In this document: in pieces, positions 1 to 64,000 of the stretch
Layout of the letters: each line of letters opens with the position of its first letter
How positions within the stretch are numbered: the stretch's first letter is position 1
Source of the DNA: Catenulispora sp. MAP5-51
Lineage (GTDB): Bacteria; Actinomycetota; Actinomycetes; Streptomycetales; Catenulisporaceae
Direction of reading: 5' to 3'
NCBI RefSeq assembly: GCF_041261205.1
Contig: NZ_JBGCCH010000002.1
Coordinates: 558,001-622,000, forward strand
Length of the DNA stretch: 64,000 bases
Program-made: the position numbers and the translations under genes
The notes under the pieces: generated by a model
The model's input: the letters and a program-made list of their open reading frames with translations, nothing else
The model's database searches: none
What the model was told of the DNA's origin: nothing

Positions 1-1
1 G

Positions 2-2884
2 GACGAGGCGTCCGCGGCCGACGGCCGGGCCCTTGACCCGCTGACCGCCGAGCAGATGCGGTCGGCCCCCTACACCCTGGTCCTGGTGTCCGGCGCCTAC
101 CAGCAGTCGGCGCTGGGCCGGTCGGTCTGGGCCAGCCGCAACGACGTGCCGGCCCAGCCGACCCAGCTGGGCAAGCTGGTGGCGCTGCACGTGGAGCCCC
201 CGATGGCGGGCGGCGCGCTGCGCTGGTCGCCGTCGGTGGAGACGGTGAACCGCAGCGAGGTCGACGTGGCCGGCTCGCTGCTGGCCGCGCTCGGCTCGCC
301 GATGACCGCCGAGCAGGCGCTGACCGAGGCCGAGCGGATCGGGCCCCGGGTCCGGTATCCCCGCTCCCGGCCCGACCACTGGAAGGTGCCGAACCGGGTC
401 GTCCGGTTCACCGGGCGCGAGGACAGCCTGGCCCGGCTGCGGAACCAGCTCACCGCGGGCGTCCGGGGCGACATGACGCACGCCGTGCTCGGCATCAGCG
501 GCATCGGCAAGACGGCGCTGGTCGTGGAGTACGCGCACCGCTTCCAGCACCACTACGACGTGGTCTGGTGGATCCGCGCCGAGCACCTCAACTTCGTCAC
601 CGAGGACCTGGCCGAGCTCGCCCGGCGGCTGGGCCTGGAGGTCCAGAACGTCGGCGAGGCCGCCGACGCCGTCCGGGAGGACCTGCGCGCCGGCCGGCGC
701 GGCGGGCGCTGGCTGCTGGTGTACGACAACGCCGAGGACCCGGAGCAGCTGCTGGACCGGTTGCCCTCGGCCGCGAACGGCCACGTGCTGGTCACGTCGA
801 ACAACTCGAAGTGGTCCAGCGCGGTGCCGGCGATGGAGATCGAGGTCTTCGACCTGGCCGAGAGCATCGACCTGCTCACCCGCCGGGTCCCGGGCCTGTC
901 GGAACAGCACGCCAAGCTGGTCGCCGTCGAGGTCGGCAACCTCCCGCTGGCCGTCGAGATCGCCGGCTCCTGGCTGGCCGAGACCGGGATGCCCGTCGAG
1001 GCCTACCTGGAGCTGCTGCGCAGCGACCCCGCCGCGACGCTGGAGCGCGGGCACGCCTCCGGGTACGACCGCTCGGTCATCGCCGCCTGGCGGCTGAACG
1101 TGGCCAAGATCGGCGAGCTGTCCCCGGGCGCGGAGCGGCTCCTGCAGCTGCTGGCGTTCTGCGGCCCCGAACCGGTCGCGGCCAACCTCGTCTACGGCGA
1201 CGCCATGAGCCGCGCCCTGCTGCCCTATGACAGCAGGCTGCGCTCCGGCAAGGGCCCGATCGGGCAGTACGTGCAGCTGCTCAACAACTACGGCCTGGTC
1301 ACGGTGCCGCGCGGCACCGACAAGCCGCTCCAGGTCCACCGGCTGATCCAGCAGGTGGTCCGGGACGAGATCCCGGAGCCGGCCGACCGGGAGGCGCTGC
1401 GCCGCGCGATCCACGAGGTCCTGGTCGCGGCCCGGCCGCCGCAGGGCGATGTGGACAACGCGAAGACCTGGCCGGTCTACGCCGAGATCTGGCCGCACCT
1501 GGTGCACTCCGAGGCGCGCCGCGGCAACGCCGAGACCCGCCAGCTCTACGTCGACCGGGTCCGCCACCTCCGGCTGCGCGGCGAGCCGCGCCCGGCGGCC
1601 GAACTGGCCGAGGAGACGGTCGCGCTGTGGGAGGCCGATCCGGACATCGGGCCGGACGACGCGCGCACTCTGAGCATGCGCTTCGAGCTGGCCAACGCAC
1701 TGCGCGCGCTGGGCGACCCGGCCCGGTCCCTGGAGATCAACACCGACGTGCTGGAGCGCCAGCGGTCGCACCCGGACCTCGGCCCGGAACACCTGGCGAC
1801 GCTGATGACGGTCGGCGGGCTGGCCTCCGACTACCGGGCCCTGGGCCGTTTCCAGGAATCACTGGCCCTGGACCGCGCGAACCACGCCGACTTCCTCACC
1901 CACATCGGCCGGGACCACTCCCGGACCCTGCTGGCGGCCAGCAACCTGGCCGTGGCGCTGCGCGCGGCGGGCGAACCCTTCGAGGCGCTGAAGATCGACC
2001 AGCAGACCCTCGACGACCGCCGGGACGTCCTGGGCGAGACGGACTTCCTGACCTTCAAGTCGGCCATCAACCTGGCCCGCGACCTGCGGGACTGCGGCGA
2101 CCGCAGCGGCGCCCTGGAACTGCTCAAGGTCACCTACCGGGACGCCCGCGAAGCCCTCGGCGACGACGCCCCGGCCACCATCGAGGCGGCCCGGGCCCTG
2201 TCCACCAGCTACCGCAAGGCGGGCGACTACACCGAGGCCGGCAAGCTGCTGGAGCGGCTCCGCGTCCAGCTCGGCGCGCCGGAGTCGGTGCAGTCGGTGC
2301 CGCAGCTCGGCTACGCGCTCAACGCCGCCGCCCACCGCGCCGGCAGCGGCGACGTCCAGGGCGCCCTGGACCTGGCCCTCACGACGCTGCAGAAGTACCA
2401 GGACAAGCAGCCCCACCACCCCGACACCATGGTCTGCGCCAACAACGTCGCGATCTATCTGCGGCGCCTGGGCCGCACCGAGGAGTCGCTGGAACGGCTG
2501 CGTGTGACCTTCTCGGAACTGACCACGGCGCTGGGGTCGACCCATCTCAGCACCCTGGGTTGCGCGATCAACCTCGGGAACGCCCTCGCCGAGACCGGCC
2601 ACCTCGACGAGGCCGAGGAGCTGTACCTGGCGACCGCCGACCTCCTGCGCACGGTGCTGGCGCCGGCCGAGCCCGCGGCCCGCGAGAGCCACCCCGATCT
2701 GCTGGCGTGCCAGGCGAATCTGGCGATCACCTGGCACGAGACCGGCCGGGAGGACCAGGCCGTGACCGAGCGGGCCAGGGTGCGCAAGCTGATGGCGGCG
2801 ACCCGCGGCGAGAAGCACCCGAGTACGTCGCGGCTGGACCGCTGGGAGCGGGCCGACCGGGAGCTGGACGCGACGCCGTTGTGA
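2..2884 (+). CDS. TIR-NB-ARC-TPR protein (FxsT-like), 5' end outside window
   Basis: The frame is open from the first base, so the true start lies upstream. The first ~80 residues (YTLVLVSGAYQQS...) look like the C-terminal half of a TIR domain. An NB-ARC/STAND NTPase follows, with P-loop GISGIGKTAL about 30 codons after FTGRE, and the WLLVYDNAED strand as Walker B. The second half (from about codon 490) is a series of TPR_10/12-like repeats with recurrent ALGDPARSLEIN and GEPFEALKI-type helices. STAND proteins of this layout are ATP-driven signalling switches; in actinomycetes they accompany FxSxx-COOH peptide loci or act in defence. No FxSxx gene is visible here because the upstream side is cut off. 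It ends 33 bases from a convergent hydrolase gene. Confidence 0.85.
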   Translation, partial: DEASAADGRALDPLTAEQMRSAPYTLVLVSGAYQQSALGRSVWASRNDVPAQPTQLGKLVALHVEPPMAGGALRWSPSVETVNRSEVDVAGSLLAALGSPMTAEQALTEAERIGPRVRYPRSRPDHWKVPNRVVRFTGREDSLARLRNQLTAGVRGDMTHAVLGISGIGKTALVVEYAHRFQHHYDVVWWIRAEHLNFVTEDLAELARRLGLEVQNVGEAADAVREDLRAGRRGGRWLLVYDNAEDPEQLLDRLPSAANGHVLVTSNNSKWSSAVPAMEIEVFDLAESIDLLTRRVPGLSEQHAKLVAVEVGNLPLAVEIAGSWLAETGMPVEAYLELLRSDPAATLERGHASGYDRSVIAAWRLNVAKIGELSPGAERLLQLLAFCGPEPVAANLVYGDAMSRALLPYDSRLRSGKGPIGQYVQLLNNYGLVTVPRGTDKPLQVHRLIQQVVRDEIPEPADREALRRAIHEVLVAARPPQGDVDNAKTWPVYAEIWPHLVHSEARRGNAETRQLYVDRVRHLRLRGEPRPAAELAEETVALWEADPDIGPDDARTLSMRFELANALRALGDPARSLEINTDVLERQRSHPDLGPEHLATLMTVGGLASDYRALGRFQESLALDRANHADFLTHIGRDHSRTLLAASNLAVALRAAGEPFEALKIDQQTLDDRRDVLGETDFLTFKSAINLARDLRDCGDRSGALELLKVTYRDAREALGDDAPATIEAARALSTSYRKAGDYTEAGKLLERLRVQLGAPESVQSVPQLGYALNAAAHRAGSGDVQGALDLALTTLQKYQDKQPHHPDTMVCANNVAIYLRRLGRTEESLERLRVTFSELTTALGSTHLSTLGCAINLGNALAETGHLDEAEELYLATADLLRTVLAPAEPAARESHPDLLACQANLAITWHETGREDQAVTERARVRKLMAATRGEKHPSTSRLDRWERADRELDATPL

Positions 2885-2917
2885 GGCGCGGTCATCGCTC
2901 TGGCTGGCGCGACACCG

Positions 2918-3850
2918 TCAGCGCCGTGACGCCGCGCCCGCCGGATTCGCGGTGTTCGCCAGCCAGCGCAGGATCCGCGGCATGGCCGGGATGGCGCCGA
3001 AGTGGGCGGTGTCCAGCGCGAGCATGGTCGTGGCGTTCTTGATGTGGTCGGCGAGCCAGTAGAAGTGGTCCATCGGCGAGAACGTGTCCAGCTCGCCCTG
3101 CCAGAGCAGGGCCGGCACCTCGATGTCCGACACCTGGAACCCCCAGGGCTTCACCAGTGAGACGACGTCGTCGAACCAACCCTGCAGACCGTGGTCGCGC
3201 GCGTCCGCGTCCGCCTCGTCGGGGTCGAAGGCGGCGTCGAAGTTCTGCACCAGCATGCGGCGCACGCCGGTCTCCCAAACGATCCGGCGATCTCCCGGCG
3301 ACATTTCCGGGACGAGGGATCTGATCATCTGCTGTGGATCGGAGTTCAGCGCCGAATGGCGCTGAAGCAGTTCTTCGTGAAGGGATCCGTGGTCCTCGGC
3401 AGCCAGCGTGAAAGCGTGGATGTTGGACGGGGTCATCCCCCCGAACCAGTCAAGTTCCGCGGGGTCCACGTCGAAGGGCGCCAGACTTACCAGGATCGCC
3501 ACGTTCTGCACCCGATCCGGCAAGAGCGCGGCACACGCCATCGCATGCGGACCGCCCCCGGAGCGGCCCATGACGGAGAACGTCTCGATGCCCAGCGCAT
3601 CGGCGATCGACGCGACATCGGCGGCGGCGTGACTCACACTCCGCCCCTCCAACCGCCCGGAGCCACCGTATCCTGGCCGGTCATAGGCGATAAGCCGCAA
3701 GCCCGAGTTGTACAAGTGATTGACAAGAGGTCGCGGCCCGCGACGGCTTCCGGGCATCCCGTGCAAATAAAGGATCGGATACCCGTCCTCCGGGCCCCAG
3801 GACTCCACCGCGAGCCCCCGACCACCCTCGGCCACCACTTGCGTTCTCAC
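2918..3850 (-). CDS. alpha/beta hydrolase
   Basis: A 310-residue protein of the alpha/beta-hydrolase fold. The oxyanion strand YLHGMPGSR is near residue 30, the nucleophile elbow GRSGGG near residue 95 gives the catalytic Ser, the acid is likely the Asp in GELDTFSPMDH, and the base is the His in LDTAHFG near the C-terminus. No signal peptide, so cytoplasmic. The family includes esterases, epoxide hydrolases and haloperoxidase-like enzymes; the substrate cannot be read from sequence. It is convergent with the TIR-NB-ARC gene and has no operon partner. Confidence 0.85.
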   Translation of the reverse strand: MRTQVVAEGGRGLAVESWGPEDGYPILYLHGMPGSRRGPRPLVNHLYNSGLRLIAYDRPGYGGSGRLEGRSVSHAAADVASIADALGIETFSVMGRSGGGPHAMACAALLPDRVQNVAILVSLAPFDVDPAELDWFGGMTPSNIHAFTLAAEDHGSLHEELLQRHSALNSDPQQMIRSLVPEMSPGDRRIVWETGVRRMLVQNFDAAFDPDEADADARDHGLQGWFDDVVSLVKPWGFQVSDIEVPALLWQGELDTFSPMDHFYWLADHIKNATTMLALDTAHFGAIPAMPRILRWLANTANPAGAASRR

Positions 3851-4317
3851 TCGCAGCCTCCCGAGTCCGGTGCCGGCCGTAGCCTTCGCACCCTGTTCGC
3901 AGCATGGCGCAGGACATCACGATTGTCATTAACGAAAAGCGCGCACTGGCTATCCGTGCTTCCGCCAAGACACGCGAGAGCCTAGCGGAGGGACGCTCCG
4001 CTGTGGCACATGTTGAGAAAGGCACGCGTGGGTTTCACCCTGCCTCAACCGTGAGCTATGCGACGTTCAACCGACATTGCGATCATCACGCGGCACGCCA
4101 GGCTTCTTGCCACCGACCGTAGGCGGGGACCCCCCGTAGTCGTCAGGACCCATCGCGGTGCTCCCCGCAGCACCCTGATTTCCGGACATGACTCCATAGT
4201 GCCGTCCATGCCTGGCGCGGGTACAGAGCCCGCTCTAGAGGCGAAGCCCTTAGTAAACTTCCGCGCGTAGTCGGCAGTCGCGACGACTGTCGTCTTGAAA
4301 CGGGGAGGGCACGGGGG
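3851..4317. other. intergenic region between divergent hydrolase and Rhs genes
   Basis: No convincing gene. Short open frames here (for example 3904-4122) lack a ribosome site and actinobacterial codon bias. It must contain promoters for the hydrolase and for the Rhs toxin gene. A strong ribosome site (GGGGAGGG, 4302-4309) sits 8 bases before the Rhs ATG. Confidence 0.6.
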
Positions 4318-7300
4318 ATGGTACGTCCAACAGGCTGGGACGTCTTAGGGCTGGATGGGGATCCGACGCCGGGTGTGGTGGAGTCGGTGCAGGCGTTGGC
4401 GAGGGAGTTCGGGGACTTCGCCCATGATGTGGAGGCGGCGTATCGGAGTCTGAACAGTTTTGGTTCGGATGCGAGTGCGTTGCAGTGGATCGGTCAGACC
4501 GCTGATGCGTTCAAGGGGCAGTTCGGTCCGTTGCCGGGGCGGCTGCAGAAGCTGTACACGTCCTACAGCGAAGCCTCCGATGCGCTGTCGGCCTATGCGC
4601 CGTTGTTGCAGGCAGTGCAGACCAAGGCCGATGCGGCGCTGCGGCAGGCTCAAGACGCGCACACCGATTTGCAGCGGGCCACCAGCACCGCTACCAACGC
4701 GGCCTCGGATCTGAAGACGGCGCAGCAGAATCAGGCCGCCAACCCGGATCAGAAGGCTGTCACTGACGCGCAGACCGCGCATGACACCGCGCAGACCAAC
4801 CTGGACAACGCCAAAGCCAAGATGGCGGCGTTGACCAAGCAGGCCAACGACGCCTACAACGACCGCATCACCGCGGCCAAAACCTGCGCCTCGGCGCTCC
4901 ACAAGGCCCAGGGCGACGGTATCCACAACAAGTCTTGGTGGGATCACGTCGGCGAGGATCTGTCGGAGTGGGGCGGGAAGATCGCCGAGATCGCCAACGA
5001 CCTCGCGCCCTTCCTGGATGTTCTGGCGCTGGCCACCTCCTGGATCCCCGGCGTGGACGTCATCACCGCGGCGTTGGCCGAGGCTGACAACATCATCGCC
5101 CTGGTCGGTACCGGCATGCAGATCGCCGGCGACGCGATGCAGGGTCACTGGGGCGATGCGTTGATGGGCGCCGGCATGCTCGGCCTCACCTTCCTCGGCG
5201 GCAAAGCCATCGGCTCGCTCGGCGGCAAACTGGCAGGCAAACTCGGCCGAGAAGCCGAGGAGGGCGCCGAGGGAGGTATCGGTGCCGAAGCCCGTGCGGC
5301 CGAGGGAGGCAAGACCTCGTACTGCGAGCGCGACCCCATCGACGTCGTGTCGGGCTGGATGCTCGCCCACAAGACCGATCTCGCTCTGCCCGGGGCGCTG
5401 CCCGTCGTCCTCCGCCGTTCTTATGCCTCCGGATACACCACGGGCAGGCTGTTCGGCCCCGGCTGGTCGAGCACCCTCGACCAGCGGATAGCGGTCAACG
5501 CCGCCGGGATCCACTTCGCCGGCGACGATTCGCAGACAATCCGGTTCCCGATACCGGCTTCGGCCGAAGCGGTGCTGCCCGACCGTGGCCGCCTGCTCTC
5601 GCTGGTGTGGGACCGCGGCCTCGACGAGATCCGGATCAGCGATCCGGACACCCGCTCCACGCTGCACTTCCCGACGGTCCACCACCGGGACGAGATCGGC
5701 GAGATCCGCGACGTGGCCGCGATCAGCGATCGCCACGGGAACCGGGTCGCCATCGTGCGCGCCGAGGACGGCACCCCCACCCTGGTCGAGCACCCGGCCT
5801 ATCGGGTCGCGGTCGACACCATCAGGACGGCGCGGGGCCCGCGGATCAGCTCCCTGCGTCTGCTCGGAGACGATTCCGGGGCACACGTGGCGGCCTTCGG
5901 ATATGACGCCCACGGACGCCTGACCACCCTCCACGACTCGCCGGACGCGGAGCCGTCGCTGCGCTACGAATACGACGCGGACGATCGGATCTGTGCGTGG
6001 ACCGACCAGCTCGACCACCGCTACAGCTACGAGTACGACCGCTGGGGACGCGTGATCGGGACCGACGGCACCGCCGGATACCTGTCGGGTTCCTTCCAGT
6101 ACGACGACGACCAGCGACGGACGACGCACCTCGACTCGTTCGGCCAGGCCACGGTCTATGAGTACGACGAACTGGGACACGTGACGGCGATCACCAACCC
6201 GCTCGGCGGCGTCAGCCGTCTGGTCTGGGACCACCGCGGGGAACTGCTTTCGTCCACCGACGAGATGGGCGGCACCACGGCTTACACGGTCGACGACCAG
6301 GGCGACACCGTCCAGACGACCCGCCCCGACGGCGCCGTCACCACCACCGTCTACAACGACCTGCACCTGCCGACCCGCATCGCCACCCCCGACGGCGCGA
6401 CCTGGTGCTACGAGTACGACCGCAACGGCAACATGACCGCGGCGATCGACCCGATCGGTGCGACGACCGCCTTCTCCTACACCGCCGAAGGCTTCCTGAC
6501 CTCCACGACGGACCCGTTGGGCAACGTCGAGACCTACACGCCGAACGCGGCCGGGCTTCCCCGCCGGACGGTCGATGGCGTCGGCGGGATCTGGACCGTC
6601 GACTACGACCTCTTCGGCCGCCCGGCGGCCGTCACCGATCCGTTGGGCGCCGTCACGACCTCCACCTGGGACGCCGCGGGGCGCCCGCTGTCGCGGACTC
6701 TCCCGAACGGCTCCCTCCAGAGCTGGCAGTGGGACTCGCGGGGCAATCTGCTGGCGCAGACCGACGAGGACGGCCACACCACGCGGTTCGAATACGGGCC
6801 CTTCCAGACCGAGATCGCGCGCATCGAACCTGACGGGACGCGCTACACCTTCGCCTACGACCGCGAACTGCGCCTGACCGCCGTTCTCAACCCGGCGGGC
6901 GCCGCGTGGAGCTACCAGTACGACTCCGCCGGACGGCTGGCCGGCGAGCAGGACTTCGACGGCCGCCGCCTGGAATACCGCCACGATCTCGCCGGCCGCC
7001 TGATCCACCGGACCAACGGCGCGGGACAGGCCGTCGACCTGGTGCGCGACGTCATGGGCCGGGTCGTCGAGCAGCGCGTGGAGGGTCAGACCGCGGTCTC
7101 CTTCGAGTACACCGCCCGCGGGACACTGGCCGTGGCGCGCCGCGGTGCCGACGAGTTGGCGTACACGTACGATCCGCGCGGCCGCATCATCAGCGAGAGC
7201 CTCAACGGCCGCGCGGTCACGTCCAGCGTCGACGCCCTCGGTCGGCGGACCGACCGCGTCACGCCGAGCGGGCGGACGTCGACCTGGGCCTACGACGCCG

Positions 7301-8826
7301 CCGGCCGGCCGGACACTCTGAGCGGCCCGAGTTGGGGGATGAGCTTCGGCTACGACGCGGCAGGCCGGGAGACCAGCCTCCGGGTCGGCGCCGACATGGA
7401 GATCGCCAGCACCTGGGACCTGCTCGGCCGCCTCACCTCCCGCCGGGTGCTCAGCGGCGCCGACCAGCGCGTCCGGGTCGATCGGGCATGGACGTATCAG
7501 CCCAACGGCGCTCCTGTGGGGATCGCGGACCCGATTCTCGGCGACCAGAACATCAAGGTCGACGCGCTCGGCCGGGTGACGGCGGTGCGCGGGGCCACGT
7601 GGTCCGAGGACCTCGCCTACGACGCGCTGGGCAACGTCGTTTCGCACACCGACACACGCACCCCCGAATCGGACAGCGCCGGTCGCCGCGTCTACGCCGG
7701 TACCCGGCTGCGGGAAGCGGGACGTACCAGCTACGAGTACGACGGCCAGGGGCGGCTTGTGCGCCGGACGCGTCGCACCCTGTCCGGCGGACGCCGGGTC
7801 TGGACGTACACGTACGACGCCTTCGACCACCTCATCGAGGCTGTGGTCCCGGACGGCCATTGCTGGCGCTACGCCTACGACGCGCTCGGACGGCGGATCC
7901 GCAAGCAGCGGGTCGACGGCCTGGGAGCGGTTCTGGAGCAGGTCGAGTTCGCCTGGGACGGCGAACTGGTCGCCGAGGAGCGCCATTCCGTTTCCGGCAC
8001 CGGCCGTGCCACGACGACGACGTGGGACTTCCGGCCCGGGTCGGGGATCCCGGTCGCACAGGACCGGCGGGTCCACGTCCTCGAAGCCCCGCAGGACGTC
8101 GTCGACGCCCGGTTCCACGCCATCGTGACGAATCTGGTCGGCGCGCCGACGGAGCTGGTGACGGCCGACGGCCGGGTGGCCTGGCGCTCCGAGCAGGGCC
8201 TCTGGGGAGGCCCGATCGACGGCGGGTCGCCCCAAGCGGCGTACGGGGCCGGGGACACCTGCCCGATCCGGTTCCCCGGCCAGTATCGGGACACTGAGAC
8301 CGGCCTCGACTACAACTTCCAGCGGTACTACGACCCCGAGAACGGGCGCTACACGACACCGGACCCGCTCGGGCTCGCGCCGGCGCCGAACCACTACGCG
8401 TACGTCGACAACCCGTACACGGACACGGACCCCTTCGGGTTGGCCAAGGGCAAGTCCGGCGGCGGCGCCGCCAACAGCGGACCGCCGGACTGGGCGGTCA
8501 ACGAACTCGCGAAGATCAAGGCCAACAACGGGACCGTCCACACCTACTCGAGGAACGATCCGAAGTACGATCCCGCCAACCCCGGCAAGCAGGTCCTCTG
8601 GGAGGGCCGCAGCACCGAGCCCGCCGCCAAGATCCGAAAGTGGGGCGCACAACCCGCCGTCCTGAACCCCGACGGCACCGAACGCCTCCCGGCCTTCGAC
8701 GGATCCCCGGAATGGGAGGTCCCAGGAAAGCCCGCGAGCTACAAGATCGTCGGCCCGAACCGCTACGGCGACTACGGTTACACCTCGAACCACTACGGCA
8801 AGATCGACGAGTTCAAATGCCCGTGA
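4318..8826 (+). CDS. Rhs/YD-repeat polymorphic toxin with barnase-like C-terminal tip
   Basis: A 1502-residue protein. Residues 1-120 form a helical WXG/LXG-like domain with WIGQTADAF, the kind used for type VII secretion. A hydrophobic stretch lies around residues 230-310. A DUF6531 segment starts at CERDPIDVVSGW (~338), followed by many YD/RHS repeats (YEYD, GNVVSHTD). The Rhs core ends with PDPLGLAP (~1347) and DTDPFGLAKG (~1373). The last ~115 residues are the variable toxin tip, ending in YTSNHYGKIDEF, which resembles the catalytic TTDHYKTF end of barnase. With a barstar-type gene right behind it, an RNase (BECR fold) is inferred. Codon 10 is a rare TTA. Likely a contact-dependent or T7SS-exported antibacterial toxin. 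Confidence 0.9.
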   Translation: MVRPTGWDVLGLDGDPTPGVVESVQALAREFGDFAHDVEAAYRSLNSFGSDASALQWIGQTADAFKGQFGPLPGRLQKLYTSYSEASDALSAYAPLLQAVQTKADAALRQAQDAHTDLQRATSTATNAASDLKTAQQNQAANPDQKAVTDAQTAHDTAQTNLDNAKAKMAALTKQANDAYNDRITAAKTCASALHKAQGDGIHNKSWWDHVGEDLSEWGGKIAEIANDLAPFLDVLALATSWIPGVDVITAALAEADNIIALVGTGMQIAGDAMQGHWGDALMGAGMLGLTFLGGKAIGSLGGKLAGKLGREAEEGAEGGIGAEARAAEGGKTSYCERDPIDVVSGWMLAHKTDLALPGALPVVLRRSYASGYTTGRLFGPGWSSTLDQRIAVNAAGIHFAGDDSQTIRFPIPASAEAVLPDRGRLLSLVWDRGLDEIRISDPDTRSTLHFPTVHHRDEIGEIRDVAAISDRHGNRVAIVRAEDGTPTLVEHPAYRVAVDTIRTARGPRISSLRLLGDDSGAHVAAFGYDAHGRLTTLHDSPDAEPSLRYEYDADDRICAWTDQLDHRYSYEYDRWGRVIGTDGTAGYLSGSFQYDDDQRRTTHLDSFGQATVYEYDELGHVTAITNPLGGVSRLVWDHRGELLSSTDEMGGTTAYTVDDQGDTVQTTRPDGAVTTTVYNDLHLPTRIATPDGATWCYEYDRNGNMTAAIDPIGATTAFSYTAEGFLTSTTDPLGNVETYTPNAAGLPRRTVDGVGGIWTVDYDLFGRPAAVTDPLGAVTTSTWDAAGRPLSRTLPNGSLQSWQWDSRGNLLAQTDEDGHTTRFEYGPFQTEIARIEPDGTRYTFAYDRELRLTAVLNPAGAAWSYQYDSAGRLAGEQDFDGRRLEYRHDLAGRLIHRTNGAGQAVDLVRDVMGRVVEQRVEGQTAVSFEYTARGTLAVARRGADELAYTYDPRGRIISESLNGRAVTSSVDALGRRTDRVTPSGRTSTWAYDAAGRPDTLSGPSWGMSFGYDAAGRETSLRVGADMEIASTWDLLGRLTSRRVLSGADQRVRVDRAWTYQPNGAPVGIADPILGDQNIKVDALGRVTAVRGATWSEDLAYDALGNVVSHTDTRTPESDSAGRRVYAGTRLREAGRTSYEYDGQGRLVRRTRRTLSGGRRVWTYTYDAFDHLIEAVVPDGHCWRYAYDALGRRIRKQRVDGLGAVLEQVEFAWDGELVAEERHSVSGTGRATTTTWDFRPGSGIPVAQDRRVHVLEAPQDVVDARFHAIVTNLVGAPTELVTADGRVAWRSEQGLWGGPIDGGSPQAAYGAGDTCPIRFPGQYRDTETGLDYNFQRYYDPENGRYTTPDPLGLAPAPNHYAYVDNPYTDTDPFGLAKGKSGGGAANSGPPDWAVNELAKIKANNGTVHTYSRNDPKYDPANPGKQVLWEGRSTEPAAKIRKWGAQPAVLNPDGTERLPAFDGSPEWEVPGKPASYKIVGPNRYGDYGYTSNHYGKIDEFKCP

Positions 8827-8843
8827 CGAGAGGTACCGCAACC

Positions 8844-9668
8844 ATGCCGCGCGCCAAATACGCCCTCCGCGACGGCGACACCGGCCGACGCCTCGCCCGC
8901 TGGCAAGACACGGACGGCTTCTTCGTCGGCACCACAACGGCGGAGCAGTGGTGGGACCAGACCGGCGACGAGCCGCCCGAGCAGCTGGAGATCAAGCTCG
9001 ACGGCTTGTCCCCGGAACCCGACCTACACCTGCCCTCCTTTCGCGACGAGGAGGACGACACCTTCGCCCTGGGCGACATCCTGGTGGACATCCTCGACAC
9101 GAACGAGGCAATCCTCGGCACGTACGACCTGTGGGGAGCGACGCTCGAAACCAGCGGAGACGGACGCGGAAGCGGAACCTTGTGGGCGAACGTGTCCACA
9201 CCGCCCCACGCCTCCGCGCGCACGATCTGGGACCACTGGCGCGAGCACCTGCCGAACACGGACGGCCAGTGGACCGCACTGCCGCCCGGAGAACGCGACG
9301 GCTGGGTCGAGGCAGCCCAGCTGCACTACTTCCACAAGGCCGGCGAACGCCGAACATGGCCGATGCCCACAAACCCGGCCACCCTGCACGGCGAACAGAT
9401 CGCAGACCTCGCAAGCTTCTTCTGCGCCATCGGCGAAGCCTTCGGCGGCCCCGGCGGCTACTTCGGCAGCAACCTCACAGCCCTGGCGGACTGTCTGGCG
9501 AATCTCGACCGGGAACCAGGCGAGCAGCTGCAGCTGCGCTGGACGGCCATGGCCGTCGCCGAGGAAGGGCTCGCCCGCCGCGTGGAAACCGGCGAGGGCT
9601 GGATGCGCATCTTCGACATCGCCACGGGGGTTCTGGAGCGGTACAACGTGGAGGTGCTGCGCGGGTAA
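8844..9668 (+). CDS. barstar-family immunity protein
   Basis: A 274-residue protein starting at ATG 8844, which has GAGAGG ten bases upstream; an ATG at 8817 overlapping the toxin gene is possible but has no site. The N-terminal ~150 residues are an unassigned domain (KYALRDGDTGRRLARW). The C-terminal ~90 residues match barstar: DLASFFCAIGEAFG...GYFGSNLTALADCL, equivalent to the barstar segment that plugs the RNase active site. The gene begins 17 bases after the Rhs stop, so the two are co-transcribed. Its role is inferred to be neutralising the Rhs tip in the producer cell. Confidence 0.85.
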   Translation: MPRAKYALRDGDTGRRLARWQDTDGFFVGTTTAEQWWDQTGDEPPEQLEIKLDGLSPEPDLHLPSFRDEEDDTFALGDILVDILDTNEAILGTYDLWGATLETSGDGRGSGTLWANVSTPPHASARTIWDHWREHLPNTDGQWTALPPGERDGWVEAAQLHYFHKAGERRTWPMPTNPATLHGEQIADLASFFCAIGEAFGGPGGYFGSNLTALADCLANLDREPGEQLQLRWTAMAVAEEGLARRVETGEGWMRIFDIATGVLERYNVEVLRG

Positions 9669-9692
9669 GGCGCGCGGCCCATCAATAACGAA

Positions 9693-9728
9693 GAACCCTG
9701 GTCCGGCTCACCAGCCCGACCAGGGTTC
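9693..9728 (+). terminator. hairpin terminator after the Rhs-barstar pair
   Basis: Perfect 11-bp inverted repeat (GAACCCTGGTC ... GACCAGGGTTC) with a 14-base loop, 25 bases after the immunity-gene stop. No T-run follows, typical of actinobacterial terminators. Confidence 0.7.
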
Positions 9729-9987
9729 CGACTATTCACATCATCGGTGGAGCCAAGGGGTTTCACAGGGTATTGACATTGCTCGCCCCTGACCTGGGGC
9801 GGAGCCCTTCGGCGGCCCCGGGCCCATACGAACAGCACCACCCAACCACCACCGGCTCAGAGACGAATTACAACAGGCTGATACTGAGAACGTCCAGGCA
9901 GTGGAACGGGCATATGAATAGGCCGACCGGGCGATGGCTCCGCCGTGTCACGGCCGGCGGGGCGTCCTGCCCGTCGAAGCTGCTCCC
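9729..9987. other. intergenic region before the carbonic anhydrase gene
   Basis: Nothing recognisable apart from the preceding terminator. A GC-rich imperfect hairpin lies around 9785-9820. The carbonic anhydrase promoter must lie here. Confidence 0.5.
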
Positions 9988-10746
9988 ATGAACGAACCCG
10001 AAACCACTTCTGGGCGGCCGACTCGCCGGACGCTGCTGCGTGGCATGGGCCTGCTCGCCGTAAGCGGGGCGTTGGGTCTTACCGCTCCATCCACCGCGTC
10101 GGCCGCAGTCGCCACAGCCGCCACAGCCGCAGGCGGACTCGCTCATCACACCCCCCTCTCCGCACGTAGCGCACTGAAGCGGCTCATGGCGGGCAACTGT
10201 CGTTTCGTCAAGGGTGAGATGATCCACCCCCACCAGTGCCCCGAGCGCCGACTCGATGTGGCGACGCACCAGGAACCGTTCGCTCAGGTCTTCTCCTGCA
10301 TCGATTCCCGCGTCCCGCCGGAGGTCGTGTTCGACCAAGGACTCGGCGATCTGTTCGTCATCCGCACCGGCGCCCAGACCCTCGACGAGCTAGTCCAGGG
10401 CAGCGTCGAATTCGGCCCGCTGGAATACGGCACACCGCTGGTCGTCGTGATGGGACACCAGCGCTGCGGCGCCGTGGTCGCCGCGGTGGAGTCGTTGGAA
10501 CACGGCAAGGACCTCGGCCCTTATCTGAACCGGATCGTCTCCGCCCTCAAACCCGCCTACGACGCCGCCAAAGCCTCCAGCGTGCCGAAGCACAAGCTGG
10601 TCGACGCGACGACTCGCTGGCAGACCACCCTCACCGTTCGGGCCCTGGAAGCGGACCCACGTCTTGCACCGCTGATCAGCGCCGGCCGGCTGGCGGTCCA
10701 GGGCGCGTACCACTCCCTCGACAGCGGCAGGGTCACCTGGTTCTGA
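9988..10746 (+). CDS. Tat-exported beta-carbonic anhydrase
   Basis: A 252-residue protein from ATG 9988; an in-frame upstream start at 9934 would bury the export signal. The N-terminus has a twin-arginine motif (TRRTLLRGMG) followed by a hydrophobic h-region and AxA-type cleavage near TASA. The mature part is a beta-class carbonic anhydrase: zinc ligand Cys and the Asp-Arg dyad in SCIDSR, and the second zinc pair in GHQRCGAV. It interconverts CO2 and bicarbonate outside the membrane or in the wall. Single gene, no operon. Tat export fits a folded metalloenzyme that acquires zinc in the cytoplasm. Confidence 0.9.
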   Translation: MNEPETTSGRPTRRTLLRGMGLLAVSGALGLTAPSTASAAVATAATAAGGLAHHTPLSARSALKRLMAGNCRFVKGEMIHPHQCPERRLDVATHQEPFAQVFSCIDSRVPPEVVFDQGLGDLFVIRTGAQTLDELVQGSVEFGPLEYGTPLVVVMGHQRCGAVVAAVESLEHGKDLGPYLNRIVSALKPAYDAAKASSVPKHKLVDATTRWQTTLTVRALEADPRLAPLISAGRLAVQGAYHSLDSGRVTWF

Positions 10747-10906
10747 CTTCGCGCACCGCAGCTCGACGGAGGCGGCCGTATGGGGGGAAAAGGACGGTCC
10801 CATCGGCGCGTCGCCGACGCGTCAGGCCTCCTGTCGCACGATACAGAATCCATAGATTGATACGAGGCCGGCGCCACGACGGCGCCCTGCGCGATAGGCG
10901 GAGATC

Positions 10907-11614
10907 ATGGGCTGGAGACTCACACGTCGCGCGGCAGCGTGGACCGCTCTCGCCGGCGTCATGGCGGTGCTACCGCCAGCCCACGCCGCGACCCGGACCC
11001 CGATCGCGCGGCCGACGGCGAACGTGGAGGTGGAACAGTCCGACTCTCTGCCCCCGCTCCCCCCGGTCCTTCCGCGGGACTTCAGAGGAAAGGGTTCGTA
11101 TGTCGTCCGGGACTTGGGCATCACAGTCCCGTTCACCTGGGAGGGGCGAAACGGCGACAGCCAGATGGTCGCCGGAGGCCCACAGTATCCGATCTGGTTC
11201 ACCAACCTGATCTACCGCGGCTCGCTGTACACGCTGACCTACAAGTGGCCCGGCCTCACCCGGCATCCGTGCTCTAAGATCCCCGGCTTCACTCTCGACC
11301 AGTTGAACCAGCTGTTCCAGGGCGCACGGTTCGTCGGGCGGGAGGTCCTGCAGGGAAGCCCGGACCGGTACGTGAACCACTGGCGGGTCGGCGTCGTCGT
11401 ACCGACTCTTCCTCCCGGGAACTATCTGCGGCTCCCCCTCGTCCTCGGCGACATCTACGTCGATCAGACCGATCCGGGCACGTTCTGGCAGGTGCTGCAG
11501 TTCGGCGTCCCGAATCTCTACGACCCCGAACTGGACGAGTGGCTCGTGATGAACACCTTCGAACGAAAGCCGGGGACGGTTACCCTTCCCCTCCGTTGCG
11601 CGCTGCTGCCGTAG
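10907..11614 (+). CDS. secreted protein of unknown function
   Basis: A 235-residue protein with a clear Sec signal peptide (positively charged MGWRLTRR, hydrophobic AAAWTALAGVMAV, cleavage near AHA-AT). The mature part has a Pro-rich linker (SLPPLPPVLPRDF) and then a compact domain rich in aromatic residues (YVVRDLGITVPFTW, QYPIWFTNLIYRG) with two Cys that could form a disulfide. No family recognised. An AT-containing upstream stretch and good codon bias support it as a real gene. Confidence 0.7.
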   Translation: MGWRLTRRAAAWTALAGVMAVLPPAHAATRTPIARPTANVEVEQSDSLPPLPPVLPRDFRGKGSYVVRDLGITVPFTWEGRNGDSQMVAGGPQYPIWFTNLIYRGSLYTLTYKWPGLTRHPCSKIPGFTLDQLNQLFQGARFVGREVLQGSPDRYVNHWRVGVVVPTLPPGNYLRLPLVLGDIYVDQTDPGTFWQVLQFGVPNLYDPELDEWLVMNTFERKPGTVTLPLRCALLP

Positions 11615-12073
11615 ATTTCATCGACCTGCTGAGAGGACCACCCAGTCCCGAGTTAGAACAATGCACGCAAACCCGCTTCGCCCTTGGGCGCCGGCACAGG
11701 CTCCGTTCCGGGGGATCAGTAGTCTTACATCCCCCCTGGTGTGGTCCCTTCGGAAATGAGCAGCCGCGCTGCTTCAGCGACGCCAGCGCCAGAACAGGGC
11801 GGTCCATGTCCCGAACCGAACGCGCGGAGCGCGCAAAACGCCACCACGCATACACCACAGACACCGCGAACCCATGTCTCAGGTCGCTCCACATGGGCAC
11901 TGGCAGCAGCATGCCCCCCGAGGCCAAAAAACGGGCCCAACCTGCAGATCGAAGCGCTCATCGAGGAATCGGAAGACCCCTGGAGGCGACAAGGCTGGAG
12001 CCCAGAGGACTCCACACAAGCACGTCGAAAGACATGCCCTCACCTGCGGAAACAATTCATAAGACAATCTGCG
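11615..12073. other. intergenic region, no gene seen
   Basis: No credible gene; open frames on the plus strand run into the tRNA gene. A hairpin at 11710-11735 (GGGGGAT/ATCCCCC, 12-base loop) lies ~95 bases after the secreted-protein gene and could terminate it. Confidence 0.5.
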
Positions 12074-12146
12074 TGGAGCCAAGGGGACTCGAACCCCTAA
12101 CCCCCTGCTTGCAAAGCAGGTGCGCTACCAATTGCGCCATGGCCCC
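12074..12146 (-). tRNA. tRNA-Ala (anticodon TGC)
   Basis: A 73-base cloverleaf on the minus strand. The acceptor stem GGGGCCA pairs with TGGCTCC and contains the G3-U70 wobble that identifies alanine tRNAs. The anticodon loop is TTTGCAA with anticodon TGC, and the T-arm has GGTTCGAGTCC. CCA is not encoded. Confidence 0.96.
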
Positions 12147-12153
12147 GTTAGAG

Positions 12154-12185
12154 CGGTCCGCCTCCCGAACCCGGAAGGCGGACCG
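12154..12185 (-). terminator. hairpin between DLW-39 gene and tRNA-Ala
   Basis: Perfect 10-bp inverted repeat (CGGTCCGCCT ... AGGCGGACCG) with a 12-base loop, between the DLW-39 stop and the tRNA 5' end on the same strand. It may end the DLW-39 transcript or act as a processing site upstream of the tRNA. Confidence 0.55.
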
Positions 12186-12226
12186 TGCCTCGGCTCTAGC
12201 TGCCGAGGAAGCCGGATGAGCGGTTC

Positions 12227-12352
12227 TCAGGCCGAAGGGACCGGGTCGGTCGCCTCGGTCCAGAGGTCCTGCTCCGACTTGTCGGACTGGACCTGCCGGT
12301 AGACCAGCAGACCGCCGATGGCAGCCACAGCGAGCAGAAGCAGTTTCTTCAC
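12227..12352 (-). CDS. DLW-39 family mini-protein
   Basis: A 41-residue protein, too short for usual gene-length cut-offs, beginning with GTG: MKKLLLLAVAAIGGLLVYRQ, then QSDKSEQDLW and a short acidic tail. One N-terminal membrane-spanning or signal-like helix is followed by the QDLW motif that names the actinobacterial DLW-39 family. A strong ribosome site (AGGGAGGT) lies upstream of the GTG. The family is conserved beside tRNA-Ala/tRNA-Ile in actinomycetes, as here; its function is unknown. Confidence 0.88.
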   Translation of the reverse strand: MKKLLLLAVAAIGGLLVYRQVQSDKSEQDLWTEATDPVPSA

Positions 12353-12774
12353 GTGGCCACCTCCCTTCTGGTAGACGTCTGTGCCCCCGAGCTTAACAGC
12401 AGCGGGGCCTGTTAGGAGCTGTGAGCGGTACTACGCAAAAATGCGGAGCCGTTCCGCTCGTCGCGAGTACGGATGTCTACGCGCCCTGTCCAGACGCCGT
12501 CCAGACGCAGGCCAGGGGCGGTCCAGAGCCCGTCCGGGCTCCGGCGGAGCCCGGCCCGCTCCGGCGGCGCGCCGACGCGGACGCCTCGACGCGAAGGTGG
12601 CGTCCGGCCCGGCTCCGGGGAGAAAGACCAGGCCAGACGCCGTGCCCGGCGCGGCGCGCGCCAGTTCGTCCCGGACCCACACAGACCGGGACGAACCGCA
12701 GCGCGCCGAACGCGGGCGGGTTCATAGCACCTCAGGGGCGCCTCAGAAGCGCCTCAGGTGCGCCTCAGGGCACC
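12353..12774. other. GC-rich intergenic region
   Basis: No gene seen. Overlapping open frames reflect extreme GC content. The right part holds a short degenerate repeat (12728-12780) that reaches the stop codon of the C40 peptidase gene. Confidence 0.5.
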
Positions 12775-12780
12775 TCAGGG
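12728..12780. repeat. degenerate tandem repeat of GCGCCTCAGG
   Basis: Five consecutive ~11-base copies of (G)CGCCTCAGG/CACCTCAGG, with the last one supplying the stop codon of the neighbouring peptidase gene. Confidence 0.7.
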
Positions 12781-13881
12781 CCGCGCGTACGACACCAGCG
12801 GCATGGTGCTCACCGCGGCGATCTCGACGTCCGTGCCCGGGTGCGGCGCGTGGATGACCAGGCCGTTGCCGATGTACAGGCCGACGTGGTCCACGTAGCT
12901 GCTGTTCCCGTAGAAGAACACCAGGTCGCCCGGCTGGGCCGAGGAGGCCGGGACGGCCGGCAGCCCCTGCATCTGCGCCGTGGCGGTGCGCGGGATCGAC
13001 ACGCCGGCCGCCTTCCAGGCCGCCTGGGTCAGTCCCGAGCAGTCGTAGCCGCCGGGGCCGGTCGCGCCGAAGATGTACGGCTTGCCTATCTGCGACTGGG
13101 CGAAGGCCACCGCCGCGGCGGCGCGGCCGGACACCGACGGGATCGACACCTTGGTCGAGCCGCTGGAGGACGAGCCGGAGGAGGACGAGCTCGACGATGT
13201 CGAGTTCTGCGACGCCGCCTGGGCGGCCGCCACGGCCGCGGCGCGCTGCCGGGCCTGCTCGGCCTGCAGCGCGGCCCGCTGCTGCGCCTGGAGCGAGTTC
13301 AGCAGCGCCTGGGCCTTGGCCACGTCGCCGTCGTACTGCTTCTTGGTCGCCGCGGCGGCCTTGGTCTGCTGGTCCAGCAGCGCCATCTTCTCCGCCGCCT
13401 GCCGGGCCTTGGCCGCCAGGTCCGCCTTCTGCTGCGCCAGCAGGGTCAGGGTGTCGGCGTTGTTGGCCTGGACGCGGCCGACCGTCGCCGACATCTCCAT
13501 CATCGTGGAGGGGTCGGCCTGCAGCATCACCTGCAGGGTCGGGTCCATGCCGCCGCTGCGGTACTGCTCGGCGGCCAGGCCGCCCAGGCGCGTGCGGGTC
13601 TGGTCCATGGTCGCCTGCTCGGCGGTGATCTGCCGGTTGATGCCGTCGACCTGCTGCTGCAGCTTCGCCTGGGCATCCTGGGCGGCGTTGTACGCCTCGT
13701 CTGCGGAGGCTTCCTGCTGGTAGAGCTTGTTCAGCTGGTCGTTGACCTGCGCGATGGTGGGCTGCGGGTCGGCGTTGGCGACGCTGGGCACCAGGACCAT
13801 GGTCCCGGCCGCGGCCGCGCCGAGGGCCAGCTTCGTGTACTTCGGGGCACGCGGACGACGATGTCGGGCGGTGACACTCAT
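12775..13881 (-). CDS. NlpC/P60 (C40) peptidoglycan endopeptidase, coiled-coil N-terminus
   Basis: A 368-residue secreted protein. Signal peptide 1-38 (YTKLALGAAAAGTMVL...VANA), long coiled coil ~45-225 rich in Gln/Ala, Ser-rich linker ~230-248, and the NlpC/P60 domain ~255-368 with catalytic Cys in GYDCSGLTQ, His in DHVGLYIGNG and a polar third residue in VIHAPH. It belongs to the RipA/RpfB-associated class that cuts stem-peptide bonds for cell separation, with the coiled coil keeping it inactive until recruited. It sits directly behind a c-di-AMP riboswitch. AGGAGG at 13903-13908 is unusually far (about 21 bases) from the ATG. Confidence 0.92.
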   Translation of the reverse strand: MSVTARHRRPRAPKYTKLALGAAAAGTMVLVPSVANADPQPTIAQVNDQLNKLYQQEASADEAYNAAQDAQAKLQQQVDGINRQITAEQATMDQTRTRLGGLAAEQYRSGGMDPTLQVMLQADPSTMMEMSATVGRVQANNADTLTLLAQQKADLAAKARQAAEKMALLDQQTKAAAATKKQYDGDVAKAQALLNSLQAQQRAALQAEQARQRAAAVAAAQAASQNSTSSSSSSSGSSSSGSTKVSIPSVSGRAAAAVAFAQSQIGKPYIFGATGPGGYDCSGLTQAAWKAAGVSIPRTATAQMQGLPAVPASSAQPGDLVFFYGNSSYVDHVGLYIGNGLVIHAPHPGTDVEIAAVSTMPLVSYARP

Positions 13882-13910
13882 GCGAGCTTCTTGGCTCCGT
13901 CTCCTCCTTG

Positions 13911-14090
13911 TCCGCCTACCGGGTTAGCTGACGGATTCGGACTGAAGAAGTAGCCCTACGGTGGCACGCGCACACCTGACGGCGAGTGCGCGCCGACCGA
14001 TTCACCCCACTGGCGCCACCCTCGCTTAACCGCTCGGGCCGCGCCGACGAACCTGGTTCCCCGGCTCCGCGCGTGCGCGGATTCGGCGGT
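13911..14090 (-). promoter_or_regulatory. c-di-AMP riboswitch (ydaO-yuaA class)
   Basis: On the minus strand, in order, the conserved ydaO blocks appear: GGGGAACC (14062-14055), GGGGTGAATC (14008-13999), GTAGGGCTA (13959-13951), and the 3' block GTCAGCTAACCCGGTAGGCG (13932-13913). This RNA senses cyclic di-AMP and in actinobacteria typically turns off wall-hydrolase genes when the ligand is high. It ends about 29 bases before the C40 peptidase ATG, with the AGGAGG element immediately after its last helix. The 5' boundary is approximate. Confidence 0.9.
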
Positions 14091-14257
14091 GCCCCGACGC
14101 CCGGAACCTGCTGGCCCGTTGGGAGCGGCGAAGCCCTGTGGACGTTAGTCACCGTCGGCCTGCCTAACAAGCGACAAGTCCATGATTAGTTCAGCGAACG
14201 CTTAGATAGCGGCCACCCTTCGGGCAGGGACGGAAACGGGCTGTACATGAGAAAGAT

Positions 14258-14293
14258 GGCCCAGACGCCCCCGATTCGGGGGCGACCTGGGCC
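14258..14293 (-). terminator. strong hairpin terminator after the PH-domain gene
   Basis: Two stacked stems: inner CGCCCCCG/CGGGGGCG (14266-14284, 3-base loop) and outer GGCCCAG/CTGGGCC (14258-14264 with 14287-14293). It lies 19 bases past the PH-domain gene stop. Confidence 0.8.
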
Positions 14294-14311
14294 TGGGACA
14301 CGGATGTCCGG

Positions 14312-15103
14312 TTAGCGGAAAAAGCGAATCCTGCGACGTTTGTTGCCCGCCGTTGTGACGTCGGTCTCAAACGCCCGTTCGCCCTTGGCGTCGCTGAACG
14401 ACCGCACGTTGAGCATGGCGGCGTTCACGGGGTGTGCCTTGTCGTCGTCCGCAGGACTCTTCACGGACACCGGCGGCATGACGATCTCCACCGGTTCGCC
14501 GTTCATGTCCGGCAGGACCGCGCCGACGATGCGCACCTCCTGCGGATCCTTCGGACCCGACTTGGCGCCGGGGCCGTACAACAGGTTGCTGATCTCCAGC
14601 CAGGTCTGCTCGACGTGCGAGATGTAGTCCAGGCCGCGTCTGCCCAGCGGCGCGTCGCCCACGGCTTTGGCGTTGAACCGCCCGTAGCCCAGGATCCGGC
14701 CGAGCAGGTCCCGCTCCACCCGCATGTCGTTGACCTTGCCCAAGGGCAGCGCGTCGAACGACCGGGTGATCACCCCGTGGGTGTGCAGGATCCGCTTGTT
14801 GGTCACTATCAGGAGGTCCTGGTTCCACACCGCGAGGTTCCAGAACATATAGAGGAAGGCGATGCCGGCCACCGCCCACGCACCCAGGCGCAGCTGGCCC
14901 GCGTCGGGTGAGGAGAAGATGTCGATGCCCATCGCGGCCACCGCCGCGGCGACCGCGATCAGCACCGGGATGATGATCGCGGCCAAATGGTGTCGTACCG
15001 CTATGACCAGACGCTCGCCCGGCACGAGGTACCGCTTGGCGCGGTCCTCGAGCTCGGGCCGGAGCAACATCCGGCCGTACAGCGGCGGTGATGAGTCGGA
15101 CAC
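14312..15103 (-). CDS. membrane protein with bacterial PH domain (DUF304-like)
   Basis: A 263-residue protein. Two membrane helices (~43-60 IIIPVLIAVAAAVAAMG and ~74-90 AVAGIAFLYMFWNLAVW) precede a bPH_2/YdbS-type domain (DLLIVTNKRILHTHGVITRSFDALPLGKVNDMRVERDLLGRILGYG). The C-terminal ~80 residues are hydrophilic. This family is common in actinobacteria and its function is poorly known; it probably anchors to membrane and binds phosphoinositide-like or protein ligands. It is transcribed towards the riboswitch-controlled peptidase but is separated by a strong terminator. Confidence 0.8.
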   Translation of the reverse strand: MSDSSPPLYGRMLLRPELEDRAKRYLVPGERLVIAVRHHLAAIIIPVLIAVAAAVAAMGIDIFSSPDAGQLRLGAWAVAGIAFLYMFWNLAVWNQDLLIVTNKRILHTHGVITRSFDALPLGKVNDMRVERDLLGRILGYGRFNAKAVGDAPLGRRGLDYISHVEQTWLEISNLLYGPGAKSGPKDPQEVRIVGAVLPDMNGEPVEIVMPPVSVKSPADDDKAHPVNAAMLNVRSFSDAKGERAFETDVTTAGNKRRRIRFFR

Positions 15104-15124
15104 GTCGGGATACCGTCTGCCCGA

Positions 15125-15289
15125 TCAGCTCGTGACGAGGTTGTGGAATGTGTCACCGAGCGTCTTGCCGACGCTGGCGACCCAGTTCAAGGCCCCTTGG
15201 ACCAGGTTCCCCGCCCCTGACGGGTTCTGGACCACGAAGTAGATCAAGAAGAGCACGATGCCCCACTGCACGGCCGGCTTGAGTTTCAC
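15125..15289 (-). CDS. small single-pass membrane protein
   Basis: A 54-residue protein beginning with GTG: MKLKPAVQWGIVLFLIYFVVQNPSG... A hydrophobic helix at residues 9-20 precedes an amphipathic tail (LVQGALNWVASVGKTLGDTFHNLV). AAGGGGAT lies 6-7 bases before the start. It ends 21 bases before the PH-domain gene starts on the same strand, so the two are likely co-transcribed. No family name recognised. Confidence 0.72.
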   Translation of the reverse strand: MKLKPAVQWGIVLFLIYFVVQNPSGAGNLVQGALNWVASVGKTLGDTFHNLVTS

Positions 15290-15514
15290 GTCAGATCCCC
15301 TTCATCTGGACGGTCGAGGTGCCGCGCGACCGGAAGTCAGCATCATGCGAAGCGTTCCCGGTTCACTCCTACCTAACAGCTTCCCCACTGTGTCAAAGCC
15401 TAGCCGGGGCAACGGGTTTTGATGTGGTCCAGCGGCAAGGCTGGCGATAACGACTCAGTGGACTTCTGCGGCAGGAGGCACACAAAGGCAGCATTCCCCG
15501 GCTAGGTTGATCGC

Positions 15515-16633
15515 ATGCAGATCGGTGTCTTGACCGAAACCGCCCCATTTGAGCGCCGCGTGGCGCTCACCCCCGAATCCGCGGGACGCCTGATCACCGC
15601 CGGTCACAGCGTGTACGTCCAGTCCGGAGCCGGCGATGCCGCCACCGAGGGCGACGACGCGTACCGCGCCGCGGGCGTCATGATCGCGAAAAGCTCGGAA
15701 GAAATCTTGGGGAACATCGATCTCTTGACCGCTGTCGGACAGCTGGACCAGCAGACCGCGGCGAAGCTCAAGCCGGGCACCGCCGTGATCGGACTGTCGT
15801 CCCCGAAGGACGGCCGCGGCCCGGCCGGCGTCCTGGTCGACCGGCACGCCAGCTTCTTCGCGCTGGAACTGCTCCCCCGCATCACCCGCGCGCAGTCGAT
15901 GGACGCGCTGTCCTCCCAGGCGATGGTGGCCGGATACCGCGCGGGCCTGATCGCCGCCGAACGGCTGCCGCGCTTCTTTCCGCTCTTGATGACCGCCGCC
16001 GGAACTGTTCCGCCGGCCCGCGTCGTGGTCCTGGGCGCCGGCGTGGCCGGGCTGCAGGCGATCGCCACGGCCAAGCGGCTCGGCGCGGTCGTGGAGGCCT
16101 ACGACGTGCGCGCCGCCGCGGCCGAGGAGATCCGCTCGCTGGGTGCCAAGTCGATCACGTTGGACGTGGAAAGTCAGACCTCTGGCAGCGGCGGCTACGC
16201 CAGCGAGCAGGCCGCCGACGCCGCAGACCGGCAACGCAGGGCTCTGACCCCGTACGTGGCCGCCGCCGACGCGGTGATCACCACCGCGGCGGTCCCGGGC
16301 CGGCCGGCGCCGCTGCTGGTGACCGCGCAGATGGTGGAGCGGATGCGGCCCGGCTCGGTGATCGTCGACCTGGCCGCGGACAACCCGAACGGCGGCAACT
16401 GCGAGGTGTCGCGACCCGGCGAGGACGTCCGGCACCACGGCGTGCTGGTGCACGGCGGCCGCAACGTCCCCAGCCAGCTGGCCGCGCACGCCTCCCGGCT
16501 GTACGGCGCGAACATGGCGGCGTTCATTCTGGCCATGTGCCAGGACGGGGTGCTTTTATCAACACCCGAGGACATCGCCGGCGACGAGATCGCCGCCGCC
16601 TGCTGCGTGCTGCTGAAGGGTGAGTTCAGATGA
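15515..16633 (+). CDS. pntAA: proton-translocating NAD(P) transhydrogenase, alpha-1 subunit
   Basis: A 372-residue domain I protein that binds NAD(H). The start MQIGVLTETAPFERRVALTPE is typical, as is the RQD-like region EGDDAYRAAG; the Rossmann segment VVVLGAGVAGLQAIATAKRLGA lies at about 170-190 with the acidic residue in VEAYDVR. The gene is first in a three-gene operon with 4-base overlaps. Together the subunits use the proton gradient to transfer hydride from NADH to NADP+. A rare TTA codon occurs at 16556-16558. Confidence 0.95.
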   Translation: MQIGVLTETAPFERRVALTPESAGRLITAGHSVYVQSGAGDAATEGDDAYRAAGVMIAKSSEEILGNIDLLTAVGQLDQQTAAKLKPGTAVIGLSSPKDGRGPAGVLVDRHASFFALELLPRITRAQSMDALSSQAMVAGYRAGLIAAERLPRFFPLLMTAAGTVPPARVVVLGAGVAGLQAIATAKRLGAVVEAYDVRAAAAEEIRSLGAKSITLDVESQTSGSGGYASEQAADAADRQRRALTPYVAAADAVITTAAVPGRPAPLLVTAQMVERMRPGSVIVDLAADNPNGGNCEVSRPGEDVRHHGVLVHGGRNVPSQLAAHASRLYGANMAAFILAMCQDGVLLSTPEDIAGDEIAAACCVLLKGEFR

Positions 16634-17067
16634 GTTCCACCGCGTGGTTGACGGTCTTCGTGCTGGCCGTCTTCCTCGGCTTCGAGGTCATCTCGAAGGT
16701 CTCCTCGATCCTGCACACGCCGCTGATGTCCGGTGCCAACGCGGTGCACGGCGTGATCCTGGTCGGCGCGATCATCGCCACCGGGTCCACGACCGACAAC
16801 CTGCAGCTGGCGCTCGGGCTGCTGGCGATCGTGATGGCCACGGTCAACATGGTGGGCGGGTTCGCGGTCACCGACCGGATGCTGGGGATGTTCGCGAAAC
16901 CGAGGCAGGCGCCGGGCGGTTCGGGGGCGGCTGGGGCTTCCGGGGCTTCCGGCGCTTCCAGTACTGGCGCTTTCGGCGCTTCTGGTAGCGCGGCCGGGTC
17001 CTCTGCTTCTCCTTCTTCCTCTTCCTCCTCTTCTTCTTCCTCCTCCTCCGGAGAGGCCGGCAAGTGA
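16630..17067 (+). CDS. pntAB: NAD(P) transhydrogenase, alpha-2 membrane subunit
   Basis: A 145-residue subunit. The first ~95 residues hold three or four membrane helices (TVFVLAVFLGFEVISKV, VHGVILVGAIIATG, LALGLLAIVMATVNMVGGFAVTDRMLGMF), the half of the proton channel supplied by this polypeptide. The family normally stops soon after the MLxMF motif; here a ~45-residue Gly/Ala/Ser-rich tail with a run of Ser follows, an unusual extension. ATGA overlap with pntAA and with pntB shows translational coupling. Confidence 0.93.
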   Translation: MSSTAWLTVFVLAVFLGFEVISKVSSILHTPLMSGANAVHGVILVGAIIATGSTTDNLQLALGLLAIVMATVNMVGGFAVTDRMLGMFAKPRQAPGGSGAAGASGASGASSTGAFGASGSAAGSSASPSSSSSSSSSSSSGEAGK

Positions 17068-18452
17068 GCAGCGCCTGGAGAGACACCGCGTACCTCATCG
17101 CGAGCGTCTGTTTCATCCTGACCCTCAAGGGCCTGTCGGCGCCGCGCACCGCGCGCATGGGAACCGTGATCGGGTCCTGCGGCGCCGCGCTGGCGGTGGT
17201 CGTCGCCCTGACCACGCCGCACCTGAAGCACCTGGGGCTGATCGTCGGCGCGATCGTGGTCGGCGCCGCGATCGGCCTGCCGACCGCCAGGAAGGTGCGG
17301 ATGACCGCGATGCCGCAGCTGGTCGCGCTGTTCAACGGCGTCGGCGGCGGAGCGGCGGCGCTGGTGGCCGCCGTGGAGTTCCTGCGGCCCGGCAAGGGGA
17401 TCGAGCACGCCGCCACCGCGGATCTGGCGGCCACCGCGTTCACCATCCTGGTCGGCGCGGTCTCGTTCTCCGGATCGATGATCACGTTCGCCAAGCTCCA
17501 GGAGCTGATGACGACCCGCCCGGTGGTGCTGCCGGCCGGGCGCTGGATCACGATGGGCGTCGCGGCGGCCGCGGTGCTGTTCGCGGTGCTGCTCGTCCCG
17601 TGGCCGAGCACGGCGCTGATGGTGCTGCTGGCGTTGTTGGCGCTGGCTTTCGGCGTGCTGTTCGTGCTGCCGGTGGGCGGCGCGGACGTGCCGATCGTCA
17701 TCTCCCTGCTGAACGCCTTCACCGGTCTGACGGTCGCGGCGAGCGGCTACGTGCTCAGCAACACCCTGCTGGTGATCGCGGGCACGCTGGTCGGCGCGTC
17801 CGGAACGCTGCTGACGCGGATGATGGCCGCCGCCATGGGACGTCCGCTGACCGGGACGCTGTTCGGGGCGTTCACCGCCACGGCCGGCGGCGCCGCGTCC
17901 GACGGCGACGGGGCGGCCAAGCCGGTGCGGACCTCCTCGCCGGAGGACGTGGCGATCCTGCTCGGGTACGCGCGCAAGGTGGTCATCGTCCCGGGCTACG
18001 GACTCGCGGTGGCGCAGGCCCAGCACACGGTGCGGGAGGTGGCGGACCTCCTGACCTCGCGCGGGGTGCAGGTGTCGTACGGCATCCACCCGGTCGCCGG
18101 CCGGATGCCGGGGCATATGAACGTGCTGCTGGCCGAGGCGAACGTGCCGTACGAGTCGCTGCTGGAGCTGGAGACGGCGAACTCGGAGCTGGCCTCGGCG
18201 GACGTGGCGGTGGTGATCGGCGCCAACGACGTGGTGAACCCGGCGGCGCGCCAGCCCAGCGGCTCCCCGATCTCGGGGATGCCCATCCTGAACGTGGACC
18301 AGGCGCAGCAGGTGGTGTTCTGCAAGCGTTCGCTGCGCCCGGGGTTCGCCGGGGTCGAGAACGAGCTGCTGTACGCGCAGAACACGTCGCTGTTGTTCGG
18401 GGACGCGAAGGAAAGCATGGGGAAGGTGCTGGCGGCGCTGAAGGCGCAGTGA
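17064..18452 (+). CDS. pntB: NAD(P) transhydrogenase, beta subunit
   Basis: A 462-residue protein of normal family length. About nine membrane helices occupy residues 1-260, followed by the NADP(H)-binding domain III with VVIVPGYGLAVAQAQHTVREVADLL, YGIHPVAGRMPGHMNVLLAEANVPYE and VVIGANDVVNPAA. Start is GTG overlapping the pntAB stop. It completes the membrane channel and NADP site of the transhydrogenase. Confidence 0.95.
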   Translation: MSSAWRDTAYLIASVCFILTLKGLSAPRTARMGTVIGSCGAALAVVVALTTPHLKHLGLIVGAIVVGAAIGLPTARKVRMTAMPQLVALFNGVGGGAAALVAAVEFLRPGKGIEHAATADLAATAFTILVGAVSFSGSMITFAKLQELMTTRPVVLPAGRWITMGVAAAAVLFAVLLVPWPSTALMVLLALLALAFGVLFVLPVGGADVPIVISLLNAFTGLTVAASGYVLSNTLLVIAGTLVGASGTLLTRMMAAAMGRPLTGTLFGAFTATAGGAASDGDGAAKPVRTSSPEDVAILLGYARKVVIVPGYGLAVAQAQHTVREVADLLTSRGVQVSYGIHPVAGRMPGHMNVLLAEANVPYESLLELETANSELASADVAVVIGANDVVNPAARQPSGSPISGMPILNVDQAQQVVFCKRSLRPGFAGVENELLYAQNTSLLFGDAKESMGKVLAALKAQ

Positions 18453-18492
18453 GACTTTCGCCACAGCCGTGAGGCCTTCGCCAGATTCGAAA

Positions 18493-18528
18493 ACGCCCGT
18501 GGGACCGGAGCTCCGATCCCACTGGCGT
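18493..18528. terminator. bidirectional terminator between pntB and upp
   Basis: Nested inverted repeat ACGCC/GGCGT, GTGGGA/TCCCAC and CCGGAG/CTCCG between two convergent genes. Confidence 0.75.
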
Positions 18529-18536
18529 CTCTTATG

Positions 18537-19184
18537 TCAGGCGGTGCCGTACAGGCGGTCCCCGGCGTCGCCGAGGCCCGGGACGATGTAGCCGTTCTCA
18601 TTGAGCCGCTCGTCGATGGCCGCCGTGACAATCGCCACAGGGATGTCGAGGTCGGCCAGCGCCTCCTGCACGGCGGCGACGCCCTCGGGCGCGGCGAGCA
18701 GGCAGACGGCGGTCACCGAGGCCGCGCCGCGCTCGGCGAGCAGGCGGATCGCGGCGATGAGCGTGCCGCCGGTGGCCAGCATCGGGTCCAGCAGGTAGCA
18801 CTGGCGGCCGTGGAGCTGCTCCGGCAGGCGGGTGGCGTAGGTGGAGGCCTGCAGCGTGTCCTCGTTGCGGACCATGCCCAGGAAGCCGACCTCGGCGGTC
18901 GGGAGCAGCCGGACCATGCCGTCGAGCATGCCCAGCCCGGCCCGCAGCACCGGCACGACCAGGTGCCGCGGACCGCTGAAGGTGACGCCGTGCGCCTCGG
19001 CGACGGGCGTGGCGACCGTGCTCGGCTCCACCTGCGCGTTGCGGGTGGCCTCGTAGGCCAGGAGGGTCACGAGCTCGTCGGCCAGCGCGCGGAACGTGGG
19101 GGTTCGCGTGCGCGCGTCCCGCAGCAGAGTCAGCTTGTGAGCGACAAGCGGGTGGTCGACGACATGAATGGACACGGTGGGCAT
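18537..19184 (-). CDS. upp: uracil phosphoribosyltransferase
   Basis: A 215-residue enzyme of the pyrimidine salvage pathway, converting uracil and PRPP to UMP. Hallmarks are [14 protein letters not shown], the PRPP loop [20 protein letters not shown], and the uracil-binding C-terminus [16 protein letters not shown]. The ATG at 19184 was chosen because the family starts MPTVxxxxHPLVxHKLTxLRD; a longer open frame upstream is spurious. Confidence 0.95.
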
Positions 19185-19328
19185 GGGCAAACGGTATCCG
19201 ACGAGCCGTAACGCTGCACCGGTAAGTACTGGACAAGCACATACGGTGACAAGGTAACCTCTCAAAAAGGTCAAACCGCCGGCTTCCGGAACAGGGGACC
19301 GGCGCGATGTGAAGGCGGTGACCAGCAC

Positions 19329-19514
19329 ATGCCCGCAGACCAGTCGCGACCGCAGCCAGCACCGGCGCGGGACGCTCGAGACCGCAAACGCCGTCGCGAG
19401 GACTTCCTCGCCGACCTGGCCGAAGCCCAGCGCCTGCGCGAGCGCGTCGCCCCGCGCCGGGCCCGCATGGCGCGGCTGAGGCAGCAGCAGTTGCTGAGGA
19501 CGTTCTTCTACTGA
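19329..19514 (+). CDS. small basic protein, possible
   Basis: A 61-residue, Arg/Gln-rich protein (about one third Arg+Lys) predicted as helical, with a GAAGGCGG ribosome-site-like sequence 10 bases upstream of ATG. It ends 66 bases before a rho-independent-like terminator, which supports transcription. No family recognised. It could also be chance coding in GC-rich DNA. Confidence 0.45.
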
Positions 19515-19580
19515 ACCTCCCAAAAGCCCCATTGCCACAACACCCCGATTGGCCCGACCGGTCGGTGCTCCACCGACTCG

Positions 19581-19619
19581 GCGCCGCCAGTCCCCGCAAG
19601 CGGGACGGCGGCGCTTTTT
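19581..19619 (+). terminator. rho-independent terminator
   Basis: Stem GCGCCGCC/GGCGGCGC with inner TCCC/GGGA and then TTTTT (19615-19619). It probably ends transcription of the small basic protein gene upstream of tadA. Confidence 0.8.
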
Positions 19620-19698
19620 GTGAGGCCGATCGCCTATGGCATCGGTCACACCAGACCGCCAGGCGATCCCCAAGCCCCCGACCGACGAGACTGGACCC

Positions 19699-20220
19699 AT
19701 GACGGCACCCCCGCCCACGCCCACCCAGCGCCGCTACGAACCCTGGATGCGCCTGGCCCTGGCCGAAGCCACAGCAGCGGAAGCCACCGGCGACGTCCCC
19801 ATCGGAGCCGTCATCCTCGACCCCGCCGGCACCGTCATCGCCACCGGCCGCAACACCCGCGAAGCCGAAGGCGACCCCACCGGCCACGCCGAACTCGTCG
19901 CCATCCGAGCAGCAGCCCGCACCCTCCACACCCGAGCCACCCAAAAAAATCCCACAACCCCCACCACCTGGCACCTCACCGACTGCACCCTCGTCGTCAC
20001 CCTCGAACCCTGCACCATGTGCGCCGGCGCCATCGTCCTATCCCGCCTGACCCGCGTCATCTTCGGCGCCTGGGACCCCAAAGCCGGCGCGGCAGGCTCC
20101 CTGTACGACGTCCTCCGAGACCCCCGCCTCAACCACAACCCCGAAGTCGTACCCGGCGTCCTCGAACCCGACTGCCGCAACGCCCTCGACCGCTTCTTCG
20201 AACACCACCGCCGAAAGTGA
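19699..20220 (+). CDS. tadA: tRNA adenosine(34) deaminase
   Basis: A 173-residue cytidine-deaminase-fold enzyme converting A34 to inosine in tRNA-Arg(ACG). Zinc site: HAE ([11 protein letters not shown]) and PCTMC ([11 protein letters not shown]). A C-terminal dimer region contains [10 protein letters not shown] and [11 protein letters not shown]. Start 19699 gives the usual N-terminus just before [12 protein letters not shown]; an in-frame ATG at 19636 is possible. Slightly longer than E. coli TadA through an insert [13 protein letters not shown]. Confidence 0.92.
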
Positions 20221-20256
20221 GCGAAGCACCCCCACAGATCCGGTAAGGTATTCCAC

Positions 20257-20341
20257 GGTGACGTGTCCGAGCGGCCTAAGGAGCACGCCTCGAAAGCGTG
20301 TGAGGTGCAAGCCTCCGTGGGTTCAAATCCCACCGTCACCG
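20257..20341 (+). tRNA. tRNA-Ser (anticodon CGA)
   Basis: An 85-base gene with acceptor GGTGACG/CGTCACC, discriminator G, D-arm with GAGCGG, anticodon loop CTCGAAA (CGA), the long variable arm typical of serine tRNAs, and T-arm GGTTCAAATCC. tRNA-Ser genes are common integration sites; see the element entry. Confidence 0.96.
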
Positions 20342-20348
20342 CTTCTGA

Positions 20349-20386
20349 CGAGCCCCTGACCTGCGGAAACGCGGGGCAGGGGCTCG
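20349..20386 (+). terminator. terminator after tRNA-Ser
   Basis: Perfect 10-bp inverted repeat (CGAGCCCCTG ... CAGGGGCTCG) followed by a T-rich stretch CCTGTTTGTT, 8 bases after the tRNA. Confidence 0.8.
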
Positions 20387-20660
20387 CCTGTTTGTTCAAT
20401 CGGCCCAGGGCTCGTCTTCCAGGGTTGCATTCCGGGTTGCATTCCGAGTTACGGAGCCTTCTTCGGAACCTCCTGAGAGCCCCCGAGCGAGTGATTTCGA
20501 AGATCAACTTTTGAGCCCGAGTGTGGCCCCCAGAGGCAGACACGGTCCAAACACTCGAGAGTGACAGTGCGGGTCTCTCCACCCGATCGCGATCCCAACC
20601 GAACACTGCGCAAGTACGGAATCCGCCTCAGTGTGCTGCGTTCGCTGCGAGGATTCCCGG
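20387..20660. other. intergenic region with a 12-bp tandem duplication
   Basis: No gene recognised. Contains the perfect tandem repeat GGGTTGCATTCC at 20422-20433 and 20434-20445, and an AT-richer stretch to 20520. Confidence 0.6.
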
Positions 20661-21278
20661 ATGGACTGGAAGACGCTCCTCGATGGGTTGCTTGGTGCGG
20701 TGCTTGGCGGCCTCATTGGGGCCAGCGCGGCGTTGCGGGCCAGTCGCCAGCAGATCCGCGCCCAGGTGACAGCCGCTGAAGCGGAACGGCTGGAGCTTCG
20801 CCTTGACCGATCGCGAACGGCGGCGGTTGCCCTCCTAGAGCGCCTTGCAGATCTGGACGCTGAGCTGTGGAGTCTGCCGCATGCGGCAAAGGAAAGAATG
20901 GCGCGCTACTCAGCAGAGAACGGCGCCTTGACACCCGTCTCGCCGCGGTTGGCAGCAGCCATAGAGTCCATCAGGTCGTTGCGCCGCGGACTACTTACAG
21001 AGCTTCCCGTAGTCACCGACCCGTTGATCACCAAGCACTATCGCGAACTCGAAACGCTCGCGTCCTGGTTCTCCGTGTCCCCTCGGACACCGGAGGAAGC
21101 CGACCGAATCGGCGTTGGACTTGGGCGATATACCCGGTGGGTTCAGATACTCATTGCTGAGTACGTCGCTGAGAGGCCATCGCTCGCCGACATCGAACCA
21201 CCAGCCTTCGTGCCAGGCCACATCCTCGACCCCGACAACGACTGGGAGCCCGAACCGAAGCCTGACGGATGGTCCTAG
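20661..21278 (+). CDS. single-pass membrane protein with coiled coil, unknown function
   Basis: A 205-residue protein. ATG 20661 is preceded by CGAGGA; an upstream in-frame start (20631) has none. One N-terminal membrane helix (LLDGLLGAVLGGLIGASAALRA) is followed by a charged coiled coil (~25-60) and a helical domain with LITKHYRELETLASWFSV. The plan resembles small phage/plasmid-borne membrane proteins found in actinomycete islands. No named family. Confidence 0.65.
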   Translation: MDWKTLLDGLLGAVLGGLIGASAALRASRQQIRAQVTAAEAERLELRLDRSRTAAVALLERLADLDAELWSLPHAAKERMARYSAENGALTPVSPRLAAAIESIRSLRRGLLTELPVVTDPLITKHYRELETLASWFSVSPRTPEEADRIGVGLGRYTRWVQILIAEYVAERPSLADIEPPAFVPGHILDPDNDWEPEPKPDGWS

Positions 21279-21535
21279 TACAACAGCCGTAGTCAGCCGT
21301 AGATCGGTGATCCGGCTTCCATGTCTCGTGCGCCGCGCACTGCGGCGCGCTCAACCGAAGCTGGCGACAACCGCCAAGTGGGTGAAGTCCAAAAGACGAA
21401 CCCCCGTTACCCGAAAACAGCCCCTGCCAGCACCAACACTCCTGTAGATAACTGGGGAAACCCACTGCTACTGCCGCGCGTCAGGACGCCCAGCGGGATA
21501 GTTGAGACATAAGGCCTAGCCAATGGGGTGTTGAG

Positions 21536-22033
21536 ATGCCATCCCGCACCATCTTTACGAAGAACGCAGCACTGTCGCTCGCCGTCCTGGCCACGTCCGT
21601 CGGCCTCTTCGCTTGCGGAGGAGCCACCGCCCCGACCACCGTCACTCCGCCGAAGGCCCCGGCTAGCACTTCTGCCCCGACCACCACCGAGCCCCCTGAG
21701 GCCATCGCGTCTCGGGTCGAGAACGCCGTTTCCACTGCAAATGGCGGTAGCTGGGTACGGAGTACGACTCAAAACACCGCCCCCGTGGGTTACCAAGCCT
21801 CTGATTCGTCGTCTTGGCGCGCTGACGTGTATTCGTCGAGCGATGCTGCGGAGGTTGCCCTGTACTTCTACCTCACTCCGGAGCAGGCTGCGAGAGCGAA
21901 AGCCACATTCGACAACAGTGGGGCGGGACCCGGCTCGTCCATTCCGGCCGTATACCAGGACAACGCCGTTGTTATCGTCGTCTTCTCCACCGCCAACAGC
22001 GCCACTCGTGCCGCTGTGCAAGCGAACCACTAA
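21536..22033 (+). CDS. putative lipoprotein
   Basis: A 165-residue protein with a type II signal peptide: basic start, hydrophobic LSLAVLATSVGLFA and lipobox LFAC-G around residue 27. A Thr/Pro-rich linker (residues 32-55) precedes a ~100-residue domain with alternating strands (ADVYSSSDAAEVALYFYLT). It would be anchored on the outer face of the membrane. Unknown function. Confidence 0.7.
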   Translation: MPSRTIFTKNAALSLAVLATSVGLFACGGATAPTTVTPPKAPASTSAPTTTEPPEAIASRVENAVSTANGGSWVRSTTQNTAPVGYQASDSSSWRADVYSSSDAAEVALYFYLTPEQAARAKATFDNSGAGPGSSIPAVYQDNAVVIVVFSTANSATRAAVQANH

Positions 22034-22161
22034 CGGAGAAGTTCACCGAAAACACCGCCACAAGCCCGAGCTTGTGGGCTTCCACTAAACCCGCGTCGCG
22101 CTCATCGCATGACGCTACGTCAGATCACAATCCACGGCTCTGTCATGAGATCCTCCACGCC

Positions 22162-22689
22162 ATGATGGGTGGCCAGTCCGAACATCCGGAACTTTGGGCG
22201 TTCCTGGAAGCAGTGCAGCCCGGCGAGATCCTCTCGGGCGCCGTCGCGGCGATCGAGAGCTTCGGCGTATTCGTGGCGCTGGACGACGGTCCACGGCACC
22301 CGTCCTTTCCAGGCGTCGGGTTCATCACGCTGCCCGAGCTTTCCTGGCAGTCTTTCGGGGCGGCCTCGGACGTCGTCCGCGTGGGCGAGCACGTCGCGTG
22401 CAAATTTCTCCGGTTCGACACCCACAACCTCGAGGCCCGACTTTCGCTCCGAGCGACGCAGCCCGACCCCTTCCAGTCGTTCGTCCATCAAGCCGCGCCG
22501 GGCCAAAGGCTGACGGGCCGGATCACCAAGCTCGTCCCGTTCGGCGCCTTCGTTCGGGTGGCGGAAGGAATCAAGGGACTCGTCCGTGATCTTCACGACG
22601 GCCGCGTCGGCGACGAACTCGCAGTCATCATCGCCGACATCGACCGGCAGCGGCGTCGAATCGAGCTTCGTGTCAGCCCTCCAAGCTAG
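22162..22689 (+). CDS. protein with two S1 RNA-binding domains
   Basis: A 175-residue protein (start at ATG 22162 or 22165). First S1 domain: LSGAVAAIESFGVFVALDD ... VGFITLPELSW; second: LTGRITKLVPFGAFVRVAEGIKGLV ... VGDELAVIIADIDRQRRRIEL. The second domain is short by about 15-20 residues in the loop where S1 domains have the HLSEL-type motif. Probably binds RNA or ribosomes; the specific role is unknown. Its stop overlaps the integrase stop on the other strand. Confidence 0.82.
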   Translation: MMGGQSEHPELWAFLEAVQPGEILSGAVAAIESFGVFVALDDGPRHPSFPGVGFITLPELSWQSFGAASDVVRVGEHVACKFLRFDTHNLEARLSLRATQPDPFQSFVHQAAPGQRLTGRITKLVPFGAFVRVAEGIKGLVRDLHDGRVGDELAVIIADIDRQRRRIELRVSPPS

Positions 22690-24278
22690 AGCCTGTCCAG
22701 TCGTTCATCTGGGGAGCCAGATGACGAGGGCTGCGGTGGTGACGGTGCCGAGGAAGACATAACCGCGCTTGTACTACGGGTTTCGGCACCGCTTTCCAGA
22801 GCGAGCCGTGGGCTCCAAACAAGAGCTTCCAGCCGATCAGCTGCGTCTCGCTGCACAGCCCGCGTCACGTGCCGGTAGCGCTCGCCGTTCTTCGCGGTGG
22901 CCCAGCCGAAGAGAACCTGTGCGGTGCGGTCGAGTACGCCGGCCAGCAGAGCCAACGTCGCAGCCGTATGCCGCGCGTCGTGGAGCCGCGCGTCACGCAC
23001 ACCCGCTGCCTTCAGGAGCTTCTTCCAGTCGTCCCAATCAGTCCGCGGGTTCACAGCGTCGCCGGTCTCGGTCGCGATGACCCACCCTTCGTCAACCCAC
23101 AGAGGCCCGGCAGCCAACCGTTCCCGTCTCTGCGCCTCCCGATGCACGCGCGCCAGGAAGACGATCGGTCGAGGAACCGGGAATGGGCGCTCAGCCGCCT
23201 TCGACTTCACCGGTCCGGTCTTCGGCAACAGCTCGACGCGTTGCGGGCAGAGCCCAGGCCACTTCTTCCCGCACGGCTCAGAACAACCGTGGGAGTACGT
23301 CGGGCGCAAACGATTCCTTCGCACATAGATCGTCTCGCTCCCAGCGTCCTCGTCATCGATCCGGAAGTCGGACCACTGGAATCCCAGAGCTTCGCCTTGG
23401 CGGAACCCGAAGATCAGGGCCAACACCCACCGAAACCCGTTTCGCCTCTTGAGGGCGGTCGTGAGAATCCGCTCGACCTCCTCCAGGGTGTAAGGGTCGA
23501 TCTCGATCTCGTCCACAGTCGGCGGCGTCGCGAGCGCTACCGGATTCCTGGGGATCAGCCTCCGCTGGTACGCCACGCCGAAGGCTGTGCGCGCCGTACG
23601 GTGCACCTGGTGAACAGTCGCCGGCTTGGATCCGGCCTGAAGCAGTTTCCGATACAGCGCTTCGAAGTGCTCAGGCTCGATCTTCTCCAGCCGATGCTTG
23701 CCGATGTTGGGGACGAGGTGGTGGCACACAGCCACGCGGTAGCCCGCAAGCGTGCTGGGCCGGACCTTCAATGCCGCGACGTTCTCAACCCAGTGCTTCA
23801 GCCACTGCTCGGTCGTCACCAGCGACGATCCGGTTTTGGCAACATGCCCGGCGTCCCGCGCCTGCACTAACTCGTTGACTCGACGTCGAAGCGCCTTCTC
23901 GTCCTTACTCTTCCGATGCCGACGGTCGAGGCTGCCATCGTCCTTGACGCCCACGGTCACCCACGCGTGCCACAGCTTGTCGCTGTCGCTGTAGAAGATC
24001 GAGGACTCACCGTTCGGTGCACGCGTGCCCTGAGGCCGGCCCCGCCGTGACGACGGACTACGTCGCTTCGCCCGCTTGGACCGGTCCGGATTGGCCATGT
24101 ACTGGTCAATCGCCCACGACGGCACCCGGGTCTGATCGTCGCTTCGATCGACCTGGATCTTCTCCTCTTTGATCAGCTTGTACAACGTGCTCTGCGAAAC
24201 GCCGAGCGCCGCTGCCGCTTCCTTGATGGTCAGCGACCGGTGCTCTGGGTCACGCAAAAACGGTGCGCAGTCCGCCAT
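22686..24278 (-). CDS. int: tyrosine site-specific recombinase (integrase) with N-terminal HTH
   Basis: A 530-residue integrase. N-terminal HTH_17/excisionase-like domain (SLTIKEAAAALGVSQSTLYKLI, 15-36), SAM-like core-binding domain ~150-240, catalytic domain ~260-480 with Arg293 in GFRQGEALG, His433/Arg436 in HDARH, Trp459 in place of the usual His, and nucleophile Tyr468 in GERYRHV. An insert with four Cys (CSEPCGKKWPGLC) lies at 332-344. AAGGGA stands 6 bases before the ATG. The last ~25 residues (PSPPQPSSSGSPDERLDRL) are encoded by a transposase remnant read in another frame, so the natural C-terminus was probably different. Confidence 0.92.
   Translation of the reverse strand: MADCAPFLRDPEHRSLTIKEAAAALGVSQSTLYKLIKEEKIQVDRSDDQTRVPSWAIDQYMANPDRSKRAKRRSPSSRRGRPQGTRAPNGESSIFYSDSDKLWHAWVTVGVKDDGSLDRRHRKSKDEKALRRRVNELVQARDAGHVAKTGSSLVTTEQWLKHWVENVAALKVRPSTLAGYRVAVCHHLVPNIGKHRLEKIEPEHFEALYRKLLQAGSKPATVHQVHRTARTAFGVAYQRRLIPRNPVALATPPTVDEIEIDPYTLEEVERILTTALKRRNGFRWVLALIFGFRQGEALGFQWSDFRIDDEDAGSETIYVRRNRLRPTYSHGCSEPCGKKWPGLCPQRVELLPKTGPVKSKAAERPFPVPRPIVFLARVHREAQRRERLAAGPLWVDEGWVIATETGDAVNPRTDWDDWKKLLKAAGVRDARLHDARHTAATLALLAGVLDRTAQVLFGWATAKNGERYRHVTRAVQRDAADRLEALVWSPRLALESGAETRSTSAVMSSSAPSPPQPSSSGSPDERLDRL
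22688..22773 (-). pseudogene. 3' remnant of an IS5-type transposase
   Basis: On the minus strand, bases 22773-22705 encode YKRGYVFLGTVTTAALVIWL-PR-stop, the typical C-terminus of actinomycete IS5/DDE transposases, with a stop codon directly upstream, so only about 22 residues remain. GAGCCTGTCCAGTCG at the outer end could be its terminal inverted repeat. It lies inside the last codons of the integrase gene in another frame. Confidence 0.6.
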
Positions 24279-24347
24279 TCCTCGTCCCTTGCTTTACGTG
24301 CGACGCGATGAGGGGCCGCGTGCCATCTCGACGCGCGGCCCCGTGGA

Positions 24348-24587
24348 TCACGCGGCCTTGACCTTGATGGATGCGGCCTCGAAGGCGGCCAGAGCCGAGA
24401 TCGGCACTCGGATGGCGCCACCTGTCGCACCGAAGCCGAACGCCATCAGCTTCCCGGCCTCGATCTCCCTGTAGACCGTTGAGGGATGGAGTCCGTACAT
24501 GTCCGCCACCTCGGCAACCGACAAAGCGCGTCGGCCGGCGGGAATCTCCTGCGTGTAGGCGACAGAGCTGCCCTGCTCGTTCGTCAT
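24348..24587 (-). CDS. xis: excisionase / HTH_17 DNA-binding protein
   Basis: A 79-residue protein with one MerR-like winged helix (ALSVAEVADMYGLHPSTVYREIEAGKLMAFGFG...AIRVPISALAAFE). AGGAG stands 8 bases before ATG 24587. It is 69 bases upstream of int on the same strand, the arrangement of xis-int operons in actinomycete elements. Expected to direct the recombinase to excision and may bind the repeats in its own promoter. Confidence 0.85.
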   Translation of the reverse strand: MTNEQGSSVAYTQEIPAGRRALSVAEVADMYGLHPSTVYREIEAGKLMAFGFGATGGAIRVPISALAAFEAASIKVKAA

Positions 24588-24664
24588 ATGCGCTCCTGGA
24601 TTCTTGGCTGCTGCGATGTACTTCAGCCCTGTTCGCCATCTGCGAACCAGGGCCCTCACTCCCT

Positions 24665-24709
24665 TGAACCAGTTGATGACTGGTTCAGACCAAGTCAACA
24701 TCTGGTTCA
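24665..24709. promoter_or_regulatory. operator-like repeats upstream of xis
   Basis: TGAACCAG (24665-24672) and CTGGTTCA (24680-24687) form a perfect inverted repeat with 7-base spacing, and a third CTGGTTCA follows at 24702-24709. Position in the xis promoter suggests a repressor or Xis binding array. Confidence 0.65.
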
Positions 24710-24755
24710 GGGATAGATCAACTACCTGACACAATCGCTCAAGTTCGTGTCGCTG

Positions 24756-25394
24756 CTATGCGTCGGTTTCAGGCTCCACCGACCGCAGGACCACCGCTTC
24801 CTCGTGGCGCCCGAGCGCGCACCTCATCTGGCACTGCGCCGCCTCATCGGCTGGCGCGACCACCTCGAATTCCGACCTGGCACCGACCTCAGCAAGCAAC
24901 TCGGCGAGATCGCGACAGAAGAGCTGGCGGATCTCCGCCCGAACGACAACGTGCCCACCTGCCTTCACCAACTGGCGCGCAGCGCGCAGCGCATCGGAAA
25001 GACGCTCGACAATGCCAGGTGCCTCGACACGCCCATGGACGCCGAGGAGTCCGACCCGTGAGAGGTCAACAAGCACGAGCGAGGCGCGCCGCAACGAGTC
25101 GGATCCGACGAGCTGAGGCACGTCGGCCAACTCGCCGACGACCACGGCTGCAAAACCCGGCCCGCCCTGGGCCGTGGCCCGGACCACGGCTTCCCTGGCT
25201 TCGCTCGCCAGTCGCGAATTGCGCTCGACCCCGATCGCCAGTCGGTCGGCGCGAATCGCTTCAACCAGGGCTCGACCGTGCCCGCAGCCGAGGTCGACCA
25301 CGAGCCCTCCCGGTTCGGAGTAGCGGGTGATGGCCAACACGGTGAGGGATCGTCGGGACGCTTCGAGTTCCTGAGCGACGTCGAGGTTCAACAC
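24756..25394 (-). CDS. class I SAM-dependent methyltransferase
   Basis: A 212-residue protein from GTG 25394, which has GAGG 5 bases upstream; the frame stays open to 25691 but that extension is low-complexity and unlike a domain. Motif I VVDLGCGHGRALVEAI (~32-46) and acidic motif II AIGVERNSRLA show the SAM fold. The post-motif region ASLVLVDLSRVGLLG and RQLVKAGGHVVVRAEI fit motifs IV-VI. No target-recognition region, so the substrate (nucleic acid, protein or small molecule) is unknown. Transcribed towards xis-int. Confidence 0.7.
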   Translation of the reverse strand: MLNLDVAQELEASRRSLTVLAITRYSEPGGLVVDLGCGHGRALVEAIRADRLAIGVERNSRLASEAREAVVRATAQGGPGFAAVVVGELADVPQLVGSDSLRRASLVLVDLSRVGLLGVHGRVEAPGIVERLSDALRAARQLVKAGGHVVVRAEIRQLFCRDLAELLAEVGARSEFEVVAPADEAAQCQMRCALGRHEEAVVLRSVEPETDA

Positions 25395-25797
25395 GGATGC
25401 CTCGTTTCGGGCTGACGATCCGGTCAGCTCTCGCTGATCCGGATCTGCGGTTCCTGTCAGCCCCGAAAGCCGCGATGACGTTTCTGAGGGGTCAACGCCA
25501 ATCGGGTGAATACCTGTCTCGCGGCACGCAAGTCCATCCGGCCGCAGCATCCGAGACCCGTCAAACACCGGGTGTAGCGGGCGCGCAATCGCCGTTGACG
25601 GCCGACGTCTTGATGGACCGGCTCGTCTCGGAGATCGGTATAGGCGCGAACAGCGATGCGTCAAAGAGCCAGGCCAAGGCACCAAAACCAAATCAGGACC
25701 CTTCTCTGACGGCTTCGAATCGCTTGATCAAACTCTGAGGGCTCGCGAGCCCCATGAGCGGCGGAATCCATCCGCCTACCTCATGGAGGTGCCCGTC
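25395..25797. other. divergent promoter region of the T4SS operon
   Basis: No gene accepted here, although the methyltransferase frame is open through most of it. It lies between the minus-strand methyltransferase and the plus-strand conjugation operon, so both promoters should be here. Confidence 0.5.
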
Positions 25798-26604
25798 ATG
25801 GGCCGCGTCACCTTCTCCTGCTCTTCCCCGCTCGACCTCGCCGCCGAGGCGTTCCGCGCACTGTGCGAAAGCCCTGCCTCACCCGGTCTCGACATCTCAG
25901 GCCTCGCCGTCGTTCTGCCGCCCGGAGTGACCCGTCTCGATGAGCTTCAGCGGCTGCTGCTCGCTGGCGCTTCGCAGGCGGTGCGTGACGCGGTGTGGGC
26001 TGAGGTGGTGCGCAAGGCACGGCGTGACGAGTCCTGGCAGCTCGCCGCAGTCGGCATGGCGCTGCCCGCGATCCGAAGTGTGGCCGGCTCGCTCGCGCGC
26101 GGCTTCGACGGCGACGTCGAAGAGCTGGACGCTGAGATCCTTGCCGGCTTCCTGGCTCACCTGGCTGTCGTGGACGTCGAGCTTCCCGGCATCGTGACGA
26201 AGCTCCGCTGGGCTGCCTACCGTGCGGGCCGTGCGGTCGTAGTCGCGCATCGCCGAGCTGCCGAGCGCGAAGAGGAGATCTCCGAGCAGGCCATGCTCTC
26301 GGGCCCGGTGGGTCACCCCGATCTCGTGCTCATGCGCGCCGTGTCTGCAGGCGCCATTTCGGAAGCGGATGCCGAACTCATCTCGGCGACGCGGCTCGAT
26401 CGCGTCGATATGGAGGTCTACGCCGGTCAGCTCGGCGTCTCCTACAACGCGGTGAAGATCCGTCGGCAGCGCGCGGAGGCAAGGCTGGTCGCCTTCATCG
26501 CAGGTGCTGAGCGCCCAAGTGCCCATGAAGCGCGCGTCCGCGCTATCCGGCCTGGTCAACGGCCTTTGATGGGCCGATCGGCTGAACTCCTGGCCGCTGC
26601 CTGA
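25798..26604 (+). CDS. sigma-factor-like HTH protein, first gene of T4SS operon
   Basis: A 268-residue protein. GGAGGT at 25785-25790 stands 7 bases before ATG 25798, fixing the start. The C-terminal third contains a sigma-70 region-4-like helix-turn-helix (DAELISATRLDRVDMEVYAGQLGVSYNAVKIRRQRAEARL). The middle resembles sigma region 2 only weakly. It may be a conjugation-operon regulator; equivalents precede T4SS genes in actinomycete elements. DNA binding is inferred from the HTH alone. Confidence 0.65.
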   Translation: MGRVTFSCSSPLDLAAEAFRALCESPASPGLDISGLAVVLPPGVTRLDELQRLLLAGASQAVRDAVWAEVVRKARRDESWQLAAVGMALPAIRSVAGSLARGFDGDVEELDAEILAGFLAHLAVVDVELPGIVTKLRWAAYRAGRAVVVAHRRAAEREEEISEQAMLSGPVGHPDLVLMRAVSAGAISEADAELISATRLDRVDMEVYAGQLGVSYNAVKIRRQRAEARLVAFIAGAERPSAHEARVRAIRPGQRPLMGRSAELLAAA

Positions 26605-26671
26605 CCCCTGGACCCAGGCCGCGCCGCTTTCGGCTGCGACGGCAATCCACCGACGCCAGGAGATCAGAACC

Positions 26672-27151
26672 ATGACCCCCTTCATTCGCAACGCCGCCGC
26701 CCTGTCGGTCGGTGTGCTCGCCGCTGCCGCGATCGGCATGGCGCCGGCAGCGGCCGACGCCTCCCAGCCATCGGCCCCGGCGACGATCACCATCCCGACC
26801 GACGCGACCGAGATCCCGCCGGAGGTCATGCCGTTCTTCAGTCCGACCGGCATGGCTGGCGTGTCGCCGGACGACCCGGCGGCACCGGTCGCGATCCTCG
26901 CAGACCAGCTGCGGGCGGTCGCGACCTTGCCTCAGGTGATGAACAACGTCCGGGACTGGATCATCGGGCTGTTGTCGGGCCTGGCGACGCTCTTCGTCAC
27001 CGTCGGCGGCCTGCGCTATCTCATGGCCGGTGGCAACGAGGGCGAGGTGATGAAGGCCAAAGGGGCGCTGAAGTCCGCGGCCTATGGCTACGCCCTCGCC
27101 GCGCTCGCGCCGGTCCTGGTCGACATCCTCAAGTCGATGGTCGGCGCGTGA
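26672..27151 (+). CDS. TrbC/VirB2-like pilin
   Basis: A 159-residue protein with a Sec signal peptide (cleavage near AAA-DASQ around residue 28), a Pro/Thr-rich linker, then two membrane helices (WIIGLLSGLATLFVTVGGLRYLMAGG and AAYGYALAALAPVLVDILKSMVG) with the short polar turn GNEGEVMKAKGAL. This two-helix hairpin is the VirB2/TrbC pilin plan. Next gene starts within its stop codon. Confidence 0.8.
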   Translation: MTPFIRNAAALSVGVLAAAAIGMAPAAADASQPSAPATITIPTDATEIPPEVMPFFSPTGMAGVSPDDPAAPVAILADQLRAVATLPQVMNNVRDWIIGLLSGLATLFVTVGGLRYLMAGGNEGEVMKAKGALKSAAYGYALAALAPVLVDILKSMVGA

Positions 27152-28824
27152 CCGATCGGCAGATGCCGCGGTGGGCCGCGGTGCTCTCGTTGGTGGCCTC
27201 GGCGGTCGTGCTGGTGGTCTGCACGCTCGTAGGCTCCGCCCGCGCGGACGTTACCGCGAGCGGATCGGCCGCACCGGTGATCGCTCGCGGCGCTGGGGCT
27301 GTAGCAACGGCCCCAGCGCCCGCTCCGCCGCCAGTTCCATCGCCCGCACCTGGCATCTACGGCCCACTGATCGGCGGCGGATCGATGACTCCGCCGCCGG
27401 CCCCGGGGCCTGCCGGCTCCAAAACCGCGGACCCGTCCTGGTGGGACATCCCGGGCCAGATCGAGAAAGCCATCGATAGCTGGCTCGGCAACCTCGTGAA
27501 GTCCGCGCTCAACCCGGTGCTCCCGTTCGTCGCGCCATCGCTGCTGTCGAGCCCGAACCTGAGCAGCGGTCGCATCGCGAGTATTTGGACCTCCGTCCTG
27601 ATCCTCTCGAACACGCTCTACGTGCTTTTCGTCCTGGCCGGCGGCGTTCTCGTCATGACGCACGGAACGCTTCAGACGCGGCACGAGCTCAAGGAGATCG
27701 CGCCTCGGCTGGTCATCGGGATGATCACCTCGAACGCGTCGCTGTGGCTGATCTGCCAGTCCGTGTCCCTCGGCAATGCGCTCGTCGCGGCGCTGATGAC
27801 CGGAAACCTCTCGTCCGAGGGCATCGGGTCCAGGCTGACGAGCCTCATCGTCTACAACGTCTTCCTCCCCGACGGTGCCGGGAAGGTGTTCCTCGTCATC
27901 ATCGGCGGCGCCATCGCCGTGTTGGGCGTCGCGCTGGTCGTGACCGATCTGGTGCGCGGGACCGTGCTGATGGTGCTGACGGCCGGCGCTCCGCTCGCGC
28001 TCGCCTGTCTTGCCCATCCGCAGACCGAGGGACTGGCCAAGCTGTGGTGGCGGGCCATCCTGGGGTGCCTGGCGACGCAGGTCCTTCAGGCGTTGGTCCT
28101 GATCGTCTGCCTTCAGACCTTCTTCGACCCGCAGGCGGACGACGTTCTTGGCCTCCCGACCCGCGGCGGCCTGACTGACCTGCTGATCTGCCTGGTCATG
28201 TTCTTCATGCTGATCAAGATCCCGATCTGGACGAGCCGAGTCGTTCTCCAGCGCGGGGCGCTCGGTCAGACCCGGATGACGAGCCTGGCGCGCAACTACC
28301 TGCAATATCGGGCTTTCGGTGCGATCACGAACCGCTTCGACGTCGGTCCTCGCGGGCCTCGACCGGGCGGCGGCGCCGGACCGCTCCCGCCTCCGCCGAC
28401 TTCCTCAGGCGGTCCCGGGCCTGGACCTCGGCCGTGCACGGGGCCGGGGCACGGCAAGTTCGGTCCGCTACCGCCCCTGCCCGGAGAGCCGCGGGGTGCG
28501 AACTTCTCATCGCAGCCCGCGTCCGGCCCACGAGAACCCGTAGCCGCTCGTCGAATGGCCAACGAGCCGGCCCGCAGCACACAGGCTCAGCCGACACCGT
28601 CTCGGCCTTCCGTCACCCCCACAAAGCCCTCGCTGCCAAACGCCGCCCGACCGCCCACGCCGCCGCGAGCAGCAGCACCACATCTCCGGGACAGGCCTGC
28701 TGACGCAGTTCCTCAGCCTTCTTCGGGTCCGCTGGCCAGGCGCCTGAAGCCGTCGGTTCCGCCTCGCGCGCCGCGACCCACAAATACCCACAAACCCCAG
28801 ATCAGGCCCCTCAGCGAAAGGTGA
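27148..28824 (+). CDS. VirB6/TrbL-like polytopic membrane protein
   Basis: A 558-residue protein starting at GTG that overlaps the pilin stop. Signal/anchor helix at ~10-30, Ala/Pro-rich segment to ~90, then five or six membrane helices at ~130-370 (LYVLFVLAGGVLVM, LVIGMITSNASLWLICQSVSLG, VFLVIIGGAIAVLGVALVVTDLV, GLTDLLICLVMFFMLIKIPIWTSRVVL). The last ~170 residues are a Pro-rich hydrophilic tail. The topology matches the T4SS inner-membrane core component VirB6/TrbL. Confidence 0.82.
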   Translation: MTDRQMPRWAAVLSLVASAVVLVVCTLVGSARADVTASGSAAPVIARGAGAVATAPAPAPPPVPSPAPGIYGPLIGGGSMTPPPAPGPAGSKTADPSWWDIPGQIEKAIDSWLGNLVKSALNPVLPFVAPSLLSSPNLSSGRIASIWTSVLILSNTLYVLFVLAGGVLVMTHGTLQTRHELKEIAPRLVIGMITSNASLWLICQSVSLGNALVAALMTGNLSSEGIGSRLTSLIVYNVFLPDGAGKVFLVIIGGAIAVLGVALVVTDLVRGTVLMVLTAGAPLALACLAHPQTEGLAKLWWRAILGCLATQVLQALVLIVCLQTFFDPQADDVLGLPTRGGLTDLLICLVMFFMLIKIPIWTSRVVLQRGALGQTRMTSLARNYLQYRAFGAITNRFDVGPRGPRPGGGAGPLPPPPTSSGGPGPGPRPCTGPGHGKFGPLPPLPGEPRGANFSSQPASGPREPVAARRMANEPARSTQAQPTPSRPSVTPTKPSLPNAARPPTPPRAAAPHLRDRPADAVPQPSSGPLARRLKPSVPPRAPRPTNTHKPQIRPLSER

Positions 28825-28830
28825 CGCCTC

Positions 28831-29712
28831 ATGTCAGATGGTCCCGCCGGATACGGCGCGGTCCGCATCCCTGCCGACGTCAGCCGCCCAGACCGCGTAC
28901 TCGGGCCGGCAACGGCCCGTCAGGTCGCGGTCGTCGCCGGCTCTGCGGCAGGACTCTGGTGCGCCTGGCTCGGCGTGCGTGCCTGGGTCTCTCCGTTCGC
29001 CTTCCTGGTCCCGGCCGTGTTCGTTCTGGTGATCGTCGGCGTTGCCGTCTCCACCGAGCGAGACGGTTTGACCATTGATCGGCTCCTGGCCGCAGCTCTC
29101 CGGCAGACGCGGGCACCTCGGCGCCAAGTGATGGCGCCCGAAGGCGTGGTCCCGCCCCCGGCGTTCCTGGCTGAGGCGTTGGGCAAATCGCCGCGTCCGC
29201 CGACGCCACTGTCGTTGCCCATCGCGGACCTCGACGACGCTGGCGCGATTGGCCTTGGCGCGGACGGGGCGGCGTTGATGGCCGCTGCTGGCACGGTCAA
29301 CTTCGGGCTGCGCACCGCCGACGAGCAAGACGTCCTCCTCAGCGGGTTCGCGCGCTGGCTCAACTCCCTCAGCGGACCGACGCAGATCACGTCTACGAAC
29401 GCTCCGGCCGACGTGAGCGGCTTCGTCAGGACCCTCCGGGACCGCGCGGCCGACCTCCCGCACCCTGCTCTCGGCCACGCCGCGCAGGAGCATGCCGAGT
29501 TTCTTGACGGTCTCGCCGCGACCCGCGTTCTGCTGACCCGGAGCATCCACCTCGCGATGCGCGAGCCGGGCAAGGCGGCCGCCCAGCGCGCCGTCCGCCG
29601 TGCCGAGGACGCCGTCAGCCATCTCGCTGCCTGCGAGATCCGCGTCTCGCTACTCGGCCACGACGCCGCCTCCGCCGATCTCCGCGCGCTTCTCGACCCC
29701 TCAGGAGCCTGA
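28831..29712 (+). CDS. PrgI/VirB3-like T4SS protein
   Basis: A 293-residue protein. Residues 1-85 are a PrgI-type module: IPADVSRPDRVLG then two helices (QVAVVAGSAAGLWCAWLGV, FAFLVPAVFVLVIVGVAV). The remainder resembles the N-terminal domain of VirB4-like ATPases (QDVLLSGFARWLNSLSGPTQI). In Gram-positive conjugation systems PrgI precedes the VirB4 gene, exactly as here. Confidence 0.82.
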   Translation: MSDGPAGYGAVRIPADVSRPDRVLGPATARQVAVVAGSAAGLWCAWLGVRAWVSPFAFLVPAVFVLVIVGVAVSTERDGLTIDRLLAAALRQTRAPRRQVMAPEGVVPPPAFLAEALGKSPRPPTPLSLPIADLDDAGAIGLGADGAALMAAAGTVNFGLRTADEQDVLLSGFARWLNSLSGPTQITSTNAPADVSGFVRTLRDRAADLPHPALGHAAQEHAEFLDGLAATRVLLTRSIHLAMREPGKAAAQRAVRRAEDAVSHLAACEIRVSLLGHDAASADLRALLDPSGA

Positions 29713-29714
29713 TC

Positions 29715-31502
29715 ATGTCCTCGTTCGCCGCAGCCCTCAACGTGCTGCCCATCTGGACTACCCGACCGACGGCCCGGACCCGCAACGTCTTGGGCCTCGG
29801 CCCGTCGAGCCTCGACGTGGGCACCCACACCCTCAAAGTCGGCGACACGTTCGCCGCAACCTTCGCGGTCGCCGACTACCCGGCCGAGGTCGCCGCCGGC
29901 TGGCTCGAACCGCTGCTGAGCTTCCCCGCGCGGATCAGCGTCGCCGTCCACATCGAGCCTGTACCCAGCCCCATCGCCGCAGACCGCCTACGCAAGCAGC
30001 GCGCCCGGCTGGAGTCCGGCCGCCGGCACGCGGCCTCGCGCGGGCACCTCGACGACCCCGCCACCGAGGCTGCCGCTGCTGACGCGCGCGAACTCGCCTA
30101 CCGCGTCGCGTGCGGTGAGGGGAAGTTGTTCGGGGTCGGGATCTATCTGACGATTCACGCCGACAGCGCCGATGAACTCGTTGAACTCACAGCTCAGGTC
30201 CGCTCGCTCGCGGAGGGGATGCTGCTGCGCCTGGTCCCCGCGACGTTCCGGACGGTCCAGGGTTGGTGCTCGACGCTGCCCTTGGGCCTGGACCTGCTGA
30301 AGATCCGGCGGACGTTCGACACCGAGGCGCTGGCGACGCTGTTCCCGTTCACGTCCGGCGACCTGCCGCTACCGCAGAACTCGACGTCGGCAGTGCTGCT
30401 TGGCGTCAACGCGACCGACTCCGGCTTGGTGATGTGGGACCGCTGGGCGGCGCCGAACCACAACTCGGTGGTCCTGGCCCAGTCCGGGGCCGGCAAGTCC
30501 TACCTCGCCAAGCTCGACGTCCTCCGGAACCTCTACCAGGGCGTTGAGGTGATGGTCATCGACCCTGAACAGGAATACGTCCGGCTCACGCACGCGGTCA
30601 GCGGAACGGTCGTCAGCCTCGGGGCTCCCGGCGTCCGGATCAATCCCTTCGACCTGCCAGCCACCGGCGACCGCTCCGACGCCATCCGCCGCCGAGCTCT
30701 GTTCGGGCACACCGTAGTAGCCGTACTCCTCAGCCGAGATCTGACCGCCAGCCAGCACGCCGCGCTGGACTCGGCGATCCTCAACGCCTACGAGCGCGTG
30801 GGGATCACCGCCGATCCCCGGACTCACCGCCAGCCCGCCCCGACCCTGCGAGACGTCGTCGAACTACTCGGCGTCTCCGATGCTCCAGACGCTGCAGCAC
30901 TCGCGGCAGAGCTGATCCCGCACACCTCAGGATCGTTCTCCGGACTCTTCGATGGCCCGACCGCACACACTGCTGGTGCCCACCTCACTGTCTTCGCACT
31001 GCGCGAGCTCCCCGACGAGCTCAAACCGATCGGCACGCTCCTCACCCTGGACTTGATGTGGCGCCGGGTATCCGACCCGGCGAACCGGCGCCGCCGCCTG
31101 GTGGTCGTCGACGAAGCCTGGTGGCTGATGAAGGAGCCGGCGGGAGCCCGGTTCCTGTTCCGGATGGCCAAGGCGTCGCGGAAGTGCTGGGCCGGGCTGT
31201 CGGTCGTCACGCAGGACGCCGCGGACCTGCTCTCGACCGAACTCGGTATGGCCGTGGTGTCGAACGCCGCGAGCGCTGTGCTGCTGCGTCAGGCCCCGCA
31301 GTCCGTCGACCAGATCACGCACGCGTTCCGGCTCTCGGCGGGCGAGCGCGCGTTCCTGCTCGCTGCCGGCCGTGGTCAAGGCCTGGTCATGCAGGGCAAC
31401 GCGCGAGCAGCCTTCTCCTCGGTCGCCTCGACCCGTGAGGACGAACTCTGCACAACCGATCCCGCCCAGCTGGCTCGCCTCGATGAGGAGTGGCGCGCAT
31501 GA
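29715..31502 (+). CDS. VirB4-family T4SS ATPase
   Basis: A 595-residue ATPase, AGGAG 7 bases before ATG. Walker A LAQSGAGKSYLAK (~255-267), Walker B LVVVDEAWWLM (~462-472), followed by TQDAADLLSTELGMAVVSNAA and the C-terminal QGNARAAFSSVAS region typical of VirB4/TraC. It powers pilus assembly and substrate transfer across the membrane. Adjacent to the PrgI-like gene and overlapping the VirD4-like gene by ATGA. Confidence 0.92.
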   Translation: MSSFAAALNVLPIWTTRPTARTRNVLGLGPSSLDVGTHTLKVGDTFAATFAVADYPAEVAAGWLEPLLSFPARISVAVHIEPVPSPIAADRLRKQRARLESGRRHAASRGHLDDPATEAAAADARELAYRVACGEGKLFGVGIYLTIHADSADELVELTAQVRSLAEGMLLRLVPATFRTVQGWCSTLPLGLDLLKIRRTFDTEALATLFPFTSGDLPLPQNSTSAVLLGVNATDSGLVMWDRWAAPNHNSVVLAQSGAGKSYLAKLDVLRNLYQGVEVMVIDPEQEYVRLTHAVSGTVVSLGAPGVRINPFDLPATGDRSDAIRRRALFGHTVVAVLLSRDLTASQHAALDSAILNAYERVGITADPRTHRQPAPTLRDVVELLGVSDAPDAAALAAELIPHTSGSFSGLFDGPTAHTAGAHLTVFALRELPDELKPIGTLLTLDLMWRRVSDPANRRRRLVVVDEAWWLMKEPAGARFLFRMAKASRKCWAGLSVVTQDAADLLSTELGMAVVSNAASAVLLRQAPQSVDQITHAFRLSAGERAFLLAAGRGQGLVMQGNARAAFSSVASTREDELCTTDPAQLARLDEEWRA

Positions 31503-33877
31503 GCGGGCCGAACTCATCCTTCCTCGGCCGGTGGCTGCTGCACCCGGCCGACCTGTTCTCCCACGCACTGGCTTCCGCCGAGCAGATCGTCTGCGCCTGG
31601 TGGCTCATCGGCGTCCCCGCGCTGGGTACCGCTTCCTGTTCAGCTCTCGCGTGCTGGCACATCAAGCAGGTGAGGCATCATCGGGCAGCGACGGACGCCG
31701 CGGCGCGGTACGTCGTTCTCAAACTCCCGCCCGAGGTCGAGCCGGGATGCGCCGAGGCGTTCTGGACTCACATTCACGCGCTGCTCCGCCCCAAGTGGCG
31801 GCGGGCCCTGGACAGGCAGCCCCATCTCGCCTTCGAATTCCTGTGGACCAGCGAAGGCCTCAGCCTCGGCATCTGGGTGCCGGCCCCGATCTCGGCTGGC
31901 GTCGTGGCCACTGCCGCTGAAGCCGCGTGGCCGGGGGTCCACACGCGGATCGTCTCGCCAGCTCCGGTCCCGATTGCTGCCGGGGCCTCGATGTGCGGCC
32001 GTCTTCGGCTGGCCAAGCCTGCCTACCTGCCGCTGAAGGTCAAGCACACGTCCGATCCGCTCCGTCCGCTGCTGCAAGCCGGCCGAAAGCTGCGGCCCTC
32101 GGAAAGTACGTGCGTCCAGATCCTCGCGCGACCCGCCACCGGCCGGCAGGTACGTCGGCTGCAATTCCAGCTCAACCGGTTCCGCACGCGCACAGTTCGC
32201 GAGCTGGGCCCGGTAACCCCGTTCAGCACGCTCCTCGAAGAGTGGGCGCCGAACGCAAGCCCGCGATTGGGACGGGCTGATCCCGCACACGCCGCAGCGC
32301 TCCGATCAGCAGTCACGAAGACGATCGGACCGCTGTGGGCGGTGGAGATCCGATACGCCGCAGGCGCCGAATCGACCAGGCCCCATGCAGACGAGCGGAC
32401 CCGCACCATCGCCGAGAGCCTGACCTCTGCATTCGGTGTCTTCGCAGAACGGAACTCCTGGGCCCGTCACCGGATGGCCGGACCGGCATCCGCGCTCGCG
32501 CAGCGTCGGATGGGCCGAGGCGATCTGCTCACCGTCGCCGAGCTGGCAGGCATCGCGCATCTCCCGCTGGACGCCGGCGCCGTCGGCGTACCCCGCGCTG
32601 GCGCCCGCTCGATCGCCCCGCCTCCGGAGATCCCCGCGCTGTCCTACGGCCACAAGGTCCTCGGCGACGCGGACACCTCGCCGATCCGGCCGGTCGGCGT
32701 CGCGGTCCCGGACACCCGCCAGCACTTCCACATCATGGGCGCGACCAACTCCGGCAAGTCGACGCTGATGGCGCGCATGATTCTCGACGATGTGGCAGCC
32801 CGCCGGGGCGTGCTCGTCCTGGACCCGAAGGGCGATTTGGTCGGCGACCTCCTCGACCGGCTCCCGCTGGCGGCGGCTGACCGCCTGGTGCTCATCGATC
32901 CGACGGACTCCGGGCCGCGCCCCTGTCTCAACGTCCTGGCGCAGGGCGACCCAGAGCTGACGGTGGACAACCTCGTGGGCATCTTCCGGCGGCTGTTCGC
33001 GTCCTCCTGGGGCCCGCGCACCGACGACGTCCTCCGGGCGGCATGTCTGACCCTCCTCGCCACAGCGCGGGACCAGCCGTCGACGCTCGCGGACGTCTCG
33101 CAGCTGCTGAGCGACAAGGTCTTCCGCGCCGCGCGAACCGCCGGCCTCGCCGAGGGCGGTCACAGGATGCTGGATCACTTCTGGACCGGCTTCGCTGACC
33201 TGTCGGTCCAGTCGCAGGCCGCCATCACGGCGCCGCTCCAGAACAAGCTCCGCGCGTTCCTGCTGCGCCGGTTCGTGGCCGACGTCATCGCCCGGCCTCG
33301 CTCAACAATCGACCTCGGCCGAGTCCTGGACGGCGGGATCTGCCTGGTCAGGCTCCCCAAAGGCGTGCTCGGCGACGACACGATGCGCCTGCTCGGCTCA
33401 TTCATCCTCGCCGCCGCATGGCAGGCAACTACCGCTCGCGCGGGCCGACCCGAGCAAGCGCGCCCGGACGCCTCGATCTACGTCGACGAAGCCCACAACT
33501 TCCTGAACCTGCCCTACAGCTTGGAGGACATGTTGGCCGAAGCCCGCGCCTACCGGGTCTCGTTCACCCTCGCTCACCAGAACCTCGCACAGCTCCCGAC
33601 GGATCTGGCCGAGGGCATCTCGGCGAACGCCCGGAACAAGGTCTTCTTCACGTGCTCGCCGCAGGACGCGCGTAGCCTCGCCGCGCACACCGGCCCGCTG
33701 CTCGGCGAGCACGACCTGGCCCACCTCGACGCCTTTCAAGCCGCGGCTCGGCTGACGGCGAAGAGCGCGCACGTCCGGGCCTTCACGATGCGGACCCGAC
33801 CGGCGCCGCTGGCGATCCCTGGGCGGGCTAACGCGATTCGCGCTGCCGTCCACGCTGCTGCGCGGAGCGGCTCGTGA
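31499..33877 (+). CDS. VirD4/TraG-like coupling ATPase
   Basis: A 792-residue protein. ATG 31499 overlaps the VirB4 stop and has GAGGAG upstream. An N-terminal membrane helix is near 30-50 (IVCAWWLIGVPALGTASCSALAC). Walker A MGATNSGKSTLMARM (~413-427) and Walker B SIYVDEAHNFL (~658-668) flank a TraM/TraG-type recombinase-like core with GILDPKGDLVGDLL and QAAITAPLQNKLRAFL. It couples the transfer DNA-protein complex to the secretion channel. Confidence 0.9.
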   Translation: MSGPNSSFLGRWLLHPADLFSHALASAEQIVCAWWLIGVPALGTASCSALACWHIKQVRHHRAATDAAARYVVLKLPPEVEPGCAEAFWTHIHALLRPKWRRALDRQPHLAFEFLWTSEGLSLGIWVPAPISAGVVATAAEAAWPGVHTRIVSPAPVPIAAGASMCGRLRLAKPAYLPLKVKHTSDPLRPLLQAGRKLRPSESTCVQILARPATGRQVRRLQFQLNRFRTRTVRELGPVTPFSTLLEEWAPNASPRLGRADPAHAAALRSAVTKTIGPLWAVEIRYAAGAESTRPHADERTRTIAESLTSAFGVFAERNSWARHRMAGPASALAQRRMGRGDLLTVAELAGIAHLPLDAGAVGVPRAGARSIAPPPEIPALSYGHKVLGDADTSPIRPVGVAVPDTRQHFHIMGATNSGKSTLMARMILDDVAARRGVLVLDPKGDLVGDLLDRLPLAAADRLVLIDPTDSGPRPCLNVLAQGDPELTVDNLVGIFRRLFASSWGPRTDDVLRAACLTLLATARDQPSTLADVSQLLSDKVFRAARTAGLAEGGHRMLDHFWTGFADLSVQSQAAITAPLQNKLRAFLLRRFVADVIARPRSTIDLGRVLDGGICLVRLPKGVLGDDTMRLLGSFILAAAWQATTARAGRPEQARPDASIYVDEAHNFLNLPYSLEDMLAEARAYRVSFTLAHQNLAQLPTDLAEGISANARNKVFFTCSPQDARSLAAHTGPLLGEHDLAHLDAFQAAARLTAKSAHVRAFTMRTRPAPLAIPGRANAIRAAVHAAARSGS

Positions 33878-34737
33878 CCAGCCGGACGCCGACCCGGCCC
33901 TTCTCCGTCGGCACCCGGGCCGGCGACCGGCTGACGGAGCGAGACGCCGAGGTGCTGCGGTTGCTGGCCGAGCACCTGGTGCTCACCGTCGGGCAGCTCG
34001 CGGTGGCTTTGTTCCCTGACGTGCGGAAGTGCCGGAGCCGCGTTGCGGTGCTGCGGGCGCTCGGGCTGGTCGAGACCTTCCGGCCTCCGCTCCAGCGCGG
34101 ATCGTCACAGGCTCACTGCGTCGCCACGACCCGAACCCTCGACCTGCTCTCTACCGATGTCGCCGACTCCCGGCTGCGGCGCCGATCGACGCGTGACGCG
34201 ACCGCCATCGCACTGCGCCCGGACCTCGGGCACCTGCGAGGCGTGAACGAGGTGTTCTGCCAGCTCCTCGGCCACGCCCGGCGAACCGCCGACGCCACGC
34301 TCGAAACCTGGCGTTCCGAACGCGCCACCGCCCACGCGCTCGGGACGCGACTGCGGCCGGACGGCTTCGGCCGGTGGCGGGAGGGCGACGCCTGGTGCGA
34401 GTTCTTCCTCGAATACGACACCGGCACCGAACCCCACGCTCGCCTGCTCGCCAAGCTCACCGGGTACGCCGACCTCGCGGAGTCTGCCGGCGTGTCCTGC
34501 CCGGTCCTGTTCTGGCTGCCGAACGTGCATCGCGAAAGCCACCTTCACCAGCTGCTAGCTGGCGAGCCGCCGCGCGTACCCGTCGCCACGGCGTACGGCG
34601 TCCCGTCCCGGACCAGTCCCGCCGGACCGATCTGGCGCCCGTCCTGGTCCCCCACCTCGCAGGTCCCCCTGGCCGCCCTAGGTGCCTCAGCCGTTCGACA
34701 CCTCAACGTCCCGCAGAGCTCGCACATCCTGCTCTAG
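33874..34737 (+). CDS. replication-relaxation family protein
   Basis: A 287-residue protein, GTG start overlapping the VirD4-like stop. N-terminal winged helix (LTERDAEVLRLLAEHLVLTVGQLAVALFPDVRKCRSRVAVLRALGLVETF), then a nuclease-like alpha/beta domain with LRPDGFGRW..CEFFLEYDTGTEPHARLLAKLTGYADL. Matches the Replic_Relax family, thought to bind or nick plasmid origins. No MobF/MobP-type relaxase was seen, so this is the best candidate for the relaxase role. Confidence 0.82.
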   Translation: MTSRTPTRPFSVGTRAGDRLTERDAEVLRLLAEHLVLTVGQLAVALFPDVRKCRSRVAVLRALGLVETFRPPLQRGSSQAHCVATTRTLDLLSTDVADSRLRRRSTRDATAIALRPDLGHLRGVNEVFCQLLGHARRTADATLETWRSERATAHALGTRLRPDGFGRWREGDAWCEFFLEYDTGTEPHARLLAKLTGYADLAESAGVSCPVLFWLPNVHRESHLHQLLAGEPPRVPVATAYGVPSRTSPAGPIWRPSWSPTSQVPLAALGASAVRHLNVPQSSHILL

Positions 34738-34750
34738 ATCGGAGAACGTC

Positions 34751-35341
34751 ATTTCGACACTCACGAAGACAGCAGTCGGCTGCTCGATCGTCTTCCTGAT
34801 GTTCCTCGTCCTCGTCAGCGCCGCCGCGGCCTCAGTCGCCTCGGCCGCCCTCAATCCGCTCACCGCCGTCTGGAACGAAGCCGCTTCCGCACCGCCTCCC
34901 GATCGCCGATTCAGCCCTGATCAGCAGGTCGGCATCATCGCCGCCGCCGAGCAAAGCGCCCCGAACCCGGCCGCCGCCTCGGCGATCGCCTTCGCCTCCC
35001 GGCAGCTCGGGCTCCCGTACGTCTGGGGCGGCAACGGGCCGGCCAAAGGCGATGCCGGCTACGACTGCTCAGGCCTGACCATGGCGGCCTACGCAAGTGC
35101 CGGAATCAACATTCCCCGCACCGCCACAGACCAGTATCGCCACGGACCGGCCGTCCCCCTTTCCTCACTGAAGCCAGGAGATCTCGTTTTCTACGGAAAT
35201 AGCGATTTTGCTCACCATGTGGCAATCTTCGTCGGCGCTGGCGTCATTCTCGACGCCCCTAAAACGGGCGCAGTGATTCGGCTTGACCCGCTGGCTGCGG
35301 AGGACCTCTTCGCTGCGACTCGGCCGAGCGCGGACCGCTAG
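34751..35341 (+). CDS. NlpC/P60 cell-wall hydrolase of the transfer system, probable ATT start
   Basis: A ~196-residue protein: hydrophobic segment ~8-33 (AVGCSIVFLMFLVLVSAAAASVASAA), short linker, then a C40 domain with catalytic Cys in GYDCSGLTMAAY and His in HHVAIFVGAG. It would open peptidoglycan for the secretion channel (VirB1-like role). No ATG/GTG/TTG is near; GGAGAA at 34741-34746 stands 4 bases before ATT 34751. A GTG at 34682 inside the previous gene is in frame but has no ribosome site and adds an odd Ser/Arg-rich leader. Confidence 0.82.
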   Translation: MSTLTKTAVGCSIVFLMFLVLVSAAAASVASAALNPLTAVWNEAASAPPPDRRFSPDQQVGIIAAAEQSAPNPAAASAIAFASRQLGLPYVWGGNGPAKGDAGYDCSGLTMAAYASAGINIPRTATDQYRHGPAVPLSSLKPGDLVFYGNSDFAHHVAIFVGAGVILDAPKTGAVIRLDPLAAEDLFAATRPSADR

Positions 35342-36049
35342 GCCGTTACGCAGCGCAGTTCAGGGACCGTTCCGGGGACCGTTGCCCGACCCCCTCAAAG
35401 CACCGCCAAAGCAGCATCAAACAGCAGGTCGGGCAGCATTTGATGGCCGGTACCAAGACCCGACGATCGTGTATCTGACGATCAGAACCTTCGCCGGCCG
35501 GTGGCGGCCTCGCTGAGCTGGCGGGCACCCAACCGACCGCTGACACGACAGGGAAAGGACCAACCGGAAAGAAAACAGAGACATTCCAACCCGCTATTAC
35601 CTACCGACGACCCAAGAGGGCAATCTCGTACTCTAAACGGGTGAACGGATGCACTTCCGAAACTTGTCTCGGAAGTAAATCAGGGCCAGAATATAAATAA
35701 GCAGAGAACGTCGCGCAGGATTTGATCGGCGATCTCGCACAGATTCGAGGAATCTCCCTCGAAAGGCACCTGGCCTCAAACCCTGGTGGACGCGGTTGCA
35801 CCCGCGTCCACCAGGAACAGGACCGCAAGTTCACCCGTCCGACCGTCTAAATCATGACTGGAGTACCCATGGACCCTGCTCCGATTCTCCCGGATCTCCG
35901 GACCGCGCGTCGCACGCCACGCGCGACAGGACCGCTCGCCGTCTCCTAGGCGCGGCCACAGCGCAGCCGACGCTGCGCGTCCATCTCCCCCTCCGCAGGC
36001 GCCTGCCCTGGTCAAGGCTGCCTGCGTTCGATCCCGAATGGAGCCACCC
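35342..36049. other. 708-base non-coding region, candidate origin of transfer or replication
   Basis: No gene seen. The centre (35570-35720) is markedly AT-richer than its surroundings. It contains the hairpin CTTCCGA/TCGGAAG (35654-35675, 8-base loop) and a longer perfect hairpin at 35782-35815. Position between the transfer operon and regulatory block suits oriT, a single-strand origin or a promoter region; this is inference. Confidence 0.55.
35782..35815. repeat. perfect 14-bp hairpin
   Basis: CCTGGTGGACGCGG and its exact reverse complement separated by 6 bases (TTGCAC). No T-run on either side on the plus strand. Could be a terminator of the transfer operon or a nicking-region hairpin. 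Confidence 0.8.
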
Positions 36050-36607
36050 ATGTCCGTTGCCTTCTGCGCCGCATGGATCAACGAAGTCACACTCGCACTC
36101 CCCATCGACTGGACACGCGACGTTCCCGCCGAGAACGCCGACGGGAACACCATCTACCTCTCCACGAGCTGGACCAGCCCGCACTCAAGGGTCACGCTGA
36201 CCGCCACAGTGTCCAGCACGGGCCACAGTTCGGCCGATATCTGCTGTAGCGGCTGGAGCGTCGAAGCCGAGAATCTGTCTCCGACCGCCCTCGCGGCAGC
36301 GATCGACGCGGCCACCAGGTACGGCACCCAGCCGGACGCCCCAGACCTGAGTGCCGCCTTCGTCGGAGTCTCACTCACCTATCACGACTGGCAGAGCGCG
36401 ACGTACGCCAACGAACCGGTCGAGATGCGCCGCTGGATCAGCCCCGACGGCAACCGCATGTTCGACTTCATCCGTCGCAGCAAGTCCGGGACGTCAGTCT
36501 TCGTGGTCCACCGCATCAGCGCCGGCCACCCAGCCGTCGAGGCCGCGATCACCGCAGACGGGTTCACTCCCGCCGCTGTTCTGCTCAGCCTCGCCATGTC
36601 GGACTGA
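36050..36607 (+). CDS. hypothetical protein in ICE
   Basis: A 185-residue protein starting at ATG 36050, with GGAG 7 bases upstream. No signal peptide. Two half-domains of beta-rich character (ITLALPIDWT.., ISPDGNRMFDFIRRS..VFVVHRISAGHPAVEAAI). No family recognised. It is 2 bases from the DUF2637 gene, so they form an operon. Confidence 0.65.
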   Translation: MSVAFCAAWINEVTLALPIDWTRDVPAENADGNTIYLSTSWTSPHSRVTLTATVSSTGHSSADICCSGWSVEAENLSPTALAAAIDAATRYGTQPDAPDLSAAFVGVSLTYHDWQSATYANEPVEMRRWISPDGNRMFDFIRRSKSGTSVFVVHRISAGHPAVEAAITADGFTPAAVLLSLAMSD

Positions 36608-36609
36608 GC

Positions 36610-37545
36610 ATGCCGTTCTCCTCAACCCCCTCCCCTCCGCGAGAAACGGCACCCCTCTTGAATCCCCACCGCACCACGTCGGCCCCCGACAGCTGGAACG
36701 TCGGCGCCCTGATTTCGCTGGCCCTCCTGACTTCGGCCGTCGCGTCCATCGTCCTCATCGGATTCCTCGGCTCCTACGGTCCGCTGCGTGACGCCTTCCT
36801 CGCAATCCATCAGAGTCCTGCTGCCGCTTCGCGCGACCCGTGGGCTGTCGATGGGCTCATTGCGGTCGCCACAGCTGCCGCGATCTGGTTAAAGAACAGG
36901 AAGGTAGCCCACATCTACGCTGTCACCGTCGGCGGCGTCGCCACCGCTGCCTCGCTCCTGCTGAACTTCCTTCACGGCTGCGGCGTCATCCGTCCCGGCG
37001 GCCAGACCAGCGGCCCTCTCCACCCCCTCCTCGTGCTCATCATCAGCTCGCTCCCGGTTGGCGCGATCGGCTTCGGGTCCCACCTCCTCGTCGCCTGCGT
37101 CCGGAACTTCCGGTCCCGAGTCCCACGTACCGCCGAGGAGTCCGAGGTGGCCGTCATCGGACAGCGGGACCATGGCGCGTATCCGAAGGCTCTGGGTTCC
37201 CGTCCCGTCGATCACGCACCGGACCGCTCTGTACCCAGTTCGCGTTTTCGCGTCGCCGCACTCGTCCCGGACGGACCGCGCGCGTACCGGGCCCCGGACC
37301 GGTCCCGTACCGCCGGCGTGGCCGAACTTGACCCGGCCCTAGTCGAACTAGGACGCAAAGCCCTGGCAGGACTGGCAGAGGACGGTGTCCCACCCACACG
37401 CGACACTCTCCGCGCACGAATGGGAGTCGGGAACGGCAAGGCGTCAGCTGTCTGGACCTACCTCCGTGCTGTCGGAGAGCCAGAGCCTACGGGCGGGACC
37501 TCGAACCGGACTACACCGATCCTCTCGGACCAGCTTGTCCCTTAG
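36610..37545 (+). CDS. DUF2637-type membrane protein with C-terminal HTH-like segment
   Basis: A 311-residue protein. Four membrane helices in residues 30-165 (VGALISLALLTSAVASIVLIGFLGSYGPL, AVDGLIAVATAAAIWL, YAVTVGGVATAASLLLNF, LLVLIISSLPVGAIGFGSHLLVA) correspond to DUF2637, found in spread proteins of actinomycete plasmids and integrative elements. The C-terminal segment (LVELGRKALAGLAEDGVPPTRDTLRARMGVGNGKASAVWTYLRA) looks like a small helix-turn-helix. It may act in intramycelial spread; the HTH could read the repeats overlapping its own 3' region. Confidence 0.72.
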   Translation: MPFSSTPSPPRETAPLLNPHRTTSAPDSWNVGALISLALLTSAVASIVLIGFLGSYGPLRDAFLAIHQSPAAASRDPWAVDGLIAVATAAAIWLKNRKVAHIYAVTVGGVATAASLLLNFLHGCGVIRPGGQTSGPLHPLLVLIISSLPVGAIGFGSHLLVACVRNFRSRVPRTAEESEVAVIGQRDHGAYPKALGSRPVDHAPDRSVPSSRFRVAALVPDGPRAYRAPDRSRTAGVAELDPALVELGRKALAGLAEDGVPPTRDTLRARMGVGNGKASAVWTYLRAVGEPEPTGGTSNRTTPILSDQLVP

Positions 37546-37547
37546 TC

Positions 37548-38147
37548 CTATGCGCGGTACGGGACCGTACATTGAGTGCGGTCCCGTACCGCTGTCAGAG
37601 AAGGATGGATACCAGGTCGCGATTCGTCGGTCAGTGCCTGGATCGCTTCATGCAGCACCAGATCCTTGGGCCACAGCGCCATGGAGCACCCCAGCTTCTG
37701 CGCCCAAACGATCTGCGCAATCGATCGCGGAGGAATGCAAGTTAGCTCCCAATATGAGATCGACGATCCGCTGACGCCTACGAGTTGGCCAAGAGCCTTT
37801 TGGTTCATCTTCAAAGCCTGGCGACGGCTCTTTAACGGTCCAGCAAGTCGCCGCAGCTCGAAAGAATCCCTTGTTTCACCCGGAAGCAACCACAGAGGTT
37901 CGGGTAACAAAACCTTGCCATCCGGGCCGATGATCACCAGGCATCGATCAAGCCCTCCAGACCAGCGCGTCAGGTTCATCAAGGTGGGGTCCAACCGCAG
38001 GTTCTCCCACTGAGAGATCGTCTTGCCGCGCACCCCGACGCGGGATGACAACGCGGCCTGAGAGATCCGGGCATCCCGACGGAGCGACCTTAGCTTGCCA
38101 ACAACCTGCACGAAGGCATGCTTCGCCGCTTCATCAACTTTCAGCAT
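37548..38147 (-). CDS. double-XRE regulator 1
   Basis: A 199-residue protein, start at ATG 38147 (MLKVDEAAKHAF). Two Cro/C1-type helix-turn-helix domains in tandem: LRSLRRDARISQAALSSRVGVRGKTISQWE (~15-45) and LKSRRQALKMNQKALGQLVGVSGSSISYWE (~105-135). Between them is the conserved segment RWSGGLDRCLVIIGPDGK. Paralogous to the neighbouring gene on the same strand. Likely a repressor of element functions. Its 3' end overlaps the inverted repeat at 37554-37592. Confidence 0.8.
   Translation of the reverse strand: MLKVDEAAKHAFVQVVGKLRSLRRDARISQAALSSRVGVRGKTISQWENLRLDPTLMNLTRWSGGLDRCLVIIGPDGKVLLPEPLWLLPGETRDSFELRRLAGPLKSRRQALKMNQKALGQLVGVSGSSISYWELTCIPPRSIAQIVWAQKLGCSMALWPKDLVLHEAIQALTDESRPGIHPSLTAVRDRTQCTVPYRA
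37554..37592. terminator. 14-bp inverted repeat between convergent genes
   Basis: GCGGTACGGGACCG and CGGTCCCGTACCGC with an 11-base spacer, between the DUF2637 gene and the XRE regulator. A third exact copy of the right arm lies inside the DUF2637 gene at 37300-37313, so it may be a protein-binding site as well as a terminator. Confidence 0.7.
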
Positions 38148-38268
38148 CACTAGCAGCCTTACTCGTGATGCCGGATTCCATCCAGGCCCTCCACCTGCGG
38201 CACGTGAATCCCACCTGTGTAGAACCATGATAGGCCATTTAGAACCCGTTGCCGTTCTCAGTCCTTAT

Positions 38269-38874
38269 TTAACGCCCTCGCGTGGGATATAGCCCTAGCT
38301 GCCGAACACGCAAGCCCGGGCGATCGATAGTGGACCCCAGCGGCCCGGGCGCCGCGAAACCGGGGCGCCGCAGCTGCGGCCCACCGTCAGCGATGCGCTG
38401 GACATCCAGCGAGTAGCCGAGTTGCCGCGCCCACACGACATGCGCGATCGGCCGCGGAGGCACCCGGACCAGTTCCCACCGCTGGATCGAGTCGCGGCTG
38501 ACGCCGACCAGCTCGCCGAGCTGCCCCTGGGTCATCCCTAGCGCCAAGCGGCGGTTCCGCAAGGGGACGGCCAGGCGCCGTCGCTCAAAAACCTCCCACG
38601 TCTCGCCTGGACGCTGGCGCAGTGGACCGTTGCGCACCCCGCCGTCCCTGCCGATGATCACTAGCTGGCGGCTGAGTTCGCCGGACCATTGGATCAGGTG
38701 CCCCAGGGTCGGCTCTATGGCCCCGGTCTCCCACTCGGAGACCGCCCTGCCCCGGACCGGAAGACCTACCGCCAGCGCGTTCTGGGAGACCCCGGCCTCT
38801 AAACGTGCGGATCGCAGGCCCTTGGCAATCCGCTGAAGGGCCCGTTCCGCACCGGCATCAACGTGCAGCCCCAT
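38269..38874 (-). CDS. double-XRE regulator 2
   Basis: A 201-residue paralogue of regulator 1, start MGLHVDAGAERALQR. HTH domains: LRSARLEAGVSQNALAVGLPVRGRAVSEWE and LRNRRLALGMTQGQLGELVGVSRDSIQRWE, with QWSGELSRQLVIIGRDGG between. Its ATG overlaps the stop of the upstream GHKL ATPase gene (ATGA), so it is the last gene of a three-gene operon (39761 to 38269). Confidence 0.8.
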   Translation of the reverse strand: MGLHVDAGAERALQRIAKGLRSARLEAGVSQNALAVGLPVRGRAVSEWETGAIEPTLGHLIQWSGELSRQLVIIGRDGGVRNGPLRQRPGETWEVFERRRLAVPLRNRRLALGMTQGQLGELVGVSRDSIQRWELVRVPPRPIAHVVWARQLGYSLDVQRIADGGPQLRRPGFAAPGPLGSTIDRPGLRVRQLGLYPTRGR

Positions 38875-39356
38875 CAACGCTGCCAATCGTCCATCGTCAT
38901 GCCGACCCTTCGTGTGGCTCTGAACTGGTGGGAGAGGCCAGCAGTCGGGCAATCGGGCCCGGGTATCCCCGTGACCTCGTCGAAAGTGATCTCGGCCCAG
39001 ACCGAACGGGCCGTCTCGTCGCCGTCCACTCCCCAGGAAGCCGAGAGCATGGCAACGATGGTCAGACCGCGCCCAGCCTCGTCCTGCTCGTCCGGGGCGC
39101 GGAGGATGGGTGTCAAGGGTCCGCCGTGGTCGTCGACCCGGACCCTGACCCGGTCTGCGGACCGGGTCAGGCGCAACACGAACTCCCCGCCGGGCGCACC
39201 GCTGGCCGTGTGCTTAATTGCGTTGCCCGCCAACTCGTCGACGACCAGTGCGACGGTGTACGCCGCCTCGCAGCCACCGAGCACCGCGAAGGTGAACCGG
39301 CGGGCCTCGACCAAGCACTCGGGCCGGCCCGCGAACTCCTTGGACCACACGCCCAC
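38874..39356 (-). CDS. GHKL ATPase, anti-sigma/RsbW-like
   Basis: A 160-residue histidine-kinase-type ATPase domain without kinase or sensor parts. N box VVDELAGNAIKHT, G1-like DHGGPLTPIL, G2 GRGLTIVAMLSASWGV. Actinomycetes have many such single-domain proteins acting as anti-sigma factors or ATP-dependent switches. Coupling to the XRE regulator suggests a signalling pair. Confidence 0.82.
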   Translation of the reverse strand: MGVWSKEFAGRPECLVEARRFTFAVLGGCEAAYTVALVVDELAGNAIKHTASGAPGGEFVLRLTRSADRVRVRVDDHGGPLTPILRAPDEQDEAGRGLTIVAMLSASWGVDGDETARSVWAEITFDEVTGIPGPDCPTAGLSHQFRATRRVGMTMDDWQR

Positions 39357-39359
39357 AGT

Positions 39360-39761
39360 TCACCCACCCCCTTGAGTCGGCCGGGTACTCCACCGACAGC
39401 GGATGAGCGTCTCGGTGTGCTCAGCGACCTGGAACGCGGCCTTGGCCGGGCTACTGCCGGTCTCGTGCATCACCAGGCACGCCAGCGCGGTCTGCAATCC
39501 CCGGTGATAGTCGTGCCACTCACTCTGATCGCGCCGCGCCGCATTCCCGGTGTGGAAGTACTCCCCGGCATCAAAGGTCAACGTCGCCGCCAACCCGAGG
39601 ACCGCCAGGTAGCTGCTGGAATGGCCCGCGGAGAGCAGCCGGCGCTGGAACTCCGCCTCCGCCGGGGTCGCAGCGATGCCGAACATCGCCGGCACCCGCC
39701 CGATCACCCGTCTGTCGCTTAGCTCGGCCAGGAACGTCTTGATGTCCTCTGGACGCCTCAT
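39360..39761 (-). CDS. hypothetical protein upstream of GHKL ATPase
   Basis: A 133-residue protein from ATG 39761 (MRRPEDIKTFLAELSDRRV). Predicted helical, with AEFQRRLLSAGHSSSYLAVLGLAATLTFDAGEYFHTG and HDYHRGLQTALACLVMHE. No family recognised. It ends 3 bases before the GHKL gene, first gene of the operon. Confidence 0.6.
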   Translation of the reverse strand: MRRPEDIKTFLAELSDRRVIGRVPAMFGIAATPAEAEFQRRLLSAGHSSSYLAVLGLAATLTFDAGEYFHTGNAARRDQSEWHDYHRGLQTALACLVMHETGSSPAKAAFQVAEHTETLIRCRWSTRPTQGGG

Positions 39762-40161
39762 GCCGGACCCGCCAGCTGCGTCTGCACTCCGAAGCCGCAA
39801 GGCGCGGCTACAGCCCGAACTGACAGTTCGGGTTTTCTGGCAGTGCATCTGAGGACGCAGCCAGGCACGTCCACGCTGCTGGGCCACGCTTGAGCGTGCG
39901 CGGGCTTGGTGGCCTCGCGCACCATACGCTGCCGGGGATGAGCCGCGGCAGTGGGCTGGATCTGGGTAACCACGGGTACCTCGCTACGGAATCGAAGCTG
40001 TTCGGGCTGGTTTGCGGCGCGCTGCCCGGACCAGTGAACGTCCGACCCGATATCCACGAACAGGAAAACGCGGTTCATTTGTGGTCGCGACGAACCAGAA
40101 GACTTGACGATTCCTTACCCAACAGCAAGCGCCGTGGTTGTCACGGCGATACGTTGCGTAC
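39762..40161. other. divergent intergenic region
   Basis: No gene seen. It separates the minus-strand GHKL-XRE operon from the plus-strand XRE-TPR gene, so it should contain both promoters. TTGACG at 40104-40109 is a possible -35 for the plus strand. Confidence 0.5.
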
Positions 40162-41391
40162 ATGTCGGGGAACCGAGCGCTACGCCAGAAAGAGGCTGAC
40201 CTGGGGCTCACCCATGCCGAACTGGCGCGGCGAGTGAACCTTCACATCCAGGAACTCACCGGAAAGCCGGGCACCGTATCAGAGCGCACCGTTCACAACT
40301 GGCTGACCGGCACCACCCGGTGGCCTCCTGCCAAAATCCGGTTCGCGTTAGGTGCAGTATTCGGATGTGGCCCTGAACATCTCGGATTCCTCCCGCCGGA
40401 CGGTGCTGTGAAGCGACGCGCGTTCCTCGCCTCGACGGCCGGCACCGCCATGGCCGTTGCCGGACCAGCGCAGCGACGGATCGGGGTCGGCGATATTCAA
40501 CGTCTCCAGGCCAGATTCGCCGACGTCATCGCCCGCGACCACCTCCACGGCGGCCGAAAGAGCATCGAGGCCGACGCTCTGGCCCTGGCCGAGGAGGCCA
40601 TTGCACTTCAGCAGGCTGGCAGCGCCAGTCAACGGGTACGTGGCCAGCTGTACGCCACCGCCGCGGCGTTCACCTCCAGCGCCATGTGGGCTGCGATCGA
40701 CGGGCGCCGCTTCGATGCCGCGCAGGACCACCACCGGCGCGCCTCCAGCCTCGCCGCGATGTCCGGGGACCCGACCATTGCCTTCCGCATCTGGTCGCAC
40801 GCCGGCAGCATGTACCGGCATCTGGGCCGCGCCATCGACGCGCAGGCGGCCAACGACGTCGCTCGCGGGCTGAGTATCACTCGCCGCGACCCGTTGTTCG
40901 CCTCCCTCGGACACGCTCGGCATGCCGCGATCCTGGGTCTGACTGGCGACCCGAACGCCGTGCGACGCGCCATCGACCGAGCGCAGGAAGCACTGGGCCA
41001 GGCCGACCCGGCCGCCGACCGGCCCACGTGGATCACCATCCACTACGACCAAGCCGAGCTCGACTCCCTCGCCTTGGCTGCCCATCTTGCCCTTGGCTCG
41101 TTCGAAGACGCCGAGGCCCGCGCCCACCGCAGCCTGGCCGCACTGCGCCCGCACATGAAGCGCAGCAGGGGCATCACCACCGCCCGGCTGGCCCGCGCTC
41201 AACTCGGTCAAGGCGATATCGACCACGCCATTCACACCGCGATGTCCGTAGCGGCAGATCAAGCCACTCACCCTCGTATCGCGGGCATGCTCGCCAGCTT
41301 CGGTCGGAGCGTACACGAACTCGCTGGCGCCGGCGGCAACGCTCGAACGTGGGACCAGTGGGCCTACGACACCCGGAGGAGCATCGCATGA
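40162..41391 (+). CDS. XRE-TPR regulator
   Basis: A 409-residue protein. N-terminal XRE-like HTH (LRQKEADLGLTHAELARRVNLHIQEL...SERTVHNWLTGTTRWPP, ~5-50), a FLASTAGTAMAVAG segment, then TPR-like helical repeats (~110-400: AQDHHRRASSLAAMSGD, AIDAQAANDVARGLSI, AEARAHRSLAALRPH). This class often senses a small peptide or metabolite through TPRs. Codon 63 is TTA. Its stop overlaps the acetyltransferase start. Confidence 0.8.
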   Translation: MSGNRALRQKEADLGLTHAELARRVNLHIQELTGKPGTVSERTVHNWLTGTTRWPPAKIRFALGAVFGCGPEHLGFLPPDGAVKRRAFLASTAGTAMAVAGPAQRRIGVGDIQRLQARFADVIARDHLHGGRKSIEADALALAEEAIALQQAGSASQRVRGQLYATAAAFTSSAMWAAIDGRRFDAAQDHHRRASSLAAMSGDPTIAFRIWSHAGSMYRHLGRAIDAQAANDVARGLSITRRDPLFASLGHARHAAILGLTGDPNAVRRAIDRAQEALGQADPAADRPTWITIHYDQAELDSLALAAHLALGSFEDAEARAHRSLAALRPHMKRSRGITTARLARAQLGQGDIDHAIHTAMSVAADQATHPRIAGMLASFGRSVHELAGAGGNARTWDQWAYDTRRSIA

Positions 41392-41936
41392 GCGCCGGCG
41401 ACATCGAGTTGCGTCGCTTCAACGACTTGGCCCAAGCACGTCAGGCCCTTATCGACGTATACGCCGACGTCCGGGCGCCCCTCCTACACCTGCCGAACTA
41501 CCGTGTCGAGGCATTCGCCGAACGCCTTGACCGCCACGCTCACGAAGTCGGCTGGGAGGCCGTCCTCGGCTACGACAACGGCAAGGCGGTGGGCTACGCC
41601 TACTCCAACACCCTCACCGCCGACGACCGCTGGTGGACCCGCATGACCGAGCCCCTGCCCGAGGGGTACACCACCGTGCCGACGATGGCTGTCAAGGAGA
41701 TCGGCGTCCGCACACCGTGGCGCGGCACTGGAGCCGCCCGCCGCATCCACGACGAACTCCTCGCAGGCCGTACCGAAGAACGCGCAACCCTGCTGGTCAA
41801 TCCGCTCGCGGGCGACGGCAAGGTCCAAGGGCTCTACGAGGCCTGGGGCTACACCGCCTTCAACAGCCAGCAACCAAGCCCGGGGTCTCCCAAGCTCGTA
41901 GCGATGATCCGGCCTCGAACGCTCCGGGCTGTCTGA
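41388..41936 (+). CDS. GNAT-family N-acetyltransferase
   Basis: A 182-residue protein, ATG overlapping the XRE-TPR stop (ATGA) with GGAGGA at 41375-41380. GNAT fold: AVLGYDNGKAVGYAYSN (strand 3), TMAVKEIGVRTPWRGTGAARRIHDELL (acetyl-CoA loop, R/Q-x-x-G-x-G/A as RGTGAA) and LYEAWGYTAFNSQQP (C-terminal). Substrate unknown; translational coupling to the regulator suggests a shared role. Confidence 0.82.
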   Translation: MSAGDIELRRFNDLAQARQALIDVYADVRAPLLHLPNYRVEAFAERLDRHAHEVGWEAVLGYDNGKAVGYAYSNTLTADDRWWTRMTEPLPEGYTTVPTMAVKEIGVRTPWRGTGAARRIHDELLAGRTEERATLLVNPLAGDGKVQGLYEAWGYTAFNSQQPSPGSPKLVAMIRPRTLRAV

Positions 41937-41990
41937 CCTGTCCAGCCCCGATAGCCCCCATCGAGGCCGCCCCAAGAGTCGCGCAGGCTG

Positions 41991-42878
41991 TCAGCATTGA
42001 GCCATCTGTAGCGGTGCACGGAGCTGAGCACGGGCAATCTCGAACCCGGCCCGGCCGTCCTTGCTAAGGGCGCTTGAATCTGCCTGGGGGTCGGCGTGGG
42101 AGCAATCACCGCACAGTCCCGGGGCTCGCAACGGAACCCGGCACTCGGTGCACTCGTGCCGCTCAACGTGCGGCGCCGGCTTCGAAAGCTCGGGCGGCAT
42201 CTTCACCGTGAGCCGGTGCCGGACCAGTGCGGCAGCCTGATGCACTCGCGGCGGAAGACCCGATGTCAGAGCGCTGGTCACATGGCCTGGCGTCGCGCCT
42301 CTCGCCAGCCAGCGATCAACGAGCGCTGCCAGGCTCGCAGCCTCAGCCGAGGCGAGGTGAAGGCGCGGCTCGTCCTTGCCTACCTGCGTGAGCAGGGAGA
42401 GGGCTTTTGAGACCTCACCTCCCGCCCGCCCCTTTTCCTGGCCGCTGTCGCTGCGTTCCTTCAGCCGGGTGAGGGGAGGGAGGGATTCTTTGACCCCAGT
42501 CTCTTCGGTTTTGATTCCCGACTTCCCGCGACCCGGCGCACCGGTTCCCGGTGGGACGGCCGCCGGTTTCACCAGGCCCGCTGCCTCTCCGCGGTCGGCG
42601 AAGACCTCCACCCGAGTACGAATACGGCCCTCATCGTCACGGACCTTCGCCCGAGTCATGTAGCCGCTGGACTCCAATTCGTGGAGGGCGCGAGCGATCG
42701 TGCCGCGCCCTTCCACGGACTTGTTCGCCAGTGTCTTGACGTCCTCACGGATGCCGTCAGGCAGCGACAGCAGATAGGCCAGCAGGCCACGGGCTGCGAA
42801 AGACAGCTCGTGATCACGCGCCGTCGCGTTCGGAACCTTCGTAAAGAACCCGGTTTGCCGGGTACCATGAACACGCAT
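41991..42878 (-). CDS. winged-helix replication-initiator-like protein
   Basis: A 295-residue protein. N-terminal winged helix typical of plasmid/phage replication organisers (FTKVPNATARDHELSFAARGLLAYLLSLPDGIREDVKTLANKSVEGRGTIARALHELESSGYMTR, ~12-78), Ser/Pro-rich linker, helical segment, and a C-terminal zinc ribbon (HECTECRVPLRAPGLCGDC). Related proteins are common on actinomycete plasmids and integrative elements; a replication role is inferred. A separate terminator-like hairpin lies at 42905-42932. Confidence 0.72.
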   Translation of the reverse strand: MRVHGTRQTGFFTKVPNATARDHELSFAARGLLAYLLSLPDGIREDVKTLANKSVEGRGTIARALHELESSGYMTRAKVRDDEGRIRTRVEVFADRGEAAGLVKPAAVPPGTGAPGRGKSGIKTEETGVKESLPPLTRLKERSDSGQEKGRAGGEVSKALSLLTQVGKDEPRLHLASAEAASLAALVDRWLARGATPGHVTSALTSGLPPRVHQAAALVRHRLTVKMPPELSKPAPHVERHECTECRVPLRAPGLCGDCSHADPQADSSALSKDGRAGFEIARAQLRAPLQMAQC

Positions 42879-42904
42879 TGGGAGCTCGAACTCCTTGTGC
42901 CATG

Positions 42905-42932
42905 CCCCGGGGTGTTACCAGCACCGCCGGGG
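42905..42932 (+). terminator. hairpin with T-rich tail
   Basis: CCCCGG/CCGGGG and GGTG/CACC with a one-base bulge and 7-base loop, then TCTTTGTTCTGTTTT on the plus strand. No plus-strand gene ends nearby, so it may act as an attenuator or protect the Rep-like gene promoter. Confidence 0.55.
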
Positions 42933-43098
42933 TCTTTGTTCTGTTTTGTCGGTTTCTACCGTAGCCTCGCAGGCCACAGAGATTCAAGCAGGCGACACGA
43001 ATGGACCAGTGCGAAACTGGTTCACTCCTGCAAAACGTGGACAGCCAGCCCTGGCAAACAAGCTGTCAGCCCTGCTGACGCACGCGTCTCGCGGTAGG

Positions 43099-45831
43099 TC
43101 AGAGTGTTTCTCCGACGAGCTGGCTGTAGAGATCGCATGACTCCTGGTCTGTGTCCTCGTCCAGATCTTCCATATGGATGCTGAGTAGCTCGAACGTGCG
43201 ACGGACGCCAGTCGTATCGCCCACAGCCGCTTGCGCCCGCATGAGGCACTGGTACGTCTCGACGTTGTAGCGGTCGACATCGATCGCGTTTTCCAGCAGG
43301 TGGATCGCGTAGGCGGCGTCCGAGGGTCCGACGAGCTGGGCCAGCCGGTGGTAGGCGTCGAGGGCACGTCGGCGCTGCTGTTCGCGGACGGGTTCGACCC
43401 AGTCGGCTTCCATGATCGGGAGGACGGGGCCACGGTAGAGGCGAACCGCCTCGGTGAGGTGTTCAACCTGCGCGGTCGGCTCCGCAGTGTTCGCCGCCGC
43501 GAGCGACTGCGTGAACATGGTGAGGTCCGTGGTGATCGTCGATGGCTCGAAGCGAAGACGCTGGGTACGTGGATCGTCGTCGATGAACGTCGCGTCAATG
43601 AGATCAGGCGCCACGGCTCGCAGGGCACGGCGGATCTCGGACAACTCGGTGGAGAACTTGTGGCGGGTCTTGGTGGTGACTTCCAATGCGAAGACCTCCT
43701 GGAGCAGGTATTCGCGAGGAGCGCCGACCGGGTTCACGGCGAGGTAGGACAGCAACGTCCGAAGCCGCGGCCGGAAGCGACCGCTGATATCGCAGCCGTT
43801 GACCACTACACCGAGGCCGTCGAAGACTTCGATGCGCACCGGCGGATCTGGCCGAGGAGACGTCTGGGTGACGTGCGCCTCAGCTGCGGCTCGCGGGGAC
43901 GGGACAACATGGTCCGGCGCAGAAGTTTTCTCCCGATCGTGGGCTGCGGCTGTTGCTTGGAAGACCACGCCGAGGGCTTCCCGAGCAGCAGCAACCGACA
44001 TGTGGAACGCGCGAGTACCGTCGAAGCCTGGTGCTGAACCGTCTGCCCGGCTCGTGCCATCCGCATCTACCTGGACGTCGGAGCCCTCGGGCGGAGGACC
44101 GAGCACCATGGCGTGAACGTCGAGGGCGTGCCCCGCCTCGATGACGTCGGTAAGTCGCACGTTGTCGGTAGGAGCCGGCGGCAACGTAACCAGGAGAAGC
44201 GGCTGCATCAGGTGGTCAGGCTTGAAGCGTCGGACGTCCGCTGCATTGCGCAGCCCGAGGGAACGCAGCATCGTTCGACGCTCGCTGATCTCGTCTTCGA
44301 CGTCGTTCAGGGCATCGGAGAGATCCGGCTTGATCTCGACACGTGCCACGTCCAGAAGGTCCGTGGTGCCGAAGACACGCTCGGCGACAGCTGTCGTGGT
44401 CACGACACGGGTCGCGGTGCCGCAGTCCGGAACTCCCTCGGCTGCCGACGCCGCCACGATAAGGGCCCGCAGCGCGCTCTCAGCGCCCTCACCTTCGAAC
44501 GACAAACCACAGCCGGAGCTGGCGTCTACTGCGAGCAGCACGGAATCGCCGCGGGGGCCGGTGCCCCATGAGAGCTCGGTCGGTGCTTCCAGCGCCTTGC
44601 GCGTCCTGGCCACTTCCTGCTCGGCTGTCCCCTTCAGGATGGGCAGTCCGTAGCCGTCCGAGCACCGATCGAGCGGAACGGGCGGCTCCTCCACGACCCA
44701 TTCGGTGAGGTATGGGTCATCTTCGTCCTGGACGTAGCCGTGGTCCGGGGGCGCGAGGGTCAGCAGGTGCGCGCGCTCCAACTCCGCGACCACCTCCGCC
44801 GCACGATCGGCAGGAACGTCACCAAGTGGGATCGGGAACTGGGCACGAGCACGAGCCCGGCGCCGCAACCGGCCGGCGGCCAGAGCCGCCGCGATGCCGG
44901 ACGCGAGTCCGATACCCACGTACCCGTCGGCACCGAGGCTGACCGCTACTCGGTCACGGGGCGCGGCCAGCGCGTGCTGCGGCATCGCCGACCTCGGCGC
45001 CCGGTGGCTCTCGGCGGATGTCTGCGGTGCCTCGCGCGGCGCGGCGGCCAGCGGTGTCGATACGGGCTCGGCGTCGTGAGGAGCGACCTCACCGAGCTGG
45101 GGCAGCTGGCTCGGGAGGTCCGCTGGCGACGGCGCTACCGCATCGACCGCCGAGGGCATCGCGAGCTTCCAGCCAGGCAAGATGACGTCGGGGTTCGTGA
45201 GTACCTGGCCGTCGGGCTGCGCAACGCCGACGTTCTGCTCATAGATCTCCGACCACCGGTTCGGGTCGCCGAGGTAGGCCGCTGCGATGTCCCACAGGTT
45301 CTCATCGTGCTCGACGACATGAACACGAACGATCGCCCGCTGCCCCTCGCTGGTCCCGACTCCGGGCACCGGCACACTGACCGCCGCCGAACGCGCACCC
45401 ATTGAATCCGAGGCGCCGATCGGCCCGGAGGACGTCGCAGCCAGCGCGCTGCGCGGAGCGAACAGAGTCACCAACAGCGCAGCGAGAAGGACCTGAACCG
45501 CGCCACCGCCGACCAAGCTCCGAGTACGGCCGGTCTCCATCCGCCCGCCATGCCGTGCCTGGACGGCAGCCCGGATCGCGCCCGGGAGCTGCGCCGCGAC
45601 CTCGACGGCGAAGATTGCCCAGCAGGCCCAGAGCACGTATGCGAGAACGACGACAGCAGCGCGATCGTCGAACTGGCCGCTCCTCAGCCACCAAACGATC
45701 CGCGACACCGACGGCGTTTTGGCCGGAATTGGATTCCCGATGTACGCGAGCAGGACGTACGGCAGCCCGAGGACACCGCCGAGCAAGACGGTTCCGGCCG
45801 CAGCGGACCGGACGACTCGGTTCGTGGTCAC
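43099..45831 (-). CDS. giant membrane protein with LysM and BTAD (SARP-like) domains, last gene of Tad operon
   Basis: A 910-residue protein, GTG overlapping the previous stop. Membrane helices near 12-32 (AGTVLLGGVLGLPYVLLAYIG), 60-80 and 107-127; a LysM-like domain VHVVEHDENLWDIAAAYLGDPNRWSEIYEQN (~168-200); another hydrophobic stretch near 330; a long ~350-680 region of unknown fold; and a C-terminal winged-helix plus BTAD tetratricopeptide domain (IEVFDGLGVVVNGCDISGRFRPRLRTLLSYLAV ... ALDAYHRLAQLV) from ~690. Proteins of this layout accompany Tad loci in actinomycetes; the BTAD half may regulate or scaffold. Confidence 0.82.
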   Translation of the reverse strand: MTTNRVVRSAAAGTVLLGGVLGLPYVLLAYIGNPIPAKTPSVSRIVWWLRSGQFDDRAAVVVLAYVLWACWAIFAVEVAAQLPGAIRAAVQARHGGRMETGRTRSLVGGGAVQVLLAALLVTLFAPRSALAATSSGPIGASDSMGARSAAVSVPVPGVGTSEGQRAIVRVHVVEHDENLWDIAAAYLGDPNRWSEIYEQNVGVAQPDGQVLTNPDVILPGWKLAMPSAVDAVAPSPADLPSQLPQLGEVAPHDAEPVSTPLAAAPREAPQTSAESHRAPRSAMPQHALAAPRDRVAVSLGADGYVGIGLASGIAAALAAGRLRRRARARAQFPIPLGDVPADRAAEVVAELERAHLLTLAPPDHGYVQDEDDPYLTEWVVEEPPVPLDRCSDGYGLPILKGTAEQEVARTRKALEAPTELSWGTGPRGDSVLLAVDASSGCGLSFEGEGAESALRALIVAASAAEGVPDCGTATRVVTTTAVAERVFGTTDLLDVARVEIKPDLSDALNDVEDEISERRTMLRSLGLRNAADVRRFKPDHLMQPLLLVTLPPAPTDNVRLTDVIEAGHALDVHAMVLGPPPEGSDVQVDADGTSRADGSAPGFDGTRAFHMSVAAAREALGVVFQATAAAHDREKTSAPDHVVPSPRAAAEAHVTQTSPRPDPPVRIEVFDGLGVVVNGCDISGRFRPRLRTLLSYLAVNPVGAPREYLLQEVFALEVTTKTRHKFSTELSEIRRALRAVAPDLIDATFIDDDPRTQRLRFEPSTITTDLTMFTQSLAAANTAEPTAQVEHLTEAVRLYRGPVLPIMEADWVEPVREQQRRRALDAYHRLAQLVGPSDAAYAIHLLENAIDVDRYNVETYQCLMRAQAAVGDTTGVRRTFELLSIHMEDLDEDTDQESCDLYSQLVGETL

Positions 45832-46256
45832 GGCGTGCTCCCGGGGGGATTGGCGATCGACATGGCCGGAACCGCGGTGGCGGTCCCAGCGATGCTGAAG
45901 TTCTTGAGGCCGATCAGCCGTAGCAGCTCGGTGGGCTGTTGGAGCTTGACAGTGACGGTCACCAGGTTCGCGCTGGCGCTGACGGCCCCGCCCTCGCCGG
46001 CTCCGGCAAGATACGAGCGAGCCGCTGCTTGGGCGCGTGCCGGATCCAGCGAGGGTCGGCCGCCCTGGCGAAGCTGAACGGGGTCGAGCGCGCCGGCCCC
46101 CGCTCGCGCCGCTTCCTCCGCGACGGCAAGCGCATGGACCCGGGCATTCATGGCCAAGCCGAGGTCCAGGACGAATCCAGCAACCAGGAGCAGCGCCGGA
46201 ACGATGACGACGACGAACGCGGTTGCACTTCCATCATCACGACGCAGGTCGATCAC
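45828..46256 (-). CDS. TadG/TadE-like pseudopilin
   Basis: A 142-residue protein from GTG 46256, overlapping the previous gene by GTGA. N-terminal DDGSATAFVVVIVPALLLVAGFVLDLGLAMN is the TadE/TadG signature: short polar start, Gly-Ser before a long hydrophobic helix. The rest is a small exported domain (ALDPVQLRQGGRPSLDPARAQAAARSYL). Likely a minor pilin of the Flp pilus. Confidence 0.8.
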   Translation of the reverse strand: MIDLRRDDGSATAFVVVIVPALLLVAGFVLDLGLAMNARVHALAVAEEAARAGAGALDPVQLRQGGRPSLDPARAQAAARSYLAGAGEGGAVSASANLVTVTVKLQQPTELLRLIGLKNFSIAGTATAVPAMSIANPPGSTP

Positions 46257-46672
46257 GTGACTCCCCGGTATTGATCGATCGGACTCGCCGCGTGGGAGGC
46301 CACGCCCACCACACCCGGCAGCCCTAGTCCTGTGAGCCCACTCATCAAGGCTGCGCACCTCACAGACACTCGAACCGCACCGCCCGGCCGAAAGTCACTG
46401 ATGTCGACGCTCACCGTGGAGGTGCTGCAGTTCAATCCGCCGCGGCCCAGATCTCCTGCAACCGCACTGCGCGCAGCGTTCTGTGCCTCGTGCGATGACC
46501 GGGCCAACGACGCCGCTCGGGCCGCGTCCTGAGCGGCCGAGTCGACGCGGAGTCGGGTTTCGACGAGCCGCCCGCAGAGGACCACGAACAGAAGAACACC
46601 GATCAGTACCGGGACCGCGAAGACAGTCTGGACCGTCACGCTGCCGTCGTCCGCGCGCCACGTACGCCGCAC
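46253..46672 (-). CDS. TadE-like pseudopilin 2
   Basis: A 139-residue protein from GTG. TadE signature: RADDGSVTVQTVFAVPVLIGVLLFVVLCGRLVE with the hydrophobic helix ~15-35. The downstream domain has one Cys pair (LNCSTST, VSVRCAALM). Third of three consecutive TadE/G-like genes. Confidence 0.8.
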   Translation of the reverse strand: MRRTWRADDGSVTVQTVFAVPVLIGVLLFVVLCGRLVETRLRVDSAAQDAARAASLARSSHEAQNAARSAVAGDLGRGGLNCSTSTVSVDISDFRPGGAVRVSVRCAALMSGLTGLGLPGVVGVASHAASPIDQYRGVT

Positions 46673-46673
46673 G

Positions 46674-47060
46674 TCAGCCTGCCGTCGTCAAGCGCTCGAC
46701 CGGGCCGGCAACGGAGACGTTGACCGGAAGGTTCAGGAACGGCAGCACCTGCTGGGCTTGACCATGGATCCTTACGCGGGCACGCTGCACATCGCGGACC
46801 ACGTCCACGCTCGAATTCAGGACCAAGTGGCGCCCAGCTGCGGTCAAGAGTGCCTCGGCCTGCTCGCGACCAGAAGCCGCGCTCCCCTCGCTAACGCGAG
46901 CGGTCTGAAGTGCCTGGGCCGCGATCGCCTGGGCAGTGTGTGTCGCGTGCAGCCAGACACCGAACTGGACCACGGCCACAACGCACACAATCAGCAGCGG
47001 CGTCATGAGCGTCATCTCGGCCGCTGCTGATCCATCGTCGCTCCGCCACCGTGGCTTCAC
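46674..47060 (-). CDS. TadE-like pseudopilin 1
   Basis: A 128-residue protein, GTG overlapping the Flp-like gene stop. TadE signature RSDDGSAAAEMTLMTPLLIVCVVAVVQFGVWLHATHTAQAIA: Glu in the helix start, Pro in LMTPLL. Probably a minor pilin needed for pilus assembly. Confidence 0.82.
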   Translation of the reverse strand: MKPRWRSDDGSAAAEMTLMTPLLIVCVVAVVQFGVWLHATHTAQAIAAQALQTARVSEGSAASGREQAEALLTAAGRHLVLNSSVDVVRDVQRARVRIHGQAQQVLPFLNLPVNVSVAGPVERLTTAG

Positions 47061-47260
47061 TGCGCTGTGATCTGGTTCGCGACCTTTCCGGCCTCGGCCA
47101 CGATCGCATGACCGAAGAGCTTGCCCACGAGCACCGCGATGGCGACGAAGATCCCGATGACTACGACGTTCTCGGCGATCCCGCTGCCCCGGTCTTCGTG
47201 AGCGAGCATGACTAAGCGGCCCCGTGCCTTGTCGGCCAGCCCGCGAATCCTCGTGATCAT
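47057..47260 (-). CDS. Flp/Tad-type pilin subunit candidate
   Basis: A 67-residue protein from ATG 47260, which has GGGAG 9 bases upstream; GTG 47293 overlapping the TadC-like stop is an alternative. Charged N-terminus (MITRIRGLADKARGRLVMLAHEDRG), then SGIAENVVVIGIFVAIAVLVGKLFGHAI, with Glu near the start of the hydrophobic segment as in class III (Flp) prepilins. The processing peptidase (TadV) gene is not in the window. Confidence 0.7.
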   Translation of the reverse strand: MITRIRGLADKARGRLVMLAHEDRGSGIAENVVVIGIFVAIAVLVGKLFGHAIVAEAGKVANQITAQ

Positions 47261-47289
47261 ATGTTTTCTCCCGTGATGGTTAGTGCTGG

Positions 47290-48132
47290 TCACAGTGCCG
47301 ACAGCGCACCGGCCATGGCCGGATAGCCGATGAGAACGAGGAAGCCGGTCATCAGCAAAGCGATCGGGACCGTCATGCGCTCGGTCGTGGCTGCCGCCTC
47401 GGCTTCCTCGTCAGCCAGGATCTTCGAGCGGATCGCTTCGGCCTTCGCAGCGAGTGATGCGCGGATCTTCGCGCCCTCCGACCCAGCCAGCTGCAGCGAA
47501 GCCGCCAGGTCGGTGATCTCCGCCAGCCCGAGTGTCGTGCCGAGCTCGGCGAAGACTTGGTGAATCGGCAGGCGGGAGAGGAAGGCGACGTCCAGCGCGT
47601 GTCGAAGACGTTCGAACGCTGGCGAGTCGCCGATCTCTGACGCTCCGCCGAGGGCCTGCTCGACGCCGGTACCGGCTGCGAGCGCGTTGACAGTGACGTC
47701 CAGGAACACGGACAGGTCGGCGAGAGCGTCAGCGCGGGCATCGGCTGCCTTCGCTGTGACCTCCGCATCAACGAGGTACCAGAAGACTCCGGCGACAGCG
47801 ATAGACAGAAAGCCCGTGAACGGCAGCGAAAAGCCGAGGACTGCTTGAAGAAGCCAGGACAACAGAAAGCCTGCGACAGTGGCCGCCGTCTGAGCCGCAA
47901 GGTGGAGCTCGGGGACGCGATCCAAGACCACCAGGTCTCGCCGGATCGACGCGCGCGGCAATCCGAGAACGATCAGTCTTCGGGCGAGCGGTCGGCCCAT
48001 GCGCGCGAGCCACTCACCGTCTGCGTACATGGTGTCATTGGCGAATTCGTGTGCCGTCGGGGCAGCTGCTGGTAGCCGAAAGGCGAGCCATCCAACCATC
48101 AGTCCTGCGCCGAACAGCGCGCCGGCCAGCAT
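47290..48132 (-). CDS. TadC-like inner-membrane protein of Flp pilus
   Basis: A 280-residue protein. ATG 48132 touches the TadB-like stop (TAATG). T2SSF/TadC domain: DLSVFLDVTVNALAAGTGVEQALGGASEIGDSPAFERLRHALDVAFLSRLPIHQVFAELGTTLGLAEITDLAASLQL, with membrane helices near 90-135 and at the C-terminus (PIALLMTGFLVLIGYPAMAGA). Works with TadB and the ATPase as the inner-membrane pilus platform. Confidence 0.85.
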   Translation of the reverse strand: MLAGALFGAGLMVGWLAFRLPAAAPTAHEFANDTMYADGEWLARMGRPLARRLIVLGLPRASIRRDLVVLDRVPELHLAAQTAATVAGFLLSWLLQAVLGFSLPFTGFLSIAVAGVFWYLVDAEVTAKAADARADALADLSVFLDVTVNALAAGTGVEQALGGASEIGDSPAFERLRHALDVAFLSRLPIHQVFAELGTTLGLAEITDLAASLQLAGSEGAKIRASLAAKAEAIRSKILADEEAEAAATTERMTVPIALLMTGFLVLIGYPAMAGALSAL

Positions 48133-49007
48133 TACCACCACGATGGGGTCTCCTGTACCTGGTCCATGCGCGTCAGCAAGCGCTTCCTGGTTCGCGGCTT
48201 GGCCATACGCCACAGCCAGGCGTATCCCGCAGCGAACAGCGCGAGACCACAGGCAAGAACGAACTGCCCGCTCGCGGATCCGTACGGGGACAGGAAGGAT
48301 CGATCCAGCACGAACAGCCCGGCGAGCATGCCAGCCGTCACGCACGTGACGATGCGGACGCTCGTACGAACCTGCACACGCGCAGCCTGTGCGCGCTTGC
48401 GCTGCGCCGCATGCGTGCGAGCTGTAGCGGCCAGCGAGCCAAGCAGCCCAGCCAGATCTTGCGCGCTGTTCCGGATCGCGTGAACCAGGCAGACCACGAC
48501 GATGTCCCCCGTCGGGTCGTGGAGCTCGTCCGCAAAAGCCGCGAGCGCGACGGCGAGGTCTTGCTGATCATCGATCCGGCGAGCCAGCCCGCGGGCCTCT
48601 ACAGCGATCGCTTCTGGCGCGGCAGCGCACGATGAGCGAACGGCCTGTCCGATGCCTGACGCGGCCGACAAGGTGTCGCGCAGTATCTCGGTGAAGGTCG
48701 CCACCGCTTCAGTACGGGCCAGCTCCTGAGCCGTCGACCGATCGGGCCCAAGTAGGACAGGCAACCACCACGTCGCAAGACCGCCGGCCAAAGCCGCCGC
48801 AGGCCAGTTGGTGATCAGGCCAGCGGTCACGCCGGCACCGATGCATGCGGCCAGCTTCCGAGAGTTGCCCTTCAGCTTGGCGAGCGTGAACCGTCGACCG
48901 AGTCTGAACCGCCGTGTCGGAGGCTCGACGCGGAACGCCGCGACTCCGCAAGCCACGCCGAGGCCGACGGTTGTACCGCAGAGCGCTCCGATAGCGCCGA
49001 CGTTCAT
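48132..49007 (-). CDS. TadB-like inner-membrane protein of Flp pilus
   Basis: A 291-residue protein, ATG overlapping the ATPase stop (ATGA). Membrane helices near 1-25, 55-85 and 210-265; T2SSF domain with FTEILRDTLSAASGIGQAVRSSCAAAPEAIAVEARGLARRIDDQQDLAVALAAFADELHDPTGDIVVVCLVHAI. Partner of TadC in the platform. Confidence 0.85.
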   Translation of the reverse strand: MNVGAIGALCGTTVGLGVACGVAAFRVEPPTRRFRLGRRFTLAKLKGNSRKLAACIGAGVTAGLITNWPAAALAGGLATWWLPVLLGPDRSTAQELARTEAVATFTEILRDTLSAASGIGQAVRSSCAAAPEAIAVEARGLARRIDDQQDLAVALAAFADELHDPTGDIVVVCLVHAIRNSAQDLAGLLGSLAATARTHAAQRKRAQAARVQVRTSVRIVTCVTAGMLAGLFVLDRSFLSPYGSASGQFVLACGLALFAAGYAWLWRMAKPRTRKRLLTRMDQVQETPSWW

Positions 49008-50299
49008 CGGGGCCTCCGGAACGTCGCCGGGTCGAAGCCCGCGCCCTCCAGCTGCGCCAGCCGCGAAGGTGGAGTGGCCGGAACCGCGCGACGGTCCGGG
49101 CCAGGGCGGAAGATCTCGTTCGCGACCACCATTGCGCCATCGGCGCCGGTGATTTCCAGAACCGACGACACCACACGCGTACCGTCTGGGGCCTGGTCCA
49201 GCTGAACAACCAGGTGCAGCGCGTTCGCCACGAGCAAGTTGGTCGAAGGCAGGTCAAGCCGCTCCGGAGCCTGCGCCGCGTATGCGGCCAGTTTGGCGAA
49301 TACGCCCCTTGACGTCGAGGCGTGCAGTGTGGCCATGGAGCCGTCGTTGCCCTGCGACATGGCGTTGCACATGGGGATGACCTCGGCGCCGCGGATCTCG
49401 CCGACGATGACGCGGTCCGGCGACATGCGCAGGCCGGCGCGGACGAGTTCAGCTTGGGAGATCGCCCCGCGGCCTTCGGAGTTTGCCTCGCGGGCCTGCA
49501 TGGGGACGACGTCCCAGTGTCGGTCCGGGTCGGTGTCCAGGCCGAGCTCGAGGGCATCCTCAATGGTGACGAGCCGTTCGGTCGGATCCATCTCGGAGGC
49601 GAGCGCCCGAAGCATGGTGGTCTTTCCTGCACCGGTCCCGCCAGCAATAAGGATATTGAGCTTCGCACGCACAGCAGCCGAGAGAAACGCCCCGAGTCCT
49701 GCATTCACGGTGCCAAGAGCGATCAGATCCGCCAGGGTCGCCTTCGGGTAGCGATGCCTGCGAACACTGATGCAGGGCCTCTTGGTCACCGCCATGACCG
49801 CGAACAGCCGCGATCCGTCGGGAAGCTGGAGCGAGAGCATCGGAGCGCCCCGATCGAACCGCCGCTCCTCGTGGCCGACGCGCGCGGCGGCCGTCCGAAT
49901 CAGATCGATCAGCTCCGCGTCGCTATCTGCAATCGGGAACGCTCCGCGCTCTCGCCGGCCGTCAGCAAAACGGAGAAAGACCTGGTCGTGACCGGTGGCG
50001 TTGATGTTCTCGACATCCGGCATATCGAGGTACGGCTGGAGACCACCCATCGCGCACAGCGCATCGGTGACGGACTTCTCCAGCGTCGCGGCCTCATCTG
50101 CGAGCCCGGGTCCGTTCGGCTGTCCCATTGAGGAAAGGCGGATCCGGACTTCCGCTGCGATCAGTTCTTCCGCCAGCTCGCGGCGTCGAGCAGAAGGAAT
50201 TACGGCACCAGTTCGGTCCTGCTCCGCGCGCACAGTGAGTGAAAGCCTGCGGGCCACCACGGCGGTCACCTCGGCCACCGACCCCAACGACGTCGTCAC
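49004..50299 (-). CDS. cpaF: TadA/CpaF-family secretion ATPase of Flp pilus
   Basis: A 431-residue ATPase starting at GTG that overlaps the SAF-domain gene stop. Walker A NILIAGGTGAGKTTML (~215-230), Asp box VTIEDALELGL, Walker B DRVIVGEIRGAEVI, His box GSMATLHASTSRG. Type II/IV secretion ATPase superfamily, CpaF/TadA branch. Drives polymerisation of the pilus. Not to be confused with the tRNA deaminase tadA at 19699. Confidence 0.93.
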   Translation of the reverse strand: MTTSLGSVAEVTAVVARRLSLTVRAEQDRTGAVIPSARRRELAEELIAAEVRIRLSSMGQPNGPGLADEAATLEKSVTDALCAMGGLQPYLDMPDVENINATGHDQVFLRFADGRRERGAFPIADSDAELIDLIRTAAARVGHEERRFDRGAPMLSLQLPDGSRLFAVMAVTKRPCISVRRHRYPKATLADLIALGTVNAGLGAFLSAAVRAKLNILIAGGTGAGKTTMLRALASEMDPTERLVTIEDALELGLDTDPDRHWDVVPMQAREANSEGRGAISQAELVRAGLRMSPDRVIVGEIRGAEVIPMCNAMSQGNDGSMATLHASTSRGVFAKLAAYAAQAPERLDLPSTNLLVANALHLVVQLDQAPDGTRVVSSVLEITGADGAMVVANEIFRPGPDRRAVPATPPSRLAQLEGAGFDPATFRRPR

Positions 50300-50952
50300 G
50301 GCTGGCCTACCTGGTTCGGAGACACTTCCACCACCGACAGCGACGGTGCCTGTGTGACCTTCGGAGCTGCCTGAGCATCGACGAGCAGCGTGGCCACGGT
50401 GGTGCCGAGAGAGTCCGCGGATCCAACGGACGTGACCACCGCATCGGAAGCGAGAGCGACGGGCACGGATGAAGCCGACGTCACCGCAGCCACATCAGGA
50501 CCTGGCCAAACGTTAACGCGGTCCCCGACGCCGAGCCGTGGTGGGAAGGTCCCGGCCTTCAGAGGCACACCGATCACGGCCTGGCCAGCAGGCGGAAAGT
50601 CGGCCGTCCCGACCATGTGAGCCGTTAGCAGAGTGCCGGTCGCGAGAGGCATCGCCGCGACATGGCCAACGACTTCCGATTCGTTGATCGAGGGCACCAG
50701 ACCCAGATCCGACGCCGCGCCGACCTTCACGATTTTGACGTCGCCATCCGTAACGACCTGACCGGCGGCGATCGGCCGCGCGACGGCCAAGACCGGGGCG
50801 CGACCGCTGATCTGCCACGACGCGACGGTGAAGACCACGGCGCCGGTGACGACCAACGCGACCGACGTCACGGCATACGGAATCCGAACTCGGCCGGCAA
50901 GGCGCGCACGTACCGTCGACAGGCCGACATCCGGTCCGGTCGGCGACGGCAT
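50296..50952 (-). CDS. SAF-domain (CpaB/RcpC-like) pilus assembly protein
   Basis: A 218-residue protein from ATG 50952; a start at 50994 lacks a ribosome site. One membrane helix (YAVTSVALVVTGAVVFTVASWQI), then SAF domain VLAVARPIAAGQVVTDGDVKIVKVG...GHVAAMPLATGTLLTAHMV. CpaB/RcpC proteins sit at the periplasmic/wall side of Tad pili. Linked by a 4-base overlap to the ATPase gene. Confidence 0.82.
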   Translation of the reverse strand: MPSPTGPDVGLSTVRARLAGRVRIPYAVTSVALVVTGAVVFTVASWQISGRAPVLAVARPIAAGQVVTDGDVKIVKVGAASDLGLVPSINESEVVGHVAAMPLATGTLLTAHMVGTADFPPAGQAVIGVPLKAGTFPPRLGVGDRVNVWPGPDVAAVTSASSVPVALASDAVVTSVGSADSLGTTVATLLVDAQAAPKVTQAPSLSVVEVSPNQVGQP

Positions 50953-51033
50953 GTTACGAGCTGCACCCTGAGTTGGGAACGCGTTTTTGGACAAAGGAGA
51001 ACCCCACGAGAGATGCGAGAAGATGAGATCGCG

Positions 51034-51864
51034 TCAGCGAACTGACGTGACAAGGGCTTGTGACTCGGCGACGCGGACCGCTATCGACGACGTCGTAGTC
51101 AGGTCAGGGAGCGTCCCGCTCTGCCCGCCTCCGACCCAGGTCACACGCCATGCCTCCGTGACGCGTACCGTGAACTCGCCGCCCGGCTCGGCATCCGAGG
51201 CACGCCGGTAGAGATATCCACAGTCTGGGGATACTGAAGCGGCAGGCGTCGAGTCGGTGAACGGAGTTCCCGGGCCGGTGCAGGTCACGACCGATCCGTC
51301 GCCCATGTCCCACGTCAGGCTCTCCGGCGTGGCGGTCGCCAACACCTGAATACCGGGTACCTTCGCGGTCGCCGACAGCGGGTGCCAGTCGCGAGCGTCG
51401 GTCCACAGGAACACGGGGAAGTTCACCCACTGCGGGGCGCCATCACGAGGGCTCGTGTTCATCGCCGGCGCCGAGAGATGGATCTCCTTCAACGCCTCCT
51501 GCGCGACATCCCTTGGCGACATCGCGGGCCTCGGCACCCAGGTCTCAAGGTCGTTCTTCGGGATGGGAGTGAGGTTCTGCTGGTCAGCGGTGTCCTTGCA
51601 ACGCCACTGGTACCAGGAGCCGGCGGCGCCGCTGGAGCCTCCACTCCGCTGCACGCCGGAGGACGGATCGGGCACCAACGCGCAGTCATGGACGGGCACG
51701 CCACCCCGAGAACTCGCAGCCTTTGGCGAGGTCGCAGCCTGGTGCGCAGATACATAGACCGTCTGCCCTGATTCGCTGGCCCCGTCCCAACCGCTGTCTT
51801 GAGAGCCGTCCTCAAACCGCAGTCCCATGACGACGGTGGCGAAGATCAGAGCCGCGCCACTCAT
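51034..51864 (-). CDS. exported protein of Tad operon, PKD-like segment
   Basis: A 276-residue protein from ATG 51864 that overlaps the lipoprotein stop (ATGA). N-terminal membrane/signal helix (MSGAALIFATVVMGL), Ser/Gly-rich segment, and a beta-rich portion around LTWDMGDGSVVTCTGPGTPFTD that resembles a PKD-type fold (the WDxGDG motif). Unknown function; similar genes precede tad genes in actinomycete elements. Confidence 0.7.
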   Translation of the reverse strand: MSGAALIFATVVMGLRFEDGSQDSGWDGASESGQTVYVSAHQAATSPKAASSRGGVPVHDCALVPDPSSGVQRSGGSSGAAGSWYQWRCKDTADQQNLTPIPKNDLETWVPRPAMSPRDVAQEALKEIHLSAPAMNTSPRDGAPQWVNFPVFLWTDARDWHPLSATAKVPGIQVLATATPESLTWDMGDGSVVTCTGPGTPFTDSTPAASVSPDCGYLYRRASDAEPGGEFTVRVTEAWRVTWVGGGQSGTLPDLTTTSSIAVRVAESQALVTSVR

Positions 51865-52469
51865 CGGCACGAGCCCACTTGATAGATGTGAAGATCGTAA
51901 ACACGCCACACGCCACCCACCTCATGGATGTGGGCAAGCACGTGCTGAAGCCCTCCCGGACGGCCGCCGGCGGTGCTCACGGGCGAACCGTCCGACGCCT
52001 TGTAGTCGAGATAGTCAGACGTGTCCGCGCAGTCGTCGACCTGGGCGGCAGGCGGCACGGCCGCGAGATCGAGACTCGTCACGGTGGGCGCGAGCTTCAG
52101 ATGACCCTTGACCACGATTCCCTGGCTGCGGCTACGCTCAATATCACCGTTGACAAGGGCCAGCGCCTGATCAGATGCGCGCTGCGGCAAGTCGGGGACG
52201 GGGTACGCCGGATTGAAGGCGGCCGTCTGCCAATCCCCCATGAGCCCGAAGTACGCCTGGAGCACGGACTGACGCGCTGCGTCAGCGGCCGAGGCGGATC
52301 CGGCCGAGGTCGATGCTGCCGAGGGGGCCGTGGTGGACGGGCTAGTGCCAGTTGCGCCTGCTGGCCGAAGCATGCGGACGCCGTGGCTCGCGCCAGCGCA
52401 TCCCGCAACAATCAGGAGAGCAGGGAGCAGCGCGCCAACGCACACACGGCGAACCGGTTTCGCAGGCAT
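51861..52469 (-). CDS. lipoprotein, first gene of Tad operon
   Basis: A 202-residue protein. Basic start MPAKPVRRVC, hydrophobic VGALLPALLIVAG, lipobox VAG-C around residue 24, then a Ser/Ala/Thr-rich linker and a ~130-residue domain (ARQSVLQAYFGLMGDWQTAAFNP ... VLAHIHEVGGVWRVYDLHIYQVGSCR) resembling NTF2-like folds. Expected on the outer membrane leaflet face; first in the tightly overlapping operon. Confidence 0.72.
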   Translation of the reverse strand: MPAKPVRRVCVGALLPALLIVAGCAGASHGVRMLRPAGATGTSPSTTAPSAASTSAGSASAADAARQSVLQAYFGLMGDWQTAAFNPAYPVPDLPQRASDQALALVNGDIERSRSQGIVVKGHLKLAPTVTSLDLAAVPPAAQVDDCADTSDYLDYKASDGSPVSTAGGRPGGLQHVLAHIHEVGGVWRVYDLHIYQVGSCR

Positions 52470-52525
52470 TCACACTCCCGAATCAGCAGGTCAGCTCGAC
52501 TCGGGTGGTCGCCACCGAGCCACCA

Positions 52526-52550
52526 CATGTCATATCAGGCATATGACATG
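52526..52550. promoter_or_regulatory. palindromic operator upstream of Tad operon
   Basis: CATGTCATAT-CAGGC-ATATGACATG: a perfect 10-bp inverted repeat with 5-base spacing, 57 bases before the lipoprotein ATG and 12 bases past the GntR-Nudix stop. Arms of this kind are what dimeric GntR regulators bind. Confidence 0.75.
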
Positions 52551-52561
52551 CTCTCGTCAGC

Positions 52562-53368
52562 CTATGATCCGGATCGGGAAAGATTCACTCTTTTGAGGGA
52601 CCGCAGAACATCAGAACCCTCACGTGCGAGAACCGCATGAATCGCCAAAATCATGGCGACGCCTGTCACTTTCCCGTCCTCGGCCAGCTGCGGAAGTTCG
52701 GATAGGGGAATCCACTCCGCCACATGCCCATCAGCCTCGCCGGACGGCACCGATGCCACAACCTGGGACGAACCGACGAAGAACACCTGTAGAGCATCAG
52801 CAACATCGGCAAGGGGCTGGAAGTCCATTACGCGGTGAAGGCCTGTCGGCTGGACTTTCGCAACGGCATGAACGGAGCGAGAAGCAGTCAGAGCTGGATC
52901 TTCATCACCTTCGGCAACCCCTGTCGGCAGCGCCCACGATCCCGCACCAATCGCGTCACGTTGACGCCAGACCAGAAGCAGCCGGTCGTCTTCGCTGAAG
53001 ACCGCCGTCGTCACAACGCGACGGGCACGCACGACGTAAGCCTGCCTCCGCCGGCCTGCTGCGGACCCGAGCTCCCGGCGCTCGAAATCGTGGGTCGCGC
53101 TCTCCGCGACGATTTCCGACGACCGCACCTTCCACTGCCTGACCACAGGATCGGCACGGCGCGGCCGGCAGACGAAGTAGCCACGGCCGTGCTCAGGCCG
53201 CACGCTCCCATCGGCGATCAGCTTCGCGAGCGCTGCCCGGACCGTGTTCCTGCTCGCCCCGAGCTGCTCGATCAGCGTCCGCTCCGACGGCAACCGCTGT
53301 TCGGGCACCAAGGTCCCGTCCGCAAGCCAGCCGCGTAGCTTTGCCTCGACGTCCGCCGCAGTGCCCAT
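52562..53368 (-). CDS. GntR-type regulator fused to degenerate Nudix domain
   Basis: A 268-residue protein. N-terminal GntR winged helix (VEAKLRGWLADGTLVPEQRLPSERTLIEQLGASRNTVRAALAKLIADGSVRPEHGRGYFV, ~8-68). C-terminal Nudix fold (AVFSEDDRLLLVWRQRDAIGAGSWALPTGVAEGDEDPALTASRSVHAVAKVQP ... LADVADALQVFFVG), but the Nudix box lacks the REUxEE glutamates, so it is probably a ligand sensor rather than a hydrolase. It stands directly upstream of the Tad operon and the palindrome at 52526-52550, which it likely recognises. Confidence 0.82.
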   Translation of the reverse strand: MGTAADVEAKLRGWLADGTLVPEQRLPSERTLIEQLGASRNTVRAALAKLIADGSVRPEHGRGYFVCRPRRADPVVRQWKVRSSEIVAESATHDFERRELGSAAGRRRQAYVVRARRVVTTAVFSEDDRLLLVWRQRDAIGAGSWALPTGVAEGDEDPALTASRSVHAVAKVQPTGLHRVMDFQPLADVADALQVFFVGSSQVVASVPSGEADGHVAEWIPLSELPQLAEDGKVTGVAMILAIHAVLAREGSDVLRSLKRVNLSRSGS

Positions 53369-53594
53369 ATACCCTCATCGTCCCAAATTGCTCGACCGGC
53401 GCAGTTCGCAGCTTACGGGCCGGTACCTCGCGGCGAGGGTAACGTGCAGTTGTCCTTTCAGTCTGGTCGCCGGTCAGTCTGCCGTCGACGACTAACCTCT
53501 AGATCAGAACGACAACAGCACGCGGCCTATAGAGATGAGCCAGCCATCTGGCAGCAGTCAAGAATCCGAGCTTGCCGCCAGCTAGTAATAGCAA

Positions 53595-55064
53595 TCAGGC
53601 ATCGATAAAGAAGGCAGGCTCGTAGAAGTCGGCGGTAGCGACGTCCTCGTACACCGTGGTAGGTCGGATGCGGTTCCATCGGTGGCCCAGTAGCAGGGCC
53701 AGCCCCAAAGGCCCGGCCAGGAATAGGTGGACGTGGGGCGCGGTGCGCACCGTCTCTCGTACGGCGTCGCGGATGCCGACAGCCAGGGCGTTGGCCGTCG
53801 AGGCGTCGGGGATGGAGTTGTCCTTGGCGCCGCCTGCTGGCGGGGCTAGCACAAGCAACGAGCCGACGGAGAGCTGCTGGTCGCGGAGATATCTCAGAAT
53901 ATCGGTGGTCGGGTCGGTGGCCACGGCGATCGCGACGGCGAGGTCCGGGCCTTGGCCAAGGGAGTGTTCTACGATCGCCGGAGTCGCGGCCTCATAGTCC
54001 GCTGAGGTGCTCCACACCTGCCCGCGCTGAAGGATCGCCAGATCAGCGCCGGAGACCATGCGAAACGCGGCTCCGGTGCAGAACGCGGGGGCCTGGCGAA
54101 GGCTTCCAGTGACGGCGATGTCGGTCTTTCCACGCAGGAACATCGGGGCAGCTTCGATGTCCGCCTGGAGCTGGGCCCAGGTCGCCGGCGCCTTCGGGCG
54201 GCGCTTGGAGTAGGCGGTGGCGCCGTCGAAGCGGTCGGTCCAGTCCAGGCTCCAGTCTGCCTGGTCGGCCACCGGATCCGGCTTGAGTGTGGCGATCGAC
54301 AGCACGGCCCGGGCCGGGCCTTGCTTCAAGTCGAGGTCCTGAACCGCCTTCTCGATGAGGTCCAGGCTCAGGGTCTTGTAGCCGTCGCGGACCATGCGGG
54401 CGACCCAGTCGGCGCCAGCATCGATGGCGTGGTCCTCGTACCGCAGGCCGGCGGCCAGCATCAGGAGCTGGACTAGCTCGCGCAAGTGCTGCGGGTCGCG
54501 GCCGAGGTCGAAGCGAAGGACGCCGAGCAGCTCCAGCAGTTCCTGCTCGCTCACCCCGGCGCCGACGGCCCAGCGCTGCCGAGCTTTGCCTCGGTCGCTT
54601 CGCGGCCCGTGGACGCCAGCCTTGGGTAGCAAAAGCTGCGTGCGGGAGTCACGATCGCGGATCAGCGGGTCGCCTGGGTCAGGGTGCCGGTTCGTCACGA
54701 GGGCAAGGTCGACCTGCGAGCCGCTCGCGGTCAGGCTCCGCCACGCCGCGGCGATCTTGGCGAGGATGGAGGGGCCACCGGTGGGGCTGGGGCTCAGCAG
54801 GTAGTCCTCGTTGACGGGCGTAGCGCTGTCGACGGCGTACTTGACCTGTTCGTAGCTGTTGGGCGGTTGTGCGCGGTAAAAGATGACGTCGTCGAGGTTT
54901 CCGGCCCCGTCGGCTTCGACGCCGATCGCGACGATCGGGTTGGCCGGGCGCAGGGTTTGGTCGCGCAGCACGGTCACGCAGCCGTGCCACGCCACCAGCC
55001 ACTGGTAAAGGTCGCCAGCGATACGCACGCCGCTGCGGCTGGGAGGCTGCAGCGCGCCGCTCAT
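53595..55064 (-). CDS. cap4: CBASS effector: DUF4297-type nuclease with SAVED domain (Cap4-like)
   Basis: A 489-residue protein, ATG overlapping the previous gene stop. N-terminus (~12-80) fits a PD-(D/E)xK/DUF4297 endonuclease: GVRIAGDLYQWLVAWHG, acidic residues in GVEADGAGNLDDVIFY and the core EQVK (Glu72-Lys75). The C-terminal ~150 residues are a SAVED sensor with the signature TAPHVHLFLAGPLGLALLLGHRWNRIRPTTVYE. SAVED binds cyclic oligonucleotides and activates the nuclease, which degrades DNA. Last gene of the CBASS operon. Confidence 0.82.
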   Translation of the reverse strand: MSGALQPPSRSGVRIAGDLYQWLVAWHGCVTVLRDQTLRPANPIVAIGVEADGAGNLDDVIFYRAQPPNSYEQVKYAVDSATPVNEDYLLSPSPTGGPSILAKIAAAWRSLTASGSQVDLALVTNRHPDPGDPLIRDRDSRTQLLLPKAGVHGPRSDRGKARQRWAVGAGVSEQELLELLGVLRFDLGRDPQHLRELVQLLMLAAGLRYEDHAIDAGADWVARMVRDGYKTLSLDLIEKAVQDLDLKQGPARAVLSIATLKPDPVADQADWSLDWTDRFDGATAYSKRRPKAPATWAQLQADIEAAPMFLRGKTDIAVTGSLRQAPAFCTGAAFRMVSGADLAILQRGQVWSTSADYEAATPAIVEHSLGQGPDLAVAIAVATDPTTDILRYLRDQQLSVGSLLVLAPPAGGAKDNSIPDASTANALAVGIRDAVRETVRTAPHVHLFLAGPLGLALLLGHRWNRIRPTTVYEDVATADFYEPAFFIDA

Positions 55065-55984
55065 TCGCTCTCCGTGAACACCGGGCTGGGCGCCATATCG
55101 GAGGCGAGGGTGAGAAGGTCCGGGTCGCGGACGGGTTGGTCAGGGAAGGCCTGCACGATGGCGGCAGGGATCAGCCGCTGGGTGAGGTCGGAGTAGGTGA
55201 ATCCGGGGCGATCGGCAGTAGGGCCGGTGACCTCGACGAGTTTGGTGATGGTGCCGGGTCCGATGCCCAGTCCGGACAACGCCTGCTCCAGGACGGCGCG
55301 CCGCTGCAGGTCGTCGGGCCGGCCGAAGTTGAACACGGCCGCGGCCCGCCGCAGGATCGCCGGGTCCAGCGCCCCCACCCGGTTGGTGCACATCACCACT
55401 AGCACAGAGACTCCGGCGCCAGCGAGGCTGTCGATGCCGGCCAGGAACGCGTCCACACCGGCGCGGTCTTCGTGGTGCATCTGTTGGGCTTCGCGGGACT
55501 GGGCCAGGGCGTCGGCCTCGTCGATGACGAACACCAGGACCGACGTGGCGCCACGGGGCCCCCGTGCCCTGCCGCCCTGGTGGTGCAGGTGCGCGAAGGC
55601 CTCGCCGATGAGGGTGGTCATCTCCCCGACCAAACCACTGCCGCGCGTGGACAGCTTGAGCCGGTACAGATAGACCGGCAGGTCCAGGAACTTGGCGAGG
55701 TCGCCGCCGAAGGACTCGGCTAGCGCAGACTTCCCCGAGCCGACGTCGCCGGCAAACACGAACAGCGGCGCCCGGTCGGTAAACAAGCTCAAGGCGGCCA
55801 CGTGGTCGGTATCGTGGTGCTGACTTGCCCAGGCCTGCAGCCGCTGCGGGTCTGCCAGCAGAGCCGCCTCCTTGCGCAGCCGCTGCTTGATGCCGTCGAG
55901 CCCCACCAGCCGATCGTAGCGGGCCTGGCGGACTGGCTCGGGGAGTTCGATCACGGGGTGGAAAAGGTCGTCCTGGTTGGCCAT
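55061..55984 (-). CDS. cap6: TRIP13/Pch2-like AAA+ ATPase of CBASS (Cap6)
   Basis: A 307-residue AAA+ protein, start chosen at ATG 55984 because the open frame above it has no domain. Walker A AGDVGSGKSALAES (~78-91), Walker B VLVFVIDEADAL (~149-160), sensor 1 Asn201 in CTNRVGALDPAILRRAA with Arg finger(s) 212-213. Sits between the HORMA and effector genes. In CBASS this remodeller releases HORMA from the CD-NTase and turns signalling off. Confidence 0.85.
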   Translation of the reverse strand: MANQDDLFHPVIELPEPVRQARYDRLVGLDGIKQRLRKEAALLADPQRLQAWASQHHDTDHVAALSLFTDRAPLFVFAGDVGSGKSALAESFGGDLAKFLDLPVYLYRLKLSTRGSGLVGEMTTLIGEAFAHLHHQGGRARGPRGATSVLVFVIDEADALAQSREAQQMHHEDRAGVDAFLAGIDSLAGAGVSVLVVMCTNRVGALDPAILRRAAAVFNFGRPDDLQRRAVLEQALSGLGIGPGTITKLVEVTGPTADRPGFTYSDLTQRLIPAAIVQAFPDQPVRDPDLLTLASDMAPSPVFTESE

Positions 55985-56013
55985 GTGAAGGATCCGTTCT
56001 GCGAGGGGAAGGA

Positions 56014-56532
56014 CTACAGCGCGACGTACACATCGCGGGTAACACCGGTGCCGGCCCGGCCGTACCCGTGGCCAGGGGTGGTCGTGCCCAGCGATGCGGT
56101 CGGCTCCGGCGCGCCAGTGCGCTGGAACGGCAGGTCCTCGCCGAACCGCGACTTCTCCGCTGCCCCCAGCAAGTGGTACGCCAAGCTGTAGGTCAGATAG
56201 CTGTAAAAGTCCAAACCCTGCACGGCGACGCTGGCTGGCAGGGCGCCGGGCCGACTGTCCAGCAGCTGACCCCCGGTTGTGGCCCGGTAACGCAGGCGCA
56301 GCCGCCACGACTGGCTGTCAGTGTTGCGGAAGCCGTAGTCCACCGTGTTGAGGTAGCCAGCCTTCAGCAGCAGGGCGACTTCCTCGACGAAGTCGGGGAT
56401 GACCGCCAGGTCGGGTTTGCCGTAGAGGTTGTGCAGCAGCCGAAGATCGGTCCCCACCTTCGCCCCGACGTAGCGGGCATCGGTGATCGTGAAGCTGGCG
56501 GAGCGGGTCATCGAGACGGTCATGGCGCTCAC
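56014..56532 (-). CDS. cap7: bacterial HORMA-domain protein of CBASS (Cap7)
   Basis: A 172-residue protein, GTG overlapping the CD-NTase stop. Fold and length fit bacterial HORMA proteins: SFTITDARYVGAKVGTDLRLLHNLYGKP, VEEVALLLKAGYLNTVDYGFR, WRLRLRYRATTGG, and SYLTYSLAYHLL. Identification rests on these similarities and on the position between a CD-NTase and a TRIP13-like gene; it should activate the CD-NTase after sensing a phage signal. Confidence 0.75.
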   Translation of the reverse strand: MSAMTVSMTRSASFTITDARYVGAKVGTDLRLLHNLYGKPDLAVIPDFVEEVALLLKAGYLNTVDYGFRNTDSQSWRLRLRYRATTGGQLLDSRPGALPASVAVQGLDFYSYLTYSLAYHLLGAAEKSRFGEDLPFQRTGAPEPTASLGTTTPGHGYGRAGTGVTRDVYVAL

Positions 56533-57527
56533 GCCCCCGGGAAGGTCGGGCCGAACAGCTCGCGCCAGGCATCAGTGGCGTCGCCCTTCGTGGGCGCCAT
56601 GGCCGCCCACGTCACCGACTCCAGCGCGGCCTCGGCACGTTCGACAAGGCGGCGCCGGTCCAGCTCCAGGTAAGTCGAGGCGACGTTGTTCTCCGGGTTG
56701 ACCGGGTCCCATACCTGGATCGGGTCCGAACACGCCACGACCTCGTCGGCGTCGTAAAAGTCCTCGAAGGTGATCGGCGCCTTCATCCCCGTCGTCACGA
56801 TGTAGGACAGCACCTGCTCGAACGCCCTGGGGTAGTCCCCGACCTGCAAAGACTGGCCGTTCCAGCCGTGCGCCCACAGGTGCGCCACCAGCAACTCCAG
56901 CAGGAAGCTCTTGCACCGCAACGAGGGGTTCTCGACCTTGGCATGCCGGATCCAGGCTTTCAGCAGCCGGATGAGCTCGGCGTAGCCGCGGCCGGCCTGG
57001 CGCTTACGCTCCTCGATGAAGCGCAGGTGCAGCGTCACCGAGGTCAGGACCTTGTTCCCTTGCCGGGTCACCAGGTGGCCCTTGTCGTCGGGTTCGCCGG
57101 TGTACAGAACCGGCGCGACGTCGATCTTCAGGCCCGTGCCGCGCAGTGTGATACCCACCGCGTGCTCGGAGATGACGAAGTCCTCCGCGTCCTTCCTCAC
57201 CCCGTACACGGCGCGACAGCGTTCCTTCAGCCACTCCAATAGCTCGCAGTCATCGATGTCGAGATCCCCGGTGCGCAGGTACGCCGCGACGTCGGCGTCC
57301 GAGCCCTCCTTCTTCTTTCGTTGGATCGCCGTGTGCTTGGCCGTGCTCCCCGAGGCGCGCAGCTTCACCAGGTCGAACCCGGGGTGCGCGTCGATGTGCA
57401 TCTCCAAACGCTGCCGCAGGTGGTTCACCTGCCTGCGCCGCTCTGCCGCCTCGTCCTTCGACACGTTCACGCTCTTCTGCGCGAATTGTGCTAGCACTTG
57501 GTGATCGACGTGAGTTTCCTCTGCCAT
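56529..57527 (-). CDS. CD-NTase cyclic-oligonucleotide synthase of CBASS
   Basis: A 332-residue nucleotidyltransferase. Signature GSTAKHTAIQ (Gly60-Ser61) followed by the catalytic SDADV (Asp77, Asp79) and third carboxylate in GLKIDVAPV (Asp136); C-terminal helical OAS-like domain (LIRLLKAWIRH...LELLVAHLW) ~180-300. Makes a cyclic di- or trinucleotide that activates the SAVED effector. The clade (C, D or other) cannot be set by eye. GGGAG lies 12 bases before the ATG. Confidence 0.9.
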   Translation of the reverse strand: MAEETHVDHQVLAQFAQKSVNVSKDEAAERRRQVNHLRQRLEMHIDAHPGFDLVKLRASGSTAKHTAIQRKKKEGSDADVAAYLRTGDLDIDDCELLEWLKERCRAVYGVRKDAEDFVISEHAVGITLRGTGLKIDVAPVLYTGEPDDKGHLVTRQGNKVLTSVTLHLRFIEERKRQAGRGYAELIRLLKAWIRHAKVENPSLRCKSFLLELLVAHLWAHGWNGQSLQVGDYPRAFEQVLSYIVTTGMKAPITFEDFYDADEVVACSDPIQVWDPVNPENNVASTYLELDRRRLVERAEAALESVTWAAMAPTKGDATDAWRELFGPTFPGA

Positions 57528-57550
57528 ACGTCTTTCGCTCCCTGAACGAC

Positions 57551-57613
57551 CACGCCAGCGTATGGCGTGCTAAGTCAATAGGTTCATGCCATCCGGTTGC
57601 TTAGCTCGCTAAG
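57551..57613. promoter_or_regulatory. inverted repeats in the CBASS promoter region
   Basis: CACGCCA-GCGTA-TGGCGTG (57551-57569) and the palindrome CTTAGC-TC-GCTAAG (57600-57613) stand 24-86 bases before the CD-NTase ATG. No regulator gene is part of the operon, so these are candidate sites for an outside factor. Confidence 0.6.
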
Positions 57614-57769
57614 TGGACGCCAGCTTGGCACCAGTGGTCGTCCGTCAGCCGCTTGAGCCCACCGCCGGAAAGTGATCTCGGCGACCGTCAGGCTGGCGGC
57701 TCTGACCCGGGCGCCTCAAGGTCTCTAACGGTCCTACTCGAACCGACGGCTACAAGTTGTACTACATGC

Positions 57770-57908
57770 GTATTACACTGCGCAAGCTGCCACCGACAGA
57801 GCTCTCAGCAGCCATTATCCCGAAACCCGGGCGTCCAGATGTCGCGCTCGAGCGCTTGACAGGGCCGCTCACTCGCGCAATCGTAATACGTGCGGTAAGC
57901 TGTAATAC
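57770..57908. promoter_or_regulatory. GTAATAC repeats upstream of the TA-like cassette
   Basis: GTATTAC at 57770-57776 and two GTAATAC copies at 57883-57889 and 57902-57908, the last two exactly 19 bases apart; TTGACA at 57856-57861 is a possible -35 element. Spacing of about two helical turns suits a ribbon-helix-helix repressor. Confidence 0.55.
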
Positions 57909-57927
57909 AGATAGATCAACGGCTAAG

Positions 57928-58350
57928 GTGACGGACGGGAGCAGTGAGCCCTTGCCCGAGGAGTCGCACTACCGAGGGCATCGCCTTAGCGACCTCCAGG
58001 TAGACGAGGTCGCATGGTCGGAGCGGTCTGCCGATCACATCGGAACGCGTACCCAGCGCTATCTGGACCATGTCGATGAACTCGACATCGAGCCAGAGTG
58101 GGCATCGGAGGCAGCCCTCGACGTGTACGGACAACTCGGCCTCACGCGAGAAAACGACTTGCGTGTGCTCGGTTGGAGTCCCCATGCACCTGCTGCTTCA
58201 TGGAGCAAGCGTTCTGGACGGGTCCTCCGCGTCGTGCTGAAACCAGTTGATATTGATCTTGGCTCCTGGACCGGTGTTACGGCCATGCCAGCGAGCGAAA
58301 ATGCCGCCAGCCACTATTGGCGACGTCGCCGTAGCTACGGCGCGGCTTGA
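57928..58350 (+). CDS. BrnT-like toxin candidate
   Basis: A ~140-residue protein, GTG 57928 chosen over ATG 57757 because the segment between carries the repeat array; this start is uncertain. The pattern (EPEWASEAALDVYGQLGL, LRVLGWSPHAP, RVLRVVLKPVDIDLGSWTGVTAMPASENAASHYW) resembles BrnT/RelE-type toxins and actinomycete proteins of that kind; identification is tentative. It precedes an RHH gene as BrnT precedes BrnA. Lower GC than its neighbours. Confidence 0.5.
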   Translation: MTDGSSEPLPEESHYRGHRLSDLQVDEVAWSERSADHIGTRTQRYLDHVDELDIEPEWASEAALDVYGQLGLTRENDLRVLGWSPHAPAASWSKRSGRVLRVVLKPVDIDLGSWTGVTAMPASENAASHYWRRRRSYGAA

Positions 58351-58413
58351 GTGGAAGTACGACCGTGTATGACAGTGGAGCAGAACAGGCGGTCAAGAGA
58401 GACGGAGCTAGCG

Positions 58414-59172
58414 ATGACGGGCGAAACACGCTCCATCCAGCGTAGTGACCATGATTCGGCGCGCATGCGTGAGCTGCTGCGGGCCGACGCCGCTGCGGCC
58501 ATCGACGACGACCTCGACGACGACGTATTGGGCGAAACCTCAGAGCTGTCTACGAATGAGAGCGAAGGCGACCGGCCTGGCCGTCCGAAGTCGCAGGTCT
58601 ACTCCATCCGAGTCCCGGTCGAGCGATTGGAACAGGTTCGCCAACTCGCGAAAGGCCGCGGGATCGCACCTACCGCAATGTTGCGGGAATGGGTGTTGGC
58701 TCAGCTCGACGTTGAGACCGGATCTACGTCGGACGAGGCCTTGCGACCTGCAGCATCGAGTAGTGGACAGCGTGCTTCTGCTGGCGGCTGGGACGCCACT
58801 TCAAGCGGTCCTCTGGAAGCGACGGTAGCTAGCCTGACAGCCATCGCTGGACAGTTTACTCAAGCCCTGACGCTGCTAATGGAGCTGGTTGCCGCACAAT
58901 CGGCGATGAAGCCGCGGCCGACCATAGCGGTTCAGGCGTTTCCTGCGATGTTTCACGCTCCGTCAAGCTCGCTGCACTCAACACCCGCTGGTATTGCTTC
59001 ATTTTGGCCGACGTTTCAAGAGTCCGTTTGGCTAGGCCATTCGTCGGCAGCGGTTGTGCACCGCGGACTTGATGAGCTTTGGGTGACTGTCGAGAACGTT
59101 TCCGGCCGAACCGATCTCGAGGATCTCCCAGCAATGTATTTGGCAGTCGATGAGGAGATGGCTAATCCATGA
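58414..59172 (+). CDS. ribbon-helix-helix (antitoxin-like) protein with long C-terminus
   Basis: A 252-residue protein; ATG 58414 has GAGACGGAG 7 bases upstream, starts at 58351/58369 are possible. An acidic N-terminal region precedes an RHH/Arc-like motif (VYSIRVPVERLEQVRQLAKGRGIAPTAMLREWVLAQLD, ~66-104). The C-terminal ~140 residues (helical LTAIAGQFTQALTLLMELV plus WLGHSSAAVVHRGLDELWVTVENV) are unusual for an antitoxin. Overlaps the next gene by ATGA. Predicted to autorepress at the GTAATAC sites. Confidence 0.6.
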   Translation: MTGETRSIQRSDHDSARMRELLRADAAAAIDDDLDDDVLGETSELSTNESEGDRPGRPKSQVYSIRVPVERLEQVRQLAKGRGIAPTAMLREWVLAQLDVETGSTSDEALRPAASSSGQRASAGGWDATSSGPLEATVASLTAIAGQFTQALTLLMELVAAQSAMKPRPTIAVQAFPAMFHAPSSSLHSTPAGIASFWPTFQESVWLGHSSAAVVHRGLDELWVTVENVSGRTDLEDLPAMYLAVDEEMANP

Positions 59173-59924
59173 CGCCGAATCGCCAGACTGAACTCGGGGA
59201 TCAGCAGAAAAAGACCCGCCACTCAGGCGAGACGAGTTCACCTGATCCAGATCAGGAGCCAGACGTCACTTCTTTTCCGCATGCGACCTTGGAAGCTGTT
59301 CTCCGGCAGCTCGCTGGATTGCGTCTGAGCGCAGCAGCCGATGAGCAATTGACGCAGCTGATTCGCATCGCCGACTCGGCAACATGGTCAGTGCCAATCC
59401 CAATGACCATTTTGCTTGGTGGCGTCGTGGTACAAGGAGTGCTCGTCCCGAGTGAGGTCAGTGCAACTTTTCTCGATGACGCTCTCAGGCATGCTGCCCA
59501 CGACGCAGTGGATGAGCTGGAACGCCAGAATAGTCATGAGCGGGAGAGGGAGCAACGTTGGGAATCCAAGCGAAGCCCTGAAGCCTTAATCCTTCAGCAT
59601 GCACGCAGTTTCCTTCAACGCATTACACGCCGACCGTTTGCCACTGCCCAAGCGAAGCTTCGCGAGCGCAATGCAAAAGCGCTTGTCGCCATCAGTCGAT
59701 GGCATACCGAACGTGATCACGGACCTCAGGTGACACCTCTCGATATTCCCGGAAACTACGCAGACGCTTCATCTGAAGCTAGGGATGTCGTTCCGTACGT
59801 TGTCGGCCAGCGCGCCATAACTCTAATGAACGCAAAGATGCTGGTCGGGGGCGAGTGGCTTTCCCTTCCGTCTCCAGTACGGCTGACGGTAGGGCATATT
59901 AGCGCTTGGACTATGGACTTGTAG
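59169..59924 (+). CDS. third gene of the TA-like cassette, unknown
   Basis: A 251-residue protein translated from an ATGA overlap with the RHH gene. Acidic N-terminal region, segment WSVPIPMTILLGGVVVQGVLVPSEVSATFLDDAL, a charged coiled coil (~115-140 and ~160-185), and C-terminal beta-like ITLMNAKMLVGGEWLSLPSPVRLTVGHISAWTM. No family recognised. Contains a TTA codon at 59586-59588 and lower GC. Its partner and role are unknown. Confidence 0.6.
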   Translation: MTPNRQTELGDQQKKTRHSGETSSPDPDQEPDVTSFPHATLEAVLRQLAGLRLSAAADEQLTQLIRIADSATWSVPIPMTILLGGVVVQGVLVPSEVSATFLDDALRHAAHDAVDELERQNSHEREREQRWESKRSPEALILQHARSFLQRITRRPFATAQAKLRERNAKALVAISRWHTERDHGPQVTPLDIPGNYADASSEARDVVPYVVGQRAITLMNAKMLVGGEWLSLPSPVRLTVGHISAWTMDL

Positions 59925-60016
59925 TCTTGAAGGTGTCCGCCACCTACGACTGCACTGCAAATCGCCGCAGAAGCAACCGCCGCATGTGGTGTTGTTAACG
60001 ACCAAGCACACTTACA

Positions 60017-60059
60017 AATCGATTGGAGTACCGCTGCTACGGTGGCGCTCCAATCGATT
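60017..60059. terminator. 12-bp inverted repeat between convergent genes
   Basis: AATCGATTGGAG and CTCCAATCGATT, with inner ACC/GGT pairing, between the TA-like cassette and the aaRS-ASCH gene; a bidirectional terminator. Confidence 0.75.
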
Positions 60060-60188
60060 CCCTTCCAGTTTTCGCAGCGGCCGATCTTCCAGTCCGGACA
60101 GGCGGTGCTGCGGCGACGTCTACCGACCCCAGGACTTCCGTCCGAGTCCAGAGAGCGGCAGTACTGACGCTTCGCCTACCAACTCGCG

Positions 60189-61625
60189 TTACACGAGTTC
60201 GATCTCGATAGCCAGGACGCCGAGGGCTTCCTTCTCCGGGCCGTAGATCCGGCGGATGTTGGCGAGTTGCTGCTCGCGCGGACTGTCGGGGTTGACCCGT
60301 GCCGGCCCCTCGGTGTCGAGCATCTGCTCGAAGGAGTTGTACCGGGCGACCCGTTTGACGCGTGTCAGGGCGTCGTCGGTGCCGCAGATGAAGCGGATGT
60401 GGTCGCCGGAAGCCAGGCTGCGCAGGTTGGGGTACTGGACCCGGACTTCGATGGTCTTGCGGCCGGAGGCGACCAAGTCGAAATAGCGGCGGTAGAGGTT
60501 CATCTCGCGGGCGCGAACGCCCGTCTCGGTGCGGGGTCGGGCGTTCATCAGGCGGTCGATCTCCAGGGTCGTGTACGAGCGGTAGAAGTGTTTGGGGTCC
60601 GACAGCATGCGACCCACCAGCCAGACCATCGCGTCGACGTAATCGTCGACGGCGCCGGCCCATGCGGTCGCGTCCAGCATCCACGGCCTGGCGCCGGGCG
60701 GCGGGGCCATCCGGCCCTCCCGGATCAGGGACTTGGACAACTTCGCGCCAGTATCGGTTAACACCATCGGGGTGAATACGCGCGGCGGCGGGGTGAGGCC
60801 GGGCAACTGGGTAAAGGCCTCATCGACCAGCTGGCAGCCGAAGGCCCAATCACCACCCTTGATCATCACCGACAGCGTCACGCCGTCGCGAGCGGCCACG
60901 CGCTCCTTGACCAGGTTCCGGTACAGGGTGGCCAGATCCAGGTAGGCGTGGCTGTCCGGGGTGATGGTGGCCTTGTAGTCGCCGTGGTCGGTGCAGACCG
61001 CGGCGAAGTCGGCGCCGCCGGAGCCGGCGGCTACCAGGCGGGTGCGTTCGGCCCGCTTCTCCGCCCAGCCGCACGCAGGACAGGGAAAGCGCAGATGAAC
61101 CTGGCCGTGAGAGGGCGCCAGTGGCCACCGGATCGTCTCCAGATGGCCCAGGGTCGCCAGGAACTCGTACCGGAACACCGGATCTGCCTGCTGGGCGCTG
61201 TAGGTCTCGACCTCATAGTCGACGCCGGTGGCGTCGGCCAGGGAGTCGAAGAACGCCCGGTAGTACTGCTCGACCAAGCCCTCGATGCCGGCCGGGCCGA
61301 GGGCATGGTGGTAGGTCTGCTGGTAGGCGTGGTGCGTCTCGGGGTCCAGGACGACGTCGTAGGGGGCGTTGTCGAGCGCGCCGAAGCGGACTATGGCGTC
61401 AACGTTGAAAATGCGCTTGGCTGCCTTGGCCAGCAGGAACGCTGCGGTCTGCACCAAAGAGGTGCCCAGGTGCGGGGCGCCGTTGATCTGGGTGCCGACA
61501 CAGAACGCGACGCGCTCAGGGCGGGACGCCTGTAGGCGGGGCCGGATCATGTCGATGCTGCGCAACATCGCATTGGCCAGGACGTTGTTCGGGCTGACGA
61601 TCTCCACGGTCGGTTCGAGGGCCAT
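60189..61625 (-). CDS. class I aaRS-like protein fused to ASCH domain
   Basis: A 478-residue protein. HIGH-like motif HLGT (52-55) in QINGAPHLGTSLVQ, KMSKS-like motif KLSKS (295-299) in DTGAKLSKSLIRE, GGDWAFGCQ (~258-265), and a zinc-like site Cys182/Cys185...Cys211. This is the class I lysyl-tRNA-synthetase (LysK) core without an anticodon-binding domain. Residues ~375-478 are an ASCH domain (MNLYRRYFDLVASGRKTIEVRVQYPNLRSLASGDHIRF). Such a protein may adenylate and modify RNA or an amino acid, not charge tRNA. Function unknown. Confidence 0.75.
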   Translation of the reverse strand: MALEPTVEIVSPNNVLANAMLRSIDMIRPRLQASRPERVAFCVGTQINGAPHLGTSLVQTAAFLLAKAAKRIFNVDAIVRFGALDNAPYDVVLDPETHHAYQQTYHHALGPAGIEGLVEQYYRAFFDSLADATGVDYEVETYSAQQADPVFRYEFLATLGHLETIRWPLAPSHGQVHLRFPCPACGWAEKRAERTRLVAAGSGGADFAAVCTDHGDYKATITPDSHAYLDLATLYRNLVKERVAARDGVTLSVMIKGGDWAFGCQLVDEAFTQLPGLTPPPRVFTPMVLTDTGAKLSKSLIREGRMAPPPGARPWMLDATAWAGAVDDYVDAMVWLVGRMLSDPKHFYRSYTTLEIDRLMNARPRTETGVRAREMNLYRRYFDLVASGRKTIEVRVQYPNLRSLASGDHIRFICGTDDALTRVKRVARYNSFEQMLDTEGPARVNPDSPREQQLANIRRIYGPEKEALGVLAIEIELV

Positions 61626-61643
61626 GAGCGATCTCCTGCGCTG

Positions 61644-62216
61644 CTAGGCGGTGGGCGCGGACACGTTGGCGAGGATCTGCTCGACGCGCTTGGCCGGCTC
61701 ATCAGCGGGGATGAAGATCGGGCGGTATCCGGTGTCGTAGTAGCCCTGGACGATCAGTTCGTGGACCCGGCGGATCTCCCGGTCCTGCGCGAACACCAGA
61801 TCGTCCTCGGCGGCGAAGGAGTCCAGCGGGTCCAAGACGAACACGGCGTCGTAGCGGTAGATCCGGGCGGCCTCCTCCAGTTCCGGATACGGCGACAGGC
61901 CGAAGAAGGCGTCCCAGCCGTAGCCGTCGGGGATGCCGCGATTGTAGAACCGCAGGCCGTGCTTGTGGGCGGCGTATTCCTGCACGAACGCCGCGAGGAC
62001 TTCGCGAGAGTATTCGCGGCGGTCCCCGACCTGGAGGTGGCGGTCGAGGCGTTCGCGGTGCGCGCGGTAGATCTCGCGGGCCGGCTCGCCTTCGGTGGCC
62101 GGGATGGCGCGGGCAGCCATCTCGGCGAGCACAGCCTCTTTGCCAGCGGACGGCCCGCCCGTAATCACGTAACGACGAGGTGGCCCGGACGAGTCGATCA
62201 AGGCGACCAAATCCAT
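61644..62216 (-). CDS. P-loop ATPase/kinase-like protein
   Basis: A 190-residue protein, ATG 62216 with AAGGAG 8 bases upstream. Walker A ITGGPSAGKEAVLAEM (~18-33); GLRFYNRGIPDGYGWDAFFGLSP, VFVLDPLDSF (Walker B-like) and FIPADEPAKRVEQILANVSAP resemble AAA_28/NadR-like small ATPases and nucleoside kinases. Partner of the aaRS-ASCH gene 19 bases downstream; stop of the preceding gene overlaps its start (TGATG). Confidence 0.72.
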   Translation of the reverse strand: MDLVALIDSSGPPRRYVITGGPSAGKEAVLAEMAARAIPATEGEPAREIYRAHRERLDRHLQVGDRREYSREVLAAFVQEYAAHKHGLRFYNRGIPDGYGWDAFFGLSPYPELEEAARIYRYDAVFVLDPLDSFAAEDDLVFAQDREIRRVHELIVQGYYDTGYRPIFIPADEPAKRVEQILANVSAPTA

Positions 62217-63136
62217 CAGGAAGCTCCTTCTTCGGCGGGGACTGCAGACGCGGCCAGGTCTTTGCACCAGGCGTTCGCCTCGGTGGCGCCAGAACTGGCC
62301 TGGACCGCAGACCAGAACTGCTCACGCGAGTCAGATTGGGAAGCCGCTGCGGCCAGCTCGGCAGCAAGTTCGTCGCTCAGGACCGGAAACCAGCCAGCAA
62401 GCCGCCCCAACTCCTCAGGCCCGGTCTGCGGATCGGCTCCGAGTACGCTCGGGCCGTACGCGATCACGTATCCGGCGGCCGCATTCAAGGTCTGGGCCAG
62501 CCGCCACAACGCAGTGCGGGCGGCCTCGGCTGCCTGTGCGGAATCCGGCCCACCCATTCCGATGGCGACCGCAACAGCCAGCAGCGCGGCCCGTAGCGCA
62601 TAGACGCCGGACCACAGCAGGGACAGCGCCTGCTCGTGCTCGGCAGCTTCCCAGGCAAACACATCGGCGGGCAGCCGCAAAGGTCTGCGAGCCTGGCCAA
62701 GTGCCGGAGGGATCGCGCGGCTGCGAAGGTCCTCGCTATCCGCGTTCAGCATGTCCGCGAGCTGCTCGCAGATCTCCGGCTCGACGCGCTTACGGAAGTG
62801 ATGGACCTCGTAGCCAGCCGCCGCCGCGGCCTTCTCCCGCCGCTCCGTCAAAGTCAGCCCGGCGGCCTCAGGCACTGCACCGAACAGCAGTCGGGTCGGC
62901 ACGGCCAGGCGGTGGTGCACGAAACGGGCGAGCTGCCAACGAAGCAACGAGTCCAGAGCTCGCAGACGACTGGCCGGATCATCCGGCCACGCAGCCCGCG
63001 CGACGACGCCGCGCAGATCGAGCAGGGCGGGATCGACAACGGTGTAGTCGGGCAGCGGCAGCCCCGCGCGCAGCAGATCGCGCAGGGCCGCTCCCGAAGC
63101 CTGCGGCCCGGCGGTCACTGATGGCGCCTTGTGCAC
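62216..63136 (-). CDS. helical protein of unknown function, first gene of aaRS-ASCH operon
   Basis: A 306-residue, Ala-rich protein with no recognised motif: GLTLTERREKAAAAAGYEVHHFRKRVEPEICEQLADMLNADSEDL may be a small helix-turn-helix-like segment, and ALSLLWSGVYALRAALLAVAVAIGM is a buried or membrane-associated helix. Its stop overlaps the start of the P-loop gene, so the three genes form one operon. Confidence 0.6.
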   Translation of the reverse strand: MHKAPSVTAGPQASGAALRDLLRAGLPLPDYTVVDPALLDLRGVVARAAWPDDPASRLRALDSLLRWQLARFVHHRLAVPTRLLFGAVPEAAGLTLTERREKAAAAAGYEVHHFRKRVEPEICEQLADMLNADSEDLRSRAIPPALGQARRPLRLPADVFAWEAAEHEQALSLLWSGVYALRAALLAVAVAIGMGGPDSAQAAEAARTALWRLAQTLNAAAGYVIAYGPSVLGADPQTGPEELGRLAGWFPVLSDELAAELAAAASQSDSREQFWSAVQASSGATEANAWCKDLAASAVPAEEGAS

Positions 63137-63456
63137 GTGAAGAAGCCGGTCACGGCATTAGTTAACCACCGATACCCAGTAAGTGCCCAGCACTTTGCCC
63201 AGTGAATGCCCACCGGTATGAGCTCATACGAGCAGGGCCGTTGGCACTCGCGGCAGGCCGGGAACTCTAGGTAGAGGCAGCAGAACCAACTCCTGGCCCT
63301 GTTTGCAGCGGCATGCTGCGAATGCCGTTGCTGCGCAGTTCGCGCGGTGATCGGGTTCCGGGTCCGACGGCCCGCGGTTCCCGAAATCCAGGATCGCGTT
63401 TCCGTCCAGGTCTGTAATCTGGCTCGATACGTACCACCCAGGTCTGGAGCAGCACG
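63137..63456. other. divergent promoter region
   Basis: No gene seen. Contains the perfect 14-bp palindrome GTATGAGCTCATAC (63216-63229) and repeated GCCCAG units at 63185-63215. It separates the aaRS-ASCH operon from the gene at 63457. Confidence 0.6.
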
Positions 63457-64000
63457 GTGAGCACGTTCTTGGACCCGCTCGATGCACAGCAGCAAGCGCT
63501 GGTAGACCTGGTGTGGCCGCAGTTCGCGAAGACGAACCGGTTCCCCAACTACCAGTGGGTCGAGTACATGATGCGGCGCATGGGCTACAACGCCGCAGAA
63601 GCAATCAACACCATGCCGGCGGTGGGCATCCCGGACAAGCTCGGACGCTACAGCACCATCTGGGTCGCCACGATCGGTGGGGCCGTGCAATTGGATGACG
63701 AAGTCCGTCTGACCATGGCGGGTCTCTACCACGTCAACAGCCCCGCTGCGACGAAGGTGATCAAGGGCGTGCTCGAATACGCTCGCGCGCTGTCCAAGGC
63801 GCAGGACCAGATCGCAGACCACCCGTTCGGCGGCTACAGCCCTCAGCTATTCCTGAGGAAGTCTCTGCGGAGCAAGAGGGAGCCGTTCCTCGACGCCGTT
63901 GGCACCGTTGCCGAGCACGAATGGGTGATCATGCGGATCGGCAAGGCCGGCGCCCAGGGCGAAGACTGGCTAGGCCGACTGGCCCTGGTGTCAGAGGCGA
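63457..64000 (+). CDS. partial gene of unknown function, runs off window
   Basis: GTG start with GGAG 7 bases upstream; frame open to the window end (181 codons so far). MSTFLDPLDAQQQALVDLVWPQF, WVEYMMRRMGYN, MAGLYHVNSPAATKVIKGVLEYARAL. No conserved motif recognised. Divergent from the aaRS-ASCH operon across a palindromic region. Confidence 0.7.
   Translation, partial: MSTFLDPLDAQQQALVDLVWPQFAKTNRFPNYQWVEYMMRRMGYNAAEAINTMPAVGIPDKLGRYSTIWVATIGGAVQLDDEVRLTMAGLYHVNSPAATKVIKGVLEYARALSKAQDQIADHPFGGYSPQLFLRKSLRSKREPFLDAVGTVAEHEWVIMRIGKAGAQGEDWLGRLALVSEA

Follow-up and report, generated by a model that had tools for sequence, protein, structure and literature searches.

A mobile three-gene cassette around a synthetase-like ASCH protein, a candidate amino-acid-activating ligase

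What does a synthetase-like protein do when it carries an ASCH domain and travels with two partner genes? The question is raised by an operon in a 64,000-nucleotide stretch of the Catenulispora sp. MAP5-51 genome, referred to here as the window, for which the original prediction had proposed an undescribed system composed of an aminoacyl-tRNA synthetase (aaRS)-like/ASCH fusion, a P-loop protein and a helical protein. ORF calls place genes C, B and A in that order on the minus strand at 60189-63136:

60189-61625, minus strand: gene A, 478 residues, class-I-aaRS-like core (about residues 20-366) and C-terminal ASCH domain (ORF, Pfam, fold prediction)
61644-62216, minus strand: gene B, AAA_28 P-loop protein, 190 residues counted from its ATG (ORF, Pfam)
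62216-63136, minus strand: gene C, 306 residues from a GTG start, all-helical by prediction (ORF, structure prediction)

This three-gene observation was confirmed. In the DNA sequence, the stop codon of C and the start codon of B overlap in TGATG, as predicted, while B and A are separated by 18 bases (61626-61643) instead of the 19 originally given. With Pfam cut-offs applied to all three proteins, the only matches above them were ASCH in A and AAA_28 in B.

The original prediction was staked on conservation of the neighborhood elsewhere and on an aaRS fold of the first protein; the triad is conserved in other genomes and the predicted fold of the A core is synthetase-like. Taken as a whole the prediction is partly supported, with adenylation, group transfer and a part in defense as candidate functions. 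Among the best 80 of 194 related loci, 49 carried C-B-A on one strand, with the order constant in 49/49. Purifying selection is seen in each of the genes, with C evolving fastest (dN/dS between two copies in the Catenulispora genome: A 0.06, B 0.07, C 0.19). Because of these ratios and the shared order and strand, we regard the locus as beyond chance. Core and ASCH were fused in 52 and encoded by adjacent genes in 26 of the best 80 loci (L068 and L096 assigned by hand), the latter mainly from Streptomyces and with overlapping stop and start codons in 24/26. A two-gene form comprises core and ASCH without B and C, and decayed or partial cassette copies occur. Two Streptomyces relatives join a triad group in the tree with a support of 0.92; their loci lack ASCH, B and C and lie among metabolic genes. 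The distribution is sporadic, with the aaRS core in 11 of 394 genomes of the class plus one remnant. Among 294 Planctomycetota genomes, the single match came from a genome already in the set.

The HLGT and KLSKS motifs and the zinc-like site claimed for A are present, as is the ASCH domain:

61461-61472, minus strand: HLGT, HIGH-type signature, A residues 52-55 (P51, H52, G54 and T55 in 84/84 aligned sequences)
60984-61082, minus strand: putative zinc site, C182, C185, C211 and H214 (each in 84/84 sequences)
60729-60743, minus strand: KLSKS, KMSKS-type signature, A residues 295-299 (K295 and K298 in 84/84, S297 in 83, L296 and S299 in 82)
60192-60503, minus strand: ASCH domain, A residues 375-478 (Pfam; branch resembling archaeal 2z0t/1xne, Glu at the position of YqfB Thr24)

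In fold comparisons of the predicted core model (pLDDT 86), the closest folds were those of class I LysRS 1irx (Z 19.6, rmsd 3.7, 287 aligned) and BshC 4wbd (Z 18.9, rmsd 3.7, 289 aligned), followed by CysRS (Z 14.4), GluRS (Z 14.1) and MshC (Z 13.3). A, therefore, combines a predicted Rossmann core with the HIGH- and KMSKS-type signatures that define the class I aaRS superfamily. By sequence without the fold, the synthetase link would be weak: a profile comparison with LysRS-I placed HIGH, zinc and KMSKS in register with a probability of 31.6% (E 5e-4), the core profile reached at best E 0.055 against solved structures, taken as chance, and no synthetase family for A was found in Pfam or NCBIfam. 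The Pfam models for class I LysRS (PF01921, tRNA-synt_1f) and BshC (PF10079) did not match A, and neither gave a hit in the Catenulispora genome (PF01921 at E 0.001). The predicted lack of an anticodon-binding domain also held, with ASCH alone above the Pfam cut-off in A and an anticodon-binding or tRNA-recognition C-terminal domain not found there; since ASCH at 375-478 follows a 366-residue core, no room is left for one.

The ASCH domain matched PF04266 with 37.4 bits (gathering cut-off 21.2; E 4.4e-9). For YqfB, an N4-acetylcytidine amidohydrolase of the ASCH family, excerpted text of one report describes a Thr-Lys-Glu catalytic triad with Thr24 as nucleophile (PMC6972931). The cassette ASCH keeps the Lys21 and Arg26 positions but has Glu in place of catalytic Thr24 in 15/15 sequences compared (triad scored at the Lys and Thr24 positions, with the Glu74 position left out), and is nearer to archaeal 2z0t and 1xne. 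Because the nucleophile is missing, a role as YqfB-like ac4C amidohydrolase is unlikely and was rejected. Excerpts of a second report describe ASCH genes in predicted toxin–antitoxin and restriction loci, an AAA ATPase being present in some of them (PMC7641849).

The P-loop protein of the original prediction is B, which matched AAA_28 (PF13521) well above the cut-off (79.5 bits versus 27 for gathering; E 4.5e-22). This family includes NadR-type kinases. The Walker A motif of B departs from the canonical GxxxxGK[ST] pattern:

62136-62159, minus strand: B Walker A, GGPSAGKE (Glu/Asp replaces Ser/Thr after the P-loop lysine)

The residue following GK is E in 26 and D in 24 members of the B family (50/52), whereas ordinary AAA_28 relatives keep T or S (9/9). 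Against solved structures, the single B sequence gave no match up to E 1 and its profile a best E of 0.16, taken as chance.

C is helical by structure prediction, in line with the earlier claim, and belongs to no Pfam, NCBIfam or PADLOC family. Searching 38 members against Pfam up to E 1 returned six families, none in more than one member and with E 0.021 at best, and the C profile reached E 0.17 against solved structures, both taken as chance. With the whole of C, rather than its N-terminal domain by itself, the best fold matches were Foldseek E 1.0 and VIA Z 6.4, the latter of which may, for a helical protein, reflect only a common helix arrangement. Remote relatives of the N-terminal domain stand alone or precede a macro-like domain (assigned by eye):

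62723-63136, minus strand: C N-terminal domain, about residues 1-138

The two copies in the Catenulispora genome are alike over the cassette only:

60193-63214, strand not specified: three genes and about 78 bp upstream, the only stretch common to the second copy (86.5% DNA identity)

The cassette is mobile. It is cargo of Tn3-family transposons, is also carried by plasmids and occurs as a complete triad on two viral contigs; the two-gene form is found on phages Picard and Mojorita and, in a temperate-type Streptomyces phage, adjoins a serine integrase. Flanking the Tn3-like elements, no perfect 5-bp repeat indicative of target-site duplication was found in 12 bases, with the ends in L095 and L099 being BLAST boundaries that may be off.

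As for its surroundings, the window contains a type-III-like CBASS operon ~2.7 kb away from the cassette. A, B and C matched none of the PADLOC-DB 2.0.0 families up to E 1. Among 145 triad neighbors, 29 PADLOC models were matched, the 25 listed by one or two proteins each; since these matches are few and form a raw count from triad neighbors alone, they support a defense role weakly, and we consider such a role plausible. No constant extra partner emerged among the 45 largest neighbor clusters or the 25 commonest Pfam families of these 145 neighbors; an ABC-ATPase-like cluster appeared in 10 of the best 80 loci at scattered offsets. Near the two-gene form, XRE-type regulators were frequent (PHROG regulator families, up to 10/148 members) and an RsbW-like HATPase was present in 8/148. 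At Rfam gathering scores, seven loci contained no T-box from which the amino acid could be named, their matches being an IS1222 frameshifting element (L176) and rli23 (L178), and window positions 59000-64000 gave one sub-threshold match at chance level.

Our preferred explanation, with a probability of roughly 0.4, is a mobile accessory cassette around a stand-alone amino-acid-activating ligase with a nucleotide, nucleoside or RNA as acceptor. It starts from gene order, domain make-up, signature residues, purifying selection and carriage by mobile elements, all obtained computationally. Fold and conserved signatures suggest that the LysRS-I/BshC-like core of A uses ATP to activate an amino acid; A would then pass the aminoacyl group to a nucleotide, nucleoside or RNA on the PUA-like ASCH domain instead of to a cognate tRNA as normal. 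B, a nucleotide-kinase-like P-loop protein with presumably altered metal coordination, may prepare or gate the acceptor, and C, helical and fast evolving, may trigger or couple the enzymes. An acceptor other than the standard tRNA is proposed because A lacks an anticodon-binding domain; that it is a nucleotide or RNA is a guess read from the ASCH domain, for which we counted ASCH-NUDIX ORFs in two genomes (NUDIX assigned by eye) and the TIGR00730 and NTP pyrophosphatase genes near a Pantoea relative as nucleotide-handling context. The A frame is broken in 5 of the best 80 loci, by in-frame stops in L083 and L088 and by frame shifts in L069, L096 and L098, which counts against this explanation. 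The cassette probably serves in conflict with phages or other mobile elements, or else confers a different selective benefit as cargo. More doubtful is the full version of this idea, a new mobile conflict system in which the synthetase-like enzyme produces an aminoacylated nucleotide or RNA, with the atypical P-loop protein and a fast-evolving helical sensor as gates and with Tn3 transposons, plasmids and temperate phages as carriers; the two-gene phage form would be its minimal version.

Distant relatives bear on a rather unlikely alternative, a small-molecule ligase like MshC or BshC, in which A would attach an amino acid to some low-molecular-weight amine (thiol cofactor precursor, specialized metabolite or antibiotic), B would phosphorylate it and resistance or a metabolite benefit would drive the spread. 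Both enzymes are among the fold matches of the predicted A core, and carriage by Tn3 elements and plasmids is what one typically sees with resistance genes. By Pfam, an ASCH-less relative (L036) adjoins PALP and methyltransferase genes; Macrococcus-type plasmids pair a relative with two ATP-grasp genes (by Pfam in L177) and an MFS transporter; and, according to record annotation, the Pantoea relative adjoins an exporter gene besides those for NTP pyrophosphatase and TIGR00730, which we take to be LOG. The Pantoea and Macrococcus operons are biosynthesis-like and, with the ASCH-less Streptomyces relatives among metabolic genes, make a small-molecule acceptor fit as well. However, a transporter or biosynthetic gene at a fixed place beside triads was not seen (45 largest clusters; MFS_1 in 2/145 neighbors), retention of ASCH as a fused or overlapping gene would need a reason, and the two-gene form stands alone in temperate phages.

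Improbable in our view is a tRNA-directed enzyme like GluQ-RS, in which A and ASCH would modify or mischarge a tRNA of host or phage, either as an effector against phages or to shield the mobile element from tRNA-targeting defense. A synthetase core joined to a PUA-like ASCH and lacking an anticodon domain would suit this role, as would phage carriage beside a serine integrase, but no tRNA gene recurs (8/12 scanned loci had none; of the four with tRNA, L033 and L073, on contigs of equal length, probably represent one organism), and B and C would be left without a task. We give still less credence to a toxin–antitoxin or addiction module keeping mobile elements in place, one of the three proteins being toxic and another neutralizing it: the small operon of overlapping genes, patchy spread and decayed or partial copies accord with it, but purifying selection acts on all three genes, the two-gene form does without B and C, and A and B resemble enzymes with apparently conserved active sites. 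An ordinary spare aminoacyl-tRNA synthetase is barely credible, despite phage annotation naming the gene tRNA synthetase, given the missing anticodon-binding domain and synthetase family match and the sporadic occurrence.

The cassette looks like a real, portable biochemical system. No description of an ASCH-synthetase system was found in open-licence PMC full text, where 'ASCH domain' and 'tRNA synthetase' did not occur together in one paper. Individual synthetase-like ligases that act outside translation are known; a portable cassette around such a ligase, common to actinobacterial transposons, plasmids and phages, would be a new setting for this chemistry. What such an enzyme aminoacylates is open to direct test, since the two-gene form is found on temperate-type phages of Streptomyces, a host amenable to genetics. 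Should the product be a nucleotide or RNA conjugate with a function in conflict, bacterial immunity would gain a type of chemistry new to it.

Among known systems, LysRS-I shares with A the predicted catalytic-core fold and the register of its HIGH, zinc and KMSKS elements but differs in sequence (10% identity in the fold alignment; Pfam model missing A) and in architecture, as the ~366-residue core of A leads into ASCH. GluQ-RS (YadB) is a synthetase core without anticodon domain that aminoacylates a tRNA base; to our knowledge, it is GluRS-derived and has neither ASCH nor partner genes. MshC, the mycothiol cysteine ligase (8hfn, 3c8z), is a chromosomal cofactor-pathway enzyme without a tRNA substrate, and its match to the predicted A fold is weaker than those of LysRS and BshC, at the level of CysRS. 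BshC, the bacillithiol cysteine ligase, resembles the predicted A core almost as closely as LysRS-I, although its Pfam model does not match A and we know of no counterpart of B, C or ASCH for it; it provides a precedent for a synthetase-like ligase using a small molecule.

Computation established the fold, conserved signatures, gene coupling, selection and mobility of a cassette (the triad) whose window copy comprises:

62216-63136, minus strand: C, predicted helical protein
61644-62216, minus strand: B, AAA_28 P-loop protein
60189-61625, minus strand: A, class-I-synthetase-like core plus ASCH domain

Pfam placed residues 375-478 of A in ASCH and B in AAA_28, both above cut-offs, bearing out the ASCH domain and P-loop protein of the original prediction. 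C had no Pfam family above cut-offs, and none of the three proteins matched NCBIfam or PADLOC up to E 1. Purifying selection between the two copies in this genome was strong (dN/dS 0.06, 0.07 and 0.19 for A, B and C).

The link of the A core to synthetases from sequence is weak: Pfam assigned A to no synthetase family, a sequence search of the PDB returned no match for the core, and hhalign against LysRS-I gave 31.6% probability (E 5e-4), with all three signatures in register. An AlphaFold2 model of residues 1-366 (input alignment of 10 sequences, mean pLDDT 86.3) pointed to the proposed aaRS fold. Foldseek ranked class I LysRS first in the PDB (E 3.8e-8), with GluRS chains among the matches that came next; in VIA-align, LysRS 1irx (Z 19.6, 287 aligned, rmsd 3.7) and BshC 4wbd (Z 18.9, 289 aligned, rmsd 3.7) tied above CysRS (14.4), GluRS (14.1) and MshC (13.3). 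Identity between core and fold matches was 6-16%. The HLGT, KLSKS and zinc-like sites read in the window held across relatives: P51, H52, G54, T55, the putative zinc ligands C182, C185, C211 and H214, K295 and K298 were kept in 84/84 aligned cores. The alignment took in the window, 77 of 80 fetched loci and, beyond these, one sequence each from phage Mojorita and Pantoea and two each from Macrococcus-type plasmids and distant actinobacteria; L083 and L088 (in-frame stop) and L096 (frame break) were left out, while L069 and L098 retained a long enough piece despite a frame break. A may thus activate an amino acid.

A whole-collection scan found 194 relatives; the loci analysed are the best 80 of these, a sample therefore biased to near relatives. 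Within these 80 loci the candidate three-gene neighbourhood recurred 49 times, with order and strand constant in 49/49 and no opposite-strand match existing to be lost; two loci had B and A without C, and 29 lacked B. Core and ASCH were fused in 52 of the best 80, adjacent genes in 26 (the two-gene form) and without ASCH in two. The automated tally was 50, 28 and 2; hand curation added two to the fused class: L096, with its frame break, and L068, where a second partial copy gave the top ASCH match. ASCH started 4 bases inside the core gene end in 24/26 adjacent loci. A possible B start codon overlapped the end of C by 4 bases in 36/49 triads and by 1 base, as in the window, in 2/49, with neither in 11/49. 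A FastTree phylogeny of the 84 cores separated 25/26 two-gene loci and the phage from the fused forms, L093 sitting among triads. The two B-A forms fell outside the triads (joining support 0.67), and two ASCH-less Streptomyces cores grouped with one triad group (0.92).

Among 52 B sequences (window and 51 loci), the residue after GK was E in 26 and D in 24; the remaining two, S in L097 and R in L101, came from loci without C. Ordinary AAA_28 relatives, in contrast, have T or S there (9/9). Elsewhere B is strongly conserved (53 invariant columns, 22 sequences). C was aligned across 50 sequences; in a 38-sequence set, identity to the window protein was 82% for one and 39-54% for the other 36. 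Its predicted model was all helix (pLDDT 89.5, pTM 0.69), in keeping with the helical protein first proposed. For C the top VIA Z was 6.4, and Foldseek matched nothing at E 0.001 (lowest E 1.0). Remote relatives of its N-terminal part occurred in 17/296 class genomes at E 0.001. Four matches, over three genomes, were full-length triad C; a contig end in genome G060 held a strong partial match, and the remaining 14 stayed within profile positions 1-148. Several of these N-terminal-only matches ran on into a macro-like domain, read by eye; the domain precedes an apparent macro domain in L180, L181, L183 and L186 and forms a 131-aa ORF by itself in L184. A general adaptor role in actinobacteria is possible for this domain. 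We infer roles for B and C in the cassette.

Similarity between the two own-genome copies was limited to window 60193-63214; a TrwC relaxase and an ISL3-type transposase are found close to the second copy. Actinomadura violacea carries the triad on two 8,097-bp elements, 99.99% identical to each other, with inverted ends (~97 bp at ~96%), Tn3 transposase and resolvase. These elements (L057 and L058, 6640-14736) are two copies of one Tn3-family transposon, and the only further called gene on it is a 129-aa ORF. In L095 and L099 the triad is likewise enclosed by inverted repeats and Tn3-like transposases; L052 and L072 hold pieces of Tn3-like transposase, and no bracketing inverted repeats were found there. 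Plasmids of Streptomyces sp. HUAS 15-9 and Amycolatopsis sp. AA4 carry the full triad, and a search for A and B found both on a Prauserella marina plasmid. The two-gene form occurs on phages Mojorita, where a serine integrase adjoins it, and Picard; among 12 viral contigs, two had the triad and ten the two-gene form. The copy of this form on a Streptomyces koelreuteriae plasmid (L179) is directly preceded by a gene (6188-6670) that the record labels Pycsar system effector. In the class, 17/394 genomes matched (11 core, one core remnant, five ASCH or ASCH fragments only); in the genus, 8/10 (six near full length, two remnants).

The window also encodes a type-III-like CBASS operon (53595-57527, minus strand) of oligonucleotide cyclase (NF041116, E 2.7e-113), bacterial HORMA (bacHORMA_1), AAA ATPase and a 489-aa SAVED protein, whose SAVED domain is C-terminal and whose first 310 residues matched no Pfam family at E 1e-5. 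A T2SSE-family ATPase (49004-50299) may belong to a region for transfer or pilus functions. Among 145 triad neighbours, the commonest Pfam/PHROG families were regulators, resolvases, invertases/integrases and transposases, each at most seven; PADLOC matched 29 models, the 25 listed hitting one or two proteins each, as raw counts rather than enrichment. The cassette could have a conflict function.

Other contexts accompany relatives of A. The ASCH-less L102 and L103 (Streptomyces lilacinus, S. netropsis) lie beside biosynthesis-like genes: PALP and methyltransferase by Pfam in L036, and OCD-, OTC- and PhyH-like neighbours of the S. netropsis relative read by eye. A Pantoea plasmid operon (L176, 9225-13005) is annotated as methyltransferase, A-like core, TIGR00730 protein, DMT transporter and NTP pyrophosphatase; Macrococcus-type plasmids (L177, 4134-8048; L178, 7461-11375) combine an A-like core with two ATP-grasp genes and with a small gene that had no Pfam family in the scan of L177. 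In two genomes from one taxonomic order (L046, 9255-10124; L047, 9068-10756), single ORFs fuse an ASCH domain with a NUDIX-like domain, both read by eye, and adjoin methyltransferase-like sequence.

A nucleotide or RNA would be the acceptor for A, and some evidence fits a small-molecule acceptor equally well. In literature of partial coverage, which leaves absence from print unproven, we found no account of ASCH, synthetase-like core, B and C combined. The closest solved structures to the ASCH domain of A were archaeal (2z0t, 1xne and 1s04, E 3e-19 to 2e-17), YqfB-type entries being much weaker (E 0.0033 and 0.0066). An extract of PMC6972931 gives Thr24 as the nucleophile of YqfB. Like YqfB, the cassette ASCH retains the Lys21 and Arg26 positions; unlike YqfB, it has Glu at the Thr24 position in 15/15 sequences.
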